Assembly: GCA_020072585.1 (NCBI GenBank)
Contig: JAIQGL010000021.1
Span: 124,001-188,000, forward strand
Origin: Terriglobia bacterium
GTDB taxonomy: Bacteria; Acidobacteriota; Terriglobia; Terriglobales; Acidobacteriaceae
Length of the DNA stretch: 64,000 nt
Reading direction: 5' to 3'
Shown one piece after another: positions 1 through 64,000 of this stretch (position 1 is its first letter; the number at the start of each line of letters is the position of its first letter). Under the pieces are notes generated by a model. The model ran no database searches and was not told the origin of the DNA. It worked only from the letters and a program-made list of their open reading frames with translations. The position numbers and the translations under genes were made by a program.

Positions 1-809
1 CCCAGCCACGGGCCTACAACCATCGTCGCAATACTGGCCCAGCTTCCCGTGGACCATATTTCCGCCTGCACGTGGAGATGCCACACAGCGAGGACCGGAA
101 CTACATAGGAAAGAAAAATAGCCGCCAGGGTCAGCATCATGACGCGGGGGTAGGTCTTCTGCGGATTTTCAACTTCATTGGCCACCGTGGAAGCATTGTC
201 CCAGCCCATATAATTCCACATCGCCACCAGAATGCCGGTCAGAAGACTGCCCTGCGCGGGCGGAGTGGCGATGACAGTGACAGGACGAAAAAATGCAAAT
301 GTAGTGATAAGCGCGAACGGACTCAACATCAGCACGCCCAGCAAAATTGAGCCGTTGCCGACGGCCTTCGCGCCAAGCAGGTTCCACGCCAGGCAGACCA
401 CGATCATCGCGGCGGCGATGGCCAGGCCTCTGTGCCCTGCGGTCGCGGCAGGCCAGAGCCGCCCCAGATAGAGAACGAACACCGTGGGATAGATGGCCAT
501 GTCAAAGATGCTTGCCACCAGAGAAAGCCATGCTTCCTGAAAACCCCAGAAAGGCCCCATGGCGCGGCGCACCCAGACGTAAAAACCTCCCTCATCGGGA
601 AGAGCGGCAGCCAGCTCGCCTACCATCAGGCCGGTGGGCAGGCTCCAGATCAGCGGTGTAAGAAAGAGAATGACAATAGCGAGTTTGTAGCCCGCATCCT
701 GGACCAGTTCCTCCATTCCGTACGGGCCGCCGGATACCATGAAATAAGTGGCCGCCGCCAGCGACAAAACAGTCAGCTTGCGGCGTGGTCCAAGTTGAGT
801 TTTTTGCAT
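1..809 (-). CDS. APC-superfamily amino acid permease (3' end outside window)
   Basis: An open frame runs from an ATG at 809 to the left edge without a stop, giving the first 269 residues of a multi-pass membrane protein. It starts MQKTQLGPRRKLTV and has successive hydrophobic helices. Residues such as SGGPYGMEELVQDAGY and PTGLMVGELAAALPDEGGFYVWVRRAMG match the N-terminal half of the APC amino acid/polyamine transporter family, where helix 1 carries the substrate-binding Gly-rich break. Most of the usual 12 helices would lie partly outside the window. The substrate cannot be told from this part. It points the same way as the two downstream copper genes, with a 117-base gap, but a functional link is not evident. 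Confidence 0.85.
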   Translation of the reverse strand, partial: MQKTQLGPRRKLTVLSLAAATYFMVSGGPYGMEELVQDAGYKLAIVILFLTPLIWSLPTGLMVGELAAALPDEGGFYVWVRRAMGPFWGFQEAWLSLVASIFDMAIYPTVFVLYLGRLWPAATAGHRGLAIAAAMIVVCLAWNLLGAKAVGNGSILLGVLMLSPFALITTFAFFRPVTVIATPPAQGSLLTGILVAMWNYMGWDNASTVANEVENPQKTYPRVMMLTLAAIFLSYVVPVLAVWHLHVQAEIWSTGSWASIATMVVGPWL

Positions 810-926
810 CGTGGTGAAATGCAATATAACATCGCGCCCGGTGCGTGCAGCGCACAACTTCGCCAGGAAGGGAAAATATTTTTCTCAGCGCAGAGTCTCT
901 AAGCAATCCGTTGCTGCCGCGCATGC

Positions 927-1886
927 CTAGGGGTGCGCCCCGGATGCTGGTTCCGGTGCGGCTGTCTCCGTTTGGTTCTGCATGTAATCGATCAGGGCGT
1001 GGATGTCTTCATCCGCCAGCCGCAGGTCGGGCATGTTTACCTGCTTGTATTTTTTAAAAAGCTCCGTGGCGACCGGATCGCCTTCTGCAATCATCTGATC
1101 AGGGCGCGCGATAAAACGCGCCAGCCAGGCGCGGTCGCGCAGACTGGTCACTCCCCGCAAGTCTGGTCCAATCTTGTCGCCATGGCCAATCGTGTGGCAA
1201 GCGGCGCAGTGAGTAGCAAAAATATATTGTCCCTTGTCAGCGATCTTCAGCACTGAAGCATCGGCATAACTTTTTGGCGTCTCAGCCTGCCGGTTCTTCC
1301 AACTGTTCATCCAGTCACCGATCAGGATCGCGAGAAAGCGCGGGTTGTCCGTGGCCGAATTCCTCATCCATTGGCCGGTGACTTCATTGCCGATGACAAC
1401 AGCGGGCGTGTGGCCATCACGATTGCGATCGTTCGGCGGCGCATACAGCCCCAGCTTCTGGCTGATGAGGTCGATGTCATCTTTCTTGCCGGTGAGGAAC
1501 AGCCAGCCCGGCCCGGCATGATATTTCTCCGCGTACTCCTTCAGCACTTTCGGGGTGTCCTGCTCGGGATCAATGCTGATGGAATAAAAAAAGATCTCCT
1601 TGCCCACGCGATCACCCAGCATGCGCTGGACCTGGGCCAGCCGGGCCGTTTCCAGTGGGCATGCATCCACGCAGCGCGTATAGATCAATTCAATCACCAC
1701 CATTTTGCCTTTGATCAGATCGTCGTAAAAATGGACTTTGGTCCCATCCTGCGTGGTCAGCTCAACATTGGGAAAGTAGCCTGCTCCCCAGCGCGTGTTG
1801 TCATAGGCGGTTGAATCAAGCCCGGACAGCAGTCCTCCCATAAACAGCACAGCAGCCGAAAGTCTCAGCAGTTGGTTCCTCTTCAT
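927..1886 (-). CDS. SCO1/SenC copper chaperone fused to C-terminal cytochrome c
   Basis: The 319-residue protein has a signal peptide (residues 1-27), then an SCO thioredoxin-fold domain with the copper ligands C72 and C76 (TRCVDACP) and H159 (DGHTP). A class I cytochrome c domain follows, with the haem site CAACH at 227-231 and a likely axial Met at 285 (NMPDL). SCO proteins deliver or reduce copper for the CuA centre of cytochrome oxidase in the periplasm, and a haem domain on the same chain suggests redox coupling. A GGAG Shine-Dalgarno lies about 9 bases before the ATG. It sits 127 bases after the multicopper oxidase gene on the same strand, so it may instead or also serve that enzyme (inference). 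Confidence 0.9.
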   Translation of the reverse strand: MKRNQLLRLSAAVLFMGGLLSGLDSTAYDNTRWGAGYFPNVELTTQDGTKVHFYDDLIKGKMVVIELIYTRCVDACPLETARLAQVQRMLGDRVGKEIFFYSISIDPEQDTPKVLKEYAEKYHAGPGWLFLTGKKDDIDLISQKLGLYAPPNDRNRDGHTPAVVIGNEVTGQWMRNSATDNPRFLAILIGDWMNSWKNRQAETPKSYADASVLKIADKGQYIFATHCAACHTIGHGDKIGPDLRGVTSLRDRAWLARFIARPDQMIAEGDPVATELFKKYKQVNMPDLRLADEDIHALIDYMQNQTETAAPEPASGAHP

Positions 1887-2013
1887 TGTGTTCGCTCCAG
1901 GTACGGCATTTGCCGATTTTCACCCACAACGCCATTTCAGCAACACGGGGTTTCAGTCACCACCAGGCCGCCAGAAAATCCCTGACGGCCCGGCAATCGC
2001 ATTGCATCACAAC

Positions 2014-4278
2014 CTACAATGCCGTGGAGAGCACTTCATCCGGTGAGATAAAGGTCACGCCCTGCGGACTGGGAATCGGAGTAGGAAGCGGCCGGAGGAA
2101 TGGCGCGCCTCCGTCATCGAGCTCCCAGCGCAGCAGCATGGCATTGTCTTCATGAACAGTGTTGTGGCAATGCTCCATGAACATGCCGCCCCAGTCGCGG
2201 AACTGCATGGTCAGGGTGACGCTGCCTCCCGGCCGCAGGCGATAGACGTCTTTGCGTCCTGTTTCCCAGGCTGGGACATTGGCAGCGCTTCCGTTGCGGG
2301 CAAGGATCTGCCCTTCTTCAAAGTGAATGTGGATAGGGTGGTCCCAGCCGCCGCCGGAATTGGTGAGTGTCCACACTTCGCGCGTACCAAACTTCGGCGC
2401 AGCGGAAACACGGCCAAAGTCCGCGTTGAGCCTGGTTCCTCCATCAGTAGAAATCCCCCAGGGACCGGTAAATGCCGTGATGGGATTGGTGCTGCTTTGC
2501 GTGGCATCACCGCCAAAGTCAAAGGAGCGGGTTCGGGCCACAGGAATGCTGCTGAGGTCAGGGTTGGGAATCAGCGGATCAGGGACCTGGCTCACGTCAG
2601 AGCGAACAGGATTGCGCACAATGCGAAACTCCAGGAACTTGCCCACACAGGGATCTAACGACGTGCCGGACAATGCCTGAGACAACGTGAGATCGGCAGA
2701 CGGCTTTTTCCCGTTCTCATGCGCCGCCAGGTTTACCATCCAGACTTTGCTGCCGACGGTATAGCGGGAGAAGTCAATCACAATGTCATAGCGCTCGGCG
2801 ATGCCCAACTCATCCAGTTGAGTCAGCGTAACCGGATGAGGAAGCAGATTGCCGTCATTGGCAATCTGAATCATGGGTGAGCCGTCACTCAATGCGATTT
2901 TGACAAAACGCGATGCGCTGCCATTCAGGATGCGGAAGCGATATTTACGGCGCTCAACTTCGAAGAACGGCTTATAAGACAGGTTTACTGTCATTATGTC
3001 GCCCAGAAACCCGTCGAAATTGAATATGTCAAAGAAGAGTTGCCCGTTCTGGTCCCACGCTTTGTCAGCCACCATGAGGTTTACGTCGTAGTCCAGATTG
3101 CCGAAGTCTTTTGCCGTGCCGCTGGGCAGGCGAAGATTTACCCCGTCATTAATCGCCTCATTCCCGCGATCCAGAGCGCTGTAAATGTTGAACATGCCGG
3201 CCATGCCTTTATAGACATTCTGCGCGGTGAAGCTGAACATGTGATCGTGGAACCAGTGGGAGCTCATGGTCTCACGCCAGTCACCGGGGACCTTGGTGAT
3301 GCCGCCACTGCCGTTCGGACTGCCCGCGCGGGGATCTGTTGCGTTTACATTCACGGTGTCACGTCCGGCAAGCACGATGGGCCAGTGGTAGTCATAGAAC
3401 TGGTTGGGGAAAAAATAAGCGCCGGTAAAACCGTCGTTTTCCGCTCCATGATGTCCGTTGTGCTCGTGCGTGCTGATGGTATGCCGGCCAAAACCGCCAT
3501 TCTGGCTGACATCAGCGGGCAGCTTGTTGTGATGGCGGAAGAGAATAGGCTCTCCATAGCGCCCCTGAATCAGCTTTGGGGGGATCGTGCCATTGAATGT
3601 CCACATCGCGAGCGAACTCTGCGCGGGAAGCCCAGGATGGAACTTTGGGGCGAGAGCTTGCGCGGGATTAATTCCTGAGTTCAAGCTGGAAGGTACGCCC
3701 GGGTTGTAAACGGCGTTGGCTTTGGCGCCTTCCTGTGTGACCTCAACTGCAACCTGTGGAGGGAAGATATTGAATCGCTGATGCGCCCATATGGCCCCGG
3801 GAGGACGGCCTTCAATAGGTCCAGAGCCGCCGCCTAATGCCGGGTCGACAGCCATCTGCGTCTGGTTTGCTGTGGCTGTTGGCACCGGGTTCAGGGGATG
3901 AGGATGCGTGGCATCCACCACGGCAGGAATTGGTGCTCGCGGCAGAACATCAAAACGCGGCATGGGCTGGGTGAATGCCTGCACGCCAAACAAAGGACTG
4001 GGGGGCGCTCCCGTGGGGATTGTGTCCACGCTGCCTCCACCTCCGCCTTTGGCACAGGCGCTCGTCATAAAAGGATTCAAACCAGGGATGGGAGCCAGCA
4101 ATCCACCACCTGTGATAAGCCCCAGCTTCATGAGCTCACGGCGTGAAACCTGACCATGGGAAAAGGCCTTGACGATCTCAGCCCGGTTTTTGCGTGCATT
4201 CGTGGCATCTTCAAGCCGCCGCTTTGGCGCTTTTTCAGATAAAAAAAACACTTCTTCACGATCACTCTTGCGAGTCAT
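2014..4278 (-). CDS. Tat-exported multicopper oxidase (CotA/bilirubin oxidase-like)
   Basis: A 754-residue cupredoxin oxidase. All four copper-binding segments are visible: HEHNGHH from 271, HWFHDH 341-346, HPIHIH from 647, and HCHNTVHEDNAM from 703, whose C704, H709 and M714 would hold the type 1 copper. The N-terminus carries a twin-arginine motif at 45-51 (SRRELMK) before a hydrophobic stretch, so export of the folded enzyme is expected. An unusual Pro/Gly-rich insert of about 100 residues lies between signal and first cupredoxin domain. A strong AAGGAG lies 8 bases before the ATG. Substrate (phenolics, metal ions, bilirubin-type) cannot be assigned. The next gene downstream is the SCO-cytochrome c fusion, which could supply copper or exchange electrons. 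Confidence 0.92.
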   Translation of the reverse strand: MTRKSDREEVFFLSEKAPKRRLEDATNARKNRAEIVKAFSHGQVSRRELMKLGLITGGGLLAPIPGLNPFMTSACAKGGGGGSVDTIPTGAPPSPLFGVQAFTQPMPRFDVLPRAPIPAVVDATHPHPLNPVPTATANQTQMAVDPALGGGSGPIEGRPPGAIWAHQRFNIFPPQVAVEVTQEGAKANAVYNPGVPSSLNSGINPAQALAPKFHPGLPAQSSLAMWTFNGTIPPKLIQGRYGEPILFRHHNKLPADVSQNGGFGRHTISTHEHNGHHGAENDGFTGAYFFPNQFYDYHWPIVLAGRDTVNVNATDPRAGSPNGSGGITKVPGDWRETMSSHWFHDHMFSFTAQNVYKGMAGMFNIYSALDRGNEAINDGVNLRLPSGTAKDFGNLDYDVNLMVADKAWDQNGQLFFDIFNFDGFLGDIMTVNLSYKPFFEVERRKYRFRILNGSASRFVKIALSDGSPMIQIANDGNLLPHPVTLTQLDELGIAERYDIVIDFSRYTVGSKVWMVNLAAHENGKKPSADLTLSQALSGTSLDPCVGKFLEFRIVRNPVRSDVSQVPDPLIPNPDLSSIPVARTRSFDFGGDATQSSTNPITAFTGPWGISTDGGTRLNADFGRVSAAPKFGTREVWTLTNSGGGWDHPIHIHFEEGQILARNGSAANVPAWETGRKDVYRLRPGGSVTLTMQFRDWGGMFMEHCHNTVHEDNAMLLRWELDDGGAPFLRPLPTPIPSPQGVTFISPDEVLSTAL

Positions 4279-4790
4279 TCGTTACGCTCCTTGGTTGTGA
4301 TTGGTGAAGCGTCGTCTGGACGAGGGAATGCTATCCGGTGGGACGACGGAAGATCTGACGCTCGAGAAAGGACCAGTCCTGCGCTGCTAGTGGCTCATCG
4401 AAGCAACTTGACTGCGATCATGCATGCCACAAGAGGGACACAGTTTTATGTGGTGCTGTTGCTCTTGTACTTGCAAGCTTCCCAGAAGTTGGCGGCTGCC
4501 AGTGCAAATGATCCTTAAAAGCGCAAAAGAATTCACACCTGAACAGTTTTATACACGTTCGAGGGCAGAAACCGTAATACTTCAAAGCATAATTGAGAAA
4601 AAAATTGAATTGCACGTTCCAAAAAGGAACCTATCAGGCAAAAAAGCCTGCGAGCGTGTGGTCAATGACCTTGGGCGGCTGTGCATCATTACAGCAAAAG
4701 TGCCGTTATGGGAGCCTGTATACGTTCGCCTTTCGGTTCAAACCTGACATTTGTATCGGCGCCAATCAGGTACACTTTAAGGCGGCAAAC
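4279..4790. other. Divergent intergenic region, multicopper oxidase / aminotransferase
   Basis: 512 bases separate the divergently read oxidase and aminotransferase genes, so both promoters should lie here. Several short open frames cross it but lack family resemblance and proper initiation signals. I see no convincing repeat, RNA gene or terminator. Confidence 0.5.
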
Positions 4791-5978
4791 ATGGAGACTA
4801 CCCCAATGTCAGACGATCTTCTCCGCTTCCGTGCGGAGTTCCCCATTCTGGAGCGGACCACTTACATGATCAGCAACTCGCTGGGTGCCATGCCCCGCGG
4901 AGTGTATGACTCAGCGCAGGCCTACTGTGACATCTGGGCCACTCGCGGCGTGCGCGCCTGGGAAGAAAAATGGTGGATGATGGCCCTGGAAGTGGGGGAC
5001 GAAATTGGTGCAATCATGAATGCCGCGCCCGGCTCGGTCAGCATGCACCTGAACGTGACCAGCTGCCAGGCGGTGATCGCCAGCTGCTTTGACTTTAGCG
5101 GCAAGCGCAACAAGGTCGTCTACAGTGACATGAACTTTCCTTCAGTGATGTACTTCTGGGAAGGCCAGCGCTCACGCGGCGCGCGCGTCCAGATGGTCCC
5201 CACCGATGACGGCGTGCACGTTCCCACCCAGCGCCTGGTTGATGCCATTGATGAAGAGACGCTTCTTGTTCCCATTTCGCATGTAGTATTCCGCAGCTCC
5301 TATATCAAGGACGTGAAGGCGATCGTTGAAAAAGCGCACCGTGTGGGTGCGCGCGTGGTGCTGGATTGCTTCCAGTCAATGGGCAATGTACCGGTGGATG
5401 TGCAGGCGTTCAATGTCGACTTCGCGGTTGGCGGTGTGCTCAAGTGGTTGTGCGGAGGGGCCGGCACCAGCTACCTTTATGTGCGTCCGGACCTGGGAAA
5501 GACCTTGAAGCCGGATTTCACCGGCTGGTTCGCGCATGAGCATCCATTTGAATTTGAGATTGGGGCCAGCAAGTATGGGGAAGCGCCCTTCCGGTTCATG
5601 CAGGGGACCACGAATGTGCCCGGGTTTTACACTGCCATGCCGGGGCTGAAGATCATTCGGGAAGCTGGCGTCGCGCGCATTCGGGAAAAATCAAAAAAGA
5701 TGACGGCACGGCTGATCGAACAGGCCGACCAGCGCGGCTGGCGGGTGAATGCACCCCGCGATCCCGAGCAGCGCGGTGGGACCGTGGCCATTGATATGCC
5801 AAACGCGAAAGAGGTCTGCCAGGAGCTCTTGCGGCGCGACGTTCTGGTGGATTACCGTCCGCGCGCCGGCGTGCGCTTCTCTCCGCATTTTTACAACACC
5901 ATGGAAGAGATCGACCGCGCGATCCAGACGGTGGATGAGGTCCTGAGCACCATGCCCACGGCGATGGCGGTCAAATAG
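4791..5978 (+). CDS. Class V PLP-dependent aminotransferase, kynureninase-like
   Basis: 395 residues from the ATG at 4791, chosen because AAGGCGG lies just upstream; the open frame itself extends back to 4593 without recognisable sequence. The fold-type I signature is clear: D192 in LDCFQSMG would hold the pyridine nitrogen and K218 in GGVLKWLCGG would form the Schiff base with PLP. The HVVFRSS segment (164-170) and the LKWLCGGAG context resemble kynureninase more than cysteine desulfurases, and there is no active-site Cys loop. It may be a kynureninase-type hydrolase or an uncharacterised class V transaminase. It stands alone, 76 bases before lexA. Confidence 0.85.
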   Translation: METTPMSDDLLRFRAEFPILERTTYMISNSLGAMPRGVYDSAQAYCDIWATRGVRAWEEKWWMMALEVGDEIGAIMNAAPGSVSMHLNVTSCQAVIASCFDFSGKRNKVVYSDMNFPSVMYFWEGQRSRGARVQMVPTDDGVHVPTQRLVDAIDEETLLVPISHVVFRSSYIKDVKAIVEKAHRVGARVVLDCFQSMGNVPVDVQAFNVDFAVGGVLKWLCGGAGTSYLYVRPDLGKTLKPDFTGWFAHEHPFEFEIGASKYGEAPFRFMQGTTNVPGFYTAMPGLKIIREAGVARIREKSKKMTARLIEQADQRGWRVNAPRDPEQRGGTVAIDMPNAKEVCQELLRRDVLVDYRPRAGVRFSPHFYNTMEEIDRAIQTVDEVLSTMPTAMAVK

Positions 5979-6016
5979 GGGGTGGTGTAAAAATTGGTTC
6001 GTACTGCACAATTTGT

Positions 6017-6045
6017 TGGACAGTTCGCCTTTAATTCGTTAATAT
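6017..6045 (+). promoter_or_regulatory. lexA promoter (TGGACA-N17-TAATAT)
   Basis: TGGACA at 6017-6022 (5 of 6 to TTGACA) is followed by a 17-base spacer and TAATAT at 6040-6045. Transcription would begin around 6052, only about 3 bases before the lexA ATG at 6055, and there is no Shine-Dalgarno. The transcript would then be leaderless or nearly so. Confidence 0.5.
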
Positions 6046-6048
6046 TTC
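6023..6048 (+). promoter_or_regulatory. Candidate LexA operator: three NTTC units at 11-base steps
   Basis: GTTC at 6023, ATTC at 6034 and TTTC at 6045 are spaced exactly 11 bases apart (NTTC-N7-NTTC-N7-NTTC). This is the geometry of the direct-repeat SOS box GTTC-N7-GTTC known from alpha-proteobacteria. They fill the promoter spacer and -10 element in front of lexA, the expected place for autorepression. That LexA binds here is inference. Confidence 0.5.
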
Positions 6049-6054
6049 GCTTGT

Positions 6055-6669
6055 ATGGCTATAACGAAGAGACAACGGCAGGTTTACGACTTCCTCCACG
6101 ACTTTATCCAGCGCAACGGCTACTCGCCTTCCTTTGAAGAGATAGGCGATGGGCTGGGACTGAGTTCGCTGGCAACCGTGCACAAGCACGTCTCCAATCT
6201 GGAGAAAAAAGGGCTGCTCAAGCGGGACTATAACCGCAGCCGGTCCATTGACGTGCTTCCGGTGCGCGGGATGTTCAAACGGCAACCGCCGAAGGAGCTT
6301 GCGCTGCCATTGATGGGGCGCATCGCCGCCGGCCACCCGATTGAGGCCGTGGAAAACCCGGAAACAATTTCTCTAGGCGACATTACCCGCTCCAAGGATG
6401 TTTTTGTCCTTCAGGTCAAAGGCGAGAGCATGAAGGACGAGCACATTGTGGATGGCGATTATGTCCTGGTAGAGAAGACCAATAACGCACGCGATGGCGA
6501 AATCGTGGTGGCGCTGGTGGACGGCACGGATGCCACGTTGAAGCGGTTCTACCGTGAAGGCGTGAATATTCGCCTGCAGCCATCGAATACTGCCATGAAA
6601 CCGATCATTGTGGCGGCAAAGTCAGTGGCGCTACAGGGACGGGTGATTGGCGTTCTGCGGAAATACTGA
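6055..6669 (+). CDS. lexA: LexA repressor, SOS response regulator
   Basis: 204 residues, the normal family length. A winged helix-turn-helix occupies residues 1-65. The self-cleavage site is A92-G93 within GRIAAGHP, and the catalytic dyad is S125 (GESMKDEH) and K163 (ATLKRFY) in the C-terminal S24 peptidase fold. When RecA filaments form on single-stranded DNA, LexA cleaves itself and SOS genes are released. The start is fixed by the usual MAITKRQRQVYDF opening; no Shine-Dalgarno precedes it. A promoter with NTTC-N7 direct repeats lies immediately upstream, so autorepression is likely. It converges with trxA. Confidence 0.97.
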   Translation: MAITKRQRQVYDFLHDFIQRNGYSPSFEEIGDGLGLSSLATVHKHVSNLEKKGLLKRDYNRSRSIDVLPVRGMFKRQPPKELALPLMGRIAAGHPIEAVENPETISLGDITRSKDVFVLQVKGESMKDEHIVDGDYVLVEKTNNARDGEIVVALVDGTDATLKRFYREGVNIRLQPSNTAMKPIIVAAKSVALQGRVIGVLRKY

Positions 6670-7023
6670 TCTCTATTTGGTAATTGAATAAATTTTGCAA
6701 TTGGGTAACTCTGCCTGCCTGTTCATGCGGGCTGGTTACCCATCGGTAATGACGTAGCGCGCCACTCCGGGAGATGCCCGGAGGCGTATCATGTTGTGGC
6801 GCAACATTCCTAATCTTTGGATCGCTCCCAACCGCCAGCCATGAAAGAGGAAGTAAAAGACTAAAGAGAAGGGCAGGGAAGTGAGATCGCCAGTGGAATT
6901 TCCATAAATATGCCGTTGCGAAACAAATCCGCCGGCGGAAATCCTACTTCGCTTACTCTTGAGCTTCGCCCAAAAAATAAAAAGCCCGTACTAGCCGGGC
7001 TCTTTACCGTTCAAGAAACCGTT
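6670..7023. other. Convergent intergenic region with three tandem hairpins
   Basis: Between the ends of lexA and trxA, three short perfect-stem hairpins follow one another: GGGTAAC/GTTACCC (6713-6741), CTCCGGG/CCCGGAG (6765-6783) and ATGTTG/CAACAT (6791-6807). None has a T tract behind it. The trxA terminator lies at 6971-7001. No coding sequence is supported here. Confidence 0.5.
6971..7001 (-). terminator. Rho-independent terminator of trxA
   Basis: Read on the minus strand, AGCCCG and CGGGCT form a stem around a 7-base loop and are followed directly by a T-rich run (TTTTTATTTTTT). It lies about 20 bases past the trxA stop. Confidence 0.85.
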
Positions 7024-7356
7024 TTAGCTGACGTGCTTCTTCAGGGCTTTTTCAATCACGTCGCGGTTCACATAGCCCACGATCTGTTCCTGCACCTGGC
7101 CGCCCTTGAAGATGAGCAGAGTTGGAATGCCGCGCACTCCATAACGTTGCGGAGTAGCCGGACAGCTATCCACATCCATTTTGCCCACTTTAACTTTGCC
7201 CTGATATGCCGCGGCCACTTCATCCACCACGGGCGACAACATCTTGCAAGGGCCACACCAAGCTGCCCAGAAGTCGATCATCACCGGCTGGTCGCTCTTC
7301 AACACTTCCTTGTCGAAATTGCCATCGGTTATTTCCAGAATTCCCACGCTCTCCAT
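7024..7356 (-). CDS. trxA: Thioredoxin
   Basis: 110 residues with the classical WCGPC redox motif at 33-37 (C34, C37), the buried Asp at 28 (MIDFW) and the cis-Pro segment GIPTLLIFKGG. It reduces protein disulfides in the cytoplasm and is itself reduced by thioredoxin reductase; there is no signal peptide. The length is typical. It is a single-gene unit ended by a strong terminator, convergent with lexA. Confidence 0.97.
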   Translation of the reverse strand: MESVGILEITDGNFDKEVLKSDQPVMIDFWAAWCGPCKMLSPVVDEVAAAYQGKVKVGKMDVDSCPATPQRYGVRGIPTLLIFKGGQVQEQIVGYVNRDVIEKALKKHVS

Positions 7357-7696
7357 GAAAGTCCTACCTTGATTTAATTTGTCCTACCCATAAGTTCCGC
7401 TTTGTAACTCACTATCCTAACAAACCAATTAGATGTATCTGCCTCATTTAAGTTGCGCAGTATGTAAATCATTGCCCGGGAAAGAGATATTGGCAACAGG
7501 CAAATGTTACTAAAGTGACGTGGACGAAAGGCCAGTCTGATCCTAGACTCATCCTCGGTGGTAAGGCAGTTCTGGGGGAGGGCTGCCTGGCGTCCTGCGA
7601 TTCGTCGCAGGACGCTTGTATTTTTGGCGTCAAAATGGCTGAGCCAATAAAAGGGTGGCCATCATTTGAGCCGTGCATCTCGCAGTTCCGTGGCAG
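7357..7696. other. Intergenic region upstream of trxA with a UUCG hairpin
   Basis: 340 bases between the trxA start and the end of the charged lipoprotein gene, both on the minus strand. It should hold the trxA promoter. The only clear structure is the hairpin at 7590-7615; short open frames here are not convincing. Confidence 0.45.
7590..7627 (+). terminator. Strong UUCG hairpin with T-rich tail
   Basis: GCGTCCTGCGA pairs perfectly with TCGCAGGACGC (11 bp) around a TTCG tetraloop, and the plus strand continues TTGTATTTTTGG. This is a good intrinsic terminator on the plus strand, yet no plus-strand gene ends here. On the minus strand, downstream of the lipoprotein gene, the T run is lacking, though the stem may still mark its 3' end. 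Confidence 0.5.
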
Positions 7697-8176
7697 CTAT
7701 CGCCGGTCGTGATCGCGATCTTTGTCATGGTCCCGGTCCCTGTCGTGGTCACGGTCCTTCGCCTTGTGTCGATCCTTGTCCTTTTGGTGGCGGTCCTTGT
7801 CCCCATCACGGTTTCGAGCGTAGTTCCTGCCACGATCATCGGCGTCGTGGTCGTTTCTCCGGCGGTCATCCGCGTCATGGTCGTTCCTGACCCCGCGATC
7901 GCGGAATCTCTGGTCCTGGCGGAAGCGCGCATCGTTCCGGTTTCTCCATTCCCAATACTCCCGCTGGCGCTCACGGTTCAACCGGTTGTACTCGACATAG
8001 TTATACCGGCGTTCAGCAAGCCATTGCCGGTAATAGGGGTCCTCGACGGCATACCCTCCATAGGACCTCCCGTAATAGGGATCGTATGCCCGAGACCGGT
8101 GCTCCGCACAGCCTGTGGTTACAATTGTCCCTAGCGCAAGCGTTGAAATGATGAGTCCTGAAAAAAGGCGCATCAA
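7697..8176 (-). CDS. Small lipoprotein with Asp/Arg/His repeat tail
   Basis: 159 residues. The N-terminus MMRLFSGLIISTLALGTIVTTGC is a lipoprotein signal with the lipobox Cys at 23. A Tyr/Arg-rich segment follows (PYYGRSYGGYAVEDPYYRQW), and from about residue 95 the chain is almost only D, R, H, K and N in short imperfect repeats such as RNDHDADDR and DRDHDRDRDHDK. The tail should be disordered and strongly charged, possibly metal- or surface-binding, but I recognise no family. Opposite-strand open frames over the repeats are shadows. Function unknown. Confidence 0.75.
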   Translation of the reverse strand: MMRLFSGLIISTLALGTIVTTGCAEHRSRAYDPYYGRSYGGYAVEDPYYRQWLAERRYNYVEYNRLNRERQREYWEWRNRNDARFRQDQRFRDRGVRNDHDADDRRRNDHDADDRGRNYARNRDGDKDRHQKDKDRHKAKDRDHDRDRDHDKDRDHDRR

Positions 8177-8475
8177 TTTGTTTCCTCCCGTCCCCGTTCT
8201 ATTGGTTACTTTTTAGTTAATAAGTTAGATGTTGGTAAACCCCTTGCTGTTGGTTGGCTGCTCTATCCCCGTCTCTGAGGGTTAATAAAACTTAACGGCA
8301 AGTGAAGCTGATGAGACCGGCGCAGCAAGACACTTGATTCCAATGTGGGCCGCAAGAGGGTGAATTGGAGCGGGACTTAATTTCTCCTCCGCTTAAAAAT
8401 GTTATCCTCAAAGGTTGGGAATCTTCAGGAACTACCGCTAGAGCAGTTCCCTAATCAGGTCTGGATCACACGAGA
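8177..8475. other. Divergent intergenic region, lipoprotein / sucA
   Basis: About 300 bases holding the promoters of the lipoprotein gene and sucA. It is somewhat AT-rich near 8205-8295. I find no repeat or RNA gene that I can support. Confidence 0.4.
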
Positions 8476-10950
8476 ATGAGCCCCAAGAGCGCACAGTTAT
8501 CGACAAGCGAAATCTCCCTTGAACGCGAGCAGGTTTTTGATACCTTCCGGCGCTGGGGATATCTGGATGCCAACCTCAACCCCTTTGGCGGGCCGATTGG
8601 GGGAGGTTATCCCGATGTCCGCATCACGGGAGAGGGCGCCGAAGAGGCGCGAGAGATCTATTGCGGCACCATTGGCGCTGAGTTTATGCACCTGCCCCAG
8701 CGCGATCGCCGCGAGTGGATCCTGAACAGGATGGAAAATCCCGGATCGCAGCCGGTGGACCGCCGCTGGCTGGCAGAGCGCCTGCTCCAGGCAGATTTGT
8801 TTGAACAGATCATGCAAACCCGCTATCTGGGTACAAAGCGCTATTCCGGCGAGGGGGCCACCGCACAGATTCCGCTCCTTGACATGGTGCTGGAAACGGG
8901 CGCGGACCTGGGCGCTGCCGCAACAGTGATGGCAATGAGCCATCGCGGACGTCTCACGGTGATGACCCTGACCATCGGCATTCCGGCGGAGAACGTCTTT
9001 GCCGGTTTTGAAGACGTTGATCCGCGCAGCGTGCTTGGCGGTGGCGATGTGAAATATCACAAGGGCGCTACTGGTGAATTCCATACGCGCAACGGCAAGG
9101 TGGTTCGCACCCACCTGGTTTCCAATCCCAGCCATCTTGAAGCTGTGGATCCGGTGGCGCTAGGGCGCACGCTGGCCAAGCAGAAACATGCCGGAGCCAA
9201 CGGCATGAAGGAAATTCTTCCGGTCATCATGCATGGTGACGCCGCTTTTGCCGGCCAGGGCATCTGGGCGGAGACATTGAACTTTGCCGGCCTGAAAGGG
9301 TACACGGTAGGCGGAGCGATTCAGGTGATCGTGAACAACCTGATTGGTTTTACCACCAACCCGCGTGAACTGCACACCTCACGCTTTTCCTCTGATCTGG
9401 CCAAACGCCAGCCGATTCCTATCTTTCACGTCAACGCGGAAGATCCGGAGGCGGTGTTGCGCGTGGCCAAGATGGCGACCGAGTATCGCTACCAGTTTGG
9501 CAGTGACGTGGTGATTGACCTGATCGGTTATCGCCGTCATGGTCACAGTGAAGTTGATGATCCCACGATCACCCAGCCGCTGTTGTACAAAAAGATCAAT
9601 GAACGCCGCCCGCTGTTTGAGATCTACGCGGAGAAACACGGCATTGATACTACGGAGATGGCGCGAAAATTTCGCGCCAAGGTCGACGCGGCATACGACC
9701 ATGCCGCACAGATGCAGAAGTCTCCGGTGTTGCGCAAGCTGCCTGAGTACTGGGACAAATATTCCGGTGGACGCTATAAGCCGGAATATGAAGTGGCAAC
9801 CGCCGTGACGGAAGATAAGCTGCGCCAGCTTACGAAAAAGCTCACCACGTATCCGGAAAGTTTTGCCATTCACCCAAAAGTCAAGAAGCTGCTGGAGCAG
9901 CGCGAGAAAATGGGCACGGGCAAGCTGCCGCTGGATTACGGTATGGCAGAGGCGTTGGCTTTCGGTTCGCTGCTGATAGAAGGCGTTCCAGTTCGTCTCT
10001 CCGGGCAGGACGCACGCCGCGGCACTTTCAATCACCGCCACTCAGTTCTGATCGACACGGAAAACGAACAGGAGTACGTGCCGCTTTGCCACCTCACGCC
10101 CAATCAGGCGTGGTTTGAGGCCTATAACTCGATTCTTTCTGAAGCCGCGGTGCTGGGTTTTGAATACGGTTTCAGCCGCGACTATCCTGACGGCCTCACC
10201 TTGTGGGAAGCTCAGTTTGGCGACTTTGCCAACGGTGCGCAGGTGATCATCGACCAGTTCATTGTTGCCGGTGAAGATAAATGGGGACTGCTGTCTGGCC
10301 TGGTGATGTTGCTGCCGCATGGCTATGAAGGCCAGGGGCCGGAGCACTCCAGCGGCCGCATTGAGCGTTATCTGCAACTTGCGGCCAAAGACAATATCCA
10401 GGTCGCACAGCCTTCCACCGCGGGACAATATTTCCACCTGCTGCGGAGACAGGCCCTGCGCACCTGGCGCAAACCTCTGATCGTATTCACGCCGAAGGGC
10501 ATGTTACGCCACCCTGATGCGGCAAGCGCAGCCAGTGAACTAACTGGCGGACGGTTCCAGAACGTGATTCAAGATAGCGAGATCACGAACGCTGAGCGCA
10601 TCATCCTGTGCACCGGAAAAATCGGTCATGAGCTGCGCCGCGAACGCAAGCGCCGCGGCGACAGCAAAACGGCCATTATCTTTCTGGAGCAGCTCTTTCC
10701 CTTACCGGAAGCCGCGCTTGAAGCGGCCCTGGCACAGCATAAAGGCTCGCGCGAATTCCTCTGGGTGCAGGAAGAGCCGGCCAATATGGGGGCGCTGAAT
10801 TTTCTGGCGCCGCAACTGGAGCGGCTGGCCCGCGGAATGCCGTTCCGCTCGGTGAAGCGCTCGCCATCATCGAGCCCTTCCACCGGTTCACACACGGCGC
10901 ATGAAATGGAACAGAAGACGTTGCTGGAACTGGCGTTCGCGGCGTTTTAA
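8476..10950 (+). CDS. sucA: 2-oxoglutarate dehydrogenase E1 component
   Basis: 824 residues. It decarboxylates 2-oxoglutarate with thiamine diphosphate and passes the succinyl group to the E2 lipoyl domain in the TCA cycle. Visible signatures are the MSHRGRLTVM segment, the thiamine diphosphate/Mg motif from GDAAFAGQG to VNNLIGFTT, the His-rich YRRHGHSEVDDP segment, and the C-terminal transketolase-type domain with SGQDARRGTFNHRHS and PHGYEGQGPEHSSGR. It is about 100 residues shorter than E. coli SucA, with the N-terminal E2-binding extension reduced and the dimer linker trimmed. No E2 or E3 gene lies beside it, so the complex is assembled from a distant locus. Confidence 0.95.
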   Translation: MSPKSAQLSTSEISLEREQVFDTFRRWGYLDANLNPFGGPIGGGYPDVRITGEGAEEAREIYCGTIGAEFMHLPQRDRREWILNRMENPGSQPVDRRWLAERLLQADLFEQIMQTRYLGTKRYSGEGATAQIPLLDMVLETGADLGAAATVMAMSHRGRLTVMTLTIGIPAENVFAGFEDVDPRSVLGGGDVKYHKGATGEFHTRNGKVVRTHLVSNPSHLEAVDPVALGRTLAKQKHAGANGMKEILPVIMHGDAAFAGQGIWAETLNFAGLKGYTVGGAIQVIVNNLIGFTTNPRELHTSRFSSDLAKRQPIPIFHVNAEDPEAVLRVAKMATEYRYQFGSDVVIDLIGYRRHGHSEVDDPTITQPLLYKKINERRPLFEIYAEKHGIDTTEMARKFRAKVDAAYDHAAQMQKSPVLRKLPEYWDKYSGGRYKPEYEVATAVTEDKLRQLTKKLTTYPESFAIHPKVKKLLEQREKMGTGKLPLDYGMAEALAFGSLLIEGVPVRLSGQDARRGTFNHRHSVLIDTENEQEYVPLCHLTPNQAWFEAYNSILSEAAVLGFEYGFSRDYPDGLTLWEAQFGDFANGAQVIIDQFIVAGEDKWGLLSGLVMLLPHGYEGQGPEHSSGRIERYLQLAAKDNIQVAQPSTAGQYFHLLRRQALRTWRKPLIVFTPKGMLRHPDAASAASELTGGRFQNVIQDSEITNAERIILCTGKIGHELRRERKRRGDSKTAIIFLEQLFPLPEAALEAALAQHKGSREFLWVQEEPANMGALNFLAPQLERLARGMPFRSVKRSPSSSPSTGSHTAHEMEQKTLLELAFAAF

Positions 10951-11044
10951 CCCGTACCATGCAGCATCGCGGGCGAGGCCAGGATCATCCAAGTTAGGGT
11001 CATGCAAAAGTTAGTTCAGTATTAATCAATGAAAGGTGGTTGAA

Positions 11045-11686
11045 ATGGCACAAGGAACTGTAACGGCACATGAGGTACCGGCGCTGCCATATGCGTACAA
11101 CGCGCTGGAACCGCACATTGACGAGCAAACCATGCACCTGCACCATGACAAGCACCATGCGGCTTATGTGACTAAGCTGAACGGTGCAATTGAGAAGCAT
11201 CCTGAACTGGGAAGCAAGAGCGCGGAAGAACTGCTCCGCAACCTGAACGCCCTGCCGGAAGATGTTCGCGGCGTGATTCGCAATAACGGCGGTGGACATG
11301 TGAACCATACGATGTTCTGGCAGCTGATGGGACCGAACAAAGGCGGCAATCCCACAGGGGCCATCGCTGACGCCATCAACAAGACTTTTGGAAGTTTTGA
11401 TGCTTTCAAGGAAAAGTTTGAAGCCGCGGGAGTCAACCAGTTCGGCAGCGGCTGGGCCTGGCTGGTCCGCACCAAGTCGGGCGAGTTCAAAATTTCGTCG
11501 ACCCCCAACCAGGACAATCCCATCTCCAACGGCGAATTTCCTGTTTTGGGAAATGATGTTTGGGAGCACGCCTACTACCTCAAGTATCAGAACCGCCGGC
11601 CTGACTACCTGAAGGCCTGGTGGAACGTGGTGAACTGGGATGAGGTCAATAAGCGTCTGTCCCAGGCAAACAGCTTCTTTAAGTAA
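11045..11686 (+). CDS. sodA: Superoxide dismutase, Mn-type (Fe/Mn family)
   Basis: 213 residues from the ATG at 11045, which has GAAAGGTGG just upstream; a GTG nine bases earlier is less likely. Metal ligands are H24, H88, D171 and H175. The outer-sphere Gln at 156 (PNQDNP) is the position typical of Mn-dependent enzymes, whereas Fe enzymes usually supply it from the N-terminal domain, so Mn or cambialistic use is inferred. No signal peptide, so it is cytoplasmic. It is a monocistronic unit closed by a strong terminator. Confidence 0.95.
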
Positions 11687-11702
11687 ATGATTTGTTTTCA
11701 GC

Positions 11703-11737
11703 GAGCCGTCTCCTTTGCCGGGGGACGGCTTTTTTTG
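11703..11737 (+). terminator. Rho-independent terminator of sodA
   Basis: AGCCGTCTCC pairs with GGGGACGGCT (one G-T pair) and runs straight into seven or eight T residues. It begins 17 bases after the sodA stop. Confidence 0.9.
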
Positions 11738-11858
11738 TGCCCCCGGGTTTGTAACACCTGAACCTGAAGTGACACTACCTTGGTGCGGGTGAGTGCGCGG
11801 CAAAATGTGTTATAAGATTCGTGCAAACCCCCGGAAAAAAACTAATTCTATCGATAGG

Positions 11859-12638
11859 ATGAGGTGTGTTTTGAACAGATTCTTAGCGGGAACCTGTGTA
11901 CTTGTTTTTGCTTTTGTGGCGTTTGGCTCCGCAAAGGCGCAGGATTTCAATGGTTTTTATGTTGGCGGCAATGGCGGAGGCGCCTTTGGACGCGACAGCG
12001 TACAGACCAGCCCCATTTTCAGCCCGACCGGCTATTTTGCTACTACCAGCACGCCGGCAATTACCACTGCCAGCACCCAGCAGATCAAGGAAAACGGATT
12101 TACAGCTGGTGGCCAGTTTGGCTACAACCACCAGTGGGACAACTTTGTCTTTGGTCTTGAAGTGGATTTTGGCAAGGCGAGCTTTAATGGCACTGTATCA
12201 GCCACCCAGACTTATCCGTGCTGCGCACCTACCGCCTTCACCATTTCCCAGACTGCTGAGAGCAACTGGCTACTCACGGCCCGCCCCCGCATGGGCGTTG
12301 CTTTCGGCCACGTTCTGGCCTATGGCACTGGAGGCCTGGCAGTGACCAATGTGAAGTACAGCGCTCTGTTCACTGATACTTTTGCCACCGCCCATGAAAC
12401 TGCGAGTCTTGAAGAGAAGAGGCCTGGCTGGGCAGTCGGCGGCGGCATGGAAGTTGCGGTTACGCACCATTGGTCAGTCAAGGGTGAATACCTCTATGCC
12501 GGCTTCGGCAGGTCAACCGTCACCAGCACCAACCTCACAGCTTTCACGCCCCCCATTCCTTTTCCAACAAATGTCTTCACTCATACCGTGGATGTAAAAA
12601 TGCAGATCGCGCGCGCTGGGGTGAACTTCCGTTTTTAA
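11859..12638 (+). CDS. Outer membrane beta-barrel protein (Opa/Omp25-like fold)
   Basis: About 259 residues with an N-terminal signal peptide ending AKAQ, then alternating short strands such as GFYVGGNGGG, GGQFGYNHQWDNFVFGLEVDFG and WSVKGEYLYAGFG, closing with ARAGVNFRF whose terminal Phe is the usual BAM recognition residue. This resembles the eight-stranded OMP beta-barrel family (outer membrane immunogenic protein type). The start is uncertain: ATG at 11859 lacks a good Shine-Dalgarno, while TTG at 11871 has GAGGTG four bases before it; both give a working signal peptide. Cargo or role is unknown. Confidence 0.85.
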   Translation: MRCVLNRFLAGTCVLVFAFVAFGSAKAQDFNGFYVGGNGGGAFGRDSVQTSPIFSPTGYFATTSTPAITTASTQQIKENGFTAGGQFGYNHQWDNFVFGLEVDFGKASFNGTVSATQTYPCCAPTAFTISQTAESNWLLTARPRMGVAFGHVLAYGTGGLAVTNVKYSALFTDTFATAHETASLEEKRPGWAVGGGMEVAVTHHWSVKGEYLYAGFGRSTVTSTNLTAFTPPIPFPTNVFTHTVDVKMQIARAGVNFRF

Positions 12639-12660
12639 AACACGCACCTGTTTTAAGAGG

Positions 12661-12685
12661 GCCGCTCCAACGAGCGGCTTTTTTA
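12661..12685 (+). terminator. Rho-independent terminator of the beta-barrel gene
   Basis: GCCGCTC and GAGCGGC form a 7-bp stem around CAAC, followed by TTTTTTAT. It lies 22 bases after the stop codon. Confidence 0.9.
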
Positions 12686-12780
12686 TTGCCCTATCCAAAT
12701 TAAATTTCTCCTCATTTAGACAAATCTGCCTCTTTCAAGTGTGAAGGTGATGTAAGGCAGTGCAGAATTGTTTGAGGTTC

Positions 12781-13275
12781 ATGCCTCGAAAGCTCACATT
12801 TCAGGAAGTACAGAACCTCTATCAGCGGCATGGGCCGGCGCTGCTGGCGTACGCCACCAGTCTTTTACCGGACCGGGGCCTGGCCGAAGACGTTCTGCAT
12901 CAGGTCTTTCTTGGCCTCCTGGGCAAGAGCGAATTGCCTGACGAAGCCAGGCCGTATCTGTTTCGCGCGGTGCGCAATCGGGCGCTGAATTCACGCCGTA
13001 ATGCCGTGCGCCTGACGTCGCTTGATGATCAGCAGTGGCTGGTGAAGCCCCAGGGAATGATGGAGGCTGGTCTTGAAGTGGAACGAGCTTTACGAGAGCT
13101 TCCGCCGGAGCAGAGGGAAGTTGTGATCATGCGTATATGGGGTGAGATGACGCTGGCAGAGGTCGCCAAGGTGCTGGATGTTCCTGCCAACACAGTGGCA
13201 TCCCGCTACCGCTACGCGCTAGACAGATTGCGGAAGACGTTAAACGTAGACATGGAAGACATTGAGCAAGTTTGA
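12781..13275 (+). CDS. ECF-type RNA polymerase sigma factor
   Basis: 164 residues from ATG 12781, preceded by TTTGAGGTTC. Region 2 is at about residues 12-70 (YQRHGPALLAYATSLL, AEDVLHQVF) and region 4 at about 100-155 (LPPEQREVVIMRIWGEMT, NTVASRYRYALDRLRKTL) with the recognition helix. Such factors redirect RNA polymerase to a small regulon. The next gene, 9 bases downstream, encodes a small single-span protein in the usual anti-sigma position, so the pair may form a membrane-gated switch (inference from context). Confidence 0.9.
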   Translation: MPRKLTFQEVQNLYQRHGPALLAYATSLLPDRGLAEDVLHQVFLGLLGKSELPDEARPYLFRAVRNRALNSRRNAVRLTSLDDQQWLVKPQGMMEAGLEVERALRELPPEQREVVIMRIWGEMTLAEVAKVLDVPANTVASRYRYALDRLRKTLNVDMEDIEQV

Positions 13276-13284
13276 GGTGCCTGA

Positions 13285-13656
13285 ATGACTGAGAATCCAG
13301 ACGACACGAAGCTTGAAGCTTACTTGCGCCGGTTTCGTCCGCAGTCACCCAGACCACTGCCGGGAAGAACCAGGGTCGCACTACTGCGCTGGCGCGTACC
13401 GCTGATGGCAGCAGCCGCGGCCGTGCTTGTGTTCTCGATCTCGCTGGCATTTTTTTTGCGAAAGCCGGACCACAGTCCCGTTGCGCAGATCGAAAGAGCG
13501 GAGCCGCTTGCGCAGGAGACGTCATTCATCCGCCTCAGCCGTGCGGCGATGGACGATACCGGGGGATTTGATGCCCGCATGGATTCTCTTTCCGCAAAGC
13601 TGCTCCCCGATGTGCGCCGTAGCCAGGGCATCTTGAAAGCGCTTGCGCACGAATAA
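13285..13656 (+). CDS. Small single-span membrane protein, putative anti-sigma partner
   Basis: 123 residues: a charged cytoplasmic N-terminus of about 35 residues, one membrane helix (about 38-58, MAAAAAVLVFSISLAFFL) and a short outer tail. It follows the ECF sigma gene by 9 bases, the usual place for an anti-sigma factor. However, it lacks the zinc-binding HxxxCxxC of ZAS domains and the N-terminus is short, so the assignment rests on context alone. Confidence 0.6.
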   Translation: MTENPDDTKLEAYLRRFRPQSPRPLPGRTRVALLRWRVPLMAAAAAVLVFSISLAFFLRKPDHSPVAQIERAEPLAQETSFIRLSRAAMDDTGGFDARMDSLSAKLLPDVRRSQGILKALAHE

Positions 13657-13681
13657 TTCTTTTTAAGAAGGGAAGTTGTCC

Positions 13682-14650
13682 ATGAAACGATCTTGCGTAC
13701 TTTTCGCCATCCTCGTGTTTTGCTTATCCACTGGATTGGCCCAGCAGTTCACGCCGCCCCAGAACAAGAATGCCGCTCTGCGCTATTGGATGGCCTTCGC
13801 GGACCTGACGGACCACTCTGCCGATCGCGCCACGGTTAAGTTGATGGAGGACGTGCTGAGCGGGGCCGCACAGTGGGATGAACAAAAGCTTGGGCAGATC
13901 GTGGAAGAAAATAGCGCCGCTGTGACTTCCATGCAGCGGGCCACGCAGCTTCCGGAATGCAATTGGGGGTTGGACTACGCACGTGGCGCCGCCATGTCTC
14001 TGGGACATTTGCCCAAGGCCCGCGTACTGGCGCGGCTCAACGCGCTTTATGGCGTCCGGCAGATGGCCAAGGGAGATACTGCCGGGGCCGTTGCCACCTG
14101 GCTGGCGGGTCTGCGTTTTTCGCAGTGCGTCTCAAGGGACGTGGGACTGATCGGCCTGCTTTCCGCCCGGCCGGGATTTACGGCGAACCTGCATTTGCTG
14201 ACCCTGGCGGTTGAGGCGGGAAACGTGAATGCTGAATTGCAGGAGAAGGTGCGGGCCGCGGTACACGAGCTGCCTGCGGAAGGCCTGGATTGGCAGGGGT
14301 CAATCAAGTCAGAAGCATGGGCCGATGAAGAAGGGCTCAAATATCTGGCCAAAGCGCCGAATTTCCAGGAAACATACAAATCGTTCTTCGGCTCCGCGGC
14401 CTCCGCGCAGCCGCCATCGCAATCTGATATCGCCGCATTTCGAGCCTTGATGGGTGAGGTACTGGCGGCGTTTCAATTGCCTTCTGCCCAGGCCAAAGGG
14501 CCGCTCACAGAAATTGCCGGCAAGACAAAGAGCATGAATACATCTGTTCAGGCAATTTTTCCAAACTATTCCAAAATGAACGATCTCCGGAGTGATGTGG
14601 TGAACGAGCAGGAGAAACTCGTCAAGGCACTTGTCCGGTCAAAGAAGTAA
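13682..14650 (+). CDS. Secreted protein of unknown function
   Basis: 322 residues from the ATG at 13682 with AAGGGAAG upstream. The signal peptide is MKRSCVLFAILVFCLSTGLAQQ. The mature part is mostly helical with repeat-like Ala/Leu-rich segments (ARVLARLNALYGVRQMAKGD, AVATWLAGLRF), resembling helical hairpin or TPR-like packing, but I cannot name a family. It follows the sigma/anti-sigma pair by 25 bases and may be co-transcribed with it, which suggests an envelope-related role. Confidence 0.7.
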   Translation: MKRSCVLFAILVFCLSTGLAQQFTPPQNKNAALRYWMAFADLTDHSADRATVKLMEDVLSGAAQWDEQKLGQIVEENSAAVTSMQRATQLPECNWGLDYARGAAMSLGHLPKARVLARLNALYGVRQMAKGDTAGAVATWLAGLRFSQCVSRDVGLIGLLSARPGFTANLHLLTLAVEAGNVNAELQEKVRAAVHELPAEGLDWQGSIKSEAWADEEGLKYLAKAPNFQETYKSFFGSAASAQPPSQSDIAAFRALMGEVLAAFQLPSAQAKGPLTEIAGKTKSMNTSVQAIFPNYSKMNDLRSDVVNEQEKLVKALVRSKK

Positions 14651-14758
14651 ATAGGCGCTCGTGCAAAAAATTGGTCCCTGGTTCCTAATATTTGGCCGCG
14701 CAGCCCGGGGAGCAGTGCCTTTTTCGGCCCGATCATTTTTCGTGGACGGCGTCTGCGA

Positions 14759-15184
14759 TTATGGCTTCACCGCCGAAACAAGCCATGCCGCCCAGCCGGT
14801 ACAAACAGCCACCAATGCCGAGAGAATGACCGGCGGCGGGAGAAAGTAGATCCAGCTCACAATGATGCTCGCCAGTTGCAGCATAAAGAACACCCACCCA
14901 AGGGCTCCGATTGCCTGTGGATTGTTTTGCGCCAGGCCGCCCAGAAACCACGCCAGGTAAGCGGCAAAGAGCAGATACAGCGTGCAGAACAAGCCGAAGC
15001 CGCGGTAAAAATCGCCATAAGTAAGCTTGCCGCTGCCCACATGAAGACGCACAGTGTTCATCGCATCATGGACGGCCACGCCCTCTGCATTGGCTGGCTT
15101 GAACTTCAAAAAACCAACGGTGTGTCCTGCGGCAAAAAGCACAAACACGACTGCGGCAATACGATAAAGCAAAGTGGCTGTCAT
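14759..15184 (-). CDS. Four-helix membrane protein of unknown function
   Basis: 141 residues with four predicted membrane helices at about 5-27, 62-86, 92-115 and 118-138. The first loop contains HTVGFLKFKP and FYRGFGLFCTLY, a pattern seen in small uncharacterised inner-membrane proteins. A strong AGGAG lies before the ATG. It is divergent from the thiolase gene and convergent with the secreted protein gene. No enzymatic motif is seen. Confidence 0.7.
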   Translation of the reverse strand: MTATLLYRIAAVVFVLFAAGHTVGFLKFKPANAEGVAVHDAMNTVRLHVGSGKLTYGDFYRGFGLFCTLYLLFAAYLAWFLGGLAQNNPQAIGALGWVFFMLQLASIIVSWIYFLPPPVILSALVAVCTGWAAWLVSAVKP

Positions 15185-15416
15185 ATACCCCTGCTCCTGT
15201 TCAAACCTGATCTCTAAAATTTGAATTGCTTGAGTGTACTTGAGGGCTCAACGCCCTTCACTGGTACGACGCACGAAAAGCTGGAAATCGACAGGCAGCA
15301 GACTTTTTTTGTCCCAATGTCTTGCTTCCATTTTCAGCATGCAGCGGGCGTGTGATTGCTCGTGTTCCAAGGGCACTGATAAGATTGTGTGTTTGCACTA
15401 AAGGAATCATTCTCTT

Positions 15417-16622
15417 ATGAGTACACAAGCGACAGATATTGCAATCGTAAGCGGCGCGCGTACGCCCATGGGCCGCTATTGCGGCAAATTACGCGACTTT
15501 ACCGCCATGGACCTGGCCGCCGTGGCCAGCCAGGAGGCCATCCGGCGTTCTGGCGTTGATCCAAAGGAATTTGACCATGCCGTTTTCGGCAACGCGCAAC
15601 AGACCTCGGGTGATTCGCTCTATGGGGCTCGGCATGTGTCACTGAAGGCGGGGCTGCCCATTGAAGTGCCTGCGCTCACGGTGAACCGCCTCTGCGGATC
15701 AGGGATGCAGTCGCTGGTAAATGCCGCACAGATGATCCAGTTGGGCGAAGCGAACATGGTGCTGGCCGGCGGCATGGAATCCATGTCACAGGCGCCGCAC
15801 GTGATTCGCGGAGCGCGCTGGGGGCTCGGGCTGGGCGAAGGCAAGTTGGAAGATTCACTCATGGTGGCGCTGCTGGATACCTACTGCGGCCTCTACATGG
15901 CGAACACGGCGGAGCTATACGCAGAGCAGCAGGGAATTACGCGCCAGCACATGGACGAGTTTTCATTACAATCGCAACAGAAGGCCGGCGACGCACAGAA
16001 GGCATGCCGGCTGGCGGAAGAGATTACGCCGGTTGCGTTGAAGAACCGCAAAGGCGAGCCTACAGGCGAGATGTTTGAGAAAGACGATCATCTTCGTCCT
16101 GAGACAACCATGGAAGGGCTGGCCAAGCTGAAGGCGGCTTTCGGAAAGAATGGAACTGTAACGGCAGGCAACGCCAGCGGCATTGTGGATGGTGGCGCGG
16201 CCGTGGTGATGACGACGCTGGCTCAGGCGGAGAAGCGCGGACTCAAACCCATGGGACGCATTGTGAGCTGGGGCATCGCCGGAGTTGATCCAAAGATTAT
16301 GGGCAGCGGCCCGGTGCCGTCTTCGCGTCTGGCGCTCAAAAAGGCCGGACTGAAGCTGGAAGAAATTGATCTGATCGAGGTCAACGAGGCCTTTGCCGGG
16401 CAGTACCTTGCGGTCGAAAAAGAGCTGGGTCTGGACCGCAGCAAAGTGAATGTCAACGGTGGCGCGATCGCGCTGGGCCATCCGCTGGGCGCGACGGGCA
16501 CGCGGCTGGTGATTACGGTGCTGCACGAACTGCGGCGTCGCAAAGCGCGGTATGGGCTGGCTACTGCGTGCATCGGCGGCGGGCAGGGCATTGCGATGAT
16601 CGTGGAGAATTTGCAGCGGTAA
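15417..16622 (+). CDS. atoB: Acetyl-CoA acetyltransferase (thiolase)
   Basis: 401 residues, normal thiolase length. The acyl-accepting Cys is C93 (NRLCGSGMQS), the general base pair is H355 (ALGHPLGATG) and C385 (CIGGGQG). It condenses or cleaves acetoacetyl-CoA/3-ketoacyl-CoA in the cytoplasm. It is followed on the same strand by a 3-hydroxyacyl-CoA dehydrogenase and a crotonase, together giving the three steps between acetyl-CoA and a crotonyl-type enoyl-CoA, usable in fatty acid or butyrate metabolism in either direction. AAGGA lies before the ATG. Confidence 0.95.
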   Translation: MSTQATDIAIVSGARTPMGRYCGKLRDFTAMDLAAVASQEAIRRSGVDPKEFDHAVFGNAQQTSGDSLYGARHVSLKAGLPIEVPALTVNRLCGSGMQSLVNAAQMIQLGEANMVLAGGMESMSQAPHVIRGARWGLGLGEGKLEDSLMVALLDTYCGLYMANTAELYAEQQGITRQHMDEFSLQSQQKAGDAQKACRLAEEITPVALKNRKGEPTGEMFEKDDHLRPETTMEGLAKLKAAFGKNGTVTAGNASGIVDGGAAVVMTTLAQAEKRGLKPMGRIVSWGIAGVDPKIMGSGPVPSSRLALKKAGLKLEEIDLIEVNEAFAGQYLAVEKELGLDRSKVNVNGGAIALGHPLGATGTRLVITVLHELRRRKARYGLATACIGGGQGIAMIVENLQR

Positions 16623-16628
16623 CTTTTC

Positions 16629-16660
16629 TGAAATCTCGAGCGGAGCGAGAGATCCCTATC
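16629..16660 (+). repeat. Short palindromic dispersed repeat, copy 1
   Basis: AAATCTCGAGCGGAGCGAGA then GATCCCTATC: the arms CTCG..CGAG form a small hairpin and a conserved GATCCCTATC tail follows. Five related copies occur in the window (16711, 20113, 37779, 56834, 59628), all at gene ends. Confidence 0.7.
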
Positions 16661-16710
16661 AACTAAAAGTGATCTCTGGGTGTGGCATGTTTAGCCCTTT
16701 TGGGTCTTGG

Positions 16711-16754
16711 CTATCGTAGGGATCCCTCACCCGCAGAAAACGCGGGTTCGGGAC
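16711..16754 (-). repeat. Short palindromic dispersed repeat, copy 2 (inverted)
   Basis: Read on the minus strand it is GTCCCGAACCCGCG, TTTTC loop, TGCGGG, TGAGGGATCCCTACG. It is the same repeat type in the opposite orientation to copy 1, 50 bases away, between atoB and the dehydrogenase gene. Confidence 0.65.
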
Positions 16755-16773
16755 GTTGGAAACGAGGAATGAT

Positions 16774-17664
16774 ATGACTATCAAAAAAGTTGGAGTGCTC
16801 GGCTGTGGCCTGATGGGTTCAGGCATTGCTCAGGTCAGCGCCGTGGCCGGTTATGACGTAACCGTGCTGGAACAGGAGCAGAAGTTTCTCGATAAAGGCT
16901 TTGCGGGGATCGAAAAGTCGCTGGCCAAGTTTGCGGAGAAACCGGAGAAGAGCGGAATTACTCAAGAGAAAGCGAAGGAAGCCCGCGCACGCATCAAGGG
17001 CACAATCAGCCAGAAAGACCTGGCCGATTGTGACATCATCGTGGAAGCGATCATCGAGAACGTGGAATTGAAGAAGAAGACGTTTTCCGAGCTGGATGCG
17101 ATCGTGAAAAAGGAAGCGATCTTCGCCAGCAACACCTCTTCGATCTCCATTACCGAGGTGGCTGCGGCCACCAAGCGGCCAGACCGCTTTGTGGGTCTGC
17201 ACTTTTTCAATCCTGTGCCGCTGATGAAGCTGGTGGAAGTCGCCCGCACGATTGCAACAAGCGATGCAGCATTTGAGACCGCGTATGAATTCGGCAAGAG
17301 CCTGGGCAAAGTTCCTGTCCGCACCAGCGATAAGACGGGGTTCATCGTAAACCGGCTGCTGGTGCCGTATCTGCTCGACGCCATCCGCGCGTACGAAGAG
17401 GGTGTAGGCTCCATTCCTGACATCGATAATGGGATGAAGCTCGGCTGCGGCTATCCCATGGGGCCGTTTACGCTGCTGGATTTTGTGGGCCTGGACACCA
17501 CCTACTACATTTCCCATGTGATGTTCGACGAGTTTCGCGAGCGCCGCTTTGCTTCGCCGCCGCTGCTGAAGCGGCTGGTGATGGCCGGCTGGTATGGAAG
17601 GAAGACGGGTAAAGGATTTTACGATTATGCTGACCCGAACAATCCGGTTCCAGGACAATTTTAA
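16774..17664 (+). CDS. hbd: 3-hydroxybutyryl-CoA dehydrogenase
   Basis: 296 residues from ATG 16774 with GAGG six bases upstream; a TTG at 16756 is unlikely. The NAD-binding Rossmann motif G10-x-G12-x-x-G15 opens the protein (GVLGCGLMGSGIAQ), HFFNPVPLMKLVEV carries the catalytic His, and the C-terminal helical domain contains the dimer segment DNGMKLGCGYPMGPF. It interconverts acetoacetyl-CoA and 3-hydroxybutyryl-CoA. It is short enough to be the stand-alone dehydrogenase rather than a FadB-type fusion. It sits between thiolase and crotonase genes. Confidence 0.93.
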   Translation: MTIKKVGVLGCGLMGSGIAQVSAVAGYDVTVLEQEQKFLDKGFAGIEKSLAKFAEKPEKSGITQEKAKEARARIKGTISQKDLADCDIIVEAIIENVELKKKTFSELDAIVKKEAIFASNTSSISITEVAAATKRPDRFVGLHFFNPVPLMKLVEVARTIATSDAAFETAYEFGKSLGKVPVRTSDKTGFIVNRLLVPYLLDAIRAYEEGVGSIPDIDNGMKLGCGYPMGPFTLLDFVGLDTTYYISHVMFDEFRERRFASPPLLKRLVMAGWYGRKTGKGFYDYADPNNPVPGQF

Positions 17665-17678
17665 TTAGAAGAATTTAG

Positions 17679-17758
17679 CTGCGAATCAAACCAAAGAACG
17701 CGAATCAGAAAAAGAGCCCGTTGACCAGGATTCGTGTTGATTCGCGTGTATTCGCGGC
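17679..17758. repeat. Imperfect inverted repeat of GCGAAT units (gene-less element)
   Basis: Left arm 17679-17707 (GCTGCGAAT ... ACGCGAATCA) and right arm 17729-17758, whose complement reads GCCGCGAAT, CACGCGAAT, CAACACGAATC. About 20 bases separate the arms. The unit is about 10-11 bases and resembles the arms at 54945-54973 and, more distantly, the CGCAGAT arms of the GxxExxY element at 61 kb. It fills the gap between hbd and crt. Confidence 0.6.
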
Positions 17759-17776
17759 CCCCTTGGTTGAAAAAGC

Positions 17777-18553
17777 ATGGAAAACGTCAAACTCGAAAAG
17801 AAAAACCAAATTGCTTACGTGACCATCGACCGCCCCAAGGTCCTCAACGCGCTCAACATGGCCACCATGCAGGAGCTGTGGCAGGTATTCAGCGAACTCA
17901 AAGATGACAAGCAGATTCGCGTCGTCATCCTCACCGGCGGAGGCGAGAAGGCCTTTGTGGCCGGAGCGGACATCAATGAGCTGGCGAAGAACAGTCCGGT
18001 CGAAGCTAAGGCATACACGCACAAGGGCCAGGCCACGCTCGATCTGATCGAGAACCTGGGAAAGCCAGTGATTGCCTGCGTGAATGGCTTTGCGCTGGGT
18101 GGCGGATGCGAGATCGCCATGGCTTGCACCATGCGCCTGGCCAGCGAGAATGCCAAGCTGGGCCAGCCGGAAGTAAAGCTGGGCCTTATTCCCGGATATG
18201 GCGGGACGCAGCGGCTTCCGCGGCTGGTAGGCACGGGGCTGGCGATGCAGATCCTTCTGGCGGGCGAGATGATTACCGCGCAGGAGGCGCACCGCATCGG
18301 GCTGGTGAATGAAGTGGTTCCCTCTGACCGGCTGATTCCAAGAGCTGAAGAGATTGCGCAAAAAATTATCGGCATGGCCCCGCTGGCAATCCAATATTGC
18401 ATGGAAGCGGTGAACCAGGGCATGAACATGACTTTGCCAGAAGGTCTCTTTCTGGAGGCCACGCTGTTCGGCATCTGCTGCGCCACGGACGACAAGAAGG
18501 AAGGCACCACAGCTTTCCTGGAAAAACGTCCAGCCCATTTCCAGGGCAAATGA
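17777..18553 (+). CDS. crt: Enoyl-CoA hydratase / crotonase
   Basis: 258 residues, typical length. The oxyanion-hole segments are AFVAGADINEL (59-69) and GFALGGGCE, and the two catalytic glutamates are E112 and E132 (PEVKLGLIPGYGGTQRLPR). It hydrates crotonyl-CoA-type substrates or dehydrates the 3-hydroxyacyl-CoA made by the preceding gene. Its stop overlaps the start of the DUF2007 gene by four bases (ATGA). Confidence 0.95.
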   Translation: MENVKLEKKNQIAYVTIDRPKVLNALNMATMQELWQVFSELKDDKQIRVVILTGGGEKAFVAGADINELAKNSPVEAKAYTHKGQATLDLIENLGKPVIACVNGFALGGGCEIAMACTMRLASENAKLGQPEVKLGLIPGYGGTQRLPRLVGTGLAMQILLAGEMITAQEAHRIGLVNEVVPSDRLIPRAEEIAQKIIGMAPLAIQYCMEAVNQGMNMTLPEGLFLEATLFGICCATDDKKEGTTAFLEKRPAHFQGK

Positions 18554-18822
18554 TGCACCCGGAATGGGAGCCAGACAAGCTGGCGACGGCTGCCACTTTT
18601 TATAACCTGCATGAGGCAGACATTGCCAAGGGTTTGCTGGACTCTTGTGGCGTAGACTGTTTCTTGTGCGATGAACACATGCACCGTGTACATCCCTTGA
18701 CCAGTGAAATCATTGGCGGGGTGCGGCTTCAGGTTGCTGAGCAGGACCTGGAACTGGCGAGAGAGCTGCTCAAAGAATATAAGCCGCCGGAAGACCCTGC
18801 GGGGCCCGGGCCGATAGAATGA
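18550..18822 (+). CDS. DUF2007-type small protein (putative signal transducing protein)
   Basis: 90 residues starting in the ATGA overlap with crt, where two ATG codons lie in tandem. The sequence shows the DUF2007 pattern: a first strand with TFYNLHEADIAKGLLDSCGV, an exposed C-rich strand (CFLCDEHM) and IGGVRLQVAEQDLELARELL. This is a ferredoxin-like fold found alone or fused to other domains in many bacteria. Function is unknown. Translational coupling suggests co-expression with crt and ribH. Confidence 0.8.
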   Translation: MMHPEWEPDKLATAATFYNLHEADIAKGLLDSCGVDCFLCDEHMHRVHPLTSEIIGGVRLQVAEQDLELARELLKEYKPPEDPAGPGPIE

Positions 18823-18832
18823 TCAAGTCGAA

Positions 18833-19699
18833 ATGATTAAGGGAATTACTACAATCCGCCATGCCGGCAGCGCAAAGGAATTTAAAGCGCTCAGCAAACT
18901 ATTTGACGCGATCGGATTTGAGCGTGGAACGCCGTGGAAGACCGCGCGCGGCCAGGGCGTACCATTCAAGGCGCCGCTCGGGCAGATTGAGTTTGTTGAG
19001 GGGCTGGAAACGGTCCACTCAGACCTGTGGATCGAGGTGACAGATCTGGATTCGATACGCGAGCTGCTGATCAAAGAGAATGACAAAGCCGCAGGCGAGA
19101 TACAGCAGACTGCGTGGGATTCACGGTTTTTTTTGGCTGTTCCGGCCAAGGGGTTAAAGGTACTTTTCTGGCAGAAGAACCGTCCCGCACAAGGTGCGGT
19201 GGAAGGCGATTTGAATGCCCGCGGCATGCGTTTTGGCGTGGTGGTGAGCCGGTGGAACTCGTTCATCACAGAGCGCCTGCTTCAGGGGGCGCTGGATGCA
19301 TTGCGCCGCAGCGGCTGTCGCGAAGAAGATATCACCATAGCGCGAGTGCCCGGAGCATTTGAAATTCCGTCCCAGGCGCGCACGCTGGCGCAGAGCGGGA
19401 AGCATGACGCCATCGTTACGCTGGGCTGCCTGATTCGTGGCGAGACCACGCACTACGAGCATATTTCCACCGAGGTGACGCGGGGGATAGGGCAATCAGC
19501 GCAGGAGACCGGCATTCCTCATACTTACGGCGTGCTCACCTGTGAGAGCCTGGAGCAGGCGCTGGACCGTGCCGGTCTTAAGGCGGGGAACAAGGGTTTT
19601 GAGGCAGCGATCTCCGCCGTGGAGATGGTGAGCTTGCAGCGCAAGACCCGCGGCCGTGGAAAAAAGAAATCTATGTCGAAGAAGAAAAAGGCGCGTTAA
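18833..19699 (+). CDS. ribH: VOC-like domain fused to lumazine synthase (RibH)
   Basis: 288 residues. Residues 1-118 resemble a vicinal-oxygen-chelate (glyoxalase-like) domain: DLWIEVTDLDSIRELLIKE and FFLAVPAKGLKVLFWQ. Residues 123-268 are 6,7-dimethyl-8-ribityllumazine synthase: W141 in SRWNSFITERLL, the GAFEIP substrate loop at 174-179, catalytic H207 in TTHYEH, and AGNKGFEAA near the end. It makes the penultimate riboflavin intermediate. A Lys/Arg-rich tail (269-288) is extra. A GTG at 19199 (residue 123) could start RibH alone, but the frame is continuous with no stop. NusB follows three bases later, a common ribH-nusB pairing. Confidence 0.88.
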   Translation: MIKGITTIRHAGSAKEFKALSKLFDAIGFERGTPWKTARGQGVPFKAPLGQIEFVEGLETVHSDLWIEVTDLDSIRELLIKENDKAAGEIQQTAWDSRFFLAVPAKGLKVLFWQKNRPAQGAVEGDLNARGMRFGVVVSRWNSFITERLLQGALDALRRSGCREEDITIARVPGAFEIPSQARTLAQSGKHDAIVTLGCLIRGETTHYEHISTEVTRGIGQSAQETGIPHTYGVLTCESLEQALDRAGLKAGNKGFEAAISAVEMVSLQRKTRGRGKKKSMSKKKKAR

Positions 19700-19702
19700 A
19701 GA

Positions 19703-20134
19703 ATGGGCACCCGGCGCAAATCGCGCGAACTATGCTTGCAGATGCTCTTCCAGTGGGACATGGGGAAGCAGCCACCCGAACACGTCAGCAAAACATTCTG
19801 GGCGGAACGGGGCGAGGTGGACGACGAAACGCGCAACTTCGCTGACGACCTTTTTCAAGTTGCAACTGGCCGCCATCAGGAAATCGATGAGCTGATTCAG
19901 AAGCATGCCCAGCATTGGCGCATGGAGCGCATGGCCGCGGTGGACCGCAACGTCCTGCGCACGGGGGTGGCCGAGTTTCTGGGGCCGCACCATACGCCCC
20001 GGCCGGTGGTGATCAATGAGGCGCTGGAGGTCGCGCGTAAGTTTTCCGCGCCGGAGTCGGTACAGTTCATCAATGGCGTGCTGGATTCGGTGGGGAAAGA
20101 TCTGGACTCTTCTAAAATCCCGAAGCGGAGCTGA
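19703..20134 (+). CDS. nusB: Transcription antitermination factor NusB
   Basis: 143 residues, all-helical, with the RNA-binding N-terminus GTRRKSRELCLQMLFQWD and conserved core segments AAVDRNVLRTGVAEF, VVINEALEVARKFSA and FINGVLD. It binds boxA RNA with NusE in rRNA antitermination. The gene starts three bases after ribH. Its last six or so codons (KIPKRS) and the stop lie inside a dispersed palindromic repeat, so the C-terminus is probably repeat-derived. Confidence 0.95.
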   Translation: MGTRRKSRELCLQMLFQWDMGKQPPEHVSKTFWAERGEVDDETRNFADDLFQVATGRHQEIDELIQKHAQHWRMERMAAVDRNVLRTGVAEFLGPHHTPRPVVINEALEVARKFSAPESVQFINGVLDSVGKDLDSSKIPKRS

Positions 20135-20150
20135 GGCATCCCTATCCTTT
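20113..20150 (+). repeat. Short palindromic dispersed repeat, copy 3, overlapping nusB end
   Basis: AAAATCCCGAAGCGGAGCTG followed by AGGCATCCCTATCC. The first 20 bases encode the end of NusB and its stop; the conserved CATCCCTATC tail lies past the stop. Confidence 0.65.
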
Positions 20151-20319
20151 CAAGAGCGTTTCTTTCCTAAACATGAAAGTCACTGCTTATCCGGCATAAA
20201 GATAATTTCCGGCAAAAGTGCTGCTGCGCGGGATTCGGGATTTCAGAAAAAAGCAGTGCTACAATAGAGCACTCCATCGACCTTGGTGCCCGCACTAAAA
20301 TACAAACGGACCTCACGAA

Positions 20320-21357
20320 TTGAAAAAGACTTCTATTACGTACGCCGATAGCGGCGTTGACATTGACCGCGCTGATCGCGCGAAGCAACGCATCAAGTAT
20401 CTGGCCCATCGCACGTTTACACCGGGCGTGGTCAGCGAGATCGGCGGCTTCGGCGGCATGTTCGCCATCGACAGGAAAAAATTCCGCGAGCCCGTACTGG
20501 TATCCAGCGTGGACGGTGTGGGCACCAAGCTCAAGCTGGCTTTCATGATGAATCTCCACCACACCGTGGGCGGCGACCTGGTGAACCATTGCGTGAATGA
20601 CATTGCCGTGCAGGGCGCAACACCGCTTTTCTTTATGGACTATCTGGCCACGGGAACGCTTGAGCCCGATATCGCCGAGAAGATCGTGGAAGGAATGGCC
20701 GAGGCCTGCAAGCACAACGGCTGCGCGCTGATCGGCGGCGAAACCGCGGAGATGCCGGGCTTTTATCCCAAGGGCGAGTACGATCTGGCGGGCTTCATTG
20801 TAGGAGTGGTGGAAAAGAGCAAGATCATTTCCGGAGACCAGGTTGAAGCCGGCGATGTGCTGATTGGACTGCCTTCCAACGGGCTGCACACGAATGGATA
20901 TTCGCTGGCCCGCAAATTGTTTTTTGACATCGCCAAGTACACCCCGGAAACCTACGTGAGTGAGATCAAAGGCAAGGCCGGGACCGAGTTGATGCACACG
21001 CACAAGAGCTACTGGCTGGTGTTGAAAAAGCTGATTGCGGCGGAGCTTGTCCATGCCATGGCGCATATTACCGGCGGCGGGATTACCGACAATCTTCCGC
21101 GCGTGCTGCCCAAAGGCACGGGAGCCGTGGTGGAAATGGGGACATGGCCCGTGTTGCCGATGTTTACTCATCTGCAACAAATTGGAAACGTGCCGCAGGA
21201 CGAAATGATGCGTACGTTCAACATGGGGATCGGAATGGTGCTGGTGGTATCGGCAAAAAAATTCAAGCGCGTGCAGAGCATTGTGGAGAAAGCGGGAGAG
21301 AAGGCCTACCTCATCGGCAGGATCGTCAAGGGTGATCGCAGAGTGCAGTACGCGTAG
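20320..21357 (+). CDS. purM: Phosphoribosylformylglycinamidine cyclo-ligase (AIR synthase)
   Basis: 345 residues with a TTG start at 20320; an in-frame TAA about 25 bases upstream and the family N-terminus ITYADSGVDID support it. Signatures are FGGMFAID, SVDGVGTKLKLAF, GGETAEMPGFY, GLHTNGYSLAR and AHITGGGITDN. It closes the imidazole ring in de novo purine synthesis using ATP. The stop is two bases from purN, so the two purine genes form one transcript with dut. No clear Shine-Dalgarno precedes the start. Confidence 0.96.
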   Translation: MKKTSITYADSGVDIDRADRAKQRIKYLAHRTFTPGVVSEIGGFGGMFAIDRKKFREPVLVSSVDGVGTKLKLAFMMNLHHTVGGDLVNHCVNDIAVQGATPLFFMDYLATGTLEPDIAEKIVEGMAEACKHNGCALIGGETAEMPGFYPKGEYDLAGFIVGVVEKSKIISGDQVEAGDVLIGLPSNGLHTNGYSLARKLFFDIAKYTPETYVSEIKGKAGTELMHTHKSYWLVLKKLIAAELVHAMAHITGGGITDNLPRVLPKGTGAVVEMGTWPVLPMFTHLQQIGNVPQDEMMRTFNMGIGMVLVVSAKKFKRVQSIVEKAGEKAYLIGRIVKGDRRVQYA

Positions 21358-21359
21358 AC

Positions 21360-21986
21360 ATGGCGGCCCTCAAAAAACTTGGCATCCTGCTTTCCGGCCG
21401 CGGCTCGAACTTCGAAGCCATCGCAGATTCAATCAAAGCCGGGCGGCTGCAAGCGGAAATCGCCATCGTGATTTCCAACCGTGCTGACGCGCCCGGGCTG
21501 GAGTCGGCCCGTCGGCGTGGCTTGAATGCACAATTGATTCCCTCAAAAGGCAGGGTCCGCGAGGAGCACGATGCTGAAGTTGTGACCGCGCTCAAGCAGG
21601 CACAGGTCGATCTGGTTTGCCTTGCCGGGTATATGCGGCTGCTCTCACCGGACTTTATCCGTGCATTCCCCAGTCGCATCGTGAATATTCATCCATCCTT
21701 GCTGCCGGCTTTCCCCGGCATGGACGCACAGAAGCAGGCACTGGCATACGGCGTGAAGGTCACAGGCTGCACCGTGCACTTTGTGGATGAGCACCTGGAC
21801 CACGGGCCGATTATTCTGCAAAAGACCGTGCCAGTGCTGGACAGCGACGACGAGCACACGCTTTCCGCCAGGATCCTGCAACAGGAGCATACGGCGTATT
21901 CGGAGGCGATTGGGCTGGTGCTTTCCGGTGAGGTTGAAGTGCAGGATAGAGTCGTGCGTAAGCGAACGCATGCAGAGGGCAAGTAA
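21360..21986 (+). CDS. purN: Phosphoribosylglycinamide formyltransferase 1
   Basis: 208 residues. The P-loop-like GILLSGRGSNFEAI binds the phosphate of GAR, and the catalytic triad N109, H111 and D147 is present (IVNIHPSLLP, HLDHGP). It transfers the formyl group of 10-formyltetrahydrofolate to GAR in purine synthesis. The gene is packed between purM (2-base gap) and dut (adjacent), so the three are co-translated. Confidence 0.96.
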   Translation: MAALKKLGILLSGRGSNFEAIADSIKAGRLQAEIAIVISNRADAPGLESARRRGLNAQLIPSKGRVREEHDAEVVTALKQAQVDLVCLAGYMRLLSPDFIRAFPSRIVNIHPSLLPAFPGMDAQKQALAYGVKVTGCTVHFVDEHLDHGPIILQKTVPVLDSDDEHTLSARILQQEHTAYSEAIGLVLSGEVEVQDRVVRKRTHAEGK

Positions 21987-22418
21987 ATGCTAAAGGTCAA
22001 GTTGCTTATGACCGCAGCCAAGGCGCCTACCGTCGCGCACCCGGGAGAAGACCTGGGGTATGACATCTATTCCGCGGAGACGGTCACGCTGGAGGCGCGC
22101 GGACACTCCATTATATCGACAGGCATTGCGATTGAGTGCACGTCACCGGAGGGCGAGAGCATGGGCGCGCTGCTGCGCGACAAGTCATCTATGGCGGCGC
22201 GGCGGTTGGCGCTGACCGGCGGCGTAATAGATTCAGGCTATCGCGGGGAGATCAAAGTCCTGATGGAAAATCTGAGCGACCTGCCGGCAACGATCCGCGC
22301 GGGCGACAAGATTGCCAACCTCATCCCGTATCCGGTGCTGACGGGCGAGGTAGAAGTGGTGGACGACCTCAATGAATCCAAACGTAAGGCGGGAGGATTT
22401 GGATCGAGCGGGAGATAG
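21987..22418 (+). CDS. dut: Deoxyuridine triphosphatase (dUTPase)
   Basis: 143 residues with all five trimeric dUTPase motifs: GYDIYSA (24-30), RDKSSMA (64-70), GVIDSGYRGEI with D82 and Y85, the short motif 4 region around KIANLIPYP, and the C-terminal RKAGGFGSSGR arm that closes over the nucleotide. It hydrolyses dUTP to dUMP and so limits uracil in DNA. Start codon directly follows the purN stop. Confidence 0.95.
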   Translation: MLKVKLLMTAAKAPTVAHPGEDLGYDIYSAETVTLEARGHSIISTGIAIECTSPEGESMGALLRDKSSMAARRLALTGGVIDSGYRGEIKVLMENLSDLPATIRAGDKIANLIPYPVLTGEVEVVDDLNESKRKAGGFGSSGR

Positions 22419-22433
22419 GAGCAAGTACGGATC

Positions 22434-22877
22434 ATGTCGGCTGCGTTTATAGAATTCAAAGTGAACAGTCATGGCCGCTTCCAGCGGTTACGTGACGTGT
22501 TTGTTGCGCTTCAACAATCCAAGACGTCTGAGGAGTGGCAAAACGAGGAATATTGGCTTGCCTACTTCAATGATGAGGAAAGAGCCACATTCTGGTGGCC
22601 GTCCGAAAGGGAGTTGATGGAATGGGAGCAACGTTGGTTCTCAACCCCATTGCCAGATCGGTGGTCAGATCCTACCTTGAAAAAGCCCTGGATTTTTCGA
22701 TCCATGATCGATGCCTTCAAAAACAGCGAATGCGAACTGAAGGATTGCCGGGTTGTGACCGGTGATATTGCTCGCCTTGAATTTGTACCGTACTCACATC
22801 CGTATGGTGGAACGGGCTGCATGGAGGCATTGATTCATGCTTTTGGATTCTCAATTCTCAGAACGGATGCGCCCTAA
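22434..22877 (+). CDS. Conserved-looking protein of unknown function
   Basis: 147 residues, soluble, unusually rich in Trp (nine or so) and Phe, with EEWQNEEYWLAYFNDEERA and WWPSERELMEWEQRW near the middle. No signal peptide, helix-turn-helix or nuclease motif is seen. TAGGAG lies about 11 bases before the ATG and it follows dut by 15 bases, so it may be read with the purMN-dut transcript. Its base composition is more AT-rich than its neighbours, which hints at a later arrival. I do not recognise the family. Confidence 0.6.
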   Translation: MSAAFIEFKVNSHGRFQRLRDVFVALQQSKTSEEWQNEEYWLAYFNDEERATFWWPSERELMEWEQRWFSTPLPDRWSDPTLKKPWIFRSMIDAFKNSECELKDCRVVTGDIARLEFVPYSHPYGGTGCMEALIHAFGFSILRTDAP

Positions 22878-22987
22878 GATCGCTCGTTTGATATGCGTAC
22901 ACTTTGAAGTTTACTGCTCCAGACTGTTTTTCGTTTGTCAGCACCCCATTACCGTTTCTCCGTAAGGAGTATTTTTTCAACCTTCTC

Positions 22988-22993
22988 TATAAT
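22988..22993 (+). promoter_or_regulatory. tyrS -10 element (TATAAT), leaderless start
   Basis: A perfect TATAAT lies eight bases before the tyrS ATG, so transcription should begin at or within a base or two of the start codon. No Shine-Dalgarno is present. A clear -35 is not seen. Confidence 0.5.
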
Positions 22994-23001
22994 CATCCCT
23001 G

Positions 23002-24294
23002 ATGGCAAACTTTCCTCCTGTCGAAGAACAACTGGCATACATCAAGAAGGGCGCGGCGGAGATCATCCACGAGCGCGAGCTGCGCGAGCGCCTGGAGCAA
23101 TCTCTCAAGACCGGCAAGCCGATGCGGGTGAAGGCGGGCTTTGATCCCACAGCCCCGGACCTGCACGTGGGGCATACCGTACTCATCCGCAAGCTGAAAC
23201 ACTTTCAGGACCTGGGCCACACGGTGATCTTCCTGATCGGCGATTTTACGGGGATGATCGGCGATCCGACGGGGCGGTCGGCGACGCGGCCGCCACTCAC
23301 GCGGGCAGACATCGATCGCAATGCTGAGACATATAAGGCACAGGTGTTCAAGATCCTTGATCCGCAAAAAACTGTGGTGGATTTTAATTCGCGGTGGTTT
23401 TCGAAAATGACGCCTGAGGATTTTATCCGTCTTACGGCAAAGTTTACGGTTTCACAGATGCTGGAGCGCGAGGATTTTCATAAGCGCTTTCAGGAAGAAA
23501 AACCCATCGCCATGCACGAACTGCTCTATCCCATGTGTCAGGGATATGATTCTGTTGCTCTGGAAGCTGACGTGGAACTGGGAGGCACCGACCAGAAATT
23601 CAATCTGCTGATGGGGCGCATTTTACAGAAGGATGCTGGGCAGCTATCGCAGATCATTCTGACCATGCCGCTTCTGGAAGGCACGGACGGCGTGCAGAAA
23701 ATGTCCAAGTCGTACGGGAACTACATCGGCATCAACGAGCCGCCGCAGGAAATCTACGGGAAAGTAATGTCCATCTCAGACGCACTGATGTGGCGGTATT
23801 ACGAACTGCTGACGGACGTAAAGGTGGCTGAGATTGAACAGATGAAATCAGATGCGGCTGCGGGAAAGCAGCATCCCATGGAAATCAAGAAGACGCTGGC
23901 GAGAAGGATTGTGCAGGACTTCCATGGTGAGCTGGCAGCAAAGGCGGCGGACGAGAGCTGGGCGAAGCAGTTTCAAAAAGACGAAGTGCCGGAGAATGTG
24001 GAAAGAGTGGAGATGGCCATCTCTGAAGTTGGGTGGTCTATTTCAAGTGATGTAGGCCATCCTGTGATTCAAGCTGGAGGGCCCAAGTATCCAGGCGTTC
24101 GACTGGACAAAGTGCTTCTAAAGTGTGGACTCGCTTCGTCCGGAGCCGAGGCCACGCGCAAAATCAAAGAAGGAGCAGTGCGTATTGGAGGAAATGTCGA
24201 GACTGCAACACGAATCTTGGTTCAGGAACTTCCAGCCGAATTATCGCTTCGTCTTGGAAAGAAGATGAAAATCGCAGTTATTCGCGAGTCGTAA
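23002..24294 (+). CDS. tyrS: Tyrosyl-tRNA synthetase
   Basis: 430 residues. Class I signatures are HVGH at 55-58 (HIGH motif) and KMSKS at 233-237. The tyrosine-recognition region includes [20 protein letters not shown], and an S4 RNA-binding domain ends the protein ([22 protein letters not shown]). It charges tRNA-Tyr in the cytoplasm. The KMSKS form is that of the TyrZ-like bacterial branch rather than the KFGKT form. It appears leaderless and ends in a strong terminator. Confidence 0.96.
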
Positions 24295-24327
24295 TCCCGT
24301 CCGTACCACAACTTGAACCTGTGATTG

Positions 24328-24357
24328 GTGAGGCAATAAACCTCCGCCTCACTTTTT
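24328..24357 (+). terminator. Rho-independent terminator of tyrS
   Basis: GTGAGGC and GCCTCAC form a 7-bp stem around an 11-base loop, followed by five T residues. It starts 34 bases after the tyrS stop. Confidence 0.85.
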
Positions 24358-24448
24358 GCCTTATCATTCGTCACATATAAGCATTGCCGTCGCGCTTTCT
24401 CTGCGATAATCGAAGCGCCAACAGCCCAAATATGAAGAAGGTTTCGTC

Positions 24449-25831
24449 ATGAAGAAACTGCTTTCACTGGTCAGCCTCGTTGCGTCTTCGATCTTCGGCT
24501 TGCTGCCAATCTTTCTGGTCATCTCCTGCCAGCCCGCCCGCGCCCAGTACACTGACATGCAGGCCATTACTGATTTAGGCGGGCCGCAGGAATTTGAGCG
24601 CCGCCGCCATGCTGTGGCAGAACAGATGAAAGAGGGCATTCTATTGGTGTTTGCCCGGCAGGTACCACCGGAAGCCGACCACTACCGTGAGGACAATGAT
24701 TTTTATTACCTCACCGGGGTAGCTGATCCCGGAGCAGTGCTTTTTCTGGACGGCAAAACCGGACGCACGGTGCTGTTTGAACCAGCACAGGCGCCACGCA
24801 AGAAGCAGGTATACGGCCCTACCGTCCTCTCACTGCCAAAAGAAGAGCAAGTCAAACTGGGCTTTTCTCTTGTACTGCCGGTCACGGATATTGACGTCTT
24901 TTTGACGAACACGCTAAAGAGCAACACATCCCTATGGCTGCGCATGGACTTCCCGGACAAGTCTGACGGGGCGCGCAGCGAAGTGGGCCGCGACCATGCT
25001 GATGAATATTCCGCGCCGTATCGCGGTGGCTTGCCCTTTGATCGCAGCGTCATCGAGCAACTGCGTTCCCACTATCCCCAGGCAGTACTGCGTGACATAA
25101 CGCCGACCCTGGATGCCATGCGCAATATCAAAACACCCCAGGAGATTGAGGTACTGCGGCGCAATGGAAAGCTCAGCGCGGAAGCCATCCGTGACGCCAT
25201 GGCCCATGCCAAGCCGGGGATGTATGAGTATCAGATTGAAGCCCGCGCGCGCTTTGGCTACGCGAATGCCGGCGCCCAGGGCGTGGCTTACCCGGCCATT
25301 GTTTCCAGCGGCAGCAGCCTCAATACCTGGCATTATTTCAACAATCGCAAGCAGGTTCCGGCCAACGGTCTGGTGTTCTTTGATTACGGCGCCGATCTGG
25401 ACCATGAAACCATGGACATCACGCGCACCTTCAACATCAGCGGTAAATTCACTCCGGAGCAGGCAAAGTGGTATGCGGTGGACCTGGAAGCGCAAAAAGC
25501 GGTAATCGCCTTGCTGACCACGGCTCATACCTATGAAGAAGCCGCAGAAGCGGGCCTGAAAATTTACCGGCGAGAAGGCATTGAGAAACAGTGGTTCGGC
25601 TTTCCCGGCCACTTTGTTGGTCTGGCGACGCACGATGTGCTGCTTCCGCGCGGGCCGATCAAAGCCGGGCAGGTAGTCACTGTGGAACCGATCATCGAGT
25701 TCCTTGACAAGCCAATGCATTTCCGCGTGGAAGATACGGTGCTCATCACGAGCGGAGCGCCGGAGATTCTGTCATCCGCAGTGCCCAAAGAGATGGCAGA
25801 AGTAGAAGCACTGATCGGCAGCGCGAAGTAG
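24449..25831 (+). CDS. pepP: Exported Xaa-Pro aminopeptidase (aminopeptidase P family, M24B)
   Basis: 460 residues. An N-terminal export signal (about 1-32) contains VISC27, which fits a lipobox, while ARAQ just after fits signal peptidase I, so lipoprotein or periplasmic are both possible. The aminopeptidase P N-domain has EDNDFYYLTGV, and the M24 metal site is visible as DYGADLDHETMDITRT (two Asp), GHFVGLATHD (His), VEPIIE and FRVEDTVLIT (two Glu). It removes N-terminal residues before proline, probably in peptide recycling in the envelope. GAAGAAGG precedes the ATG. Confidence 0.92.
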   Translation: MKKLLSLVSLVASSIFGLLPIFLVISCQPARAQYTDMQAITDLGGPQEFERRRHAVAEQMKEGILLVFARQVPPEADHYREDNDFYYLTGVADPGAVLFLDGKTGRTVLFEPAQAPRKKQVYGPTVLSLPKEEQVKLGFSLVLPVTDIDVFLTNTLKSNTSLWLRMDFPDKSDGARSEVGRDHADEYSAPYRGGLPFDRSVIEQLRSHYPQAVLRDITPTLDAMRNIKTPQEIEVLRRNGKLSAEAIRDAMAHAKPGMYEYQIEARARFGYANAGAQGVAYPAIVSSGSSLNTWHYFNNRKQVPANGLVFFDYGADLDHETMDITRTFNISGKFTPEQAKWYAVDLEAQKAVIALLTTAHTYEEAAEAGLKIYRREGIEKQWFGFPGHFVGLATHDVLLPRGPIKAGQVVTVEPIIEFLDKPMHFRVEDTVLITSGAPEILSSAVPKEMAEVEALIGSAK

Positions 25832-25866
25832 CGGGTCTGGCTTACAAGAGTCTTGGCATACAAGAG

Positions 25867-26712
25867 ATGATTGACGCTACAGCGCTGTTACATCCGGATG
25901 TGTCGCCCAAGGCAGTTGAGCAGTTTAGAAGCAGCGGTGTCGCGATACAAGTTCGAGACAATCTTGAAAATACAACGAACTGCTCTGCCGCGTTGATCTT
26001 TGGCGGCGACGGTACGGTCCACCGTCATCTCCCTGCGCTCTATCAACAGAAAATACCCATGCTGGCAGTTCCTGCGGGGAGCGGCAATGATTTTGCCAAG
26101 GCCCTGGGAATACACAATGTAAAGATTGCGCTGCGGGCGTGGAAGCAGTTTTGTGCGGAAGGCAAGAACGTAAGAGAGATCGATCTGGGAGTGGTCCGCG
26201 CGGGCGGTAAAGAGATACTCTTCTGCTGCGTGGCAGGCGTGGGAATGGATGCCGAGGCCAATGCGCGCGCGAACCGCATGCCGACGTGGCTGAAGAGCCG
26301 CGGTGGATACGTGCTGGCTGCGTTGCAGTCACTGGTGGCATTTAAGCCGGTGGAGATGAGTGTATTGGCGGGGGAAAAGAAGATCCAACGGCAGGCGTTC
26401 TTTATTGCGGTGGGCAATGCGCATCGATACGGGGGCGGAATGAAAGTTACACCGCAAGCCCGGCCCGACGATGGATTGCTGGACATCTGCGTGGTTGGCA
26501 GGATGAACAAGCTCAAACTGCTGTGCTGGGTGCCAACGATCTTTTTTGGCGGGCATTTGGGACTCAAGCAAGTGGAATATTTTAGGGCGCCAGAGGTGCG
26601 AATCGACGCCGGGCGCGAGTTGGAGCTCTACGCTGACGGGGAGTATGCCTGCAAGACTCCGCTAGAAATTGGGGTGTTACCCCGTGCTTTGCGGGTGATT
26701 GTGCCCGGATAA
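25867..26712 (+). CDS. Diacylglycerol/lipid kinase family protein
   Basis: 281 residues. The ATP-binding GGDGT at 46-50 and GSGNDFAK at 71-78 define the DAG-kinase catalytic domain; the C-terminal part with PDDGLLDICVVGRM matches the second lobe shared by DgkB, YegS and sphingosine kinases. It phosphorylates a membrane lipid headgroup, but which lipid is unclear. The N-terminus is somewhat short. It follows the aminopeptidase gene by 35 bases. Confidence 0.9.
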   Translation: MIDATALLHPDVSPKAVEQFRSSGVAIQVRDNLENTTNCSAALIFGGDGTVHRHLPALYQQKIPMLAVPAGSGNDFAKALGIHNVKIALRAWKQFCAEGKNVREIDLGVVRAGGKEILFCCVAGVGMDAEANARANRMPTWLKSRGGYVLAALQSLVAFKPVEMSVLAGEKKIQRQAFFIAVGNAHRYGGGMKVTPQARPDDGLLDICVVGRMNKLKLLCWVPTIFFGGHLGLKQVEYFRAPEVRIDAGRELELYADGEYACKTPLEIGVLPRALRVIVPG

Positions 26713-26778
26713 GCCCCTATCTCGCTGTAATCAAAACGGTTCTTGACGCGGGAACCTATTTCAGGTGGAATAAAGACC

Positions 26779-27108
26779 ATGACCAAAGCCGATTTGATTG
26801 AAGAAGTTTCACGCTTGGCGGAGCTGACCCGCAAAGACAGTGAAATCATCGTGGAAACGATTTTTGACAGCGTGGTCCGTTCCCTGCGATCGGGCGACAA
26901 GATTGAGATTCGCGGCTTTGGTAGTTTTCGCACGCGTCAGCGCAAACCGCGTGTGGGCCGCAATCCCAAGACCGGCGCACGCGTGGAAGTGCCAGCCAAG
27001 AAAATACCTTATTTCAAACCCAGCAAAGAGCTTAAGGACGTGATTAATCATGGAAAGCCGGCAGAAGCGGCCACTTCCGCACCGGCGGCAGAGGGCCCAA
27101 GCACCTAG
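26779..27108 (+). CDS. HU/IHF-family DNA-binding protein
   Basis: 109 residues from ATG 26779, with AGGTGGAA nine bases upstream; the frame extends back to 26743 without family sequence. The beta-arm signature is GFGSFRTRQRKPRVGRNPKT (49-68), including the Pro that intercalates at the bend. The start MTKADLIEEVSRLAEL is IHF-like, but the sequence specificity cannot be told. It has a short Ala/Pro-rich tail of about 18 residues. It shapes the nucleoid and bends DNA. Confidence 0.93.
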   Translation: MTKADLIEEVSRLAELTRKDSEIIVETIFDSVVRSLRSGDKIEIRGFGSFRTRQRKPRVGRNPKTGARVEVPAKKIPYFKPSKELKDVINHGKPAEAATSAPAAEGPST

Positions 27109-27179
27109 CATCTAACGCCTGGATCCTGCCATATACAGCGGAAAGCGTTCGGGCTGAAGTAAAAGACCCGCGTCGCTAC

Positions 27180-27956
27180 TTATTTCCGAAATTTTCGGAA
27201 CCATAGTCCAATTCCACCACTTGCCAGCCCTAACAATCCAAATAGCGGCAGGAAGGTAGCAGTTGCCGGAAGACGGCGGCTTCCTTGCGCATCGTTCGAT
27301 TGCTGGTTCGGATTGATCTGTGGCGTAGTGGCGTTGGCGGCAGTGGCTTCGGATGCGACTGGCGGTGTTTCCCGGGCCTTCTGTCCCTGGTTCGCCGCAG
27401 TGCTGCTCTGCGTGGCTTGTTGACTCGGCTGAACTCCGGCGTTTTGCGGCTTTCCGCCTTGTTCCAGAGCGCCGGGCCCCAGCGGAGGCATGTTCTTTGC
27501 CATGGTCACGCCGCCCTTCCTGCTTAGCATGCTGTCCACGTCTTCATTGCTCAGGACACGTGCGTTGCGCGCGGTGCCCCCGGCTTTGTAGCGGCCTGAA
27601 GCTTCTACCACGCTGTAGGCGGCAGGCGCAGCGGATTCTGATCCGCCATTGACTGAAACCGAAGGCCCCAGATCATTCCTGGGCTGCTCTGCGTTTGGCG
27701 CTATGGTGGTGGAGACACTGCCCAAGACGGCGACTGGAGCACTGGCAGCAACACTGCTGAAGCCGGCGCGGCCAGCGTCACTGATTCCGGCCACGGGAGC
27801 CGGAGTAGGCAAGCTTGCCGTTGGGGTAACCAGAATCGGGCCGCCAAACGGGCCAGTGGCCGGAATGGCGACTGAAGACTGGTTGGCCGACTGGCCTTGT
27901 ACAAAAACTGCTGAAAACACTGTTAGAGCAGCCGTGAGCAGAATCTTGCGCGGCAT
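27180..27956 (-). CDS. Secreted Ala/Gln-rich protein with LPATA-type C-terminal sorting tail
   Basis: 258 residues. A signal peptide (MPRKILLTAALTVFSAVFVQGQ) is followed by a low-complexity Ala/Pro/Ser/Gln-rich body. The C-terminus is a tripartite sorting signal: LPATA, a hydrophobic stretch of about 20 residues, and RKFRK. This is the architecture of sortase- or exosortase-type substrates, and LPxTA-type tails occur in acidobacterial proteins. No sortase gene is in the window. AGGGGTG precedes the ATG. A role at the cell surface is inferred. Confidence 0.75.
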   Translation of the reverse strand: MPRKILLTAALTVFSAVFVQGQSANQSSVAIPATGPFGGPILVTPTASLPTPAPVAGISDAGRAGFSSVAASAPVAVLGSVSTTIAPNAEQPRNDLGPSVSVNGGSESAAPAAYSVVEASGRYKAGGTARNARVLSNEDVDSMLSRKGGVTMAKNMPPLGPGALEQGGKPQNAGVQPSQQATQSSTAANQGQKARETPPVASEATAANATTPQINPNQQSNDAQGSRRLPATATFLPLFGLLGLASGGIGLWFRKFRK

Positions 27957-28049
27957 AGATCACCCCTGACATGTACACAGGATTGGATTACTCAGGAGTT
28001 AACAGGGGATGCCAGCGCCAAAGCGCATTTGGCGGTTGGATTGGTTTCT

Positions 28050-29066
28050 TCAGCTTCCGACGAATCTTGCGTACAGACTGCGCGCCACGGAGGTATCGTT
28101 GGTGCCCTTGATGATGGCCCGGCCGTCAGGAAAGAGCGTCATCTCGTAGGGGTCGCGCCAGAACTTGAGCACAAAGGCATTATGCTTGACCGTGCCGTGG
28201 GCACCCAGCCGGGCTGACATCTCCGCAAAATCCACCGGGCGGTTGCGTTCATGGATTTGCACGGAATTCCTGCCACACAGGGTGATTTGCGGACGGCGCT
28301 CGCCTGTTAGATGAATGAATTCACGTTTCCCGCAGGTCTGGCAGTCGGGGCGCGGCCGTGCGGCGGCAATCTCAGCCTGCTCATTGCTCCAGACATCGAA
28401 GGAGAGCAAGGTCCGGCGCAGCTTATCTTTAGCCCCCACCAGAAATTTGATGGCCTCGGTGGCCTGGATTGATCCAACCAGATTCACGGCGCTGTTCAGA
28501 ATGCCCGCCGTGTCGCAGGTTTCCACCGTGCCTTCAGGAGGAGCAGGGAACATGCAAGCCAGGCACGCTGTTTCCCCGGGAATAATGTTCATGGTCACGG
28601 CGTAGGCAGCCACGGCGGCAGCATAAATCCATGGCTTGCCATGCTTCACGGCAAAATCATTGATCAGGTAGCGGGTTTCAAAATTGTCAGTTGCATCCAG
28701 GATGAGATCAGCTTCATAGAGCAGGGCTTCAATGTTTTCCGGCGTAAGGTCTGCCACTAGCGCTTTGGCATCAATTTCTGAATTAAAAGCTGCGATCTTG
28801 CGTGCCGCCGCCACTGCCTTGGGGACGGACTCGGCCGCATCCGCCTCATCAAACAGAGACTGGCGTTGCAGATTGCTGGGCTCCACGTAGTCGCGGTCGA
28901 TAATGAGCAGGTGTCCCACGCCGGCACGTGCCAGCAGGCCGGAAACGCAGGCACCTGTGGCGCCGCAGCCCACAATTGCCACCCGGCCCCGGGCCAGCTG
29001 CGCCTGCCCCTCCCGCCCGATCCCGGGAAAAAGCACCTGGCGTGAGTATCGATCTTCAAACTTCAT
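28050..29066 (-). CDS. ThiF/MoeB/HesA-family adenylyltransferase
   Basis: 338 residues. The ATP-binding Rossmann motif is G33-x-G35-x-x-G38 with the DRDYVEPSNLQRQ segment, ATDNFETRYL is the conserved E1 loop, and a zinc site is formed by C168, C171, C242 and C245. C184 in TCDTAGILN matches the persulfide-carrying Cys of ThiF. Such enzymes adenylate the C-terminal Gly-Gly of MoaD or ThiS for sulfur transfer. A C-terminal extension of about 85 residues resembles the ThiS/MoaD fold (GRNSVQIHERNRPVDFAEM, LFPDGRAIIKGTND), which would be unusual but is not certain. It is probably leaderless. Confidence 0.88.
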   Translation of the reverse strand: MKFEDRYSRQVLFPGIGREGQAQLARGRVAIVGCGATGACVSGLLARAGVGHLLIIDRDYVEPSNLQRQSLFDEADAAESVPKAVAAARKIAAFNSEIDAKALVADLTPENIEALLYEADLILDATDNFETRYLINDFAVKHGKPWIYAAAVAAYAVTMNIIPGETACLACMFPAPPEGTVETCDTAGILNSAVNLVGSIQATEAIKFLVGAKDKLRRTLLSFDVWSNEQAEIAAARPRPDCQTCGKREFIHLTGERRPQITLCGRNSVQIHERNRPVDFAEMSARLGAHGTVKHNAFVLKFWRDPYEMTLFPDGRAIIKGTNDTSVARSLYARFVGS

Positions 29067-29075
29067 GACACATTT

Positions 29076-29081
29076 ATTATA
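29076..29081 (-). promoter_or_regulatory. -10 element (TATAAT) of the ThiF-like gene
   Basis: On the minus strand a perfect TATAAT lies nine bases before the ATG at 29066, and there is no Shine-Dalgarno between them. The transcript would be leaderless or nearly so. Confidence 0.45.
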
Positions 29082-29217
29082 GGTGTTTGAAGGCGAAGGG
29101 GTTTACGCGTTTAATTGCGGGCAGCTTACAATGCTCTGAAAAGGCTTGCACGTACAACTAAGGTCCAATCTGCCGCCATCCAAGTACACAAAACGACTTC
29201 CAATTAAGGGGCTTCTA

Positions 29218-32200
29218 TTGCCACGCTTACGACTCGTGTGCCAGGCGATTGCGCTGTGTCTTGGCGTGTGCGTGGCCCAGGCGCAAGCTCCCGGGAGTCG
29301 AAACCTTGCTCCCGCAGGCGCTCCAGGGGCCGCTCATGGTTCCATGGTTCAGTCGGCTCTGCCTGTGAGCCAGAATGCGGCCACTCCCATGCCTTCGGCC
29401 ACTCAGCCTCAGTCTGCTTCTGCCAGTCCATCGCCCGGGTCGCCAGCCCCAAGCGGATTGAACAGCTTGCAGGGGCTAAAAGTCGCTCTGATCCAAATCA
29501 ACAGCCCTGGCGTGGATAACCCGGATGCCCTGCTTCCCATTCTTCCGCAAAAGGTGAACGAACCTCTGGACAAATACAAGCTCCGGCAGTCGGTGCAGAT
29601 GCTCTACAACACAGGCCGGTTCGGCGAGATACAGGTTGAGGCGCAGCGCAACCCCAGCGGGGAAGTGGTCCTGGTGTTCCATGCCCGGGAGAATTACTTT
29701 TTCGGCTCGATTCTGGCAGAAGGATCGTCGGCGCATCCCAGTGACAGCCAGCTCGTGAATGCCAGCAAACTCAATCTTGGCGAGCAATTTAGCGAAGAGA
29801 AGATCAACGCCGGCATCATGGGAATGCAGCGGACGCTGCAGGAGAATGGCTATTATCAGGCGACCATCAAGCCCTTCTATGAGTGGGATTCACGCAACCA
29901 GCAGGTGAAGGTCCAGTTTGTAATAGACCGGGGCAAGCCTGCGCGCGTGGGACTGGTCCATGTGATGGGTTCGCCAGGCTACAGCGCGGAAGAAGTGCGC
30001 AACATCGGCAAGCTACGCTCCGGCAGTGATGTGACTGCCGCCCGGCTTACACGGGCGTTACAGAAGCTGCGCAAGCGTTACCAGAAGCAGGAACGCCTGG
30101 AAGCCCAGGTCACGATGACGCAGCGGGTCTACCATCCAGAGACCAATCTTCTGGATTACACCTTTGAGATCAATCGCGGACCTGTTGTAGACGTTAAAGT
30201 GGAAGGCGCCAAACTGCGGCGCGGGCTGGTCAAAAAATATGTTCCGATTTTTGAAGAGAGCGCGGTAGATGAAGATTTGCTCAGCGAAGGAGCGCGCAAC
30301 CTTCGCGATTATTTCCAGACCAAAGGCTATTTTGACGTGAAGGTCACCTATGAACAGAAGCAGGAGCCCGGAACAGAGAAGCGCGATGTGATCTTCCACA
30401 TTGAGAGAAATCAGCGGCACAAGCTGGCGGAATTGACGGTCCAGGGCAACCACTATTTCCGCCGGGAAGATCTGCGTGAACAGATGATCATGCAGCCGGC
30501 CGGTGGTTTGCTGTTCTATGGCCTGTTCAGTCAGTCCATTCTGGCGCGCGATGTGCAATCGATTGAAAATCTCTATCACAGCAACGGTTTCCTGCAAGCA
30601 AAAGTCACACCTGAGGTGCAGGACAATTACGGTAAACAGGGCCATATCAGGGTGGTTCTGAATATCAACGAGGGCGTGCAGACCGTGGTGGGGAAGCTTC
30701 TGATTGAGGGCAATGAAGCCCTTCCTGAAGGGCAGATTCGCGGCATGATCACGGCTTCTGAAGGCCAGCCTTACTCGGATTCCATGGTGATCTCCGACCA
30801 GACGGTAATTCTGGATGGATACTACAATCTCGGTTTCCCGAAGGTGAGGTTCGACTACACCACACAGCCCGAAGCCGATTCCCCCAACAAGATCGACGTT
30901 ACTTACAAAATCACTGAAGGTCCGCAGGTCTTTGTGGACAAGGTGCTGATTGCTGGCCTCAACTACACCCGCCCGTTCGTGGTGGAACGTGAAATCAAGA
31001 TCGGAAGCGGCGACCGCCTGAGCCAGAACCAGATGTTGGACTCCCAGCGCCGCCTCTATGACATGGGTATTTTCAATGAAGTGGGCGTCGCGGTGCAGAA
31101 CCCTGAAGGCGATGCCACGAATAAGAGCGTAAACTTCCAGCTCTCTGAAGCCCGGCGCTATACGTTTAATTATGGTTTGGGTCTGGAGGTACAGACGGGC
31201 CAGCCAAGCGGCATTACCAGCCCGCAGGGGAGTGCCGGGGTCAGTGGCCGCGTGTCATTCGACGTAACGCGGCTGAATTTTCGTGGCCGCGATCACACCA
31301 TCACGCTCAAAACACGTTACGGCAATCTGGAGAAGCTCGCGCTCATCGGCTACGGCGCGCCGCGGCTGTTCGATTCGCCAAACCTCACGCTTGATTTCAC
31401 GACCTTCTATCAGCAGACCAATGACGTGCGCACCTTCACTTCCAAACGGCTGGAAGGCTCGGCTTCCATCAAACAAAACCTGAACCGCGCCACCACCCTG
31501 CTTTACCGCCTGATCTACCGCCGCGTGAGCACTGACAATCTAGTGATTGATCCTAATCTGGTACCGCTATTTTCGCGCGCGGTACGCGTGGGTATGCCCG
31601 ATTTCAGCTATATTCGCGACACGCGCGATAATCCAATCGAGTCACGCAAGGGCACATTCTCCACGTTTGACATGGGCGTTGCATCCGGTATCTTCGGCTC
31701 GCAAGCCAGTTTTTCCAGGCTGGTGGTGCAGAATTCCAGTTACTACCAGTTTCACAAACGGCGCTGGGTGTTTGCGCGCTCCACGCGCATTGGGGTGGAA
31801 GAGCCATTCGCGTCCACTGATTTTGCTCCACTGCCGGAGCGCTTTTTTGCCGGCGGTAGCACGTCGCACCGCGGTTTCGGCATCAACCAGGCCGGCCCGC
31901 GCGATCTGACCAGCGGCTTCCCTCTGGGCGGTGAAGCGCTGTTCCTGAATAATCTCGAGGTGCGGACGCCTCCGCTGCCGTTTCCGTTTGTCGGCAACAA
32001 TCTGAGCGCCGTCGTGTTTCATGACATGGGGAATGTCTTCTCCACCGCTGGAGATATGGCCAACAGCATTTTCAAATTCTCGCAGCCGGACCGCAGTCTC
32101 TGTTTGAATCCTGCCTCCGGAAGCTGTAACTTCAATTATGTGTCGCATGCGGTGGGCGCGGGGGTGCGATACCGGACGCCGATTGGTCCGGTGAGTTTTG

Positions 32201-32319
32201 ATGTTGGCTATAACCTCAACCCGCCGGCCTTCCCCATATCGGCACCTGCAACAGGGAGTCCATCGTCACAGGTACTGAAGCACCTGAATTTCTTTTTCAA
32301 TATCGGGCAAACTTTTTGA
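29218..32319 (+). CDS. bamA: Omp85-family outer membrane assembly protein (BamA/TamA-like, about seven POTRA)
   Basis: About 1033 residues from a TTG at 29218. I chose this start because TTAAGGGG lies six bases upstream and it opens a clean signal peptide (MPRLRLVCQAIALCLGVCVAQAQA); an earlier TTG at 29146 would bury it. After a Pro/Ser linker, roughly residues 85-650 hold about seven POTRA-like repeats, each starting with a strand such as VGLVHVMG, PVVDVKVEG, LAELTVQGN, VVGKLLIEGN or VDKVLIAG. The C-terminal barrel includes the GGSTSHRGFG loop and GPVSFDVGYNLN, ending in Phe. It folds or inserts outer-membrane proteins. The next two genes overlap it and each other. Confidence 0.92.
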   Translation: MPRLRLVCQAIALCLGVCVAQAQAPGSRNLAPAGAPGAAHGSMVQSALPVSQNAATPMPSATQPQSASASPSPGSPAPSGLNSLQGLKVALIQINSPGVDNPDALLPILPQKVNEPLDKYKLRQSVQMLYNTGRFGEIQVEAQRNPSGEVVLVFHARENYFFGSILAEGSSAHPSDSQLVNASKLNLGEQFSEEKINAGIMGMQRTLQENGYYQATIKPFYEWDSRNQQVKVQFVIDRGKPARVGLVHVMGSPGYSAEEVRNIGKLRSGSDVTAARLTRALQKLRKRYQKQERLEAQVTMTQRVYHPETNLLDYTFEINRGPVVDVKVEGAKLRRGLVKKYVPIFEESAVDEDLLSEGARNLRDYFQTKGYFDVKVTYEQKQEPGTEKRDVIFHIERNQRHKLAELTVQGNHYFRREDLREQMIMQPAGGLLFYGLFSQSILARDVQSIENLYHSNGFLQAKVTPEVQDNYGKQGHIRVVLNINEGVQTVVGKLLIEGNEALPEGQIRGMITASEGQPYSDSMVISDQTVILDGYYNLGFPKVRFDYTTQPEADSPNKIDVTYKITEGPQVFVDKVLIAGLNYTRPFVVEREIKIGSGDRLSQNQMLDSQRRLYDMGIFNEVGVAVQNPEGDATNKSVNFQLSEARRYTFNYGLGLEVQTGQPSGITSPQGSAGVSGRVSFDVTRLNFRGRDHTITLKTRYGNLEKLALIGYGAPRLFDSPNLTLDFTTFYQQTNDVRTFTSKRLEGSASIKQNLNRATTLLYRLIYRRVSTDNLVIDPNLVPLFSRAVRVGMPDFSYIRDTRDNPIESRKGTFSTFDMGVASGIFGSQASFSRLVVQNSSYYQFHKRRWVFARSTRIGVEEPFASTDFAPLPERFFAGGSTSHRGFGINQAGPRDLTSGFPLGGEALFLNNLEVRTPPLPFPFVGNNLSAVVFHDMGNVFSTAGDMANSIFKFSQPDRSLCLNPASGSCNFNYVSHAVGAGVRYRTPIGPVSFDVGYNLNPPAFPISAPATGSPSSQVLKHLNFFFNIGQTF

Positions 32320-32999
32320 TGACAGCGCGCCTTCACTTCGTGATCGTTCTGCTACTGGCCGTGGTTGCCCAGGCGCAGGTCGTGGACCGCATGGTGGCGG
32401 TTGTGAACAGGCGCGTGATTCTGGAAAGCGAGCTTGATCAGGCAGCGCGCGTGGAATTTCTGCTGCAAGGCAAGCCGATGGAAAAACTGACCCAGACGGA
32501 CAGGGTGGCTGTGCTGGAGCGGCTCATTGATCGCTCGCTCCTTGACCAGCAGATCGTGAACCAGGCCATGCTTGATCCCACACCGGAAGAGCTGGAGGCA
32601 AAGATAAAAGAAGTCCGCTCCGGGGTTCCGGGTGCAGCCACTGACAAGCAATGGAGCGCGCTGCTTGCCGGCTACGGACTGACGCAGCCAGACGTTGAGG
32701 AACAATTGACGTCAGAAATCCGCATTCTCAGGCTGATTGATCTGCGCTTCCGCGGACTGGTTCGAGTAGAAAAAGATGCCATTGCCACTTACTACCAGGA
32801 GCGTTTTCTGCCTGAGGTGCGCAAACGCAACGTTGCTGAGCCGAAGCTGTCTGAGGTCTCTGACAAAATTGAACAGATCCTGATGGAGCAGGAGATTGAT
32901 AATCTTCTGAGTGGCTGGCTCAAAACTTTGCGCGCGCAAGCCCACATAGAAAAAATGCTGCCGGCTGCTCCGCTTTCTGGCGCCGGAGCCGGGCCATGA
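32319..32999 (+). CDS. SurA N-terminal-like periplasmic chaperone without PPIase domain
   Basis: 226 residues from the ATG overlapping the previous stop (TGATG). A signal peptide (about 1-20) is followed by VDRMVAVVNRRVILESELDQAARV, the SurA N-domain opening, then helices to the end. The parvulin (rotamase) domain that SurA and PpiD carry is absent. It probably binds outer-membrane protein precursors for the Omp85 protein encoded just upstream (inference from fold and coupling). It overlaps tamB by four bases. Confidence 0.82.
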   Translation: MTARLHFVIVLLLAVVAQAQVVDRMVAVVNRRVILESELDQAARVEFLLQGKPMEKLTQTDRVAVLERLIDRSLLDQQIVNQAMLDPTPEELEAKIKEVRSGVPGAATDKQWSALLAGYGLTQPDVEEQLTSEIRILRLIDLRFRGLVRVEKDAIATYYQERFLPEVRKRNVAEPKLSEVSDKIEQILMEQEIDNLLSGWLKTLRAQAHIEKMLPAAPLSGAGAGP

Positions 33000-35900
33000 G
33001 CGCGAAAACTGACGTAAACATTGCGCCACCAGCCCCTGGCGCGAAGAAGCGCAAGCTCCGCCGGGTGGTGCTCATCACTGGGCTGGCGCTCGTGGTGCTC
33101 CTGGCCGGCGCGTTTTTTTACCTGAACAGTGATGCCTTCCGGGAGTCCATCCGCCAGCGCGTGATTACGGAGTTGCACCAGATGACCGGGGGCAAGGTTG
33201 AGGTGGAGTCATTCACATGGAATCTCTCCACACTGCAGTTTGAAGCGCGCAACGTAACCATCCATGGCCGCGAAGCGGCCGGAGAGGTTCCGTATGCACA
33301 CGCGGAGCGGATCGCTGTTGAAGCGAAGGTCATTTCTTTTTTTTCACGCAAGATCTCTCTGGAAAGCGTGGTCCTGGATGGTCTAGTGCTGCACCTGATG
33401 GTGTACCCTGACGGGAGCACGAACCAGCCCTCACCTCAGCCCGCAAGTGATGCCAAGGAAACGGCGGCGCAGAGTCTCTTTGATCTTGCGGTGAAACAAA
33501 TTACCGCGCGCAAGGCTACGCTCATGCTGGACCAGGAGAAAATCCCATTTGACCTGGACGGCAAAGATATCTCAGCCGGCATGACCTTTGTTCCCAGCCA
33601 GCAAGCGTACGACGGCCACGTGGATTTCACACCGCTGACCATCGCCTACGGGAGCGCAGTGCCTGTGCAGACGGATGTGCATCTCAATTTTCTGTTGCAC
33701 GCCAAAGAGACTGAGATCAAGTCACTCAAGCTCGCCACGAAGAGTTCCAGGCTGGAGGCCAGCGGCACCGTTCGAAATTACAACAATCCGGAAATCGCGC
33801 TGCAATACCAGGCAACACTGGACCTTGCTGAAGTGGCAAAACAAGCCAAACTGGCGCAGCTCCGTGGTGGGCGTGCTGATCTGAAAGGCGTGTGGGCCTA
33901 TCAGAGCAAGCGCTATTCTTCACAGGGCAATCTGAATGTCCGCGATCTTGAGTGGCGCGATTCCAATGTGCGGGCCACCGGAATCGGAGTTGAATCGCCT
34001 TATTCGCTGACGCAGGAGAAGATCAGTCTTCCGCGTCTGGTGGCGCGCGCATTTGGCGGCACAGCGCAAGGTGACGTTCAGATCACCAATTGGACGGCAA
34101 CGCCCGCGAAGAAAAGTCCGCCGCAGCGCGGAACTGCCCGGCTCCATCTTCAAGGGGTGCAGATCAGCAGAGTCGCCACGGCTATTTCTACTTCTAAAAT
34201 GCCGCTGGACAAGGTCAAACTCGCGGGCAGTATTTCTGGTGACGTTCATTCGTCGTGGAGCGGTTCTCCAGAAAAGGCAGTTTATGATCTGAAGCTGGAA
34301 GTGGCCCCGCCGCCAGCGCCGTCACCAAAAGAAGTTCCTGTTACAGCACAGTTGCAGGCTGTTTACCACGGTGACATTCGTACACTTGATCTGGCCGGCC
34401 TTACCCTGGCCACCCGCGCGATCCGGGTAAGCGCCACGGGCGCTCTGGGTTCTGAAAAAGCCCAGGCGCGAGTCTCCCTTAACGCCACGGACCTGCGCGA
34501 ACTTCAGCCGGTGCTGGATGCCCTTGATCCGGGAACGCGGATTCCCGTCGCGCTGGAGGGCAGAGCGTCATTCAATGGAGCGGTGTTCGGCATGTTGGAT
34601 GCGCCATCAGCGCGCGGTCACCTGGAGTTGGAAAAGTTCGATACCGAGTTTCATCTGTCGCGTCAGCCGAAAACCGCGCAAGGCAAGCCGCCGCGAATCC
34701 ACTGGGACGCTCTCTCCGCCGACCTCACGTACGGGCCTTCTGCTGTTTCTTTGCAGCGCGGTACACTGCGCCGGGGCGCGGCCCAACTCGGCTTTTCCGT
34801 CAGCGCCACTCTGCGCCAGGGAGATTTTGACGAGAACTCCAGCCAGATCAACGCCACTCTTCATGTCCAGAATGAAAACGTGGAAGACATGCAGAACCTG
34901 AGCGGGACGAAGTATCCCATCACTGGCGTGATGAATGCTGATATTCAGGCTACGGGGACTCTGCGCAACTTGCATGGCGGTGGCAAAATACAGATCACAA
35001 AGCTGACTGCGTACGGAGAGCCATTTAAGGCCTTCTCAAGCGACGTGCGCTTCAACGGCACGAATGCGCAACTGGAAAACGTCATGCTGGCGCATAATGG
35101 CGCGCGTCTCACTGGATCACTGGCTTACGATTTTGAGAGCAGGAACTACCGCTTCGATCTTACCGGCGCCAATATTGAGCTGGCGAATCTTCATCGTTTC
35201 GAGCAGCCACGATTGGCGGTCCAGGGACAGGCGGGCTTCCACCTGACAGGCTCGGGCAGTGAAGATGCTCCGGTCATCAATGGCCAGATCAGTCTGCGCA
35301 ACATCGTGCTCAACCGGGAACCCGTGGGCAGTGTGACCGTTCTGGCGGAGACGCGCGGCGAAGACGTGGTCTTGCGCGGGCGTTCAAATTTTGAAAATGC
35401 CGATCTCAATCTTGACGGCAAGGTGCATTTGCGTGGCGACTGGCCCGGCCAGATAACACTCAAGTTTTCCCATCTCGACTTTGATCCGTTGATTCGCGCT
35501 TATTTTCAGGGTCAGATTACCGGGCATTCTTCCATCGCGGGCGCCATTGAGGTTCGCGGTCCCATGAAACGGCCGGGCAGCCTCATGATCAGCGGCAATG
35601 TAAGCCAGCTTTCAGCGGACATAGAAAACGTGAAGCTGCAAAATGATGGCCCCATCCACTTTGCTCTGGAAAATGAGGCGCTGAAGCTGGATGAGTTTCG
35701 GTTGACGGGCCCGGAGACCGATGTTGCCATCCAGGGAACGGTCCAATTCACGGGCGAACAGGCGATAGATCTGCGGTCACGGGGACGGTTCAACCTGAAG
35801 CTGTTGCAGGCGTTCAACCCTAACCTGGTGGCCAATGGACCGGCCACGTTCACGGTAAACGTCGCCGGCAACTCAGCTCGGCCGGTGCTGAGCGGAAAGC

Positions 35901-37054
35901 TGGAACTCACGGACGCATCCGTCTCCTTCCTGGACCTTCCGAATGGTCTCAGCCATATCAACGGATCACTGATTTTTGCCCAGGACCGCATGCAGATTGA
36001 AAAGCTCACCGCCCAGACTGGCGGCGGAGAACTGAATGTCGGCGGTTTTCTTGCCTATCGCGGCGGACTCTACTTTGATTTGACCGCAACGGGCCATGAG
36101 ATTCGTCTGCGCTACCCTCCGGGCGTGAGCTCTTCCGCTGACGCGACGTTGCGCTACACGGGTTCGGCAAAGAGTTCTTTGCTCTCCGGCGACGTTGTGG
36201 TCAACCGCTTTGGCATGAATCCGCATTTTGATTTTGCCAACTACCTGGCCCAGAGCAAGAAAGCGCCCACGATTTCCACGCTGAATCCGTTTCTGGACAA
36301 CATGCGCCTGGACCTGCACATTACCTCAACACCGGAGCTGCGGGTGGAGACATCTCTCGCCAAGCTTTCCGGCGACCTGGACCTGCATGTTCGCGGAACT
36401 GCGGCGCGCCCGGCCATTGTGGGGCGCGTGAACATTGCGGAAGGCGACATCTTTTTTAATGGGACCAAGTACAGACTGGAGCGCGGCGATATAACTTTCA
36501 GCAACCCGCTCACCATTGAGCCGGTGGTGAACCTGGATATGTCAGCGCGAGTGCAGGGCTATGACGTCACGATCGGACTGCACGGGCAGGCGGTTGGCGG
36601 CAAGGGTCTCAGCATGACCTACCGCTCTGATCCTCCGCTGGATAATTCTGACATCATCGCCCTGCTGGCTTTTGGCCGGACGCGCGGCCAGGGCGTTTAC
36701 AACGCGAGCCAGCCCGGGGCCGCCACCAATGACACCGCGTCAGCTTCCAATGCCATTCTGGGCGAAGCGCTGAATGCTACTTTTACTGACCGGGTACAGC
36801 GGCTCTTTGGCGCCAGCCGCGTGAAGATTGATCCGCAGTTTATTGGTTCGGAAAACAACCCCAGCGCGCGCGTTACCATTGAACAGCAGATCAGCAATGA
36901 CATCACGTTTACTTACGTCACCAGCCTGACACAATCGGCGGAGACGGTCATTCAAGTGGAATACAATATTGATAAGAACGTATCGTTTGTTGCAGTACGG
37001 GACCAGAACGGCGTACTCGGTTTTGATATTCATATTCGCAAGCGAAAGAAATAG
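32996..37054 (+). CDS. tamB: TamB/AsmA-like giant envelope protein
   Basis: 1352 residues. One N-terminal membrane helix (about 23-43) anchors a very long beta-rich periplasmic body. The AsmA-like start (TGGKVEVESFTWNLSTLQFEA) and the C-terminal DUF490/TamB domain (RVNIAEGDIFFNGTKYRL, DPPLDNSDIIALLAFGR) are visible. Such proteins form hydrophobic grooves that bridge inner and outer membranes, moving phospholipid and assisting Omp85 proteins. It starts inside the end of the SurA-like gene (ATGA), so the Omp85, chaperone and TamB are made together. Confidence 0.92.
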   Translation: MSAKTDVNIAPPAPGAKKRKLRRVVLITGLALVVLLAGAFFYLNSDAFRESIRQRVITELHQMTGGKVEVESFTWNLSTLQFEARNVTIHGREAAGEVPYAHAERIAVEAKVISFFSRKISLESVVLDGLVLHLMVYPDGSTNQPSPQPASDAKETAAQSLFDLAVKQITARKATLMLDQEKIPFDLDGKDISAGMTFVPSQQAYDGHVDFTPLTIAYGSAVPVQTDVHLNFLLHAKETEIKSLKLATKSSRLEASGTVRNYNNPEIALQYQATLDLAEVAKQAKLAQLRGGRADLKGVWAYQSKRYSSQGNLNVRDLEWRDSNVRATGIGVESPYSLTQEKISLPRLVARAFGGTAQGDVQITNWTATPAKKSPPQRGTARLHLQGVQISRVATAISTSKMPLDKVKLAGSISGDVHSSWSGSPEKAVYDLKLEVAPPPAPSPKEVPVTAQLQAVYHGDIRTLDLAGLTLATRAIRVSATGALGSEKAQARVSLNATDLRELQPVLDALDPGTRIPVALEGRASFNGAVFGMLDAPSARGHLELEKFDTEFHLSRQPKTAQGKPPRIHWDALSADLTYGPSAVSLQRGTLRRGAAQLGFSVSATLRQGDFDENSSQINATLHVQNENVEDMQNLSGTKYPITGVMNADIQATGTLRNLHGGGKIQITKLTAYGEPFKAFSSDVRFNGTNAQLENVMLAHNGARLTGSLAYDFESRNYRFDLTGANIELANLHRFEQPRLAVQGQAGFHLTGSGSEDAPVINGQISLRNIVLNREPVGSVTVLAETRGEDVVLRGRSNFENADLNLDGKVHLRGDWPGQITLKFSHLDFDPLIRAYFQGQITGHSSIAGAIEVRGPMKRPGSLMISGNVSQLSADIENVKLQNDGPIHFALENEALKLDEFRLTGPETDVAIQGTVQFTGEQAIDLRSRGRFNLKLLQAFNPNLVANGPATFTVNVAGNSARPVLSGKLELTDASVSFLDLPNGLSHINGSLIFAQDRMQIEKLTAQTGGGELNVGGFLAYRGGLYFDLTATGHEIRLRYPPGVSSSADATLRYTGSAKSSLLSGDVVVNRFGMNPHFDFANYLAQSKKAPTISTLNPFLDNMRLDLHITSTPELRVETSLAKLSGDLDLHVRGTAARPAIVGRVNIAEGDIFFNGTKYRLERGDITFSNPLTIEPVVNLDMSARVQGYDVTIGLHGQAVGGKGLSMTYRSDPPLDNSDIIALLAFGRTRGQGVYNASQPGAATNDTASASNAILGEALNATFTDRVQRLFGASRVKIDPQFIGSENNPSARVTIEQQISNDITFTYVTSLTQSAETVIQVEYNIDKNVSFVAVRDQNGVLGFDIHIRKRKK

Positions 37055-37056
37055 CG

Positions 37057-37719
37057 ATGGACGGAAATGGAACCCAGCCGTTCGAGGCTGAGCGCGGCTC
37101 AATGGTGGAGCGGCAGCTGCGGCAGCGGGGCATATGCGACGAACGTCTGCTCGCAGCCATGAGCAAAGTCCCGCGCCATGAATTCGTGAGCCCGCAGAAT
37201 TGGGGCCATGCGTATGCCGATCATCCGGTTGCTATTCTTGAGCAGCAGACTACATCGCAGCCTTACATGATAGCCGCGATGATCCAGGCGGCGCGGATCA
37301 GTCCGGAAGATCGCGTTCTGGAAGTGGGCGCAGGCTCGGGATATCAAACGGCCCTGCTCGCCGAACTTGCCAGCCAGGTTTTTGCCATAGAACGCCATGC
37401 TTCACTCTCAGAAGCGGCGCGCAACACACTGGAGCGTCTGGGATATCGCAACACTAAGGTCGTTACCGGCGACGGTTCGCTTGGATTTCCCGAAGCAGCG
37501 CCGTTTGACGCCATCATCGTCTCTGCCGCTTCTCCACGAATTCCTCCTGCGCTGGAGGAGCAACTCGCGCCCGGCGGCCGCATGGTGATTCCGGTTGGAG
37601 AGTCCGAACAGCAGCGGTTGCAACTTGTCCAGCGCAACGCGGACGGAAGCACCAGCGTGCGCACGCTGGAAGGCTGCCGCTTTGTTCCATTGATCGGCCA
37701 GCAGGGATTTGCGGCGTGA
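37057..37719 (+). CDS. pcm: Protein-L-isoaspartate O-methyltransferase
   Basis: 220 residues. The SAM-binding motif I is VLEVGAGSGYQTALLA (87-102), with the preceding PCMT-specific QTTSQPYMIAAM and the later FDAIIVSAASPRIPPAL and GGRMVIPVG. It repairs isoaspartyl residues in aged proteins. The gene starts two bases after tamB, so it may be the last gene of that operon. Confidence 0.94.
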   Translation: MDGNGTQPFEAERGSMVERQLRQRGICDERLLAAMSKVPRHEFVSPQNWGHAYADHPVAILEQQTTSQPYMIAAMIQAARISPEDRVLEVGAGSGYQTALLAELASQVFAIERHASLSEAARNTLERLGYRNTKVVTGDGSLGFPEAAPFDAIIVSAASPRIPPALEEQLAPGGRMVIPVGESEQQRLQLVQRNADGSTSVRTLEGCRFVPLIGQQGFAA

Positions 37720-37778
37720 AAAGCGGCAGTTAGCTTCTAGCCATTGGCTCCTCGCGATTTGCCGTTAGCTCTTGGCTT

Positions 37779-37810
37779 CAATCTCGAGCGCAGCGAGAGA
37801 TCGCTATAGC
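37779..37810 (+). repeat. Short palindromic dispersed repeat, copy 4
   Basis: CAATCTCGAGCGCAGCGAGA then GATCGCTATAGC. It differs from copy 1 at only a few positions and lies between pcm and ubiA. Confidence 0.7.
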
Positions 37811-37831
37811 TGCTAATTGTTACAATATCCA

Positions 37832-38704
37832 GTGCCCCTTCTCACCAACATCAAAACCACGCTGGAGATGATCAAGTGGGAGCACTCCATCTTTGCGCTT
37901 CCATTTGCGCTGTCTGCCGCCATGCTTGCTGCCGGAGGGATGCCTCCCGCGGCCAAGCTGGGCTGGATCGTGCTGTGCATGGTTTCAGCCCGCTCTGCGG
38001 CCATGGCTTTTAACCGCATTGCTGACGCGCGGATTGACGCTGCTAATCCCCGCACCGCCATGCGCGCCATTCCAGCAGGAGCTCTTTCGCAAAAATTTGC
38101 CGTGAGCTTTGTGATTGTGGCCTGCGGACTGTTTGTGCTGGGCGCGGCTGAACTCAATCGCGTAACTCTCTATCTTTCACCGATGGCGCTGGCCGTGGTG
38201 CTGCTTTATTCCTATACCAAGCGATTCACACGCTGGTCGCACCTGGTGCTGGGCTTTGCTCTTGGCATCGCGCCGGCAGCGGCATGGATAGCGATCCGCG
38301 GCGTACTCGATCCCCGCATCTTGCTTCTGACCGCTGCGGTTACCTTCTGGGTGGGCGGTTTTGACATTCTCTATGCCTGCCAGGACATCGAATTTGACCG
38401 GGCCAATTCGCTGAACTCCATTCCACAGGCAATGGGAGTGCCCCGCGCGCTTATTGTTGCGCGTGCATTGCACCTGCTCATGCTGGGATTGCTGGTGGCG
38501 CTGGTGATCGCATTTGGCTTGGGCAAGCTGGCGATGGCGGGAATTGCCGTGGTGGCCCTGCTGCTGGCTTATGAGCACTCACTGGTGTCTGCGCGTGATC
38601 TCAGCAAGCTCAATGCTGCTTTCTTTACCATGAATGGCGTGATCGCGGTGGTGTTTTTTGTTTTTGTGGCCGCGGACCTGCTACTAAGGTCGTCACAGCC
38701 GTGA
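37832..38704 (+). CDS. ubiA: UbiA-family prenyltransferase
   Basis: About 290 residues from a GTG at 37832; TTG 37817 and ATG 37868 are alternatives, none with a clear Shine-Dalgarno. Multi-pass membrane enzyme with both Asp-rich motifs: NRIADARIDAANPRT in the first half and DILYACQDIEFDRANSLNSI in the second, which bind the Mg-diphosphate of the prenyl donor. The pattern is that of 4-hydroxybenzoate polyprenyltransferase used in quinone synthesis, although a menaquinone-pathway (MqnP-type) role is equally possible in Acidobacteria. No other quinone gene is adjacent. Confidence 0.88.
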   Translation: MPLLTNIKTTLEMIKWEHSIFALPFALSAAMLAAGGMPPAAKLGWIVLCMVSARSAAMAFNRIADARIDAANPRTAMRAIPAGALSQKFAVSFVIVACGLFVLGAAELNRVTLYLSPMALAVVLLYSYTKRFTRWSHLVLGFALGIAPAAAWIAIRGVLDPRILLLTAAVTFWVGGFDILYACQDIEFDRANSLNSIPQAMGVPRALIVARALHLLMLGLLVALVIAFGLGKLAMAGIAVVALLLAYEHSLVSARDLSKLNAAFFTMNGVIAVVFFVFVAADLLLRSSQP

Positions 38705-38718
38705 TACGCTGACTGCGC

Positions 38719-40320
38719 ATGCGCGATCCTGTTGAACTGGAAATTTTCAAAAGCATCTTCCACTCCATTGCGGAAGAGATGGGCGCGGCGTTGCGGCGCA
38801 CGGCTTTCTCTCCCAACATCAAGGAGCGCCGCGACTATTCCTGTGCGGTCTTTGACGGCCTGGGTGAGGTTGTGGCCATGGGCGACCACATGCCTGTGCA
38901 CCTGGGCTCCATGCCCATGTCAGTGCGCGCGGCGGTGGAGAAGCTCACGCTCAATGCAGGCGACGTTGCCATCCTGAACGATCCTTTTTGCGGTGGTACG
39001 CACCTGCCGGACATCACGCTGGTGGCGCCGGTATTTCTCGGCAGCCAGAAGCGCAAGCGATCAGCGAACCCTGCGTTCTATGTAGCTTCACGCGCGCATC
39101 ATGCCGATGTCGGCGGAATGTATGCCGGATCCATGGGCATCTGCCGCGAGATTTACCAGGAAGGCATACGAATTCCCCCTATTAAGCTGATTGCCGGGGG
39201 AGAGTTGCAGGACGATGTTTTCCGCTTGTTGCTCAACAACGTGCGCACGCCGGAAGAGCGAGAAGGCGACCTGAACGCGCAGATTGCCGCCTGCCACACC
39301 GGCGCTGCCCGGCTCACGGAGATCGCGGAACGTTACGGCCTGCCTCGGGTGCAGCGCATCATGGACGAGCTGCAGGACTATTCAGAAAAACTGATGCGGA
39401 CTTTTCTGAGCAAAGTGCCGCACGGCCGCTATGAGGCAGAAGATTTTCTTGACGATGATGGCGCCGGTTCCGGTCCGGTGCGGATTGCAGTAGCACTTAC
39501 GTTCCAACCGGCACGCGCGGGCAAGCCGCTGGTTACGGTGGATTTTACCGGCAGCTCACCGCAGGTTGCCGGCAGCATCAACGCCGTGGACGCTATCACT
39601 TACTCCGCATGTTTTTACGTCTTCCGCTGCCTGCTGCAAGAAGATGTGCCTGCGGCTGCGGGGCTGATGCGTCCGGTGCGGATGATTGCTCCATCGGGAA
39701 CTATCGTAAACGCGCGTCCGCCAGCGGCCGTGGCCGGAGGAAATGTCGAGACTTCGCAGCGTATCGTCGATGTGTTGCTGCGCGCGCTGGCCAGGGCCAT
39801 GCCGGATCGCGTACCCGCGGGATCATCCGGCACCATGAATAATCTAACCATCGGCGGCATCGATGAGCGCAGCGGCGAGCCCTTTGCCTACTATGAAACC
39901 ATTGCCGGAGGAATGGGTGCGCGTCCTGACCGCCCGGGCGTGGGCGGCGTCCATACGCACATGACCAACTCGCTCAATACCCCGGCGGAGGCGCTGGAGT
40001 ATGCCTATCCTTTGCGGGTCACGCAATATTCATTACGCAAGGGAAGCGGCGGCAAAGGGAAATTCCAGGGTGGTGAAGGCATTGTGCGTGAGGTTGAACT
40101 GCTCACTGATTCGGAAGTCACGCTGCTTGCGGACCGTCGCAGTCGCGGGCCCTATGGACTGCAAAGCGGCGAAGACGGAATGGCTGGAAGAACTGAGATC
40201 GTTCACCGCGATGGCACTCGGGAAAGACTTCCGGGCAAGACCAGCGTGCGTCTGAAGAAAGGCCAGCGCATCAGGATCGAATCACCCGGAGGCGGCGGAT
40301 GGGGCAGCAAGATCGGATGA
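38719..40320 (+). CDS. hyuB: Hydantoinase B / oxoprolinase family subunit
   Basis: 533 residues. Family signatures are IAEEMGAALRRTAFSPNIKERRDYSCAVFD split over the N-terminus, AMGDHMPVHLGSMP, DVAILNDPFCGGTHLPD, ASRAHHADVGG, and a Gly-rich end (GKGKFQGGEG, ESPGGGGWG). HyuB works with HyuA as an ATP-dependent N-methylhydantoinase, 5-oxoprolinase or acetone carboxylase-type enzyme. No HyuA gene lies next to it here, so partner and substrate are unknown. It follows ubiA by 14 bases. Confidence 0.9.
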   Translation: MRDPVELEIFKSIFHSIAEEMGAALRRTAFSPNIKERRDYSCAVFDGLGEVVAMGDHMPVHLGSMPMSVRAAVEKLTLNAGDVAILNDPFCGGTHLPDITLVAPVFLGSQKRKRSANPAFYVASRAHHADVGGMYAGSMGICREIYQEGIRIPPIKLIAGGELQDDVFRLLLNNVRTPEEREGDLNAQIAACHTGAARLTEIAERYGLPRVQRIMDELQDYSEKLMRTFLSKVPHGRYEAEDFLDDDGAGSGPVRIAVALTFQPARAGKPLVTVDFTGSSPQVAGSINAVDAITYSACFYVFRCLLQEDVPAAAGLMRPVRMIAPSGTIVNARPPAAVAGGNVETSQRIVDVLLRALARAMPDRVPAGSSGTMNNLTIGGIDERSGEPFAYYETIAGGMGARPDRPGVGGVHTHMTNSLNTPAEALEYAYPLRVTQYSLRKGSGGKGKFQGGEGIVREVELLTDSEVTLLADRRSRGPYGLQSGEDGMAGRTEIVHRDGTRERLPGKTSVRLKKGQRIRIESPGGGGWGSKIG

Positions 40321-40773
40321 CGAACAGTTCGATGCCGGCCCTATCGATTCTGCCTGAAGCAAACCATACTTTCAGTTTTCTCCAATAAATTCCCACGATA
40401 CAATCAAAATGCCAATCCATAAAACTAAGTATCGGCCATAAGTACTCTCTAATACTGTGCCATAACAATCTAAAAATTGACTAAACTTACGAGTAGATAT
40501 TCTAGTAGTGTGTATTTAATTTTAAGAGGAAACTAATTCCACAACAGAGCTAGTGAAGTAGATTTAGCAAGAATTTAAGTGAATATGTGATGCGCGTCAC
40601 AATTTACTGATAACGTCAGGAGTAGTCTGTCGTGGTTACATCGTTAGGTCCCATAGTTAGGTCGCGCGCAAGACAAGCTGTGTAAGTACCTTCGTAGTCT
40701 TCCACTCTAGTCATATGCTCCCGACCTGGATCCCAGGTCAACTCAAACATCATGCATAGAAAGGTAAGGAAGT
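40321..40773. other. AT-rich intergenic island
   Basis: 453 bases clearly richer in A+T than the flanks, especially 40370-40570. It contains no supported gene. The one strong signal is a TGTGA-N6-TCACA palindrome at 40586. AAGGAAGT just before 40774 is the ribosome binding site of the next gene. Confidence 0.55.
40586..40601. promoter_or_regulatory. CRP/FNR-family operator (TGTGA-N6-TCACA)
   Basis: TGTGATGCGCGTCACA is a perfect 16-base match to the CRP half-sites with the six-base spacer, flanked by AT-rich DNA. It lies about 173 bases before the beta-helix gene. Which CRP/FNR family member binds it is not known. Confidence 0.6.
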
Positions 40774-41700
40774 ATGTCAACTCTCGGATCTAAGCACGTT
40801 CGCTCTTCGTTTTTCAAGGCATTCACTCTCACACTGCTCATCGCAGCTTTCGCTTGCACGCCAGCAGTGGCGGATCCAGCAATTCAAATTACGCAGTGCG
40901 GCACAGTGATAACCCAGCCGGGACATTACATTCTGGCCAACGACCTGTCTTGTAGCGCTGCCCCGGTGGCCCCCGTGATAGGCGCGCCAAATCGGCCAAA
41001 CTGGTGGAAGAACATACAAACTCCTCTTGCCGGCTTCGCGCCAGCCGCGACAGACGATCCCATCTCGAGCGACGGTATCGACATCGTTGCCGACCACGTA
41101 GAACTCCTGCTCAACGGCCACACGATTGACGGCGGCGGCAGCAACATAGGCATCAGCGTGGGCGTCGGAGTGGCTTCGGGTAACTCGCACGTACATATTG
41201 TTGGGCCGGGAACGATTACGAACTTTGGTGCAGGCATATTGTTTGAGCAGGTTTCCTTTTCTTCGGTGAACAATGTGATCATCAACAATAATGGCGCTTC
41301 TTTTGCTATCGGCGGCGGTTTTGCGGCGGGCTGTGCTGAGGCCTGTCCCTCCACGAAGAATGATTTCACGGGAAACACCGTGAGCCTCGCCGAATTCGGG
41401 TTCATACTTGACGGCGCCAATGACAACACCTTGCGCGACAACAACGCCAGCAACACTTTCATCGGCATCCTGCTCGCCCTCGCTGCCACGGGCAATGATG
41501 TGCGGGCCAACACCACCAACCTCAACGTCGGCGGAATCGTGCTCGGCATTGGTGGCAGCGATGTAACGAACAATGACATTACCCACAACACGGCGCTGAA
41601 CAATGCAGAAGCTGACCTGTTCGACGCCAACCCCAATTGCGACAGCAACACGTGGAAGCACAACACCTTTGTCACAGCCAATCAGCCCTGCATTCAATGA
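40774..41700 (+). CDS. Secreted right-handed parallel beta-helix protein
   Basis: 308 residues with a signal peptide ending AVADP. The body has the Asn/Gly-rich ladder of parallel beta-helix proteins: IDIVADHVELLLNGHTIDGGG, VHIVGPGTITNFGAGI, NDFTGNTVSLAEFGFILDGANDNTLRDNNASN in successive coils, with about four Cys likely paired. The NosD/pectate-lyase-like fold suggests polysaccharide or surface binding, but no catalytic residues can be named. It stands alone behind an AT-rich region with a CRP-type site and ends in a strong terminator, so it is a regulated single-gene unit. Confidence 0.82.
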   Translation: MSTLGSKHVRSSFFKAFTLTLLIAAFACTPAVADPAIQITQCGTVITQPGHYILANDLSCSAAPVAPVIGAPNRPNWWKNIQTPLAGFAPAATDDPISSDGIDIVADHVELLLNGHTIDGGGSNIGISVGVGVASGNSHVHIVGPGTITNFGAGILFEQVSFSSVNNVIINNNGASFAIGGGFAAGCAEACPSTKNDFTGNTVSLAEFGFILDGANDNTLRDNNASNTFIGILLALAATGNDVRANTTNLNVGGIVLGIGGSDVTNNDITHNTALNNAEADLFDANPNCDSNTWKHNTFVTANQPCIQ

Positions 41701-41744
41701 AGCGCCGCTACTTGACGTTGAGTTGAAACAGGCGAGCTAATCGC

Positions 41745-41773
41745 GGGCGCTCTTCCGGGAGCGCCCCTTTTTT
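41745..41773 (+). terminator. Rho-independent terminator of the beta-helix gene
   Basis: GGGCGCTC and GAGCGCCC form an 8-bp stem around a TTCCGG loop, followed by CTTTTTT. It abuts the 3' end of the opposing AsmA gene. Confidence 0.88.
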
Positions 41774-44748
41774 CACTTCTGCGGCGTAGGTGTGGGACTC
41801 GCCTCTTTCTTCTTCCTGCTTAGCACTTGCCCCAGCACGTCACCCAGATTTGGCGCTGGTGTTGGCGTAGCCTGTGGCTGCTGGCCCTGATTGTTTCCGA
41901 CGGCCGGCGGTGGTTGTTGTTGCTGTTTGCCGCCCAGAGCACCAAGTATTCCGCCGATGCCGCCCTTCGGCTGTCCCGTGGGACTCTGATTTTTGTTGCC
42001 GAGAATTGCTCCCAGAATCCCGGTTGTCAGCTGCCCCGGATTTTTGCTGGTGGGCAGCAGGTTCTGCAATTTCATCTGCGCGATCTGTTGCACGTCCGGC
42101 GTGACCTGTGGATGTTGAAATGTTCCTGTGACGATCACCGGCACCACGAGTTCGCCCTGGTTATTGGCCAGAGCGGTATTCATGAATCCGCCGACCTGCG
42201 TGCCACCGACCTCCTGGCTCAGGGCCTTGTTCAACACCGCTGTTATGTGCAGGTTGAGTGATTGGTCGGCGAGGTTCACCAGGCCCGTTGCCGCCATTGT
42301 TCCGCCGTCAATCACGGCTTTCAGGTTGTTGGTCTGGGCAAGACCGTTTTTTACATCAAAGTCGCCCGTCAACTGGGCCATGTTGGTAAAGCCCTTGGCG
42401 GCCCCAAAGTTACCACCCAGGAATTTTCCTACCGTGGCTACTTCATGCAACAGATCAATATTCATCAGCCTGCCGTTGGTGAGGTTGATGGCCAGATTGC
42501 CATTCAGGCTGCGGGCAATACTATCCGCCGGAGATGAACCGGAGGGCGAGGTGAATGTGGCATTCACGTTTGAGGCCAGTATGCCATAGAGCGTCTGTTT
42601 CAAATTGGAGACGGAAGAAATCAGTTTGTTAGCGTCAACTTTTTCAGTTTTCAGGTTTACCGCATACACCGGCTGGGCGGGCCGCATATCCAGTGTGACG
42701 GAGCCCGTCTCTTTTCCGCCGTAGATGTCTGCTGTAAGCGGATTCATTCTGATTACGCCGTGATCCAACGTTACCGTGGAGCGGGCATTATTCAGCACAA
42801 GATCGTTGTAGATGATCGATCCCACACTGATGGCGCCGCCGCCAGTCATTTTGTTGAGCAGGCTGGGCTCAGATTTTGTCTGCGCTTCTGCCCTGGGCAA
42901 GATGCTCCAGAAATCGCGCTTCGAGGCGCGTTTGCTTGGTTGGGCCGGCGTAGCAGCGAAGATTTGCTGCAACTCAGCAACGTCTACTTTGTCTGCATTC
43001 AGCGCAAACTGGACCTGCGGTGCATCAAAGTTCTTGAGTGTGATTGCCCCTCCGGCATTGGTCTGGCCCAGCGTGACGGAAATATTCTGCAGCGAAGCGG
43101 AGTTCTGGCTAAAGCGGATGTCGGCATTGCGCATCTGAACCGGCTTGGTGAGAGACGGCATCTTCAAGGTGGCGTTGCTGATCTTGCCGGTGCCGTCAAA
43201 GTTCAGAGCGGACAAATTCTTGGTCGGTCCTTGGGCGCGCACGTCAAGGCTGAGCGTTCCATCGCCGGACATTCCTTCCACCGCGGAAACACCTGCGGCT
43301 TTGGCAATGTTGAGAATCTCCCCCAGCCGGGCGTTCGGCGCGCGCAATGATGCGTTGATTGTGCTGTTGGGCGCGCTGTATTGTGAGAGCGTGAAGCTTA
43401 CATTGACAGCGGTTGCTCCGGTGGTGGCGGCAAATTCATTGGAGCGCACTGTCTCTGGCGTGAACGCCAGGGTAATCTCGTTTACCTTCACGGGCTGCGG
43501 AATGTCCTTGCCGCTGATGTCGAGATTGCGGGCCGAGAGTTGCCCATTCAAAACGGGCTTGTCCATAGCGCCGCGCGCCTGGATATCGGCATTGACCTGG
43601 CCCTTTACGTCCACACCCTGGCCAAAGGCCACGCCGAAGGCGGAGGCAAGGCGGGCGGCTTCCGCTATGGACGCATTGGCCGCTGTAACCCTGAGATCGA
43701 TTTGCATGGGAGTGGGCCTGGTGTTGAGCATGCCCGCGATGGTAATGGGCGTGGAACCGAGCTTCAAACTTCCTTTGTGAATCTGGATCACATCGTTGGT
43801 GAGATTGTCGTCAACGCTATAGTCGAGCGCAATGGGATAGCCGATATTTACGTTGTGAATGCGCGCGTTCTCCACGCGAATGGTCCCGTTGGAAGCCAGC
43901 TTGCCGCCGGAGTTGCTGACCTTGGCCTCACCGGTAATGACAGCATCAATGCCGTTGAGCGCCTGTGAGTCCAAAAATTTCTGCGCTGCCAAGGTGGACA
44001 CCTGTTCCAGGTGCAGAGTGCCGTCAAACGGCGTATTCAGCAGGTCAGCTTCCTTGATAGGGCCGCCCTTGCCTTCCAGTGCGATTGCCTGTTTACCTGC
44101 TCCAGGAAGATGGGCGGTCAGCTTCATGCTGAACTGCTGGTCCGGAGCAAAATCATTTACGTTCAAATCAATATGGTCATAGACGGCGCGCGATTGGTGC
44201 TTCTGCAAATCAGTGATTGCGACCTGGCCGTCATTAATGAAAAGATTCGCCAGCGTGAGCTGGCCAGCAGGCTGCTTGCCTTCCGGCCCGGTTGTGATGG
44301 TAGGCGTGGGAGCTTGCGCGGGCTGAGAGGGAGCTTTCTGCCCGGGCATTGGTTTGCTTTCCTGACCCAGGGTGGCAAAATTCCAGACACCCTGCGCGTT
44401 GCGCACAAGTTCAATATGCGGGTGGACCAGTTCCAGTGATTTGACTTCCACCTGCTTGCTCAACAATGGCCAGAACTTCACGCTAACAGCGAGCTTGTCC
44501 GCAGTGGCGAAGGGACGTCCGGTGAAAAAGCGAGCGTCTTCAGCGATGGTGGTGTTTTCCACCTGAAAAGACGGAGGAAACAGGCTCAGGCCCATGTTGC
44601 CGAGAGAAACCTGCCGGCCCAGCCGTTTTTCCAGTTGTGTCTGGATCTGGCCATGGTACTGATTGACGTCAATCAGGCGCGGCACGATCAGTGCTGCCGC
44701 CACCAGCAATACAATGATGACTGCCACTGCTATGAATAATTTGCGCAT
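41773..44748 (-). CDS. AsmA-family envelope protein
   Basis: About 991 residues from the ATG at 44748, which opens MRKLFIAVAVIIVLLVAAAL, a clean signal anchor; the frame extends 48 bases further upstream without sense. The AsmA N-domain is evident (VNQYHGQIQTQLEKRLGRQV, FWPLLSKQVEVKSLELVHP), followed by repeated beta-rich modules, and the AsmA C-terminal motif region MNPLTADIYGG and NGRLMNIDLLHEV. The last 120 residues are Gln/Pro/Gly-rich. AsmA proteins belong with TamB among inter-membrane lipid transport and outer-membrane assembly factors. Confidence 0.88.
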   Translation of the reverse strand: MRKLFIAVAVIIVLLVAAALIVPRLIDVNQYHGQIQTQLEKRLGRQVSLGNMGLSLFPPSFQVENTTIAEDARFFTGRPFATADKLAVSVKFWPLLSKQVEVKSLELVHPHIELVRNAQGVWNFATLGQESKPMPGQKAPSQPAQAPTPTITTGPEGKQPAGQLTLANLFINDGQVAITDLQKHQSRAVYDHIDLNVNDFAPDQQFSMKLTAHLPGAGKQAIALEGKGGPIKEADLLNTPFDGTLHLEQVSTLAAQKFLDSQALNGIDAVITGEAKVSNSGGKLASNGTIRVENARIHNVNIGYPIALDYSVDDNLTNDVIQIHKGSLKLGSTPITIAGMLNTRPTPMQIDLRVTAANASIAEAARLASAFGVAFGQGVDVKGQVNADIQARGAMDKPVLNGQLSARNLDISGKDIPQPVKVNEITLAFTPETVRSNEFAATTGATAVNVSFTLSQYSAPNSTINASLRAPNARLGEILNIAKAAGVSAVEGMSGDGTLSLDVRAQGPTKNLSALNFDGTGKISNATLKMPSLTKPVQMRNADIRFSQNSASLQNISVTLGQTNAGGAITLKNFDAPQVQFALNADKVDVAELQQIFAATPAQPSKRASKRDFWSILPRAEAQTKSEPSLLNKMTGGGAISVGSIIYNDLVLNNARSTVTLDHGVIRMNPLTADIYGGKETGSVTLDMRPAQPVYAVNLKTEKVDANKLISSVSNLKQTLYGILASNVNATFTSPSGSSPADSIARSLNGNLAINLTNGRLMNIDLLHEVATVGKFLGGNFGAAKGFTNMAQLTGDFDVKNGLAQTNNLKAVIDGGTMAATGLVNLADQSLNLHITAVLNKALSQEVGGTQVGGFMNTALANNQGELVVPVIVTGTFQHPQVTPDVQQIAQMKLQNLLPTSKNPGQLTTGILGAILGNKNQSPTGQPKGGIGGILGALGGKQQQQPPPAVGNNQGQQPQATPTPAPNLGDVLGQVLSRKKKEASPTPTPQK

Positions 44749-45084
44749 ACCATCCCACTTCTGACCGCGTTGGTTTGCGGCACATTCATCTGGCACAATC
44801 TGACTCTTAATGCAGAGGGTTCCCTTTAGTTTGAAGCCCTTTGAAGGGATAGCGGTTGCACTTCATCAAGGGTTGCCATAGCGATGGAAACCCGTCATTG
44901 CACGGTGCAATGCAATAATTGTTTTCCATCTTCAAGCCACCCGAGTTTTTAGTTTCCATTCGGAAAAGTCAAGGGCAGCGCCTCCAACGCGGCTATGGAC
45001 GAGTGCTAAAAAGTTTGACGGTTTTGCAGCTGGCTGCTAAACTCAAGGTTTCATTGCCACTTATCCCACCGAGAAGGTTTCCAA
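44749..45084. other. Divergent intergenic region with nested inverted repeats
   Basis: 336 bases between the AsmA gene and the TPR gene, read apart from each other. The main structure is the nested palindrome at 44883-44930. No gene is supported. Confidence 0.5.
44883..44930. promoter_or_regulatory. Nested inverted repeat, operator or cruciform candidate
   Basis: An inner perfect palindrome CATTGCAC-G-GTGCAATG (44896-44912) is enclosed by outer arms GATGGAAA (44883) and TTTCCATC (44923-44930). Inner and outer arms are offset, so either two DNA-binding half-site pairs or a folded hairpin could be meant. Confidence 0.45.
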
Positions 45085-45795
45085 GTGCCAGGTTATACCC
45101 GTCGTCAGTTGAAGGAAGATAAGTTTGCCGATACCGCCCAGGGCGCGGCCCTATGGGCCACGGGTCACCGTCAAATCGTGATTTGGACGGTCGGACTTGT
45201 ATTAGTCGCCATTGTGGCCACGGCTGGCGTGATTGCCTGGCGCGGCCGCCAAATGGATCAGGCCAATACCGAGCTCTCCGCGGCCATGCGCACATTTGAG
45301 ACGCCGGTGGGGCCTGCCGCCGCTGCCGCCGGAGATACTGGCCCAACGTTCGCCACGATTGCGGACCGCGCGAAAGCGGCGGAAAAGCAGTTTGGCGCGG
45401 TTGCTGACAAGTATTCGTCTGTTTCTCCGGGAAGGATTGCCCGCTATTTGCGCGGCACCGCATTGCTGCAGGCCGGAGATAAGGCAGGCGCGGAACAAGA
45501 GCTGAAAACGGCCGCAGGCTTGAGTGACAAAGACGTTGCCGGTCTGGCCAAGATGGCGCTGGCCTCAATGTATCGGGCATCGAACCGCACACCGGAAGCC
45601 ATTGCCATTTGCAAGGAACTGGCAGACCATCCTACCGCGACTGTTCCCAAGGCGCAGGCACAGCTGGAACTGGCTGATATTTATGAGACCACTGATCCTC
45701 AGCAGGCAGCTCTGATTTATCAGCAACTGCAAAAAGATGATCCGCGTGGTCCGGCAGGACAGGTCGCCGCGCAAAGACTCTCCAAACCCAAATAA
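45085..45795 (+). CDS. YfgM-like single-span TPR protein
   Basis: 236 residues from a GTG with GAGAAGG eight bases upstream. A cytoplasmic N-terminus (MPGYTRRQLKEDKFADTAQGA) leads to one membrane helix (about 31-51) and a periplasmic tetratricopeptide domain (LRGTALLQAGDKAGAEQELK, AQLELADIYETTDPQQAALIYQQL). This is the layout of YfgM, an accessory of the SecYEG translocon linked to periplasmic chaperones. The assignment is by architecture. Confidence 0.8.
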   Translation: MPGYTRRQLKEDKFADTAQGAALWATGHRQIVIWTVGLVLVAIVATAGVIAWRGRQMDQANTELSAAMRTFETPVGPAAAAAGDTGPTFATIADRAKAAEKQFGAVADKYSSVSPGRIARYLRGTALLQAGDKAGAEQELKTAAGLSDKDVAGLAKMALASMYRASNRTPEAIAICKELADHPTATVPKAQAQLELADIYETTDPQQAALIYQQLQKDDPRGPAGQVAAQRLSKPK

Positions 45796-45957
45796 TAAGT
45801 TATTCAGCAACTCATCTTTTCACAGCAGCAGCGTAGCTCTTCCTAAAGGCAGAGCTCGCTGTTGTACAGGCGGCAACCTTCGCTGTGAATCCGCATCTGT
45901 ATTTACCAGAGGCGGCAATTCAACACTGCTGCTAAAAAAACACAGGAGTCTTAACGT

Positions 45958-46215
45958 ATGAAGTCCTTTTTGGCAGGGTTGGGAATTGGTATTGGTTTAG
46001 GCATTCTTTTTGCCCCGATGAGCGGGGAAGCCACAAGAGAAAACCTTTCACAGCGTGCCAGTGATTTGGCAGATTCAGCGCGTGACCTGGTTGACCAGGG
46101 TCGTGAGAAAGTTCGTTCCACAGTCTCAACGTTTCGCGGACAGGCCGAGCGTTTGGCCGGCAATGTGGCCAGCAATGTTCAGGAAGCCACCGGAACAGAT
46201 ACTCGTAACCTCTAA
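45958..46215 (+). CDS. YtxH-like small membrane protein
   Basis: 85 residues. A Gly-rich membrane helix (MKSFLAGLGIGIGLGILFAP) is followed by MSGEATRENL and an amphipathic Ala/Asp/Arg helix with VDQGREKVRSTVSTFRGQAE, the YtxH/gas-vesicle-GvpP-like pattern. Often stress-induced, function unclear. It is separated from neighbours by more than 130 bases on each side. Confidence 0.8.
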   Translation: MKSFLAGLGIGIGLGILFAPMSGEATRENLSQRASDLADSARDLVDQGREKVRSTVSTFRGQAERLAGNVASNVQEATGTDTRNL

Positions 46216-46234
46216 CAAAACTGCGTGATAAGAA

Positions 46235-46255
46235 GCGGCGGAGCCCGTCCGCCGC
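46235..46255 (+). terminator. GC-rich hairpin after the ytxH-like gene
   Basis: GCGGCGGA and TCCGCCGC form a perfect 8-bp stem around GCCCG, 19 bases after the stop. No T tract follows, so termination efficiency is doubtful. Confidence 0.4.
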
Positions 46256-46266
46256 CGCGCAATTCC

Positions 46267-46296
46267 TTGACACTCTCTCAGTACCCCCTTTATCCT
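46267..46296 (+). promoter_or_regulatory. Promoter of the yceD-rpmF-plsX-fabD operon
   Basis: A perfect TTGACA (46267-46272) is followed after 18 bases by TATCCT (46291-46296). It lies about 60 bases before the first gene, which has GGAGGGG as ribosome binding site. Confidence 0.55.
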
Positions 46297-46355
46297 TAGA
46301 TATTGCCCAGCGTTTCCCCCGTCAACTTTGAGTACTGAATTCTGGAGGGGCCCTT

Positions 46356-46907
46356 ATGTTTATAAAAATAAAGGATCTTGAACTCCGGAAATTGGAATTT
46401 GACGAATCTTTTGCGCCCGGCGCGATTGATTTGGGAGAAGATCAGGTGCAGACCGCACCGTTGAAGGCTTCAGGACGTGCGGAGTTGATCCGGGAAAACC
46501 GTGGCGCGCGCGAAGTTGTTGAGGACATCAGGTTTGTAGGCAAGTTGTCCACGGAAGTTCAGGTGCGATGCGCCCGTTGTCTTGATCCGGTGGATAATGT
46601 GATTGCGGAAGAATTTGACCTGCTGTACAGACCTCTGGGTGTGGACGCCAAGGGAGACGAGGTCGCAATCACTGAGGCGGAAACGGAAATTGGGTATTAT
46701 CAGGGTGAAGGACTGCTGCTGGAAGATGTCTTAAAAGAGCAGATCCTGCTGGCCCTGCCGGCGAAGCAGGTTTGCCGAGCCAGTTGCAAAGGGCTCTGCC
46801 CGCAGTGCGGCACGAACCTGAATCTGGAAAGCTGTGATTGTGTGAGCACAATGCCAGACGTCCGCTGGGCAGCGCTTGAAGATATTCGCAAGAAGTTGGA
46901 AAGATAG
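46356..46907 (+). CDS. yceD: YceD/DUF177 family protein
   Basis: 183 residues. The family pattern is a beta-rich N-half with VRCARCLDPVDN and a Cys-rich C-end, CRASCKGLCPQCGTNLN. YceD is linked to 23S rRNA accumulation and its gene is regularly found in front of rpmF, as here (70-base gap). The Cys residues could bind zinc. Confidence 0.9.
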   Translation: MFIKIKDLELRKLEFDESFAPGAIDLGEDQVQTAPLKASGRAELIRENRGAREVVEDIRFVGKLSTEVQVRCARCLDPVDNVIAEEFDLLYRPLGVDAKGDEVAITEAETEIGYYQGEGLLLEDVLKEQILLALPAKQVCRASCKGLCPQCGTNLNLESCDCVSTMPDVRWAALEDIRKKLER

Positions 46908-46977
46908 ATTTTAGAAAGATCGACAAAGAATTGTGCGTCCGGTCTATGTGCCGGCGCCAAGAGGGAAAGGAACCAAA

Positions 46978-47163
46978 ATGCCAAATCCAAAACGGCGGCA
47001 CTCAAAGGCACGGACATCGAGTCGCCGCGCCCATGATTTTCTTACCGCGCACTCAGCTTCGGAGTGTCCGAACTGCCATGAGAAGAAGATGCCGCATCGC
47101 GTGTGCGGAAAATGCGGGTATTACAAAGGCCGGGAAGTGGTGCAGGCAAAAGAAAACGCCTAA
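46978..47163 (+). CDS. rpmF: 50S ribosomal protein L32
   Basis: 61 residues from ATG 46978, with AGGGAAAGGAA upstream. The opening MPNPKRRHSKARTSSRRAHD is diagnostic of L32, and four Cys (CPNCHEKK, CGKCGYYKG) form the zinc ribbon of the C+ paralogue, so zinc-replete growth is presumed. The stop is directly followed by the plsX start. Confidence 0.97.
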   Translation: MPNPKRRHSKARTSSRRAHDFLTAHSASECPNCHEKKMPHRVCGKCGYYKGREVVQAKENA

Positions 47164-48246
47164 GTGCAGAAGACGCCAGTGGAAACCGTAATAGCTGTTG
47201 ACGCAATGGGTGCCGACCGGCATCCCCGGCCTGAGATCGAAGGGGCACTGCTGGCAGCGCGCCATTATGGAGTTCGCGTATTGCTGGTAGGGCCGGAAGA
47301 ACGGCTGCGCCAGGAACTGGCCGGCCATCCTTCAGCGCACAACCTGCCCATTGACATCGTCAATGCCACTCAGGTCATTGAAATGGAAGAAAAGGCCGTG
47401 CAGGCGGTGCGCGCCAAGCGCGACTCCAGCATGCACGTGGGCTTGCGCCTGGTGAAAGAAAAGCGCGCCGTAGGTTTTGTTACCGCAGGCAATACCGGCG
47501 CTGCAATGGCTGCGGCAAAAATGGTCCTGGGGGCCTTGCCCGGTGTTGATCGTCCCGCGCTGGCAAGCGTGTTTCCAACTTCCGCGGGCAAGCTCAAACC
47601 TTCCATTCTGATTGATGTTGGCGCCAATGTTGATTCCAAACCGCACAACCTGGCGCAGTTCGCGCTGATGGGCGCAATGTACTACCGGGCCATTTTCAAG
47701 AATGCCCGGCCCACGGTTGGCCTGCTTTCCGTTGGCGAAGAGGAAATTAAGGGCAACGATCTCACGCGCAAGGCCCATGCGCTGTTCAAAGAATTGCCAC
47801 TCAACTTTGTCGGCAACGTGGAAGGCCGCGACCTCTACAACGGCAAGGTGGACGTAATCGTCTGCGATGGATTTGTCGGCAACGTGGCGTTGAAGATTTC
47901 CGAAGGGCTGGTGGAGGCGGTACGCTTCCTGCTGAAAGAGTCGCTGACCTCGACCATCACTTCGCAGGTGGGAGCGCTACTGGCGCGCAAAGCGTTCGCC
48001 AACTTCGGCCGCAAGCTTGATTACGCCGAGTACGGCGGAGCGCCTCTGCTGGGACTGAAAGGAGTTGCCATTGTTGGGCATGGACGCTCCAACGCTAACG
48101 CCATTAAGAACGCCATTCGTGTGGCCAAAGAATTTTACGAATCGGGAATCAATACGCATATAGAGCAGCAGCTCAGCGCCGCGCGATCTGAATCCCCGCG
48201 CTCAGAGATCTTGATCAGCGCCGGCAAGACGGAAGAGTCCGCATGA
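47164..48246 (+). CDS. plsX: Phosphate acyltransferase PlsX
   Basis: 360 residues with a GTG start immediately after the rpmF stop. Conserved segments are IAVDAMGADRHP, GFVTAGNTGAAMAAA, LIDVGANVDSKPHNLAQFA, LLSVGEEEIKGN and VICDGFVGNVALK. It converts acyl-ACP to acyl phosphate for the PlsY step of phospholipid synthesis. It overlaps fabD by four bases, so the fabH gene usually found next is missing here. Confidence 0.96.
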   Translation: MQKTPVETVIAVDAMGADRHPRPEIEGALLAARHYGVRVLLVGPEERLRQELAGHPSAHNLPIDIVNATQVIEMEEKAVQAVRAKRDSSMHVGLRLVKEKRAVGFVTAGNTGAAMAAAKMVLGALPGVDRPALASVFPTSAGKLKPSILIDVGANVDSKPHNLAQFALMGAMYYRAIFKNARPTVGLLSVGEEEIKGNDLTRKAHALFKELPLNFVGNVEGRDLYNGKVDVIVCDGFVGNVALKISEGLVEAVRFLLKESLTSTITSQVGALLARKAFANFGRKLDYAEYGGAPLLGLKGVAIVGHGRSNANAIKNAIRVAKEFYESGINTHIEQQLSAARSESPRSEILISAGKTEESA

Positions 48247-49196
48247 GCCATGGCCCGGTTGCTTTTCTTTTTCCTGGACAGGGATCGCAAGCGGCAGGCA
48301 TGGGCAAAGAGCTGGCAGCCCTCTATCCGGTTGCACGGCATACCTTTCTGGAAGCCGATGACGCGCTTGGTTTTTCCATCTCACAGCTTTGCTTTGAAGG
48401 GCCTGACGAGCAGCTCAAGCTGACGGAAAATACTCAGCCCGCCATTCTTACCATGAGCACCGCGGTGGCGCGCGTGCTGCAGGAAAAGGGAATTGTTCCT
48501 CAATTTACCGCTGGGCATAGCCTGGGAGAGTATTCCGCTCACGTGGCCGCCGGAACTATTCCGTTTGTCGAAGCCGTTCGCACGGTACGCAATCGCGGCC
48601 GTTATATGCAGGAAGCCGTACCTGCCGGCGAAGGCGGCATGGCGGCAATTCTGGGAATGCCACTGGACCAGCTCCAGCAGGTTTGTGCCGACGCGGCGCA
48701 AGGCGAGGTTGTGTCTCCGGCGAACATCAACTCACCCGACCAGATTGTGATCTCCGGACATCAGAAAGCCGTTGAACGCGCCGCTGATCTGGCCAAGCAG
48801 CGCGGCGCCAAACGGGCCATAATGCTGGTGGTGAGCGCACCGTTCCACTGTGCGCTGATGCAGCCGGCCCAGGACCACCTGGCGAAAGACCTGCAATTAC
48901 TGCATTTCAACAATCCTGAAGTGCCGGTAATCAGCAACATTGATGCCGCGCCGAAAACCACAGGAGAAGGTTCGCGGCAGGCCCTTGTGCGTCAGGTTAC
49001 GGGCGCGGTGCAGTGGGCGAGCTCCATGCAGACGCTGGTCGGGCTGGGAGTTAAGACATTCGTTGAAGTTGGTCCGGGGAAGGTGCTCACCGGACTCATG
49101 CGCCAGATCGATCGCTCACAGACGTGCCTGAACGCCGAAGACGAAGCGTCAGTCCAGAAGGTAAGCAATCTGTTTGCCGCTGCGGCGAAAGAGTAA
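48243..49196 (+). CDS. fabD: Malonyl-CoA:ACP transacylase
   Basis: 317 residues. The nucleophile is S93 in GHSLGEY, paired with H202 (SAPFHCALM), and the N-terminal FPGQGSQAAGM forms the oxyanion loop. It loads malonyl groups on ACP for fatty acid elongation. Start overlaps the plsX stop (ATGA). The operon ends here; fabG and acpP are not in the window. Confidence 0.96.
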   Translation: MSHGPVAFLFPGQGSQAAGMGKELAALYPVARHTFLEADDALGFSISQLCFEGPDEQLKLTENTQPAILTMSTAVARVLQEKGIVPQFTAGHSLGEYSAHVAAGTIPFVEAVRTVRNRGRYMQEAVPAGEGGMAAILGMPLDQLQQVCADAAQGEVVSPANINSPDQIVISGHQKAVERAADLAKQRGAKRAIMLVVSAPFHCALMQPAQDHLAKDLQLLHFNNPEVPVISNIDAAPKTTGEGSRQALVRQVTGAVQWASSMQTLVGLGVKTFVEVGPGKVLTGLMRQIDRSQTCLNAEDEASVQKVSNLFAAAAKE

Positions 49197-49241
49197 CCCT
49201 GCCTCCGACAGATTCCAATTGAGACGGCAACGTGAACGCTT

Positions 49242-49721
49242 CTACTGCTGCCCGCGACACAAGACTTTCATGGGAGAATCAGTCACGGTCCTGGATTTCT
49301 TTTCCACCCACATGGACCTGGGTTCCGCGCGATTGTTGATGGTTACCACGATAATCACGCCACTGGGCGAGACGAAATCTTTCTTGGGCGGCTCCAGGGC
49401 GCAATCCACCTGATGGCTGGTGATAGCGCCGTACTCGCCGGAAGGGCCCCAATCGAGCTTGAATTGATTGATGGTGTAGGAAGAATATTTTTCCGGATGC
49501 TGTTTCCAGTTCGCGTCAGCGTAATAGATGCCGTAGGCGGTCTCAAAATCTTTTTGCTCAATGGCGTGGAAAAAATTATTGATGACCTTCTTTTCCGAGT
49601 CGTAACGGGTCAGATACAGATAGACCGTTACAGCAAGAACCACCACGATGACGGTGGCTATGATCCTCCGGCGTTTCTGGGCCGGCCGCGGATCGTATTC
49701 TTTTGCATCCATCAAAGCCAT
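49242..49721 (-). CDS. Single-span membrane protein of unknown function
   Basis: 159 residues from the ATG at 49721, chosen for AAGGA eight bases upstream; an earlier ATG at 49793 would overlap the permease gene. A cytoplasmic Arg/Lys-rich start, one helix (about 20-40) and an outer domain with INNFFHAIEQKDFETAYGIYY, a pattern of NTF2-like or DUF4878-type domains. It follows the ABC permease gene by 10 bases and may belong to that operon. Confidence 0.65.
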   Translation of the reverse strand: MALMDAKEYDPRPAQKRRRIIATVIVVVLAVTVYLYLTRYDSEKKVINNFFHAIEQKDFETAYGIYYADANWKQHPEKYSSYTINQFKLDWGPSGEYGAITSHQVDCALEPPKKDFVSPSGVIIVVTINNRAEPRSMWVEKKSRTVTDSPMKVLCRGQQ

Positions 49722-49731
49722 GCGAGTGTCC

Positions 49732-50862
49732 TTAGAGAGTTCGTTTGAACAACAGGGTTGAGAGCGCGAAAGCAACCATGGCGAACCCACCAAGATACAG
49801 CAGGTCAGGCCAGATTGCAGCTATGCCCACGCCTTTGAGCAGTACCGCCTTAAAGCCCCGCACTGAGTAGGTAAAAGGGTCAATCCAGGCGATCCATTGC
49901 AGCCATTTGGGAAAAGCCTGGATCGGATAAATAGCGCCGCTGGGAAAATACAGCAGCGTGTTGAGAATGCCGAAGACCGCGCGCGGAATCAGCGGATCGC
50001 TTACCCGCACCATCATGACAAACATCATGGAGATGAAGGCGAATGAAGTGGCGGCGATCAAAAGAAAGAGCCAGAGAAGATTTGCCAGTTGAAATGTTGA
50101 TCCTACGCCGGCGATCAACGACCCGAGAAGTGTAAGCACGATTCCGGCCCCCATGGCCTTGAGCGCGCCGGCAACATTCAGACCCGCCACCAGTTCCAGT
50201 TTTGTGATGGGCGTGACCAGGTAGCCTTCATGGACGCCGCGCGCCTTATCGTCGATATAGACGATTCCTCCGCCGATCATCACGCTGACGAACATGGCCA
50301 GCGTAATGGAGCCGGGCAAAAGATATTTCATATATTCGATGTATGGATAAAGTTCCACGACTTGCAGCGCGGTTTGCTGCACCACGCGCGGCTGGACCTC
50401 CGGCTGGTTCAGCGCTTCCACCAGTTGCGTAAGCTGGTCTTCAAAGGTGGCGGTCATGAAGTTGTCAGTGTTGTCGAGCACCAGCCCAATGTGCGGACGT
50501 GCATGCGCATACACATCGCGTGAGAACTGCGGCGGAATCACGAGCCCGGCGTTCAAGTCGCCGCGGCGCACGGCAGCTACCATGGCTTGCTCGTCACTGT
50601 AAACAATCGGCTGAAAAGTCCGGGCATTGCTCTGCACGGCGCGCAGAGCCTCAATCACGCGAATGGCCTGGGGACCTGTGTCATGAGAGACGATGCCCAT
50701 CTTCGCATCCTTGATTTTGCCGCCAAAAGCGTTGCCCAGCACGATGAGCTGAACGAGAGGAAAGACCATGGCGGCCACCATGAGCGCAGGTGAGCGGAAG
50801 AATTTGCGCAGGTCGCGTTCCACGATGGCCATCATGCGCCCGCTTTGGAAGAAGTTGAGCAT
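49732..50862 (-). CDS. ABC-2 type transporter permease
   Basis: 376 residues with the ABC-2 layout: an N-terminal helix (about 22-42), a large outer domain to about residue 170, then five helices. The signature-like segment PRAVFGILNTLLYFPSGAIYPIQAFPKW is split near the end of the membrane domain. It resembles YbhR/YhhJ-type exporters of drugs or other hydrophobic molecules. A single permease is present, so it may act as a homodimer. It follows the ATPase by three bases. Confidence 0.9.
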   Translation of the reverse strand: MLNFFQSGRMMAIVERDLRKFFRSPALMVAAMVFPLVQLIVLGNAFGGKIKDAKMGIVSHDTGPQAIRVIEALRAVQSNARTFQPIVYSDEQAMVAAVRRGDLNAGLVIPPQFSRDVYAHARPHIGLVLDNTDNFMTATFEDQLTQLVEALNQPEVQPRVVQQTALQVVELYPYIEYMKYLLPGSITLAMFVSVMIGGGIVYIDDKARGVHEGYLVTPITKLELVAGLNVAGALKAMGAGIVLTLLGSLIAGVGSTFQLANLLWLFLLIAATSFAFISMMFVMMVRVSDPLIPRAVFGILNTLLYFPSGAIYPIQAFPKWLQWIAWIDPFTYSVRGFKAVLLKGVGIAAIWPDLLYLGGFAMVAFALSTLLFKRTL

Positions 50863-50865
50863 CGA

Positions 50866-51861
50866 TCACTTGCCCCAGGCCACGGGAGACACGTAAAGCG
50901 GCGAATCCACCATCTGGTCGCGCAGCTGTCTGCCGGTGTAATGGACAAAGACGTCATCGAGCGTCGTGCTCTGGACGGTCAGAGTTTTTACCACAACGTT
51001 CGAGCGCACGGCGGCTTCCACCAGAGCGGTTGTGGTCTTCGATCCATCGTCGGTCAGGATGCGGTACATGTCCGCGCCTTCCGGCTGGATGGAATTTACC
51101 GCGGCGAGCTTTTCCAGCGTCTGCTGCCAGCCTGCAGGAGGCTGAAGGAACTGGGCCTCAATCACGCTGGAACCTGGGATGCTGCTTTTGAGGGCGCGCG
51201 GCGTATCTAAAGCCACTAATTTACCGTGATCGACAATGGCAATGCGGTCGCAAAGACGGTCGGCTTCGTCCATGTAGTGTGTTGTGATCAACACGGTGAG
51301 GTTACGCTTGTGCTTGATGCTGGTGATCATCTCCCAGACGGCAACGCGGGAGACGGGATCAAGGCCGGTGGTGGGCTCGTCAAGAAAAAAGATCCTTGGG
51401 CGGTGCACCAGCCCGCGCGCAATCTCCAGGCGCCGTCGCATGCCGCCGGAAAGATTTCTTGCCGGAGCATCACGCCACTGGTTCAGGTCAACCAGCTCCA
51501 GCAGTTCGTCAATCGACTTTTCCCGGTCAGCAGCTGGGATTCCATAGAGCTTGGAGTAGATGCTCAGGTTCTCCCATACGGTGAGATCGCCGTCACTGGT
51601 CATAGCTTGCGGAATCACGCCCATGGAACGGCGTGCACGGTCGGGGTCTTTGCGCACGTCAGCACCCTCAATGATGGCGGTGCCCGAGGTGATGTCCAGC
51701 AGCGTGGTCATCATGCGGATCAGAGTCGATTTACCGGCGCCATTCGGACCCAGAAGACCAAAGATCTCACCTTCTTCCACGAAGAAAGAGACACCATCCA
51801 CAGCGGTGAAGTTCCCAAAGCGCTTTACGATGTCGACGACTTGTATTGCATGCTGCGCCAT
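50866..51861 (-). CDS. ABC transporter ATP-binding protein
   Basis: 331 residues. Walker A is GPNGAGKST (38-46), the signature is LSGGMRRRLEIARGL and Walker B runs FFLDEPTTGLDP. The extended C-terminal domain of about 100 residues is of the DrrA/YbhF type. The ATG overlaps the stop of the HlyD gene (TGATG), so both are translated together. Confidence 0.95.
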   Translation of the reverse strand: MAQHAIQVVDIVKRFGNFTAVDGVSFFVEEGEIFGLLGPNGAGKSTLIRMMTTLLDITSGTAIIEGADVRKDPDRARRSMGVIPQAMTSDGDLTVWENLSIYSKLYGIPAADREKSIDELLELVDLNQWRDAPARNLSGGMRRRLEIARGLVHRPRIFFLDEPTTGLDPVSRVAVWEMITSIKHKRNLTVLITTHYMDEADRLCDRIAIVDHGKLVALDTPRALKSSIPGSSVIEAQFLQPPAGWQQTLEKLAAVNSIQPEGADMYRILTDDGSKTTTALVEAAVRSNVVVKTLTVQSTTLDDVFVHYTGRQLRDQMVDSPLYVSPVAWGK

Positions 51862-52925
51862 CAGTGGCCTTCCACTTTGGAGTTAGGGACCAGAATTTCC
51901 GCGGTCATTCCGGGAACCAGTGTCTTCTTGCCGTTCTCGACCGCCAGTTTGAGTGCGATTGCCTTGATGTCACGCTTACGGCGGTTTACATCGCGCTGCG
52001 TGGCGAAGTCCGCTTCCGGCGCCTTGAAAATGATTTTGCCGGAAATAATTTCACCCGAAGGCAGCCGGGCTTTGAGTTGATCACCCAGAGCGATGTGGTC
52101 CGCCTGCGTTTCAGGAATTGCCGCACGCACCCAGATGTCGCTCAGATCAGTAATAATGACAATCGGCTGACCAAGGTTGACGACTTCTCCTTCACGCGCG
52201 GCACGAACTGTTACGGTTCCACTTATCGGCGCAGTGACTTTTGTATATCCCAGACGCGTTTCGGCAGCCTCAAGCTGCGCCTTGGCATTGAGCTGCTGCG
52301 CCTGTGTGGATGCCACGGTGCTCTGGGCCGCCTGGGTCTGGCGTGTGCGCGCCTGCGCCGTTTCCAGATCGGCTTGCGCGGCATGGGACTGGTCTTCCGC
52401 TGCGCGGACCAGAGCTTCCTGAGCTTTCAACTGCGCCGCTGCCTGGTCGGCCTGTTGTTGTGATGCGATGCCCTGCTGTGCCAGAGCAACGGCGCGCCGC
52501 GTATCACCCTGAATACGCTGCAGGTCAGCCTGCGCCTGCAACAATGCTGCCTGCGCGGCACGCAGGCGGGCCTGAGCATTGACCACGCCACTGGAGGTTT
52601 CTCCCGCGGTCTGTTGCTCGGTGGCGCGCGTCTGGGATACCTGGTGGCGAAGGCTGGCGAGCACGGCCTTGGCGGCCTGGCGATCGGCGGTGAGTTCCTG
52701 CGCATCAAGCACGGCGATTGTGTCACCGGCTTTGACCTCAGTGCCTTCGTCCACCGCAAGGCGTTCAATGCGCCCGCTGATTTTGGGGCTGACCACGACC
52801 TGGTTGGCGTCCACGGTGCCGATCAGAACGAGATCAGAAGAATGGTCACTGGAGAAAAAGTAGTACGCCGCTGCGATGATCAGCAGCAGGCCGAGAAACG
52901 CGAAAAATCTGTTGCGCGTGTTCAT
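51861..52925 (-). CDS. HlyD-family membrane fusion protein
   Basis: 354 residues from the ATG at 52925, which overlaps the TetR stop (ATGA). One N-terminal membrane helix (about 7-25), a lipoyl-like hairpin (SPKISGRIERLAVDEGTEVK), a long Ala/Gln-rich coiled coil (about 70-205) and the beta-barrel domain (LGYTKVTAPISGTVTVRAAR). It would bridge the inner-membrane ABC complex to an outer-membrane channel, like YbhG. No TolC-type gene is adjacent. Confidence 0.93.
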   Translation of the reverse strand: MNTRNRFFAFLGLLLIIAAAYYFFSSDHSSDLVLIGTVDANQVVVSPKISGRIERLAVDEGTEVKAGDTIAVLDAQELTADRQAAKAVLASLRHQVSQTRATEQQTAGETSSGVVNAQARLRAAQAALLQAQADLQRIQGDTRRAVALAQQGIASQQQADQAAAQLKAQEALVRAAEDQSHAAQADLETAQARTRQTQAAQSTVASTQAQQLNAKAQLEAAETRLGYTKVTAPISGTVTVRAAREGEVVNLGQPIVIITDLSDIWVRAAIPETQADHIALGDQLKARLPSGEIISGKIIFKAPEADFATQRDVNRRKRDIKAIALKLAVENGKKTLVPGMTAEILVPNSKVEGH

Positions 52926-53605
52926 GGTTTGCAGGCGTCCCGTGCCGCCGGAGTAAGAATGGCAGCGCAAATAAAATCAAGTACGGCCGCGCGCCGTTGC
53001 GCGATCCGCTCCGGAGAGCTGGGATCGCCGGCATGCATCAACTGCTGGGCGGGCATACTGATGAAATAGAAAACAATGGTGCCGATGATCGATGTGACGG
53101 TGTGTATGGGATCGACGCGGCGGAAATCGCCGGAGGCAATCCCCTCATTCATGAGTTTTTCCAGGCGGTTATACAAAGGCTTGCCGTGTCTCTCCATGAC
53201 TTTGCTGGCGGCGGGAGAGAGTGCGCGGCCAGCGCTGCGCATAAATTCGCGCTGCACCAGGCGCGGATATACCGGCGCACTAGCGATATAGTCAAAGTGG
53301 GTGCGCACATAGAGCAGCAATTTCTCACGCGGAGGCAGGTCGGTGCGCTCCAGCACGGCCATCACCCGCTCACGCAGACCGGAAAAGACCTGCTCCAGGG
53401 CAGCGGCATACAGGCCTTCTTTATCCTTGAAGTAGTAATAGAGCAGGGCTTTGTTGACGCCGGCACGGCGGGCAATCTCGTCCGTGCGCGCGCCGGCGAC
53501 GCCCTCATAGGAAAACTCTTCCAGGGCGGCTTTCAGGATGGCCGCACGGGTTTTTTCGGGCTCGCCACGCGAGCCTGATTTGCCGGATTTGATTGCTGAC
53601 GGCAT
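52922..53605 (-). CDS. TetR/AcrR-family regulator of the export operon
   Basis: 227 residues. The helix-turn-helix is at about 30-62 (VAGARTDEIARRAGVNKALLYYYFKDKEGL), a typical TetR layout with a variable ligand domain behind. It is the first gene of the operon tetR-hlyD-ATPase-permease, the order seen for CecR with YbhG/F/S/R. A near-palindrome covers the bases just upstream of its start, so autorepression is likely. Confidence 0.94.
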   Translation of the reverse strand: MPSAIKSGKSGSRGEPEKTRAAILKAALEEFSYEGVAGARTDEIARRAGVNKALLYYYFKDKEGLYAAALEQVFSGLRERVMAVLERTDLPPREKLLLYVRTHFDYIASAPVYPRLVQREFMRSAGRALSPAASKVMERHGKPLYNRLEKLMNEGIASGDFRRVDPIHTVTSIIGTIVFYFISMPAQQLMHAGDPSSPERIAQRRAAVLDFICAAILTPAARDACKP

Positions 53606-53606
53606 T

Positions 53607-53624
53607 TAATTAACTGGTTATTTA
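53607..53624 (-). promoter_or_regulatory. Candidate TetR operator (TAAnTAACnnGTTAnTTA)
   Basis: An 18-base imperfect palindrome, 14 of 18 positions symmetric, lies 2-19 bases upstream of the TetR start codon in otherwise AT-rich DNA. Its length and half-site spacing suit a TetR-family dimer. Binding there would block the operon start and perhaps ribosome loading. Confidence 0.5.
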
Positions 53625-53847
53625 ATTATCAGGCAAAAATAGGTCCCGCGCAAATGGGTTTTTCCAGGAGTCCAAGTCGCCGACAATCGCATCGTAATCT
53701 CCGCAAAAAATGGGGGTTTGGCGCCGATGCGTGGCCCCACGGTTGCAAAATGTTCCTCACTGCATAGCGGGATTTCAGAGGAAGAAGAATGCAGTTTGTT
53801 AAAATGAATGGTTTGCCTTTCTCCATCACGTCATACTTAGGAATTGA

Positions 53848-54906
53848 ATGCCTGAAACCATGCTTGCCGTAGTGAAACCGGAGGCCGCTCCGGGAGCGGA
53901 CGTGCGCCAGATGCCCGTTCCACAAATTGGCCCGGACGATGTTCTGGTGAAAGTGAAGGTGGCATCAGTCTGCGGCACCGATCTGCACATATACAACTGG
54001 GACCAATGGGCGCAGAACCGCATCAAACCACCGCTGATTCCCGGCCATGAATTCTGCGGGCATGTGGTTGCCATCGGCAAGAACGTAACGGCAGTGAAGG
54101 AAGGCGATTTCGTATCCGCCGAGATGCATGTGGCGTGCGGCAAGTGTTACCAGTGCCGCACCGGCGAAGCCCATATTTGCCAGCATGTGAAGATCATCGG
54201 CGTGGACGCCAATGGCGCTTTTGCCGAGTTCGTGAAGATTCCGGAATCAAATATCTGGAAGATCGATCCCGGCATACCGGCCGATTACGCCAGCGTGCTT
54301 GATCCGCTGGGTAACGCCGTGCACACGGTGCTGGCCGGGGAGATCGCGGCCAAGACCGTGGCGGTGATCGGCTGCGGGCCGATTGGGTTGTTCTGTATTG
54401 CCGTGGCACGCGCCTGCGGAGCCAGTGAGGTTTTTGCCCTTGAGATCAACGAGCATCGGCGCAAGCTGGCAACAAAAATGAAAGCCGATCATGTGCTCAA
54501 TCCCGCTAAAGACAATGTCTATGAGCAGGTGATGAAAGCCACAGGCGAGACCGGTGTGGACGTGATCCTGGAAATGTCCGGCCATCCGGATGCGATCCGC
54601 CTGGGCTTCAAGATACTGCGGCTGGGCGGACGCGCATCATTGCTGGGGATTCCCTCCAAACCGATGGAACTCAACCTGGCGACCGACATCATTTTCAAAG
54701 GCGCGCAGGTCCAGGGCATCAACGGTCGCCTGATGTACAAGACCTGGTACCAGATGAACGCGCTGCTCAAAGCGGACAAACTGGATCTGGACCCGGTAAT
54801 CACCGACCGGATGCCGATGGCCGACTTCAGCAAAGGCATGGACCGGTTGCGTACGGGTGAGTCGAGTAAGATTTTGTTGTACCCGAATGGGGTTTTAAAG
54901 AGTTAG
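53848..54906 (+). CDS. tdh: L-threonine 3-dehydrogenase
   Basis: 352 residues of the zinc-dependent medium-chain dehydrogenase family. Catalytic zinc ligands are C42, H67 and E68 and the structural zinc is held by C97, C100, C103 and C111. The NAD motif is VAVIGCGPIGLFC. It oxidises threonine to 2-amino-3-ketobutyrate, which Kbl then cleaves to glycine and acetyl-CoA. The Kbl gene is downstream, but a DinB-fold gene and a repeat element lie between them. AGGA precedes the ATG. Confidence 0.95.
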   Translation: MPETMLAVVKPEAAPGADVRQMPVPQIGPDDVLVKVKVASVCGTDLHIYNWDQWAQNRIKPPLIPGHEFCGHVVAIGKNVTAVKEGDFVSAEMHVACGKCYQCRTGEAHICQHVKIIGVDANGAFAEFVKIPESNIWKIDPGIPADYASVLDPLGNAVHTVLAGEIAAKTVAVIGCGPIGLFCIAVARACGASEVFALEINEHRRKLATKMKADHVLNPAKDNVYEQVMKATGETGVDVILEMSGHPDAIRLGFKILRLGGRASLLGIPSKPMELNLATDIIFKGAQVQGINGRLMYKTWYQMNALLKADKLDLDPVITDRMPMADFSKGMDRLRTGESSKILLYPNGVLKS

Positions 54907-55013
54907 CCGCAGATGTGCGCGGATGGCCGCAGATCGAAAGGGCGGCTGCGAATTGCGCGAATGAACACGAATCCAGAAAGATATAGTCTGCGTTGATCTG
55001 CGTTATTGTCGGC
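54907..55013. repeat. Composite inverted-repeat element between tdh and dinB
   Basis: It starts on the base after the tdh stop. Outer left units CCGCAGATG, GCGCGGATG, CCGCAGATC (54907-54935) face outer right units whose complement reads ACGCAGATC, AACGCAGACT (54986-55005). Inside is a GCTGCGAAT, GCGCGAATG, ACACGAATCC block (54945-54973) that is nearly identical to the right arm at 17728-17758. No open frame is inside. Confidence 0.55.
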
Positions 55014-55039
55014 AAAAAGACCTTGTTAAGGAGTGAGAC

Positions 55040-55615
55040 ATGGCGACCACTACAACTCGGCCGCAGCCTTCCTACCTTGCCGACCAGATGAACGAACTCA
55101 GGCAGCAATTCCGATCCTGTTCGGCTGCTGCGCAAGCCCTGGTGGGTTCAGTGCCGGAAGCTGATTTAATGCGGAAACCGGTGAAGCAAGGTTGGTCGAT
55201 TGCCGATTGTATTGAGCACCTGACCGCAACCACGCGGCTTTATCTGCCGATCCTCGATGCGGCGCTCAAGAATGCACCGGCAGGCAGCGGCCCTTTCAAA
55301 ATGGACTGGCGTGGCCGCCTTCTCAAATGGATACTGGAGCCGCCATACCGTTCCCGCGTAAAAACCCTGCCCAGCCTCGAGCCCAAGGTTTCTGATGTAA
55401 AGCAGGTGCTGCCCGATTTCCTCGCCAGCCAAGACTTGCTGTTTGAAGCCATGAAGCCCTGGAATGACCGGGCCCTGGACAAAGTGGTCATCACCTCGCC
55501 CTTCAATAAGAGACTTCGCTATAACATTTATTCGTTGTTCAATGTGGTCGCCGCCCACCAGCGGCGCCACTTGTGGCAAGCGCAGCGCGTTAAAGACCAA
55601 ATCAAAGGAATGTAA
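55040..55615 (+). CDS. DinB-superfamily protein with a Kbl-like N-terminus
   Basis: 191 residues. From about residue 25 it is a DinB/YfiT-type four-helix bundle (WSIADCIEHLTATTRLYLP, with a late HQRRHLWQAQRVK), a fold that binds a metal through three His and works in thiol transfer or stress enzymes. Residues 1-23 are almost the same as those of the next gene, Kbl (18 of 23 identical), which is not part of the DinB fold. The gene splits the usual tdh-kbl pair. GGAG precedes the ATG and kbl starts two bases after the stop. Confidence 0.8.
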   Translation: MATTTTRPQPSYLADQMNELRQQFRSCSAAAQALVGSVPEADLMRKPVKQGWSIADCIEHLTATTRLYLPILDAALKNAPAGSGPFKMDWRGRLLKWILEPPYRSRVKTLPSLEPKVSDVKQVLPDFLASQDLLFEAMKPWNDRALDKVVITSPFNKRLRYNIYSLFNVVAAHQRRHLWQAQRVKDQIKGM

Positions 55616-55617
55616 TC

Positions 55618-56832
55618 ATGTCCACTCAAACCACCCGACCGCAGCTATCCTATCTCGCCGACCAGATGAACGAGCTCAAGCAGAAGGGCACGCACTTCAA
55701 GCTGCGCGTGCTGGAAGACGCGCAGGCGCCGGAGTGTACGGTTGACGGCAAGCACGTCATCAATCTGGCGTCGAACAATTATCTGGGGTTGACGACGCAT
55801 CCAAAGCTGCGCGAAGCGGCGGTGGCGGCGATCAAGAAATTCGGCGTGGGCTCGGGCGCGGTGCGTACGGTCAGCGGAACCATGACGATCCACATGGAGT
55901 TGGAAGAGAAGATCGCGCGCTTCAAGAACACTGAGGCTTGCGTGGTCTTTCAGTCAGGCTTTGCCGCCAATGCGGGCACGGTTTCGGCGATCCTGGGGAA
56001 AGACGATTTCATTATCTCCGACGAGCTGAATCATGCCAGCATCATTGATGGCGCGCGGCTTTCGCGGGCCAAGATCAAAGTCTTCCGCCACAAGGACACG
56101 GCGCATGCCGAGGAGCTGCTAAAGGAAGTTGCCGGCGAGCCGGGCCACAAGCTGATTATCACCGACGGCGTTTTCTCCATGGATGGAGACATTGGCCCGC
56201 TGCCCGCACTGTGCGATCTGGCGGAAAAATATGGTGCCATCATGATGGTGGATGACGCGCACTCTTCCGGCGTGCTCGGACGCAACGGCCGGGGGACCAT
56301 TGACCACCACAAAGTTCACGGCCGTGTGGATGTGCAGGTGGGAACGCTCTCAAAAGCGATCGGCGCGCTGGGCGGATACGTGTGTGGATCGAAAGACCTG
56401 ATCGACTTTCTCTACCACCGCGCACGGCCATTCCTGTTCTCTACTTCGCATCCACCGTCCGTGGCTGCGACGTGCATTGCCGCGTTTGATGTGCTGGAGC
56501 AGGAGCCGGAGCGCATGGACCAGCTCTGGGCCAATACCCGGTTCTTCAAGAAAGAGCTGGGACTGCTGGGCTTCAACATCGGCGGCATCAGTACCCCGGC
56601 CAGCGAGACGCCCATCACGCCGATTGTGATCGGCGAAGGACGGCTCACCATGGAGTTCAGCCGCGAGCTGTTCAATGAAGGCGTGTTCGTGCCTGGGATC
56701 GCATTTCCTACGGTCGCGGAAGGCAAGGCGCGCCTGCGCACCATCATGACGGCCACACACACGCAAGACCAGCTAACCAAGGCGCTGGAGGTGCTGAAGA
56801 AAGTGGGAACGAGGATGGGTATTATCAAGTAA
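55618..56832 (+). CDS. kbl: 2-amino-3-ketobutyrate CoA ligase (glycine C-acetyltransferase)
   Basis: 404 residues of the alpha-oxoamine synthase family. The PLP Lys is K246 (GTLSKAIGALGG), with D212 and H215 in VDDAHSSG and H139 (SDELNHAS) stacking on the ring. It cleaves aminoketobutyrate with CoA into glycine and acetyl-CoA, completing threonine breakdown with Tdh. The gene's first 23 codons are duplicated at the start of the preceding gene. It is two bases behind that gene, so the two are coupled. Confidence 0.94.
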   Translation: MSTQTTRPQLSYLADQMNELKQKGTHFKLRVLEDAQAPECTVDGKHVINLASNNYLGLTTHPKLREAAVAAIKKFGVGSGAVRTVSGTMTIHMELEEKIARFKNTEACVVFQSGFAANAGTVSAILGKDDFIISDELNHASIIDGARLSRAKIKVFRHKDTAHAEELLKEVAGEPGHKLIITDGVFSMDGDIGPLPALCDLAEKYGAIMMVDDAHSSGVLGRNGRGTIDHHKVHGRVDVQVGTLSKAIGALGGYVCGSKDLIDFLYHRARPFLFSTSHPPSVAATCIAAFDVLEQEPERMDQLWANTRFFKKELGLLGFNIGGISTPASETPITPIVIGEGRLTMEFSRELFNEGVFVPGIAFPTVAEGKARLRTIMTATHTQDQLTKALEVLKKVGTRMGIIK

Positions 56833-56833
56833 A

Positions 56834-56866
56834 CATTCCGAACAGAGTTGAGGAATCCCTATTGCC
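56834..56866 (+). repeat. Short palindromic dispersed repeat, copy 5 (degenerate)
   Basis: CATTCCGAACAGAGTTGAGG followed by AATCCCTATTGC. It keeps the CCGA, GAGG and ATCCCTAT blocks, directly after the kbl stop. Confidence 0.55.
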
Positions 56867-56888
56867 CAGCAGCGTGCGATGCAATATC

Positions 56889-58193
56889 TCAATGCGGCCA
56901 TTCATAGGGAAACAACTTTGCGGCTTCCGCCGGGGCGATTTTGACGCCCAATAGTTCAGCGGCGTGGGCCAGTACCGGGTCTTCGCCGCGGCTGAGTTCG
57001 GCGGGCTTTGGCAACAGGAGTTCATCGGGGATAACGCCCTTTCCTTCCAGCGTCTGACCGTCCGGCATGCGGAGGTTCATCTCCGTTACTTCAGCTCCAA
57101 AGTAAACAAAGGTACCGGCGCCGAGCCGATGCGAAAAGAACTGTGCTCCCATCACTGATCCAGAGGAACGGTCTCCTATGATCGTGCCGCGTTTTTCCAG
57201 TTGGATGGTGCGAGCGAAAATCTCAGCGGCCGATGCGGAGTTGCTGTCCACCAGCACGACCAGCTTGCCGGTGAACGGATCCTTTTCCGGCTTCGCAACC
57301 ATCGGCTTCAAGGGTTTACGGCCGATGCGGTCGCCAATCTTCACCTCATGATCGAAAAAGCCGCCCAGGAACTCCTCCAGCACGTTGCCCGCACCGCCGG
57401 GATTGTCCCGCAAGTCCAGAATGAGGCCCTGATGCTTTTTGGCTACGTTTACGACACGGCGTATCTCGGGATCGTCTAGGTCAAACACACGCAATTTGCA
57501 GATGATCAGAGGATCGCCCTCTTCGATACATTTTGCGACTACTACATCACGATCAGCGCCAGTAATGTCGCGCAGGATTTTGCGATAGAAGACCCCGGGA
57601 TCTGTCATATCCATGATCTTCGGGACTTCCTTGATTTTGGCCGATACCAGGAGTTGGCGATCTTGGCCGTCAATGTTGTGCACCTGTAACTTGAGATCAG
57701 GCTGCGGCGCCAGGACTGACAGAATGTACTGCACCTTGGAGAAGTCTTCCCGAATGAGCGGCAGGCCATTGATGGAGAGGATCTGGTCACCGGCCCTGAG
57801 TCCTTTTTTCTCAGCGTCACTGCCGGGGCGGATGCGGGTGACATAGCAGCGGTCACCAACGAACTGCATGCGCCAGCCGTACTGGAGGATGTGCATGCGT
57901 CCAGGCGGCAGGAAACGGGTATGAGAATCGTGAAGGCCGTCCAGCGCCCAGCCGATCATTGCGAATGCCTGGCCCAGTAACGTAGCCGATTTGATCTTCG
58001 CGTCGGCTTCAACAACACGGCCTTCAAACTCTGCGAGCAATTGGGGATCATAGTAGTTCTTGCGAACGTCTTCAGCTACCATCCGCAGCATCTCGCGGGC
58101 ATCAGCGCGGTCATGTTCATCAATCTTCTGAGCGCGGGTGAGACCGGTCAGCACCAGTAGAAGCCCCAGAACGACTCCAGTTTTGCATACCAT
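56889..58193 (-). CDS. Exported S41-family (C-terminal processing type) peptidase with PDZ domain
   Basis: 434 residues from the ATG at 58193; the frame runs 150 bases further upstream but a signal peptide starts only here (MVCKTGVVLGLLLVLTGLTRA). A PDZ domain lies at about 130-210 (KKGLRAGDQILSINGLPL). The S41 core has LDLRDNPGGAGNVLEEF and the Ser-bearing LVDSNSASAAEIFA. The segment where CtpA has TFGKG reads IIGDRSSGSVMG, so the classical catalytic Lys is replaced; this form occurs in tricorn-like S41 groups. Substrates unknown. Confidence 0.88.
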   Translation of the reverse strand: MVCKTGVVLGLLLVLTGLTRAQKIDEHDRADAREMLRMVAEDVRKNYYDPQLLAEFEGRVVEADAKIKSATLLGQAFAMIGWALDGLHDSHTRFLPPGRMHILQYGWRMQFVGDRCYVTRIRPGSDAEKKGLRAGDQILSINGLPLIREDFSKVQYILSVLAPQPDLKLQVHNIDGQDRQLLVSAKIKEVPKIMDMTDPGVFYRKILRDITGADRDVVVAKCIEEGDPLIICKLRVFDLDDPEIRRVVNVAKKHQGLILDLRDNPGGAGNVLEEFLGGFFDHEVKIGDRIGRKPLKPMVAKPEKDPFTGKLVVLVDSNSASAAEIFARTIQLEKRGTIIGDRSSGSVMGAQFFSHRLGAGTFVYFGAEVTEMNLRMPDGQTLEGKGVIPDELLLPKPAELSRGEDPVLAHAAELLGVKIAPAEAAKLFPYEWPH

Positions 58194-58476
58194 AAAAGAT
58201 AGTCCCCCTCGCAGAAAAGGCAATCTTGCACCAAAGCTCGAGAGGGTTGCCAGTAAAATCTGCACGTGAGCCAGTTGGTGGACGCCTGGGCAACGTGTTA
58301 CTGCTTTGCAGTACACCGCGCGCGCTGGCTGGGCGGAGAGCAACTAAGCGATCCATCGCTCGGGCAGGGTTGAAACATGCAAGGCCTTATTCGAACCCAG
58401 TCTCTCACCTGCCGTGACGTTCATCACATCCTCCCGCCCATCCGCGCCGGACAATATTAGAAGGTGTGGAGGTTTT

Positions 58477-59595
58477 ATGAAAACGACATTGAGCGTTATC
58501 AAGGCGGACGTGGGCTCCATCGGCGGGCATATTGCGCCATCACGGCGGTTGCTGGAACGTGTGAAAGGTGTGGTGGAAGCTTCCGGCAAATTAATCATTA
58601 CAGACCACTTTATCAGCCATACCGGCGATGACGTTGCCATTTTGATGACGCACAAGCGCGGCGTGAATGACGAGAAAGTCCACAAGCTGGCGTGGGACGC
58701 GTTTGTTGCCGGCACGGCAGTGGCGAAAGAGGAAGGCCTCTATGGCGCCGGCCAGGACCTGCTCAAGGATTCCTTCTCCGGCAACGTACACGGCCTGGGG
58801 CCTGCCGTGGCCGAGATGGAAATAGAGGAGCGTCCGAACGATCCGTTCCTGTTCTTTGCGGCCGACAAGACCGATCCCGGCGCTTACAATCTGCCGCTGT
58901 TTCTGAGCTTTGCCGACGTGATGACCACACCGGGCCTGATCCTCTCGCCCAAGCTGAGCAAGGGCTTTCGCTGGGTGGTGATGGACGTGAACTATACAGA
59001 AGGCGACCGGGTGATCGAACTGAACACACCGGAGGATATTTATGACCTGGCAGCGCTGCTGCGCGACAACCAGCGCTACGTGGTTGAATCAGTCTGGTCG
59101 CGGGCGACCGGCGAGCAATGCGTGGCCGTAGCAACTTCACGCTTGCACAACATTGCCGGCAAGTATACGGGCAAGGACGATCCGGTCATGCTGGTGAGGA
59201 CGCAGATGAATTTCCCGGCAACGGGTGAGATTCTGGCCCCGTATGCTATCGGACATTTTGTAGGCGGAGGAATGCGCGGATCACACCAGATGCCGCTGAT
59301 GCCCGTGGCCATGAATACGGGAACATCCTATTTTGACGGGCCGCCGATGGTATCCTGCGCCGCTTTCTGCGTGCACAACGCCAAGCTGACGGAGCCGGCA
59401 GACACGTTTGCGCACCCGTTCTGGGACGAGGTGCGGGCGCATGCCAGCCGCAAGGCAATTGAGATGCGCCGCCAGGGCTTCAGTGGAGCGGCCATGCTGC
59501 CCATGGCAGAGCTCGAATATACCGGCGTGATGGAAAAGCTGGACGCCATGGATAAGCGCTTCACGGTGCGCATGAAGACGCCGGTGGCAGCATAA
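58477..59595 (+). CDS. fbp: Type V fructose-1,6-bisphosphate aldolase/phosphatase
   Basis: 372 residues from ATG 58477 with GTGGAGG upstream. The archaeal-type bifunctional enzyme makes fructose-6-phosphate directly from triose phosphates in gluconeogenesis. Its hallmark residues are in place: the aldolase Schiff-base Lys and Tyr (K233 and Y230 in KYTGKDDP) and the loop Tyr Y348 (ELEYTG). Acidic metal ligands appear in IKADVGSIGGH and ITDHFISHTGDD. The chain length equals the archaeal family. It is a single-gene unit with a terminator. Confidence 0.92.
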   Translation: MKTTLSVIKADVGSIGGHIAPSRRLLERVKGVVEASGKLIITDHFISHTGDDVAILMTHKRGVNDEKVHKLAWDAFVAGTAVAKEEGLYGAGQDLLKDSFSGNVHGLGPAVAEMEIEERPNDPFLFFAADKTDPGAYNLPLFLSFADVMTTPGLILSPKLSKGFRWVVMDVNYTEGDRVIELNTPEDIYDLAALLRDNQRYVVESVWSRATGEQCVAVATSRLHNIAGKYTGKDDPVMLVRTQMNFPATGEILAPYAIGHFVGGGMRGSHQMPLMPVAMNTGTSYFDGPPMVSCAAFCVHNAKLTEPADTFAHPFWDEVRAHASRKAIEMRRQGFSGAAMLPMAELEYTGVMEKLDAMDKRFTVRMKTPVAA

Positions 59596-59627
59596 GTAGT
59601 CGAAGGAGAGTGGCCGCGATGGCCCTT

Positions 59628-59663
59628 TCTGAAATCCCGAACGGGGAGTGAGGATTCCTATCT
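59628..59663 (+). repeat. Short palindromic dispersed repeat, copy 6
   Basis: TCTGAAATCCCGAACGGGGA followed by GTGAGGATTCCTATC, between the fbp stop and its terminator. It opens with the same TCTGAAATC as copy 1. Confidence 0.65.
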
Positions 59664-59675
59664 TCAGAGTAATTT

Positions 59676-59711
59676 GGGCCGCGCTGCAAATGCGCGGCCC
59701 AGATTTTATTT
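59676..59711 (+). terminator. Rho-independent terminator of fbp
   Basis: GGGCCGCGC and GCGCGGCCC form a perfect 9-bp stem around TGCAAAT, followed by AGATTTTATTT. Confidence 0.85.
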
Positions 59712-59744
59712 GGTAAGGTCAGAGTTTGGGGCGCCAGAGAGACG

Positions 59745-61034
59745 CTACTCTCGGAACTTTATTACACCACCCACCACCGTTGCCATTACCTTGCCCTGCA
59801 ACTGCCGGCCATCGAAGGGCGAGTTTTTTGATTTCGAATATGACTGCGCGGCATGGTAGGTCCACTTCTTTGCGGGATCGAAGATGGTAACGTCAGCGCG
59901 GGCGCCTACGGCCAGAGTACCGCGGCCTTGCAGGTTCATTACGCGCGCGGGATTTGTGGAGAGCAGTTCCACGATGCGTTGCAAAGGAATGTTGTGGCGG
60001 CTGTGCAGCACTGAGATACACAGGCCCAACGCAGTTTCCAGGCCAGTGATGCCGAAAGGCGCGCGGTCAAACTCCTGGTTCTTTTCATGAGCGGCGTGCG
60101 GCGCGTGGTCGGTGGCGACGCAGTCCACGGCACCGTCCGCCAGGCCGGCCAGAAGCGCTTCACGGTCTTCGCGGGAGCGCAGCGGCGGATTCATTTTGAA
60201 GTTCGTATCGTACAGGCCCACTTCTTCGTCGAGCAGCGTGAAATGGTGCGGCGTGATTTCGCAGGTCACACGCAGGCGATCACGCTTGGCCTTGCGCACG
60301 GCACGCAGCGCGGCGGCCGTGGAGAGGTGCGCAACGTGATAGCGGCCCTTGGTTTCAGCGGTAAGACGAATGTCGCGCTCCACGATCGAGCTTTCTGCTT
60401 CCCCGGGCCAGCCCCGCAGCCCCAGGCGAAACGCTGTTGGCCCGGCGTTCATCGCGGAGCCTACGGTCATGCGGCAGTCTTCCGCATGTTGCACGACGGG
60501 CATGTTCAGCGCTGACGCGGCGGCCAGCGTCTGGCGCATGATTTTATCGTCGAGGATGGGCTTGCCGTCATCACTGAAAGCCACGGCGCCGGCGCGTTTG
60601 AGCGCGGCAAAATCCGTGAGTTGCTCACCACGGCTGCCGAGCGTGGCCGCGGCAACGGGAAAGACGTTCACATGAGCGCCGCGAGCAGGATCGAGCATCC
60701 AGCGCGTGATCTCCGCCGAATCATTGACAGGGCTGGTATTTGGCATAGTACAGACGGAGGTAAATCCGCCGGCGGCGGCGGCCATGGTGCCGCTGGCGAT
60801 GGTTTCTTTGTGCGTTTGCCCCGGCTCACGCAGGTGAACGTGAATATCAATGAATCCCGGCGCGACGATCAGGCTGCGGGCGTTGAAGCTTTCGTCGGCC
60901 TTGCCGCGCAGCTTACCGTGCGGTGCGACTTCAATCACGCGACCGTCTTTGAGAAGCACATCATACTTGCCCTCGAGCTTCTCAGCGGGGTCGATGAGGA
61001 GACCGTTGCGAATTGCGAGAGTTCCAGGCCTCAT
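59745..61034 (-). CDS. pyrC: Dihydroorotase
   Basis: 429 residues of the class I (longer) amidohydrolase type. Zinc ligands are H65 and H67 (DIHVHLREPG), D156 (SDDGKP), H183 (VQHAED), H236 and D309 (ATDHAPH). It closes carbamoyl aspartate to dihydroorotate in pyrimidine synthesis. The ATG overlaps the stop of the GxxExxY gene by four bases, and its AAAGG ribosome binding site lies just outside the inverted repeat of that inserted element. Confidence 0.95.
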   Translation of the reverse strand: MRPGTLAIRNGLLIDPAEKLEGKYDVLLKDGRVIEVAPHGKLRGKADESFNARSLIVAPGFIDIHVHLREPGQTHKETIASGTMAAAAGGFTSVCTMPNTSPVNDSAEITRWMLDPARGAHVNVFPVAAATLGSRGEQLTDFAALKRAGAVAFSDDGKPILDDKIMRQTLAAASALNMPVVQHAEDCRMTVGSAMNAGPTAFRLGLRGWPGEAESSIVERDIRLTAETKGRYHVAHLSTAAALRAVRKAKRDRLRVTCEITPHHFTLLDEEVGLYDTNFKMNPPLRSREDREALLAGLADGAVDCVATDHAPHAAHEKNQEFDRAPFGITGLETALGLCISVLHSRHNIPLQRIVELLSTNPARVMNLQGRGTLAVGARADVTIFDPAKKWTYHAAQSYSKSKNSPFDGRQLQGKVMATVVGGVIKFRE

Positions 61035-61486
61035 GAAGAACCTTTCGCCGCAGATTTACGCAGATGAACGCTGATCTTTTTTCTTTCGTTTTCAAAGGCT
61101 AAGCGTTTTACCTGAGGCCTTGGGCCAAAATTCAGGAGAAGTCCTACTTCAATTTCAGTGGAACGCAAGTAGTGAAGGAGTTGGGCCTCATGGGCAGATT
61201 CAAGTGTTTTGCAGGCTTTTAATTCGACGAGAACAACTTCGCCGACCACCAAGTCCGCGTCATAAGAGCCAATCTTCTGGCCATGGAACCACACTGGAAC
61301 TGAAACTTGTTGTCGAAATTCAAGGCCGCGTTCTCTTAATGCGACTGCCATTGCTTCTTCATAAACTTTTTCAAGAAACCCGAACCCGAGTTCGTTATAA
61401 ACCTCGTAAAAGATACCGATAATCTGTTCAGTCAATGCTGAGTATTTATATCTGCGCTCATCTGCGTTGATCTGCGGCGACTGCAT
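61031..61486 (-). CDS. GxxExxY-family protein (PD-(D/E)XK nuclease-like) in an inverted-repeat cassette
   Basis: 151 residues. The name-giving motif is G36-F-L-E39-K-V-Y42. A PD-(D/E)XK-like core follows: D78 (SYDADLVV) and E88-x-K90 (VELK), then LLHYLRSTEIEVGLLLNFG, typical of the PDDEXK_3 family. Residues 3-13 and 138-147 are encoded by the two arms of a 31-bp inverted repeat, so the ends of the protein are repeat-derived. The ATG follows the pyrB TAA without a gap and the stop overlaps the pyrC ATG. A DNA-handling role, perhaps in moving its own cassette, is inference. Confidence 0.85.
   Translation of the reverse strand: MQSPQINADERRYKYSALTEQIIGIFYEVYNELGFGFLEKVYEEAMAVALRERGLEFRQQVSVPVWFHGQKIGSYDADLVVGEVVLVELKACKTLESAHEAQLLHYLRSTEIEVGLLLNFGPRPQVKRLAFENERKKISVHLRKSAAKGSS
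61045..61075. repeat. Inverted repeat arm, pyrC side of GxxExxY element
   Basis: 31 bases of three approximately 10-base units (CCGCAGAT, ACGCAGAT, ACGCTGAT). 27 of 31 positions match the inverted arm at 61450-61480. It encodes residues 138-147 (ISVHLRKSAA) of the GxxExxY protein. Confidence 0.85.
61450..61480. repeat. Inverted repeat arm, pyrB side of GxxExxY element
   Basis: 31 bases reading ATCTGCGCTCATCTGCGTTG then ATCTGCGGCGA, the inverse of the arm at 61045-61075 with four mismatches. It encodes residues 3-13 of the enclosed gene. The outer end of both arms is the TCGCCGCAGAT block. Confidence 0.85.
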
Positions 61487-62392
61487 TTATTGCACCCCCA
61501 GACAAATGCTGAGAATCGCCATCCGCACATAGACTCCGTTGTGGACCTGCTCTTCAATTACTGATTGAGGCCCATCGGCGATTTCACTCTGGATTTCCAT
61601 GCCGCGGACCATGGGGCCGGGATGCATGACGATGGCGTCACTCTTGGCAAGTTTCAGACGCTCCGGGGTGAGCTGATAGTGCGCGATGTAATGATTGGCG
61701 TCAAGCCTGAGGCCGGCGAGCCGCTCTTTCTGCACGCGCAGCATCATTACTACGTCAGCTTTCCGGGTTGCTTCTTCAATATGCCGGCTGACTTTCACGC
61801 CCGGCGCCAGAGCGCCGGCGTGTTCAGGCAGCAATTCAGGCGGACCGCAGAGCACGATCTGCGCTCCAAACTTTGACAACAGGTGGACATTGGACCGCAC
61901 CACGCGGCTGTGCTGGATATCGCCAATCATCGTGATGCGCAGGCCCTTCAGGGACTTTTTATGGCGCAGGATTGTATAGGCGTCCAGCAGGCCCTGAGAG
62001 GGGTGTTCATGCATGCCGTCTCCTGCGTTGATGATCGGGACCTGGAGATTGCGGTTGAGCACATGCGGCGCGCCGGACGATGGATGGCGAACGACAATGC
62101 AGTCCGCGCCGAGCGCCTGGAGCGTCTTGCCGGTATCCACCAGCGACTCGCCTTTTTCGATGCTTGAAGCGGTGGCGTTGATCACCGAGGTGTGTGTGCC
62201 CAGCAGCTTGGCGGCGAACTCAAAGGAGACGCGCGTGCGTGTGGACGCTTCATAGAAAAGAAGAGCAATGCGCTTCCCGCGAAGCAGAGGTTTCGGCTGG
62301 CCGGATTGCATACGCCGGGCCAGCTTGAGAAAAACGGCAATTTCGTCCGCCGAGAGGTGTTCGAGTTCGATTAACGAACGTGTGCGCGACAT
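61487..62392 (-). CDS. pyrB: Aspartate carbamoyltransferase catalytic chain
   Basis: 301 residues. The carbamoyl phosphate motif is S50-T-R-T-R54 (YEASTRTRVSFE), with SSIEKGESLVDT as the 80s loop carrying the Lys that reaches into the neighbouring subunit, HPSQGLLDAYTI, and HPGPMVRGMEI near the end. It commits carbamoyl phosphate to pyrimidines. No regulatory chain gene (pyrI) is present, in line with PyrR-type control. It starts three bases after the pyrR stop; its own stop touches the inserted GxxExxY gene. Confidence 0.96.
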   Translation of the reverse strand: MSRTRSLIELEHLSADEIAVFLKLARRMQSGQPKPLLRGKRIALLFYEASTRTRVSFEFAAKLLGTHTSVINATASSIEKGESLVDTGKTLQALGADCIVVRHPSSGAPHVLNRNLQVPIINAGDGMHEHPSQGLLDAYTILRHKKSLKGLRITMIGDIQHSRVVRSNVHLLSKFGAQIVLCGPPELLPEHAGALAPGVKVSRHIEEATRKADVVMMLRVQKERLAGLRLDANHYIAHYQLTPERLKLAKSDAIVMHPGPMVRGMEIQSEIADGPQSVIEEQVHNGVYVRMAILSICLGVQ

Positions 62393-62395
62393 TGA

Positions 62396-62971
62396 TTAAG
62401 AAATACGTTCTACCAACAGGACCTGCTCTTCCTGATCGATCTCAGAAAGTTTCACTTCAATGATTTCACTGTCAGTGGTTTGCACGGTGCGGCCGACGAA
62501 GGCGGCTTCAATGGGCAGTTCACGATGTCCACGGTCAATGAGCACACAGAGCTGCACGCGGCGGGGGCGTCCGTGATCGAATAAAGCGTCCATGGCAGCG
62601 CGGACGGTGCGTCCGGTGTAAAGCACGTCATCGAGCAGGATGACGTTTTTGTCCACGATGTCAGTTCCCAGCGGCGTGGCTTTTTTGATCACGGGACTGG
62701 TGCCGACGGTGGAGAGATCGTCACGGTAGAGAGTGATATCGAGCGTACCGACGGGCACAGGTTTCTTGTCAATCTGCTGAATCAAGTTCGCCAGACGCGT
62801 GGCCAGGGGCACACCGCGCCGCTTGATGCCGACCAGCACCAGGTTTTCCACGCCATTATTTTTTTCCACGATCTGATGGGCCAGGCGCACAAGTGTTCGC
62901 TCAATTTCTGAGCCGGACATGAGACGTCCTTTTACGTGAAGGTTGGGCATTCGGCTGGAGGCAGGATTCAT
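62396..62971 (-). CDS. pyrR: PyrR: pyrimidine operon regulator / uracil phosphoribosyltransferase
   Basis: 191 residues from ATG 62971 (a second ATG at 62950 is possible). The PRPP-binding loop is VILLDDVLYTGRTVRAA (110-126), and GIKRRGVPLATRLA and RPRRVQLCVLIDRGHRELPI are family segments. PyrR binds pyrimidine nucleotides and, in Gram-positives, attenuates the pyr mRNA. Here the promoter seems to place transcription at the ATG, leaving no leader for attenuation upstream of it, so the regulatory mode may differ. Confidence 0.93.
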   Translation of the reverse strand: MNPASSRMPNLHVKGRLMSGSEIERTLVRLAHQIVEKNNGVENLVLVGIKRRGVPLATRLANLIQQIDKKPVPVGTLDITLYRDDLSTVGTSPVIKKATPLGTDIVDKNVILLDDVLYTGRTVRAAMDALFDHGRPRRVQLCVLIDRGHRELPIEAAFVGRTVQTTDSEIIEVKLSEIDQEEQVLLVERIS

Positions 62972-62980
62972 AGTCACCGC

Positions 62981-63010
62981 ATGATATCCGAAGGGAGCGC
63001 GATGCGCCAA
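62981..63010 (-). promoter_or_regulatory. pyrR operon promoter (TTGGCG-N18-TATCAT)
   Basis: On the minus strand TTGGCG (63010-63005) is followed after 18 bases by TATCAT (62986-62981), 5 of 6 to the -10 consensus. Nine bases separate it from the pyrR ATG and no Shine-Dalgarno intervenes, so the mRNA would be leaderless or nearly so. Confidence 0.45.
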
Positions 63011-63014
63011 ACCG

Positions 63015-63686
63015 TCACAACCCGGTGCGGTTGGAGGGCTTTGCCAGAGCCACCGCCATGGCCCCGCTGGTGATGCCAATGATTAAGAAAATAACAAGGA
63101 TAACGGCCAGAATGAAGGCAGTAACGGCGATGAATCCGTGCGGAGTTGCAAACCATTGCAACACTTGTTGCGACTGCGGGTCAGGCGCCTGGGCAGCGCG
63201 CTCCTGAATACTGTTGACGATCACCTCACGAAACTTTCCCTGACTCACCGGCGACAGAAAGAATGCCGCATAAAAGCCAAAGCTGAGCAAGCCCATAAGT
63301 GCACCCATCCGTGCGCCCTGTCCGCTGCGCATCGGCGCCGGACGGCGTCTCCGGTAGAGGGAGATGGTCCAGACCAGGCTGGCCGGAAGAGCAATAAAGA
63401 GGCCAAGAAGAGGCTGTAGGGCCGTGAGTACGCCGCTCAGGGCGGCCATGGGAGCAGCAGAGCGGATAAAAGCCTTCCATTCGATCCGGCCTGTGGGGGC
63501 AATGCCGGCGGCCAGGGACGAAGCCAAGTTAGCTGAGGCCGGAGGCAGGTCCAAGACCGGCTGTTCCCGGGCTTCAGAAGGCTGCTCGGGTGCTCTGGAA
63601 ACCCTGATTTGGGGGGCGCCGCAGAAAGGGCAAAATGGGATCCGTTCTTCGATCAGATGTCCGCAGCCGTAGCAATTTTGTTGCAC
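63015..63686 (-). CDS. Zinc-ribbon membrane protein of unknown function
   Basis: 223 residues. An N-terminal zinc ribbon with two CxxC pairs (CYGCGHLIEE, CPFCGAPQ at 5-24) is followed by a Pro/Ala linker and four membrane helices at about 72-95, 98-108, 128-146 and 182-212. Such zinc-ribbon plus helix proteins are common and poorly understood. It lies 43 bases before the pyrR start on the same strand, but pyrR seems to have its own promoter. Confidence 0.75.
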   Translation of the reverse strand: MQQNCYGCGHLIEERIPFCPFCGAPQIRVSRAPEQPSEAREQPVLDLPPASANLASSLAAGIAPTGRIEWKAFIRSAAPMAALSGVLTALQPLLGLFIALPASLVWTISLYRRRRPAPMRSGQGARMGALMGLLSFGFYAAFFLSPVSQGKFREVIVNSIQERAAQAPDPQSQQVLQWFATPHGFIAVTAFILAVILVIFLIIGITSGAMAVALAKPSNRTGL

Positions 63687-63977
63687 ATTCTCAAGTTACA
63701 AGAGCCTTTGCGGCTTGGCAAACATTGGCATTTGAGGAAGATGGAATTCTCCTGCCCTAAGATCTTGTGCTGAGTTGCAATCCTTCAGTTGCAAAATGCA
63801 CCATGCCGTTCTCTCCAGGCCAGGTTTTTGACCCGACCCTCTTCATTCATCAAGCTCAGGTCAAAAAAATTTCCAGGCCGATATATCAGGACCCGCGAGA
63901 TACGACTCTTACTTAACAAAGCACTAAAAATCTCAAAAAGCTGACAAGTGCACGTCTTCCGGAGAAGGAATAAAGAC
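63687..63977. other. Right-edge intergenic region
   Basis: About 290 bases upstream of the zinc-ribbon gene. An opposite-strand open frame (63785-63991) has no family resemblance. GGAGAAGGA at 63961-63969 is the only clear signal, serving the partial gene at the edge. Confidence 0.4.
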
Positions 63978-64000
63978 GTGAAAAAATCCATTGTTCGTTT
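63978..64000 (+). CDS. Start of a gene cut by the right edge
   Basis: A GTG at 63978 with GGAGAAGGA eight bases upstream opens MKKSIVR before the window ends. The Lys-rich start looks like the n-region of a signal peptide. Too short to identify. Confidence 0.4.

Follow-up and report, generated by a model that had tools for sequence, protein, structure and literature searches.

In the assembly GCA_020072585.1 of a soil bacterium of the Terriglobia, tdh and kbl are separated by a gene of the DinB type whose product begins much as Kbl does, which raises the question of how two proteins encoded side by side came to share an N-terminus. The stretch analyzed, called the window here, comprises 64,000 nucleotides (contig JAIQGL010000021.1, positions 124,001 to 188,000), and positions are counted from its first letter. 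Our reading, to which we give a probability of about 0.75, is that dinB is a DinB/YfiT-fold body fused in frame at approximately kbl codon 22 within the tdh-kbl operon, that kbl was kept whole, and that recombination with DNA of a relative is the likeliest route. The features of the locus are as follows.

53848 to 54906, forward strand: tdh, an L-threonine 3-dehydrogenase-type zinc dehydrogenase (Pfam ADH_N and ADH_zinc_N), 95.7% identical to that of G106, a genome of the same genus
54907 to 55039, forward strand: former tdh-kbl intergenic region and kbl leader, now ahead of dinB (last 60 nt match the G106 kbl leader)
Within 54907 to 55039, forward strand: AAGGAG, 6 nt before the dinB ATG (from sequence)
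55040 to 55615, forward strand: dinB, a chimeric DinB_2/YfiT-type gene of 191 aa (Pfam DinB_2; model pLDDT 94.6; best fold match YfiT 1rxq)
55040 to 55108, forward strand: kbl 5' coding segment, left copy of about 22-23 codons, with which dinB now begins (18/23 aa, 52/69 nt; shuffles)
55109 to 55612, forward strand: native DinB body, joint at about residues 21-24 (alignment; His60, His173 and His177 invariant)
55600 to 55617, forward strand: dinB 3' end; AAAGGA lies 8 nt ahead of the kbl ATG, and the stop-to-ATG gap is 2 nt (from sequence)
55618 to 55686, forward strand: kbl 5' coding segment, right copy, with which the present kbl begins (alignment with the left copy; shuffles)
55618 to 56832, forward strand: kbl, annotated as 2-amino-3-ketobutyrate CoA ligase (Pfam Aminotran_1_2; matches solved KBL chains, e.g. 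1fc4)

The ATG of dinB is at 55040 and that of kbl at 55618, and 55686 is the last base of kbl codon 23. The first-pass annotation of this DNA had reported 18 identities between DinB and Kbl over their first 23 residues and a close agreement of the bases, and both the likeness and its coordinates were confirmed. The first 69 nt are identical at 52 positions, agreement across 17 anchored codons is 42/51 nt, and none of 2000 pairs of dinucleotide-shuffled sequences reached the score of the local alignment of the first 75 nt; the likeness ends after about residue 23. When the candidate starts of open reading frames of at least 90 aa in the window (n = 346) were compared over their first 26 residues with BLOSUM62, dinB and kbl were the sole non-overlapping same-strand pair to score at or above the threshold of 45 (score 92). 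The base composition of dinB was not unusual (GC3 0.66 versus 0.64-0.76 in five neighbors), and predictions of promoters and terminators near the genes did not exceed those in shuffled sequences.

The origin of the shared segment was sought on both sides. In the family, genus included, the Kbl N-terminus was of one kind in all 122 distinct loci ([YHF]L, six residues, [LMF][KR], two residues, GT[HY]F), and its RPQL/RSQL form was present in 50 of them. These loci derive from 124 kbl rows, two of which repeat a locus (G060 and G015), and kbl pieces without a start and weaker paralogues were left out. The Kbl-type segment was absent from all 134 other distinct DinB rows, gathered by searching two family sets (150 and 398 genomes), 399 genomes of the class and 77 loci of named genomes, many of these genomes giving no match at the cut-offs used; the window protein scored 118, the best other row (G015) 41, and the next 35. 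Twenty-two further DinB matches from these searches showed neither the segment nor an adjoining tdh or kbl. Its presence on 122 of 122 Kbl and on none of the other DinB rows shows that the segment, which contains MATTTTRPQPSYLADQMNELR in the window DinB, is Kbl's own and was put onto DinB. DinB relatives were thus rejected as bringers of the segment (0/134), and the counter-case named in the first-pass annotation, a DinB with the segment and no kbl beside it, did not occur among these rows. The nearest DinB, that of G060 (50% identical), has a TTG start directly at the tdh stop and the sequence MANGSQQLDEVKAQF, and the N-terminus of the G015 DinB is MSTPVTHAKISPQLAAIADEL. Although G015 is also a tdh-dinB-kbl locus, its Kbl start finds nothing above 32 in its own upstream DNA, and its DinB score of 41 is therefore taken as helix likeness. 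A second kbl 5' copy in the DNA up to 1500 nt upstream of kbl was found in the window alone among the 124 kbl rows (score 92, next 35). Other genes of the tdh-kbl slot were considered as bearers of a kbl start and rejected on the same 124 rows and scores.

The sequences ahead of the two genes bear on which part of kbl was doubled. The kbl leader of the dinB-free G106 is matched by the last 60 nt ahead of dinB (0/5000 shuffles as good) but not by the last 60 nt ahead of the window kbl (2841/5000 shuffles as good). The old kbl leader and approximately 22 kbl codons thus now begin dinB. Between the dinB and kbl leaders themselves, no likeness beyond chance was detected (771/5000 shuffles as good over 40 nt and 534/5000 over 30 nt). 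A duplication of the leader along with the start was rejected, since the likeness noticed by eye, AAAGACC..AAGGA, was the one matched by 771 of 5000 shuffles over 40 nt. Only coding sequence is doubled, not the leader. The earlier proposal that both genes had received the same translation start was correct for the start codon and 5' codons and did not extend to the leaders. Because these leaders are not alike, the site used by kbl is probably located in the tail of dinB, where AAAGGA in the last dinB codons is likely to be its new ribosome-binding site. With the kbl ATG placed 2 nt after the dinB stop, dinB and kbl are probably translationally coupled.

The product of dinB was examined by domain search and structure prediction. 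Pfam DinB_2 (PF12867) covers residues 23-181 (E 1.1e-11, 45.7 bits versus a cut-off of 24.8), and the neighbors were recognized as a zinc-type dehydrogenase (tdh) and an aminotransferase I/II family protein (kbl). An AlphaFold2 model based on 31 aligned sequences has a mean pLDDT of 94.6 and is predicted as one domain, with residues 1-11 in coil and helix 1 spanning residues 12-36. A Foldseek search with this predicted model gave YfiT (1rxq) as the first hit (E 1.1e-4, TM 0.60), consistent with a YfiT-type four-helix bundle; a sequence search of the PDB with DinB gave no match at E up to 1. H60, H173 and H177 are invariant in all 31 aligned sequences, and a metal-binding histidine triad is a trait of DinB_2 and the DinB/YfiT superfamily. 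The window DinB shares the fold and the three invariant histidines with proteins of this type (DinB_2, YfiT 1rxq, mycothiol S-transferase 8f5v) and probably works as an ordinary metal-binding DinB/YfiT-type enzyme; it is unlike them in that its 11-residue N-terminal tail and the first half of helix 1 derive from Kbl. At the joint, the N-terminal helix of Kbl (DQMNELKQ) resembles DinB helix 1 (QLxELxxQF), and helix 1 of the DinB relatives aligns there, with the Kbl-derived residues 12-23 in register with QLxELxxQF. The model predicts that Kbl residues 12-23 make the first half of DinB helix 1, and the joint would let the fusion form one continuous helix. The earlier statement that the DinB fold does not need the segment therefore has to be revised: with helix 1 modeled at residues 12-36 and the relatives aligning there, about half of the piece is structural, and the statement holds for the coil tail of residues 1-11 alone. 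As for the neighboring enzyme, the window Kbl, with tdh upstream, matches 1fc4 at E 7e-102 over residues 14-403; its best solved match is 7poa, named AONS/KBL, so that the assignment of its substrate from sequence is tentative.

The same genus was represented by nine genomes, eight of them with a kbl match. No dinB was found between tdh and kbl in any of the seven other same-genus loci with a kbl 5' end, all of which have tdh upstream; in six of these the tdh-kbl spacer is 55-254 nt, and the gap of G151, of the same genus, holds a gene with weak TPR similarity below the Pfam cut-offs. G106 has the same gene order (emrA-like, tetR, tdh, kbl, fbp), except that the peptidase gene lying between kbl and fbp in the window was not found there. 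Since all seven loci are without dinB, its gain in the window lineage is the simplest reading, in agreement with the earlier view of an insert at the kbl start. That view also took tdh and kbl to be normally adjacent, which is true within the genus but not across the family, where 36 of 122 distinct loci had a same-strand tdh within the 1500-1800 nt read upstream of kbl (loci near contig ends counted as misses). Among the DinB loci read, the arrangement tdh-dinB-kbl was seen elsewhere only in G060 and G015, which belong to two other genera of the same family. Both resemble the window in the DinB-type gene that separates tdh from kbl, with the G060 protein as the nearest relative, and differ from it in the DinB N-terminus and in a kbl with a separate spacer and leader.

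Phylogenetic trees were then compared for the two proteins. In a tree of 64 of 116 DinB rows (at least 31% identity and more than 120 aa; the G245 copy, which has an internal stop, came out as 3 residues and fell out), the window protein pairs with that of G060 (support 98/87). A single group of the three slot DinBs was not in the best tree and was not rejected (p-AU 0.133). In a kbl tree of 21 rows, hand-chosen from 124 and including the partial G151 and G153, the window kbl falls within its genus (97/99) and is nearest to that of G106 (84/67), the G060 kbl pairs with that of the dinB-free G074 (100/99), and forcing the window and G060 kbl together was rejected (p-AU 1.7e-5). Because dinB pairs with G060 and kbl with its own genus, the histories of dinB and kbl differ. 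The window and G060 dinB are mutual nearest relatives among the sequences compared and both occupy the tdh-kbl slot, a situation that either slot-to-slot transfer via common flanks or an old presence followed by many losses would yield.

The age of the doubling was estimated from synonymous sites. Over 17 codons, the left and right copies show 6 differences at 11.3 synonymous sites and 2 at 39.7 nonsynonymous sites (dS 0.92); over 22 codons, where the alignment of the two ends is less certain, the corresponding figures are 10.5 at 15.3 and 6.5 at 50.7 (dS 1.83); the dating signal thus comes from 17-22 codons, and 11 synonymous sites entail a large error. In the five same-genus genomes with a full kbl, dS to the window kbl was 0.81 (G106), 0.76 (G050), 1.07 (G150), 1.29 (G134) and 0.92 (G152); gene-body values for G151 and G153 (dN 0.24 and 0.63) were excluded, as they came from kbl pieces at contig ends compared without gaps. 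The copies thus seem at least as diverged as the kbl of separate species of the genus, and for this reason a recent duplication is unsupported. Either the event is about as old as the species splits, with the DinB N-terminus under selection, or the copies come from two lineages, and the second possibility is favored. The first 43 codons of the window kbl are closer to G050 than the rest of the gene is, which is a hint only (p = 0.029, uncorrected).

A plain tandem duplication, proposed in the first-pass annotation, is in this light merely one route, and the synonymous divergence of 0.92, similar to that between kbl of different species, gives no support to a recent event. In its fuller form, this route has dinB arriving close to the kbl start and the kbl 5' end being copied in situ through slippage or unequal crossing over, after which the copies, both translated, diverged while the DinB N-terminus was under selection; this shares the chimera with our explanation and differs from it in the route. 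Both copies are of the genus' own kbl type, as this route would have it. Moreover, six of the eight changes between the copies over 17 codons are synonymous (binomial P 0.002), which is expected if both were selected as protein, but the same excess arises if the copies evolved as kbl in different species. A dS of 0.92, as large as that to the nearest, insert-free genome (0.81 over the gene body), would also place the duplication at about the age of that split, with the large error of 11 sites. We consider duplication in situ possible but doubtful.

Recombination with DNA of a relative bearing dinB-kbl is, in our reading, the likeliest route, favored because one event suffices and the divergence of the copies is explained. 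The right end would have been anchored by homology in kbl and the left end joined illegitimately, so that a DinB/YfiT-fold gene body came to be joined in frame to about kbl codon 22. The chimera itself is shown by the comparisons or is their direct consequence. The inserted gene has taken over the leader, the ribosome-binding site and the start codon of kbl together with about 22 of its codons, and kbl stays whole through a second copy of its own 5' coding end, which begins 2 nt past the dinB stop. As the right copy belongs to the kbl type of the genus itself, unlike the kbl of G060 or G015, the donor must be an unseen member of the same genus; no dinB-bearing donor of this genus was found among the genomes compared. 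The route, whether kbl-anchored recombination with an illegitimate left joint or duplication in situ, is inferred.

An older origin, in which the chimera was ancestral in the genus and was lost elsewhere by recombination between the two 5' copies, seems improbable. Deletion between the repeats would yield exactly the tdh-leader-kbl arrangement of the relatives, the dS values are compatible with old age, and tdh-dinB-kbl is present in two other genera. However, the insert would have to have been lost at each of the seven other loci of the genus, and losses would also be needed among the dinB-free relatives of G060 (G074, for example), and the window kbl is nested in the genus, although its pairing with G106 itself has a support of only 84/67.

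The contents of the tdh-kbl gap vary among genera. The gap exceeds 300 nt in 14 of the 36 tdh-kbl loci (window included), and these wide gaps hold dinB in three cases, a protein of approximately 160 aa in five, a HicA-type gene in one and the G151 gene in one; in the remaining four, no same-strand gene that could be named was found. The HicA-type gene is in the gap of locus L270, and the gap of L037, from the window's own genus, has a gene with weak TPR similarity. The proteins of about 160 aa (L162, L182, L189, L206 and L219) share by eye a cysteine- and KPHPFP/KPHPLP-type N-terminus, and no Pfam match was obtained for the three of the five that were tested. A broader reading would treat the tdh-kbl gap of these bacteria as a landing site used repeatedly, with recombination through the flanking genes exchanging unrelated cargo; in the window, the Kbl leader peptide would set DinB translation, supply half of helix 1 and be kept by selection, perhaps matching the DinB level to Kbl or bringing both proteins together; we regard this as speculative and rather unlikely.

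Convergence, in which DinB helix 1 merely resembles the Kbl N-terminal helix by chance or through the fold, can draw on the QLxxLxxQF of relatives at this place, close to QMNELRQ, and on the score of 41 of the best other DinB row (G015), but it is hardly credible given that residues 1-15 match too, that the window scores 118, that the bases match (0/2000 shuffles) and that the dinB leader matches the G106 kbl leader. An assembly artefact, with kbl 5' reads duplicated at a misjoin, would fit an arrangement shown by one genome alone, and is highly implausible for copies that differ at 17 of 69 nt, at a site inside a contig of at least 188 kb, with both reading frames open and the chimera predicted as one high-confidence domain.

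Among known kinds of rearrangement, insertion with long target duplication was reportedly described from two Helicobacter pylori genomes by Nobusato, Uchiyama, Ohashi and Kobayashi (Gene, 2000). It is the nearest known kind to the fusion considered here. Such insertions were found by comparing H. pylori genomes and are often tied to restriction-modification genes (PMC1643837, PMC3031569, PMC4978471). As described there, a gene is present in one of two related genomes, flanked by a direct target duplication, and its neighbors are whole, which is also the situation in the window. The insert is absent at the corresponding site in seven of seven other same-genus loci with a kbl 5' end, and a direct repeat of about 66-69 bp of kbl 5' coding sequence flanks it, one copy of which codes for the front of the insert. 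Here, by contrast, the gene is a DinB gene and one duplicated target copy is part of the insert's own coding sequence. Homology-facilitated illegitimate recombination is defined in PMC3240628; compared with that definition, the mechanism here is an inferred one, no donor was found, and the likeness at the joint, between the native G060 dinB 5' end and kbl, is a weak 13/18 nt (113/2000 shuffles as good). No report of dinB beside tdh or kbl was found among the literature matches listed, as far as their accessible text goes. The locus offers a snapshot of a gene entering a metabolic operon without breaking the host gene while gaining its leader, start codon and N-terminal helix, and it resembles a natural helix graft with the fold preserved. 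It opens no new kind of system and is a small-scale gene fusion by insertion, and it draws attention to the tdh-kbl gap as a place of differing cargo between genera.

Several minor features were noted in the loci compared. The G245 DinB homologue (L047 and L280) has an internal TGA in the search alignment. Between dinB and kbl of the G060 locus (L005), there is a palindrome around TTGCATGCAA, the core of which is absent from the window. By eye, the tdh-kbl spacers of the genus (window positions 54907-55039; L032, L034 and L036) look as if built of repeats of the GCCGCAGAT, CGCGAAT and ATCTGCG types, and sites of the GCCGCRGAT type occur six times in the window, counting either strand.
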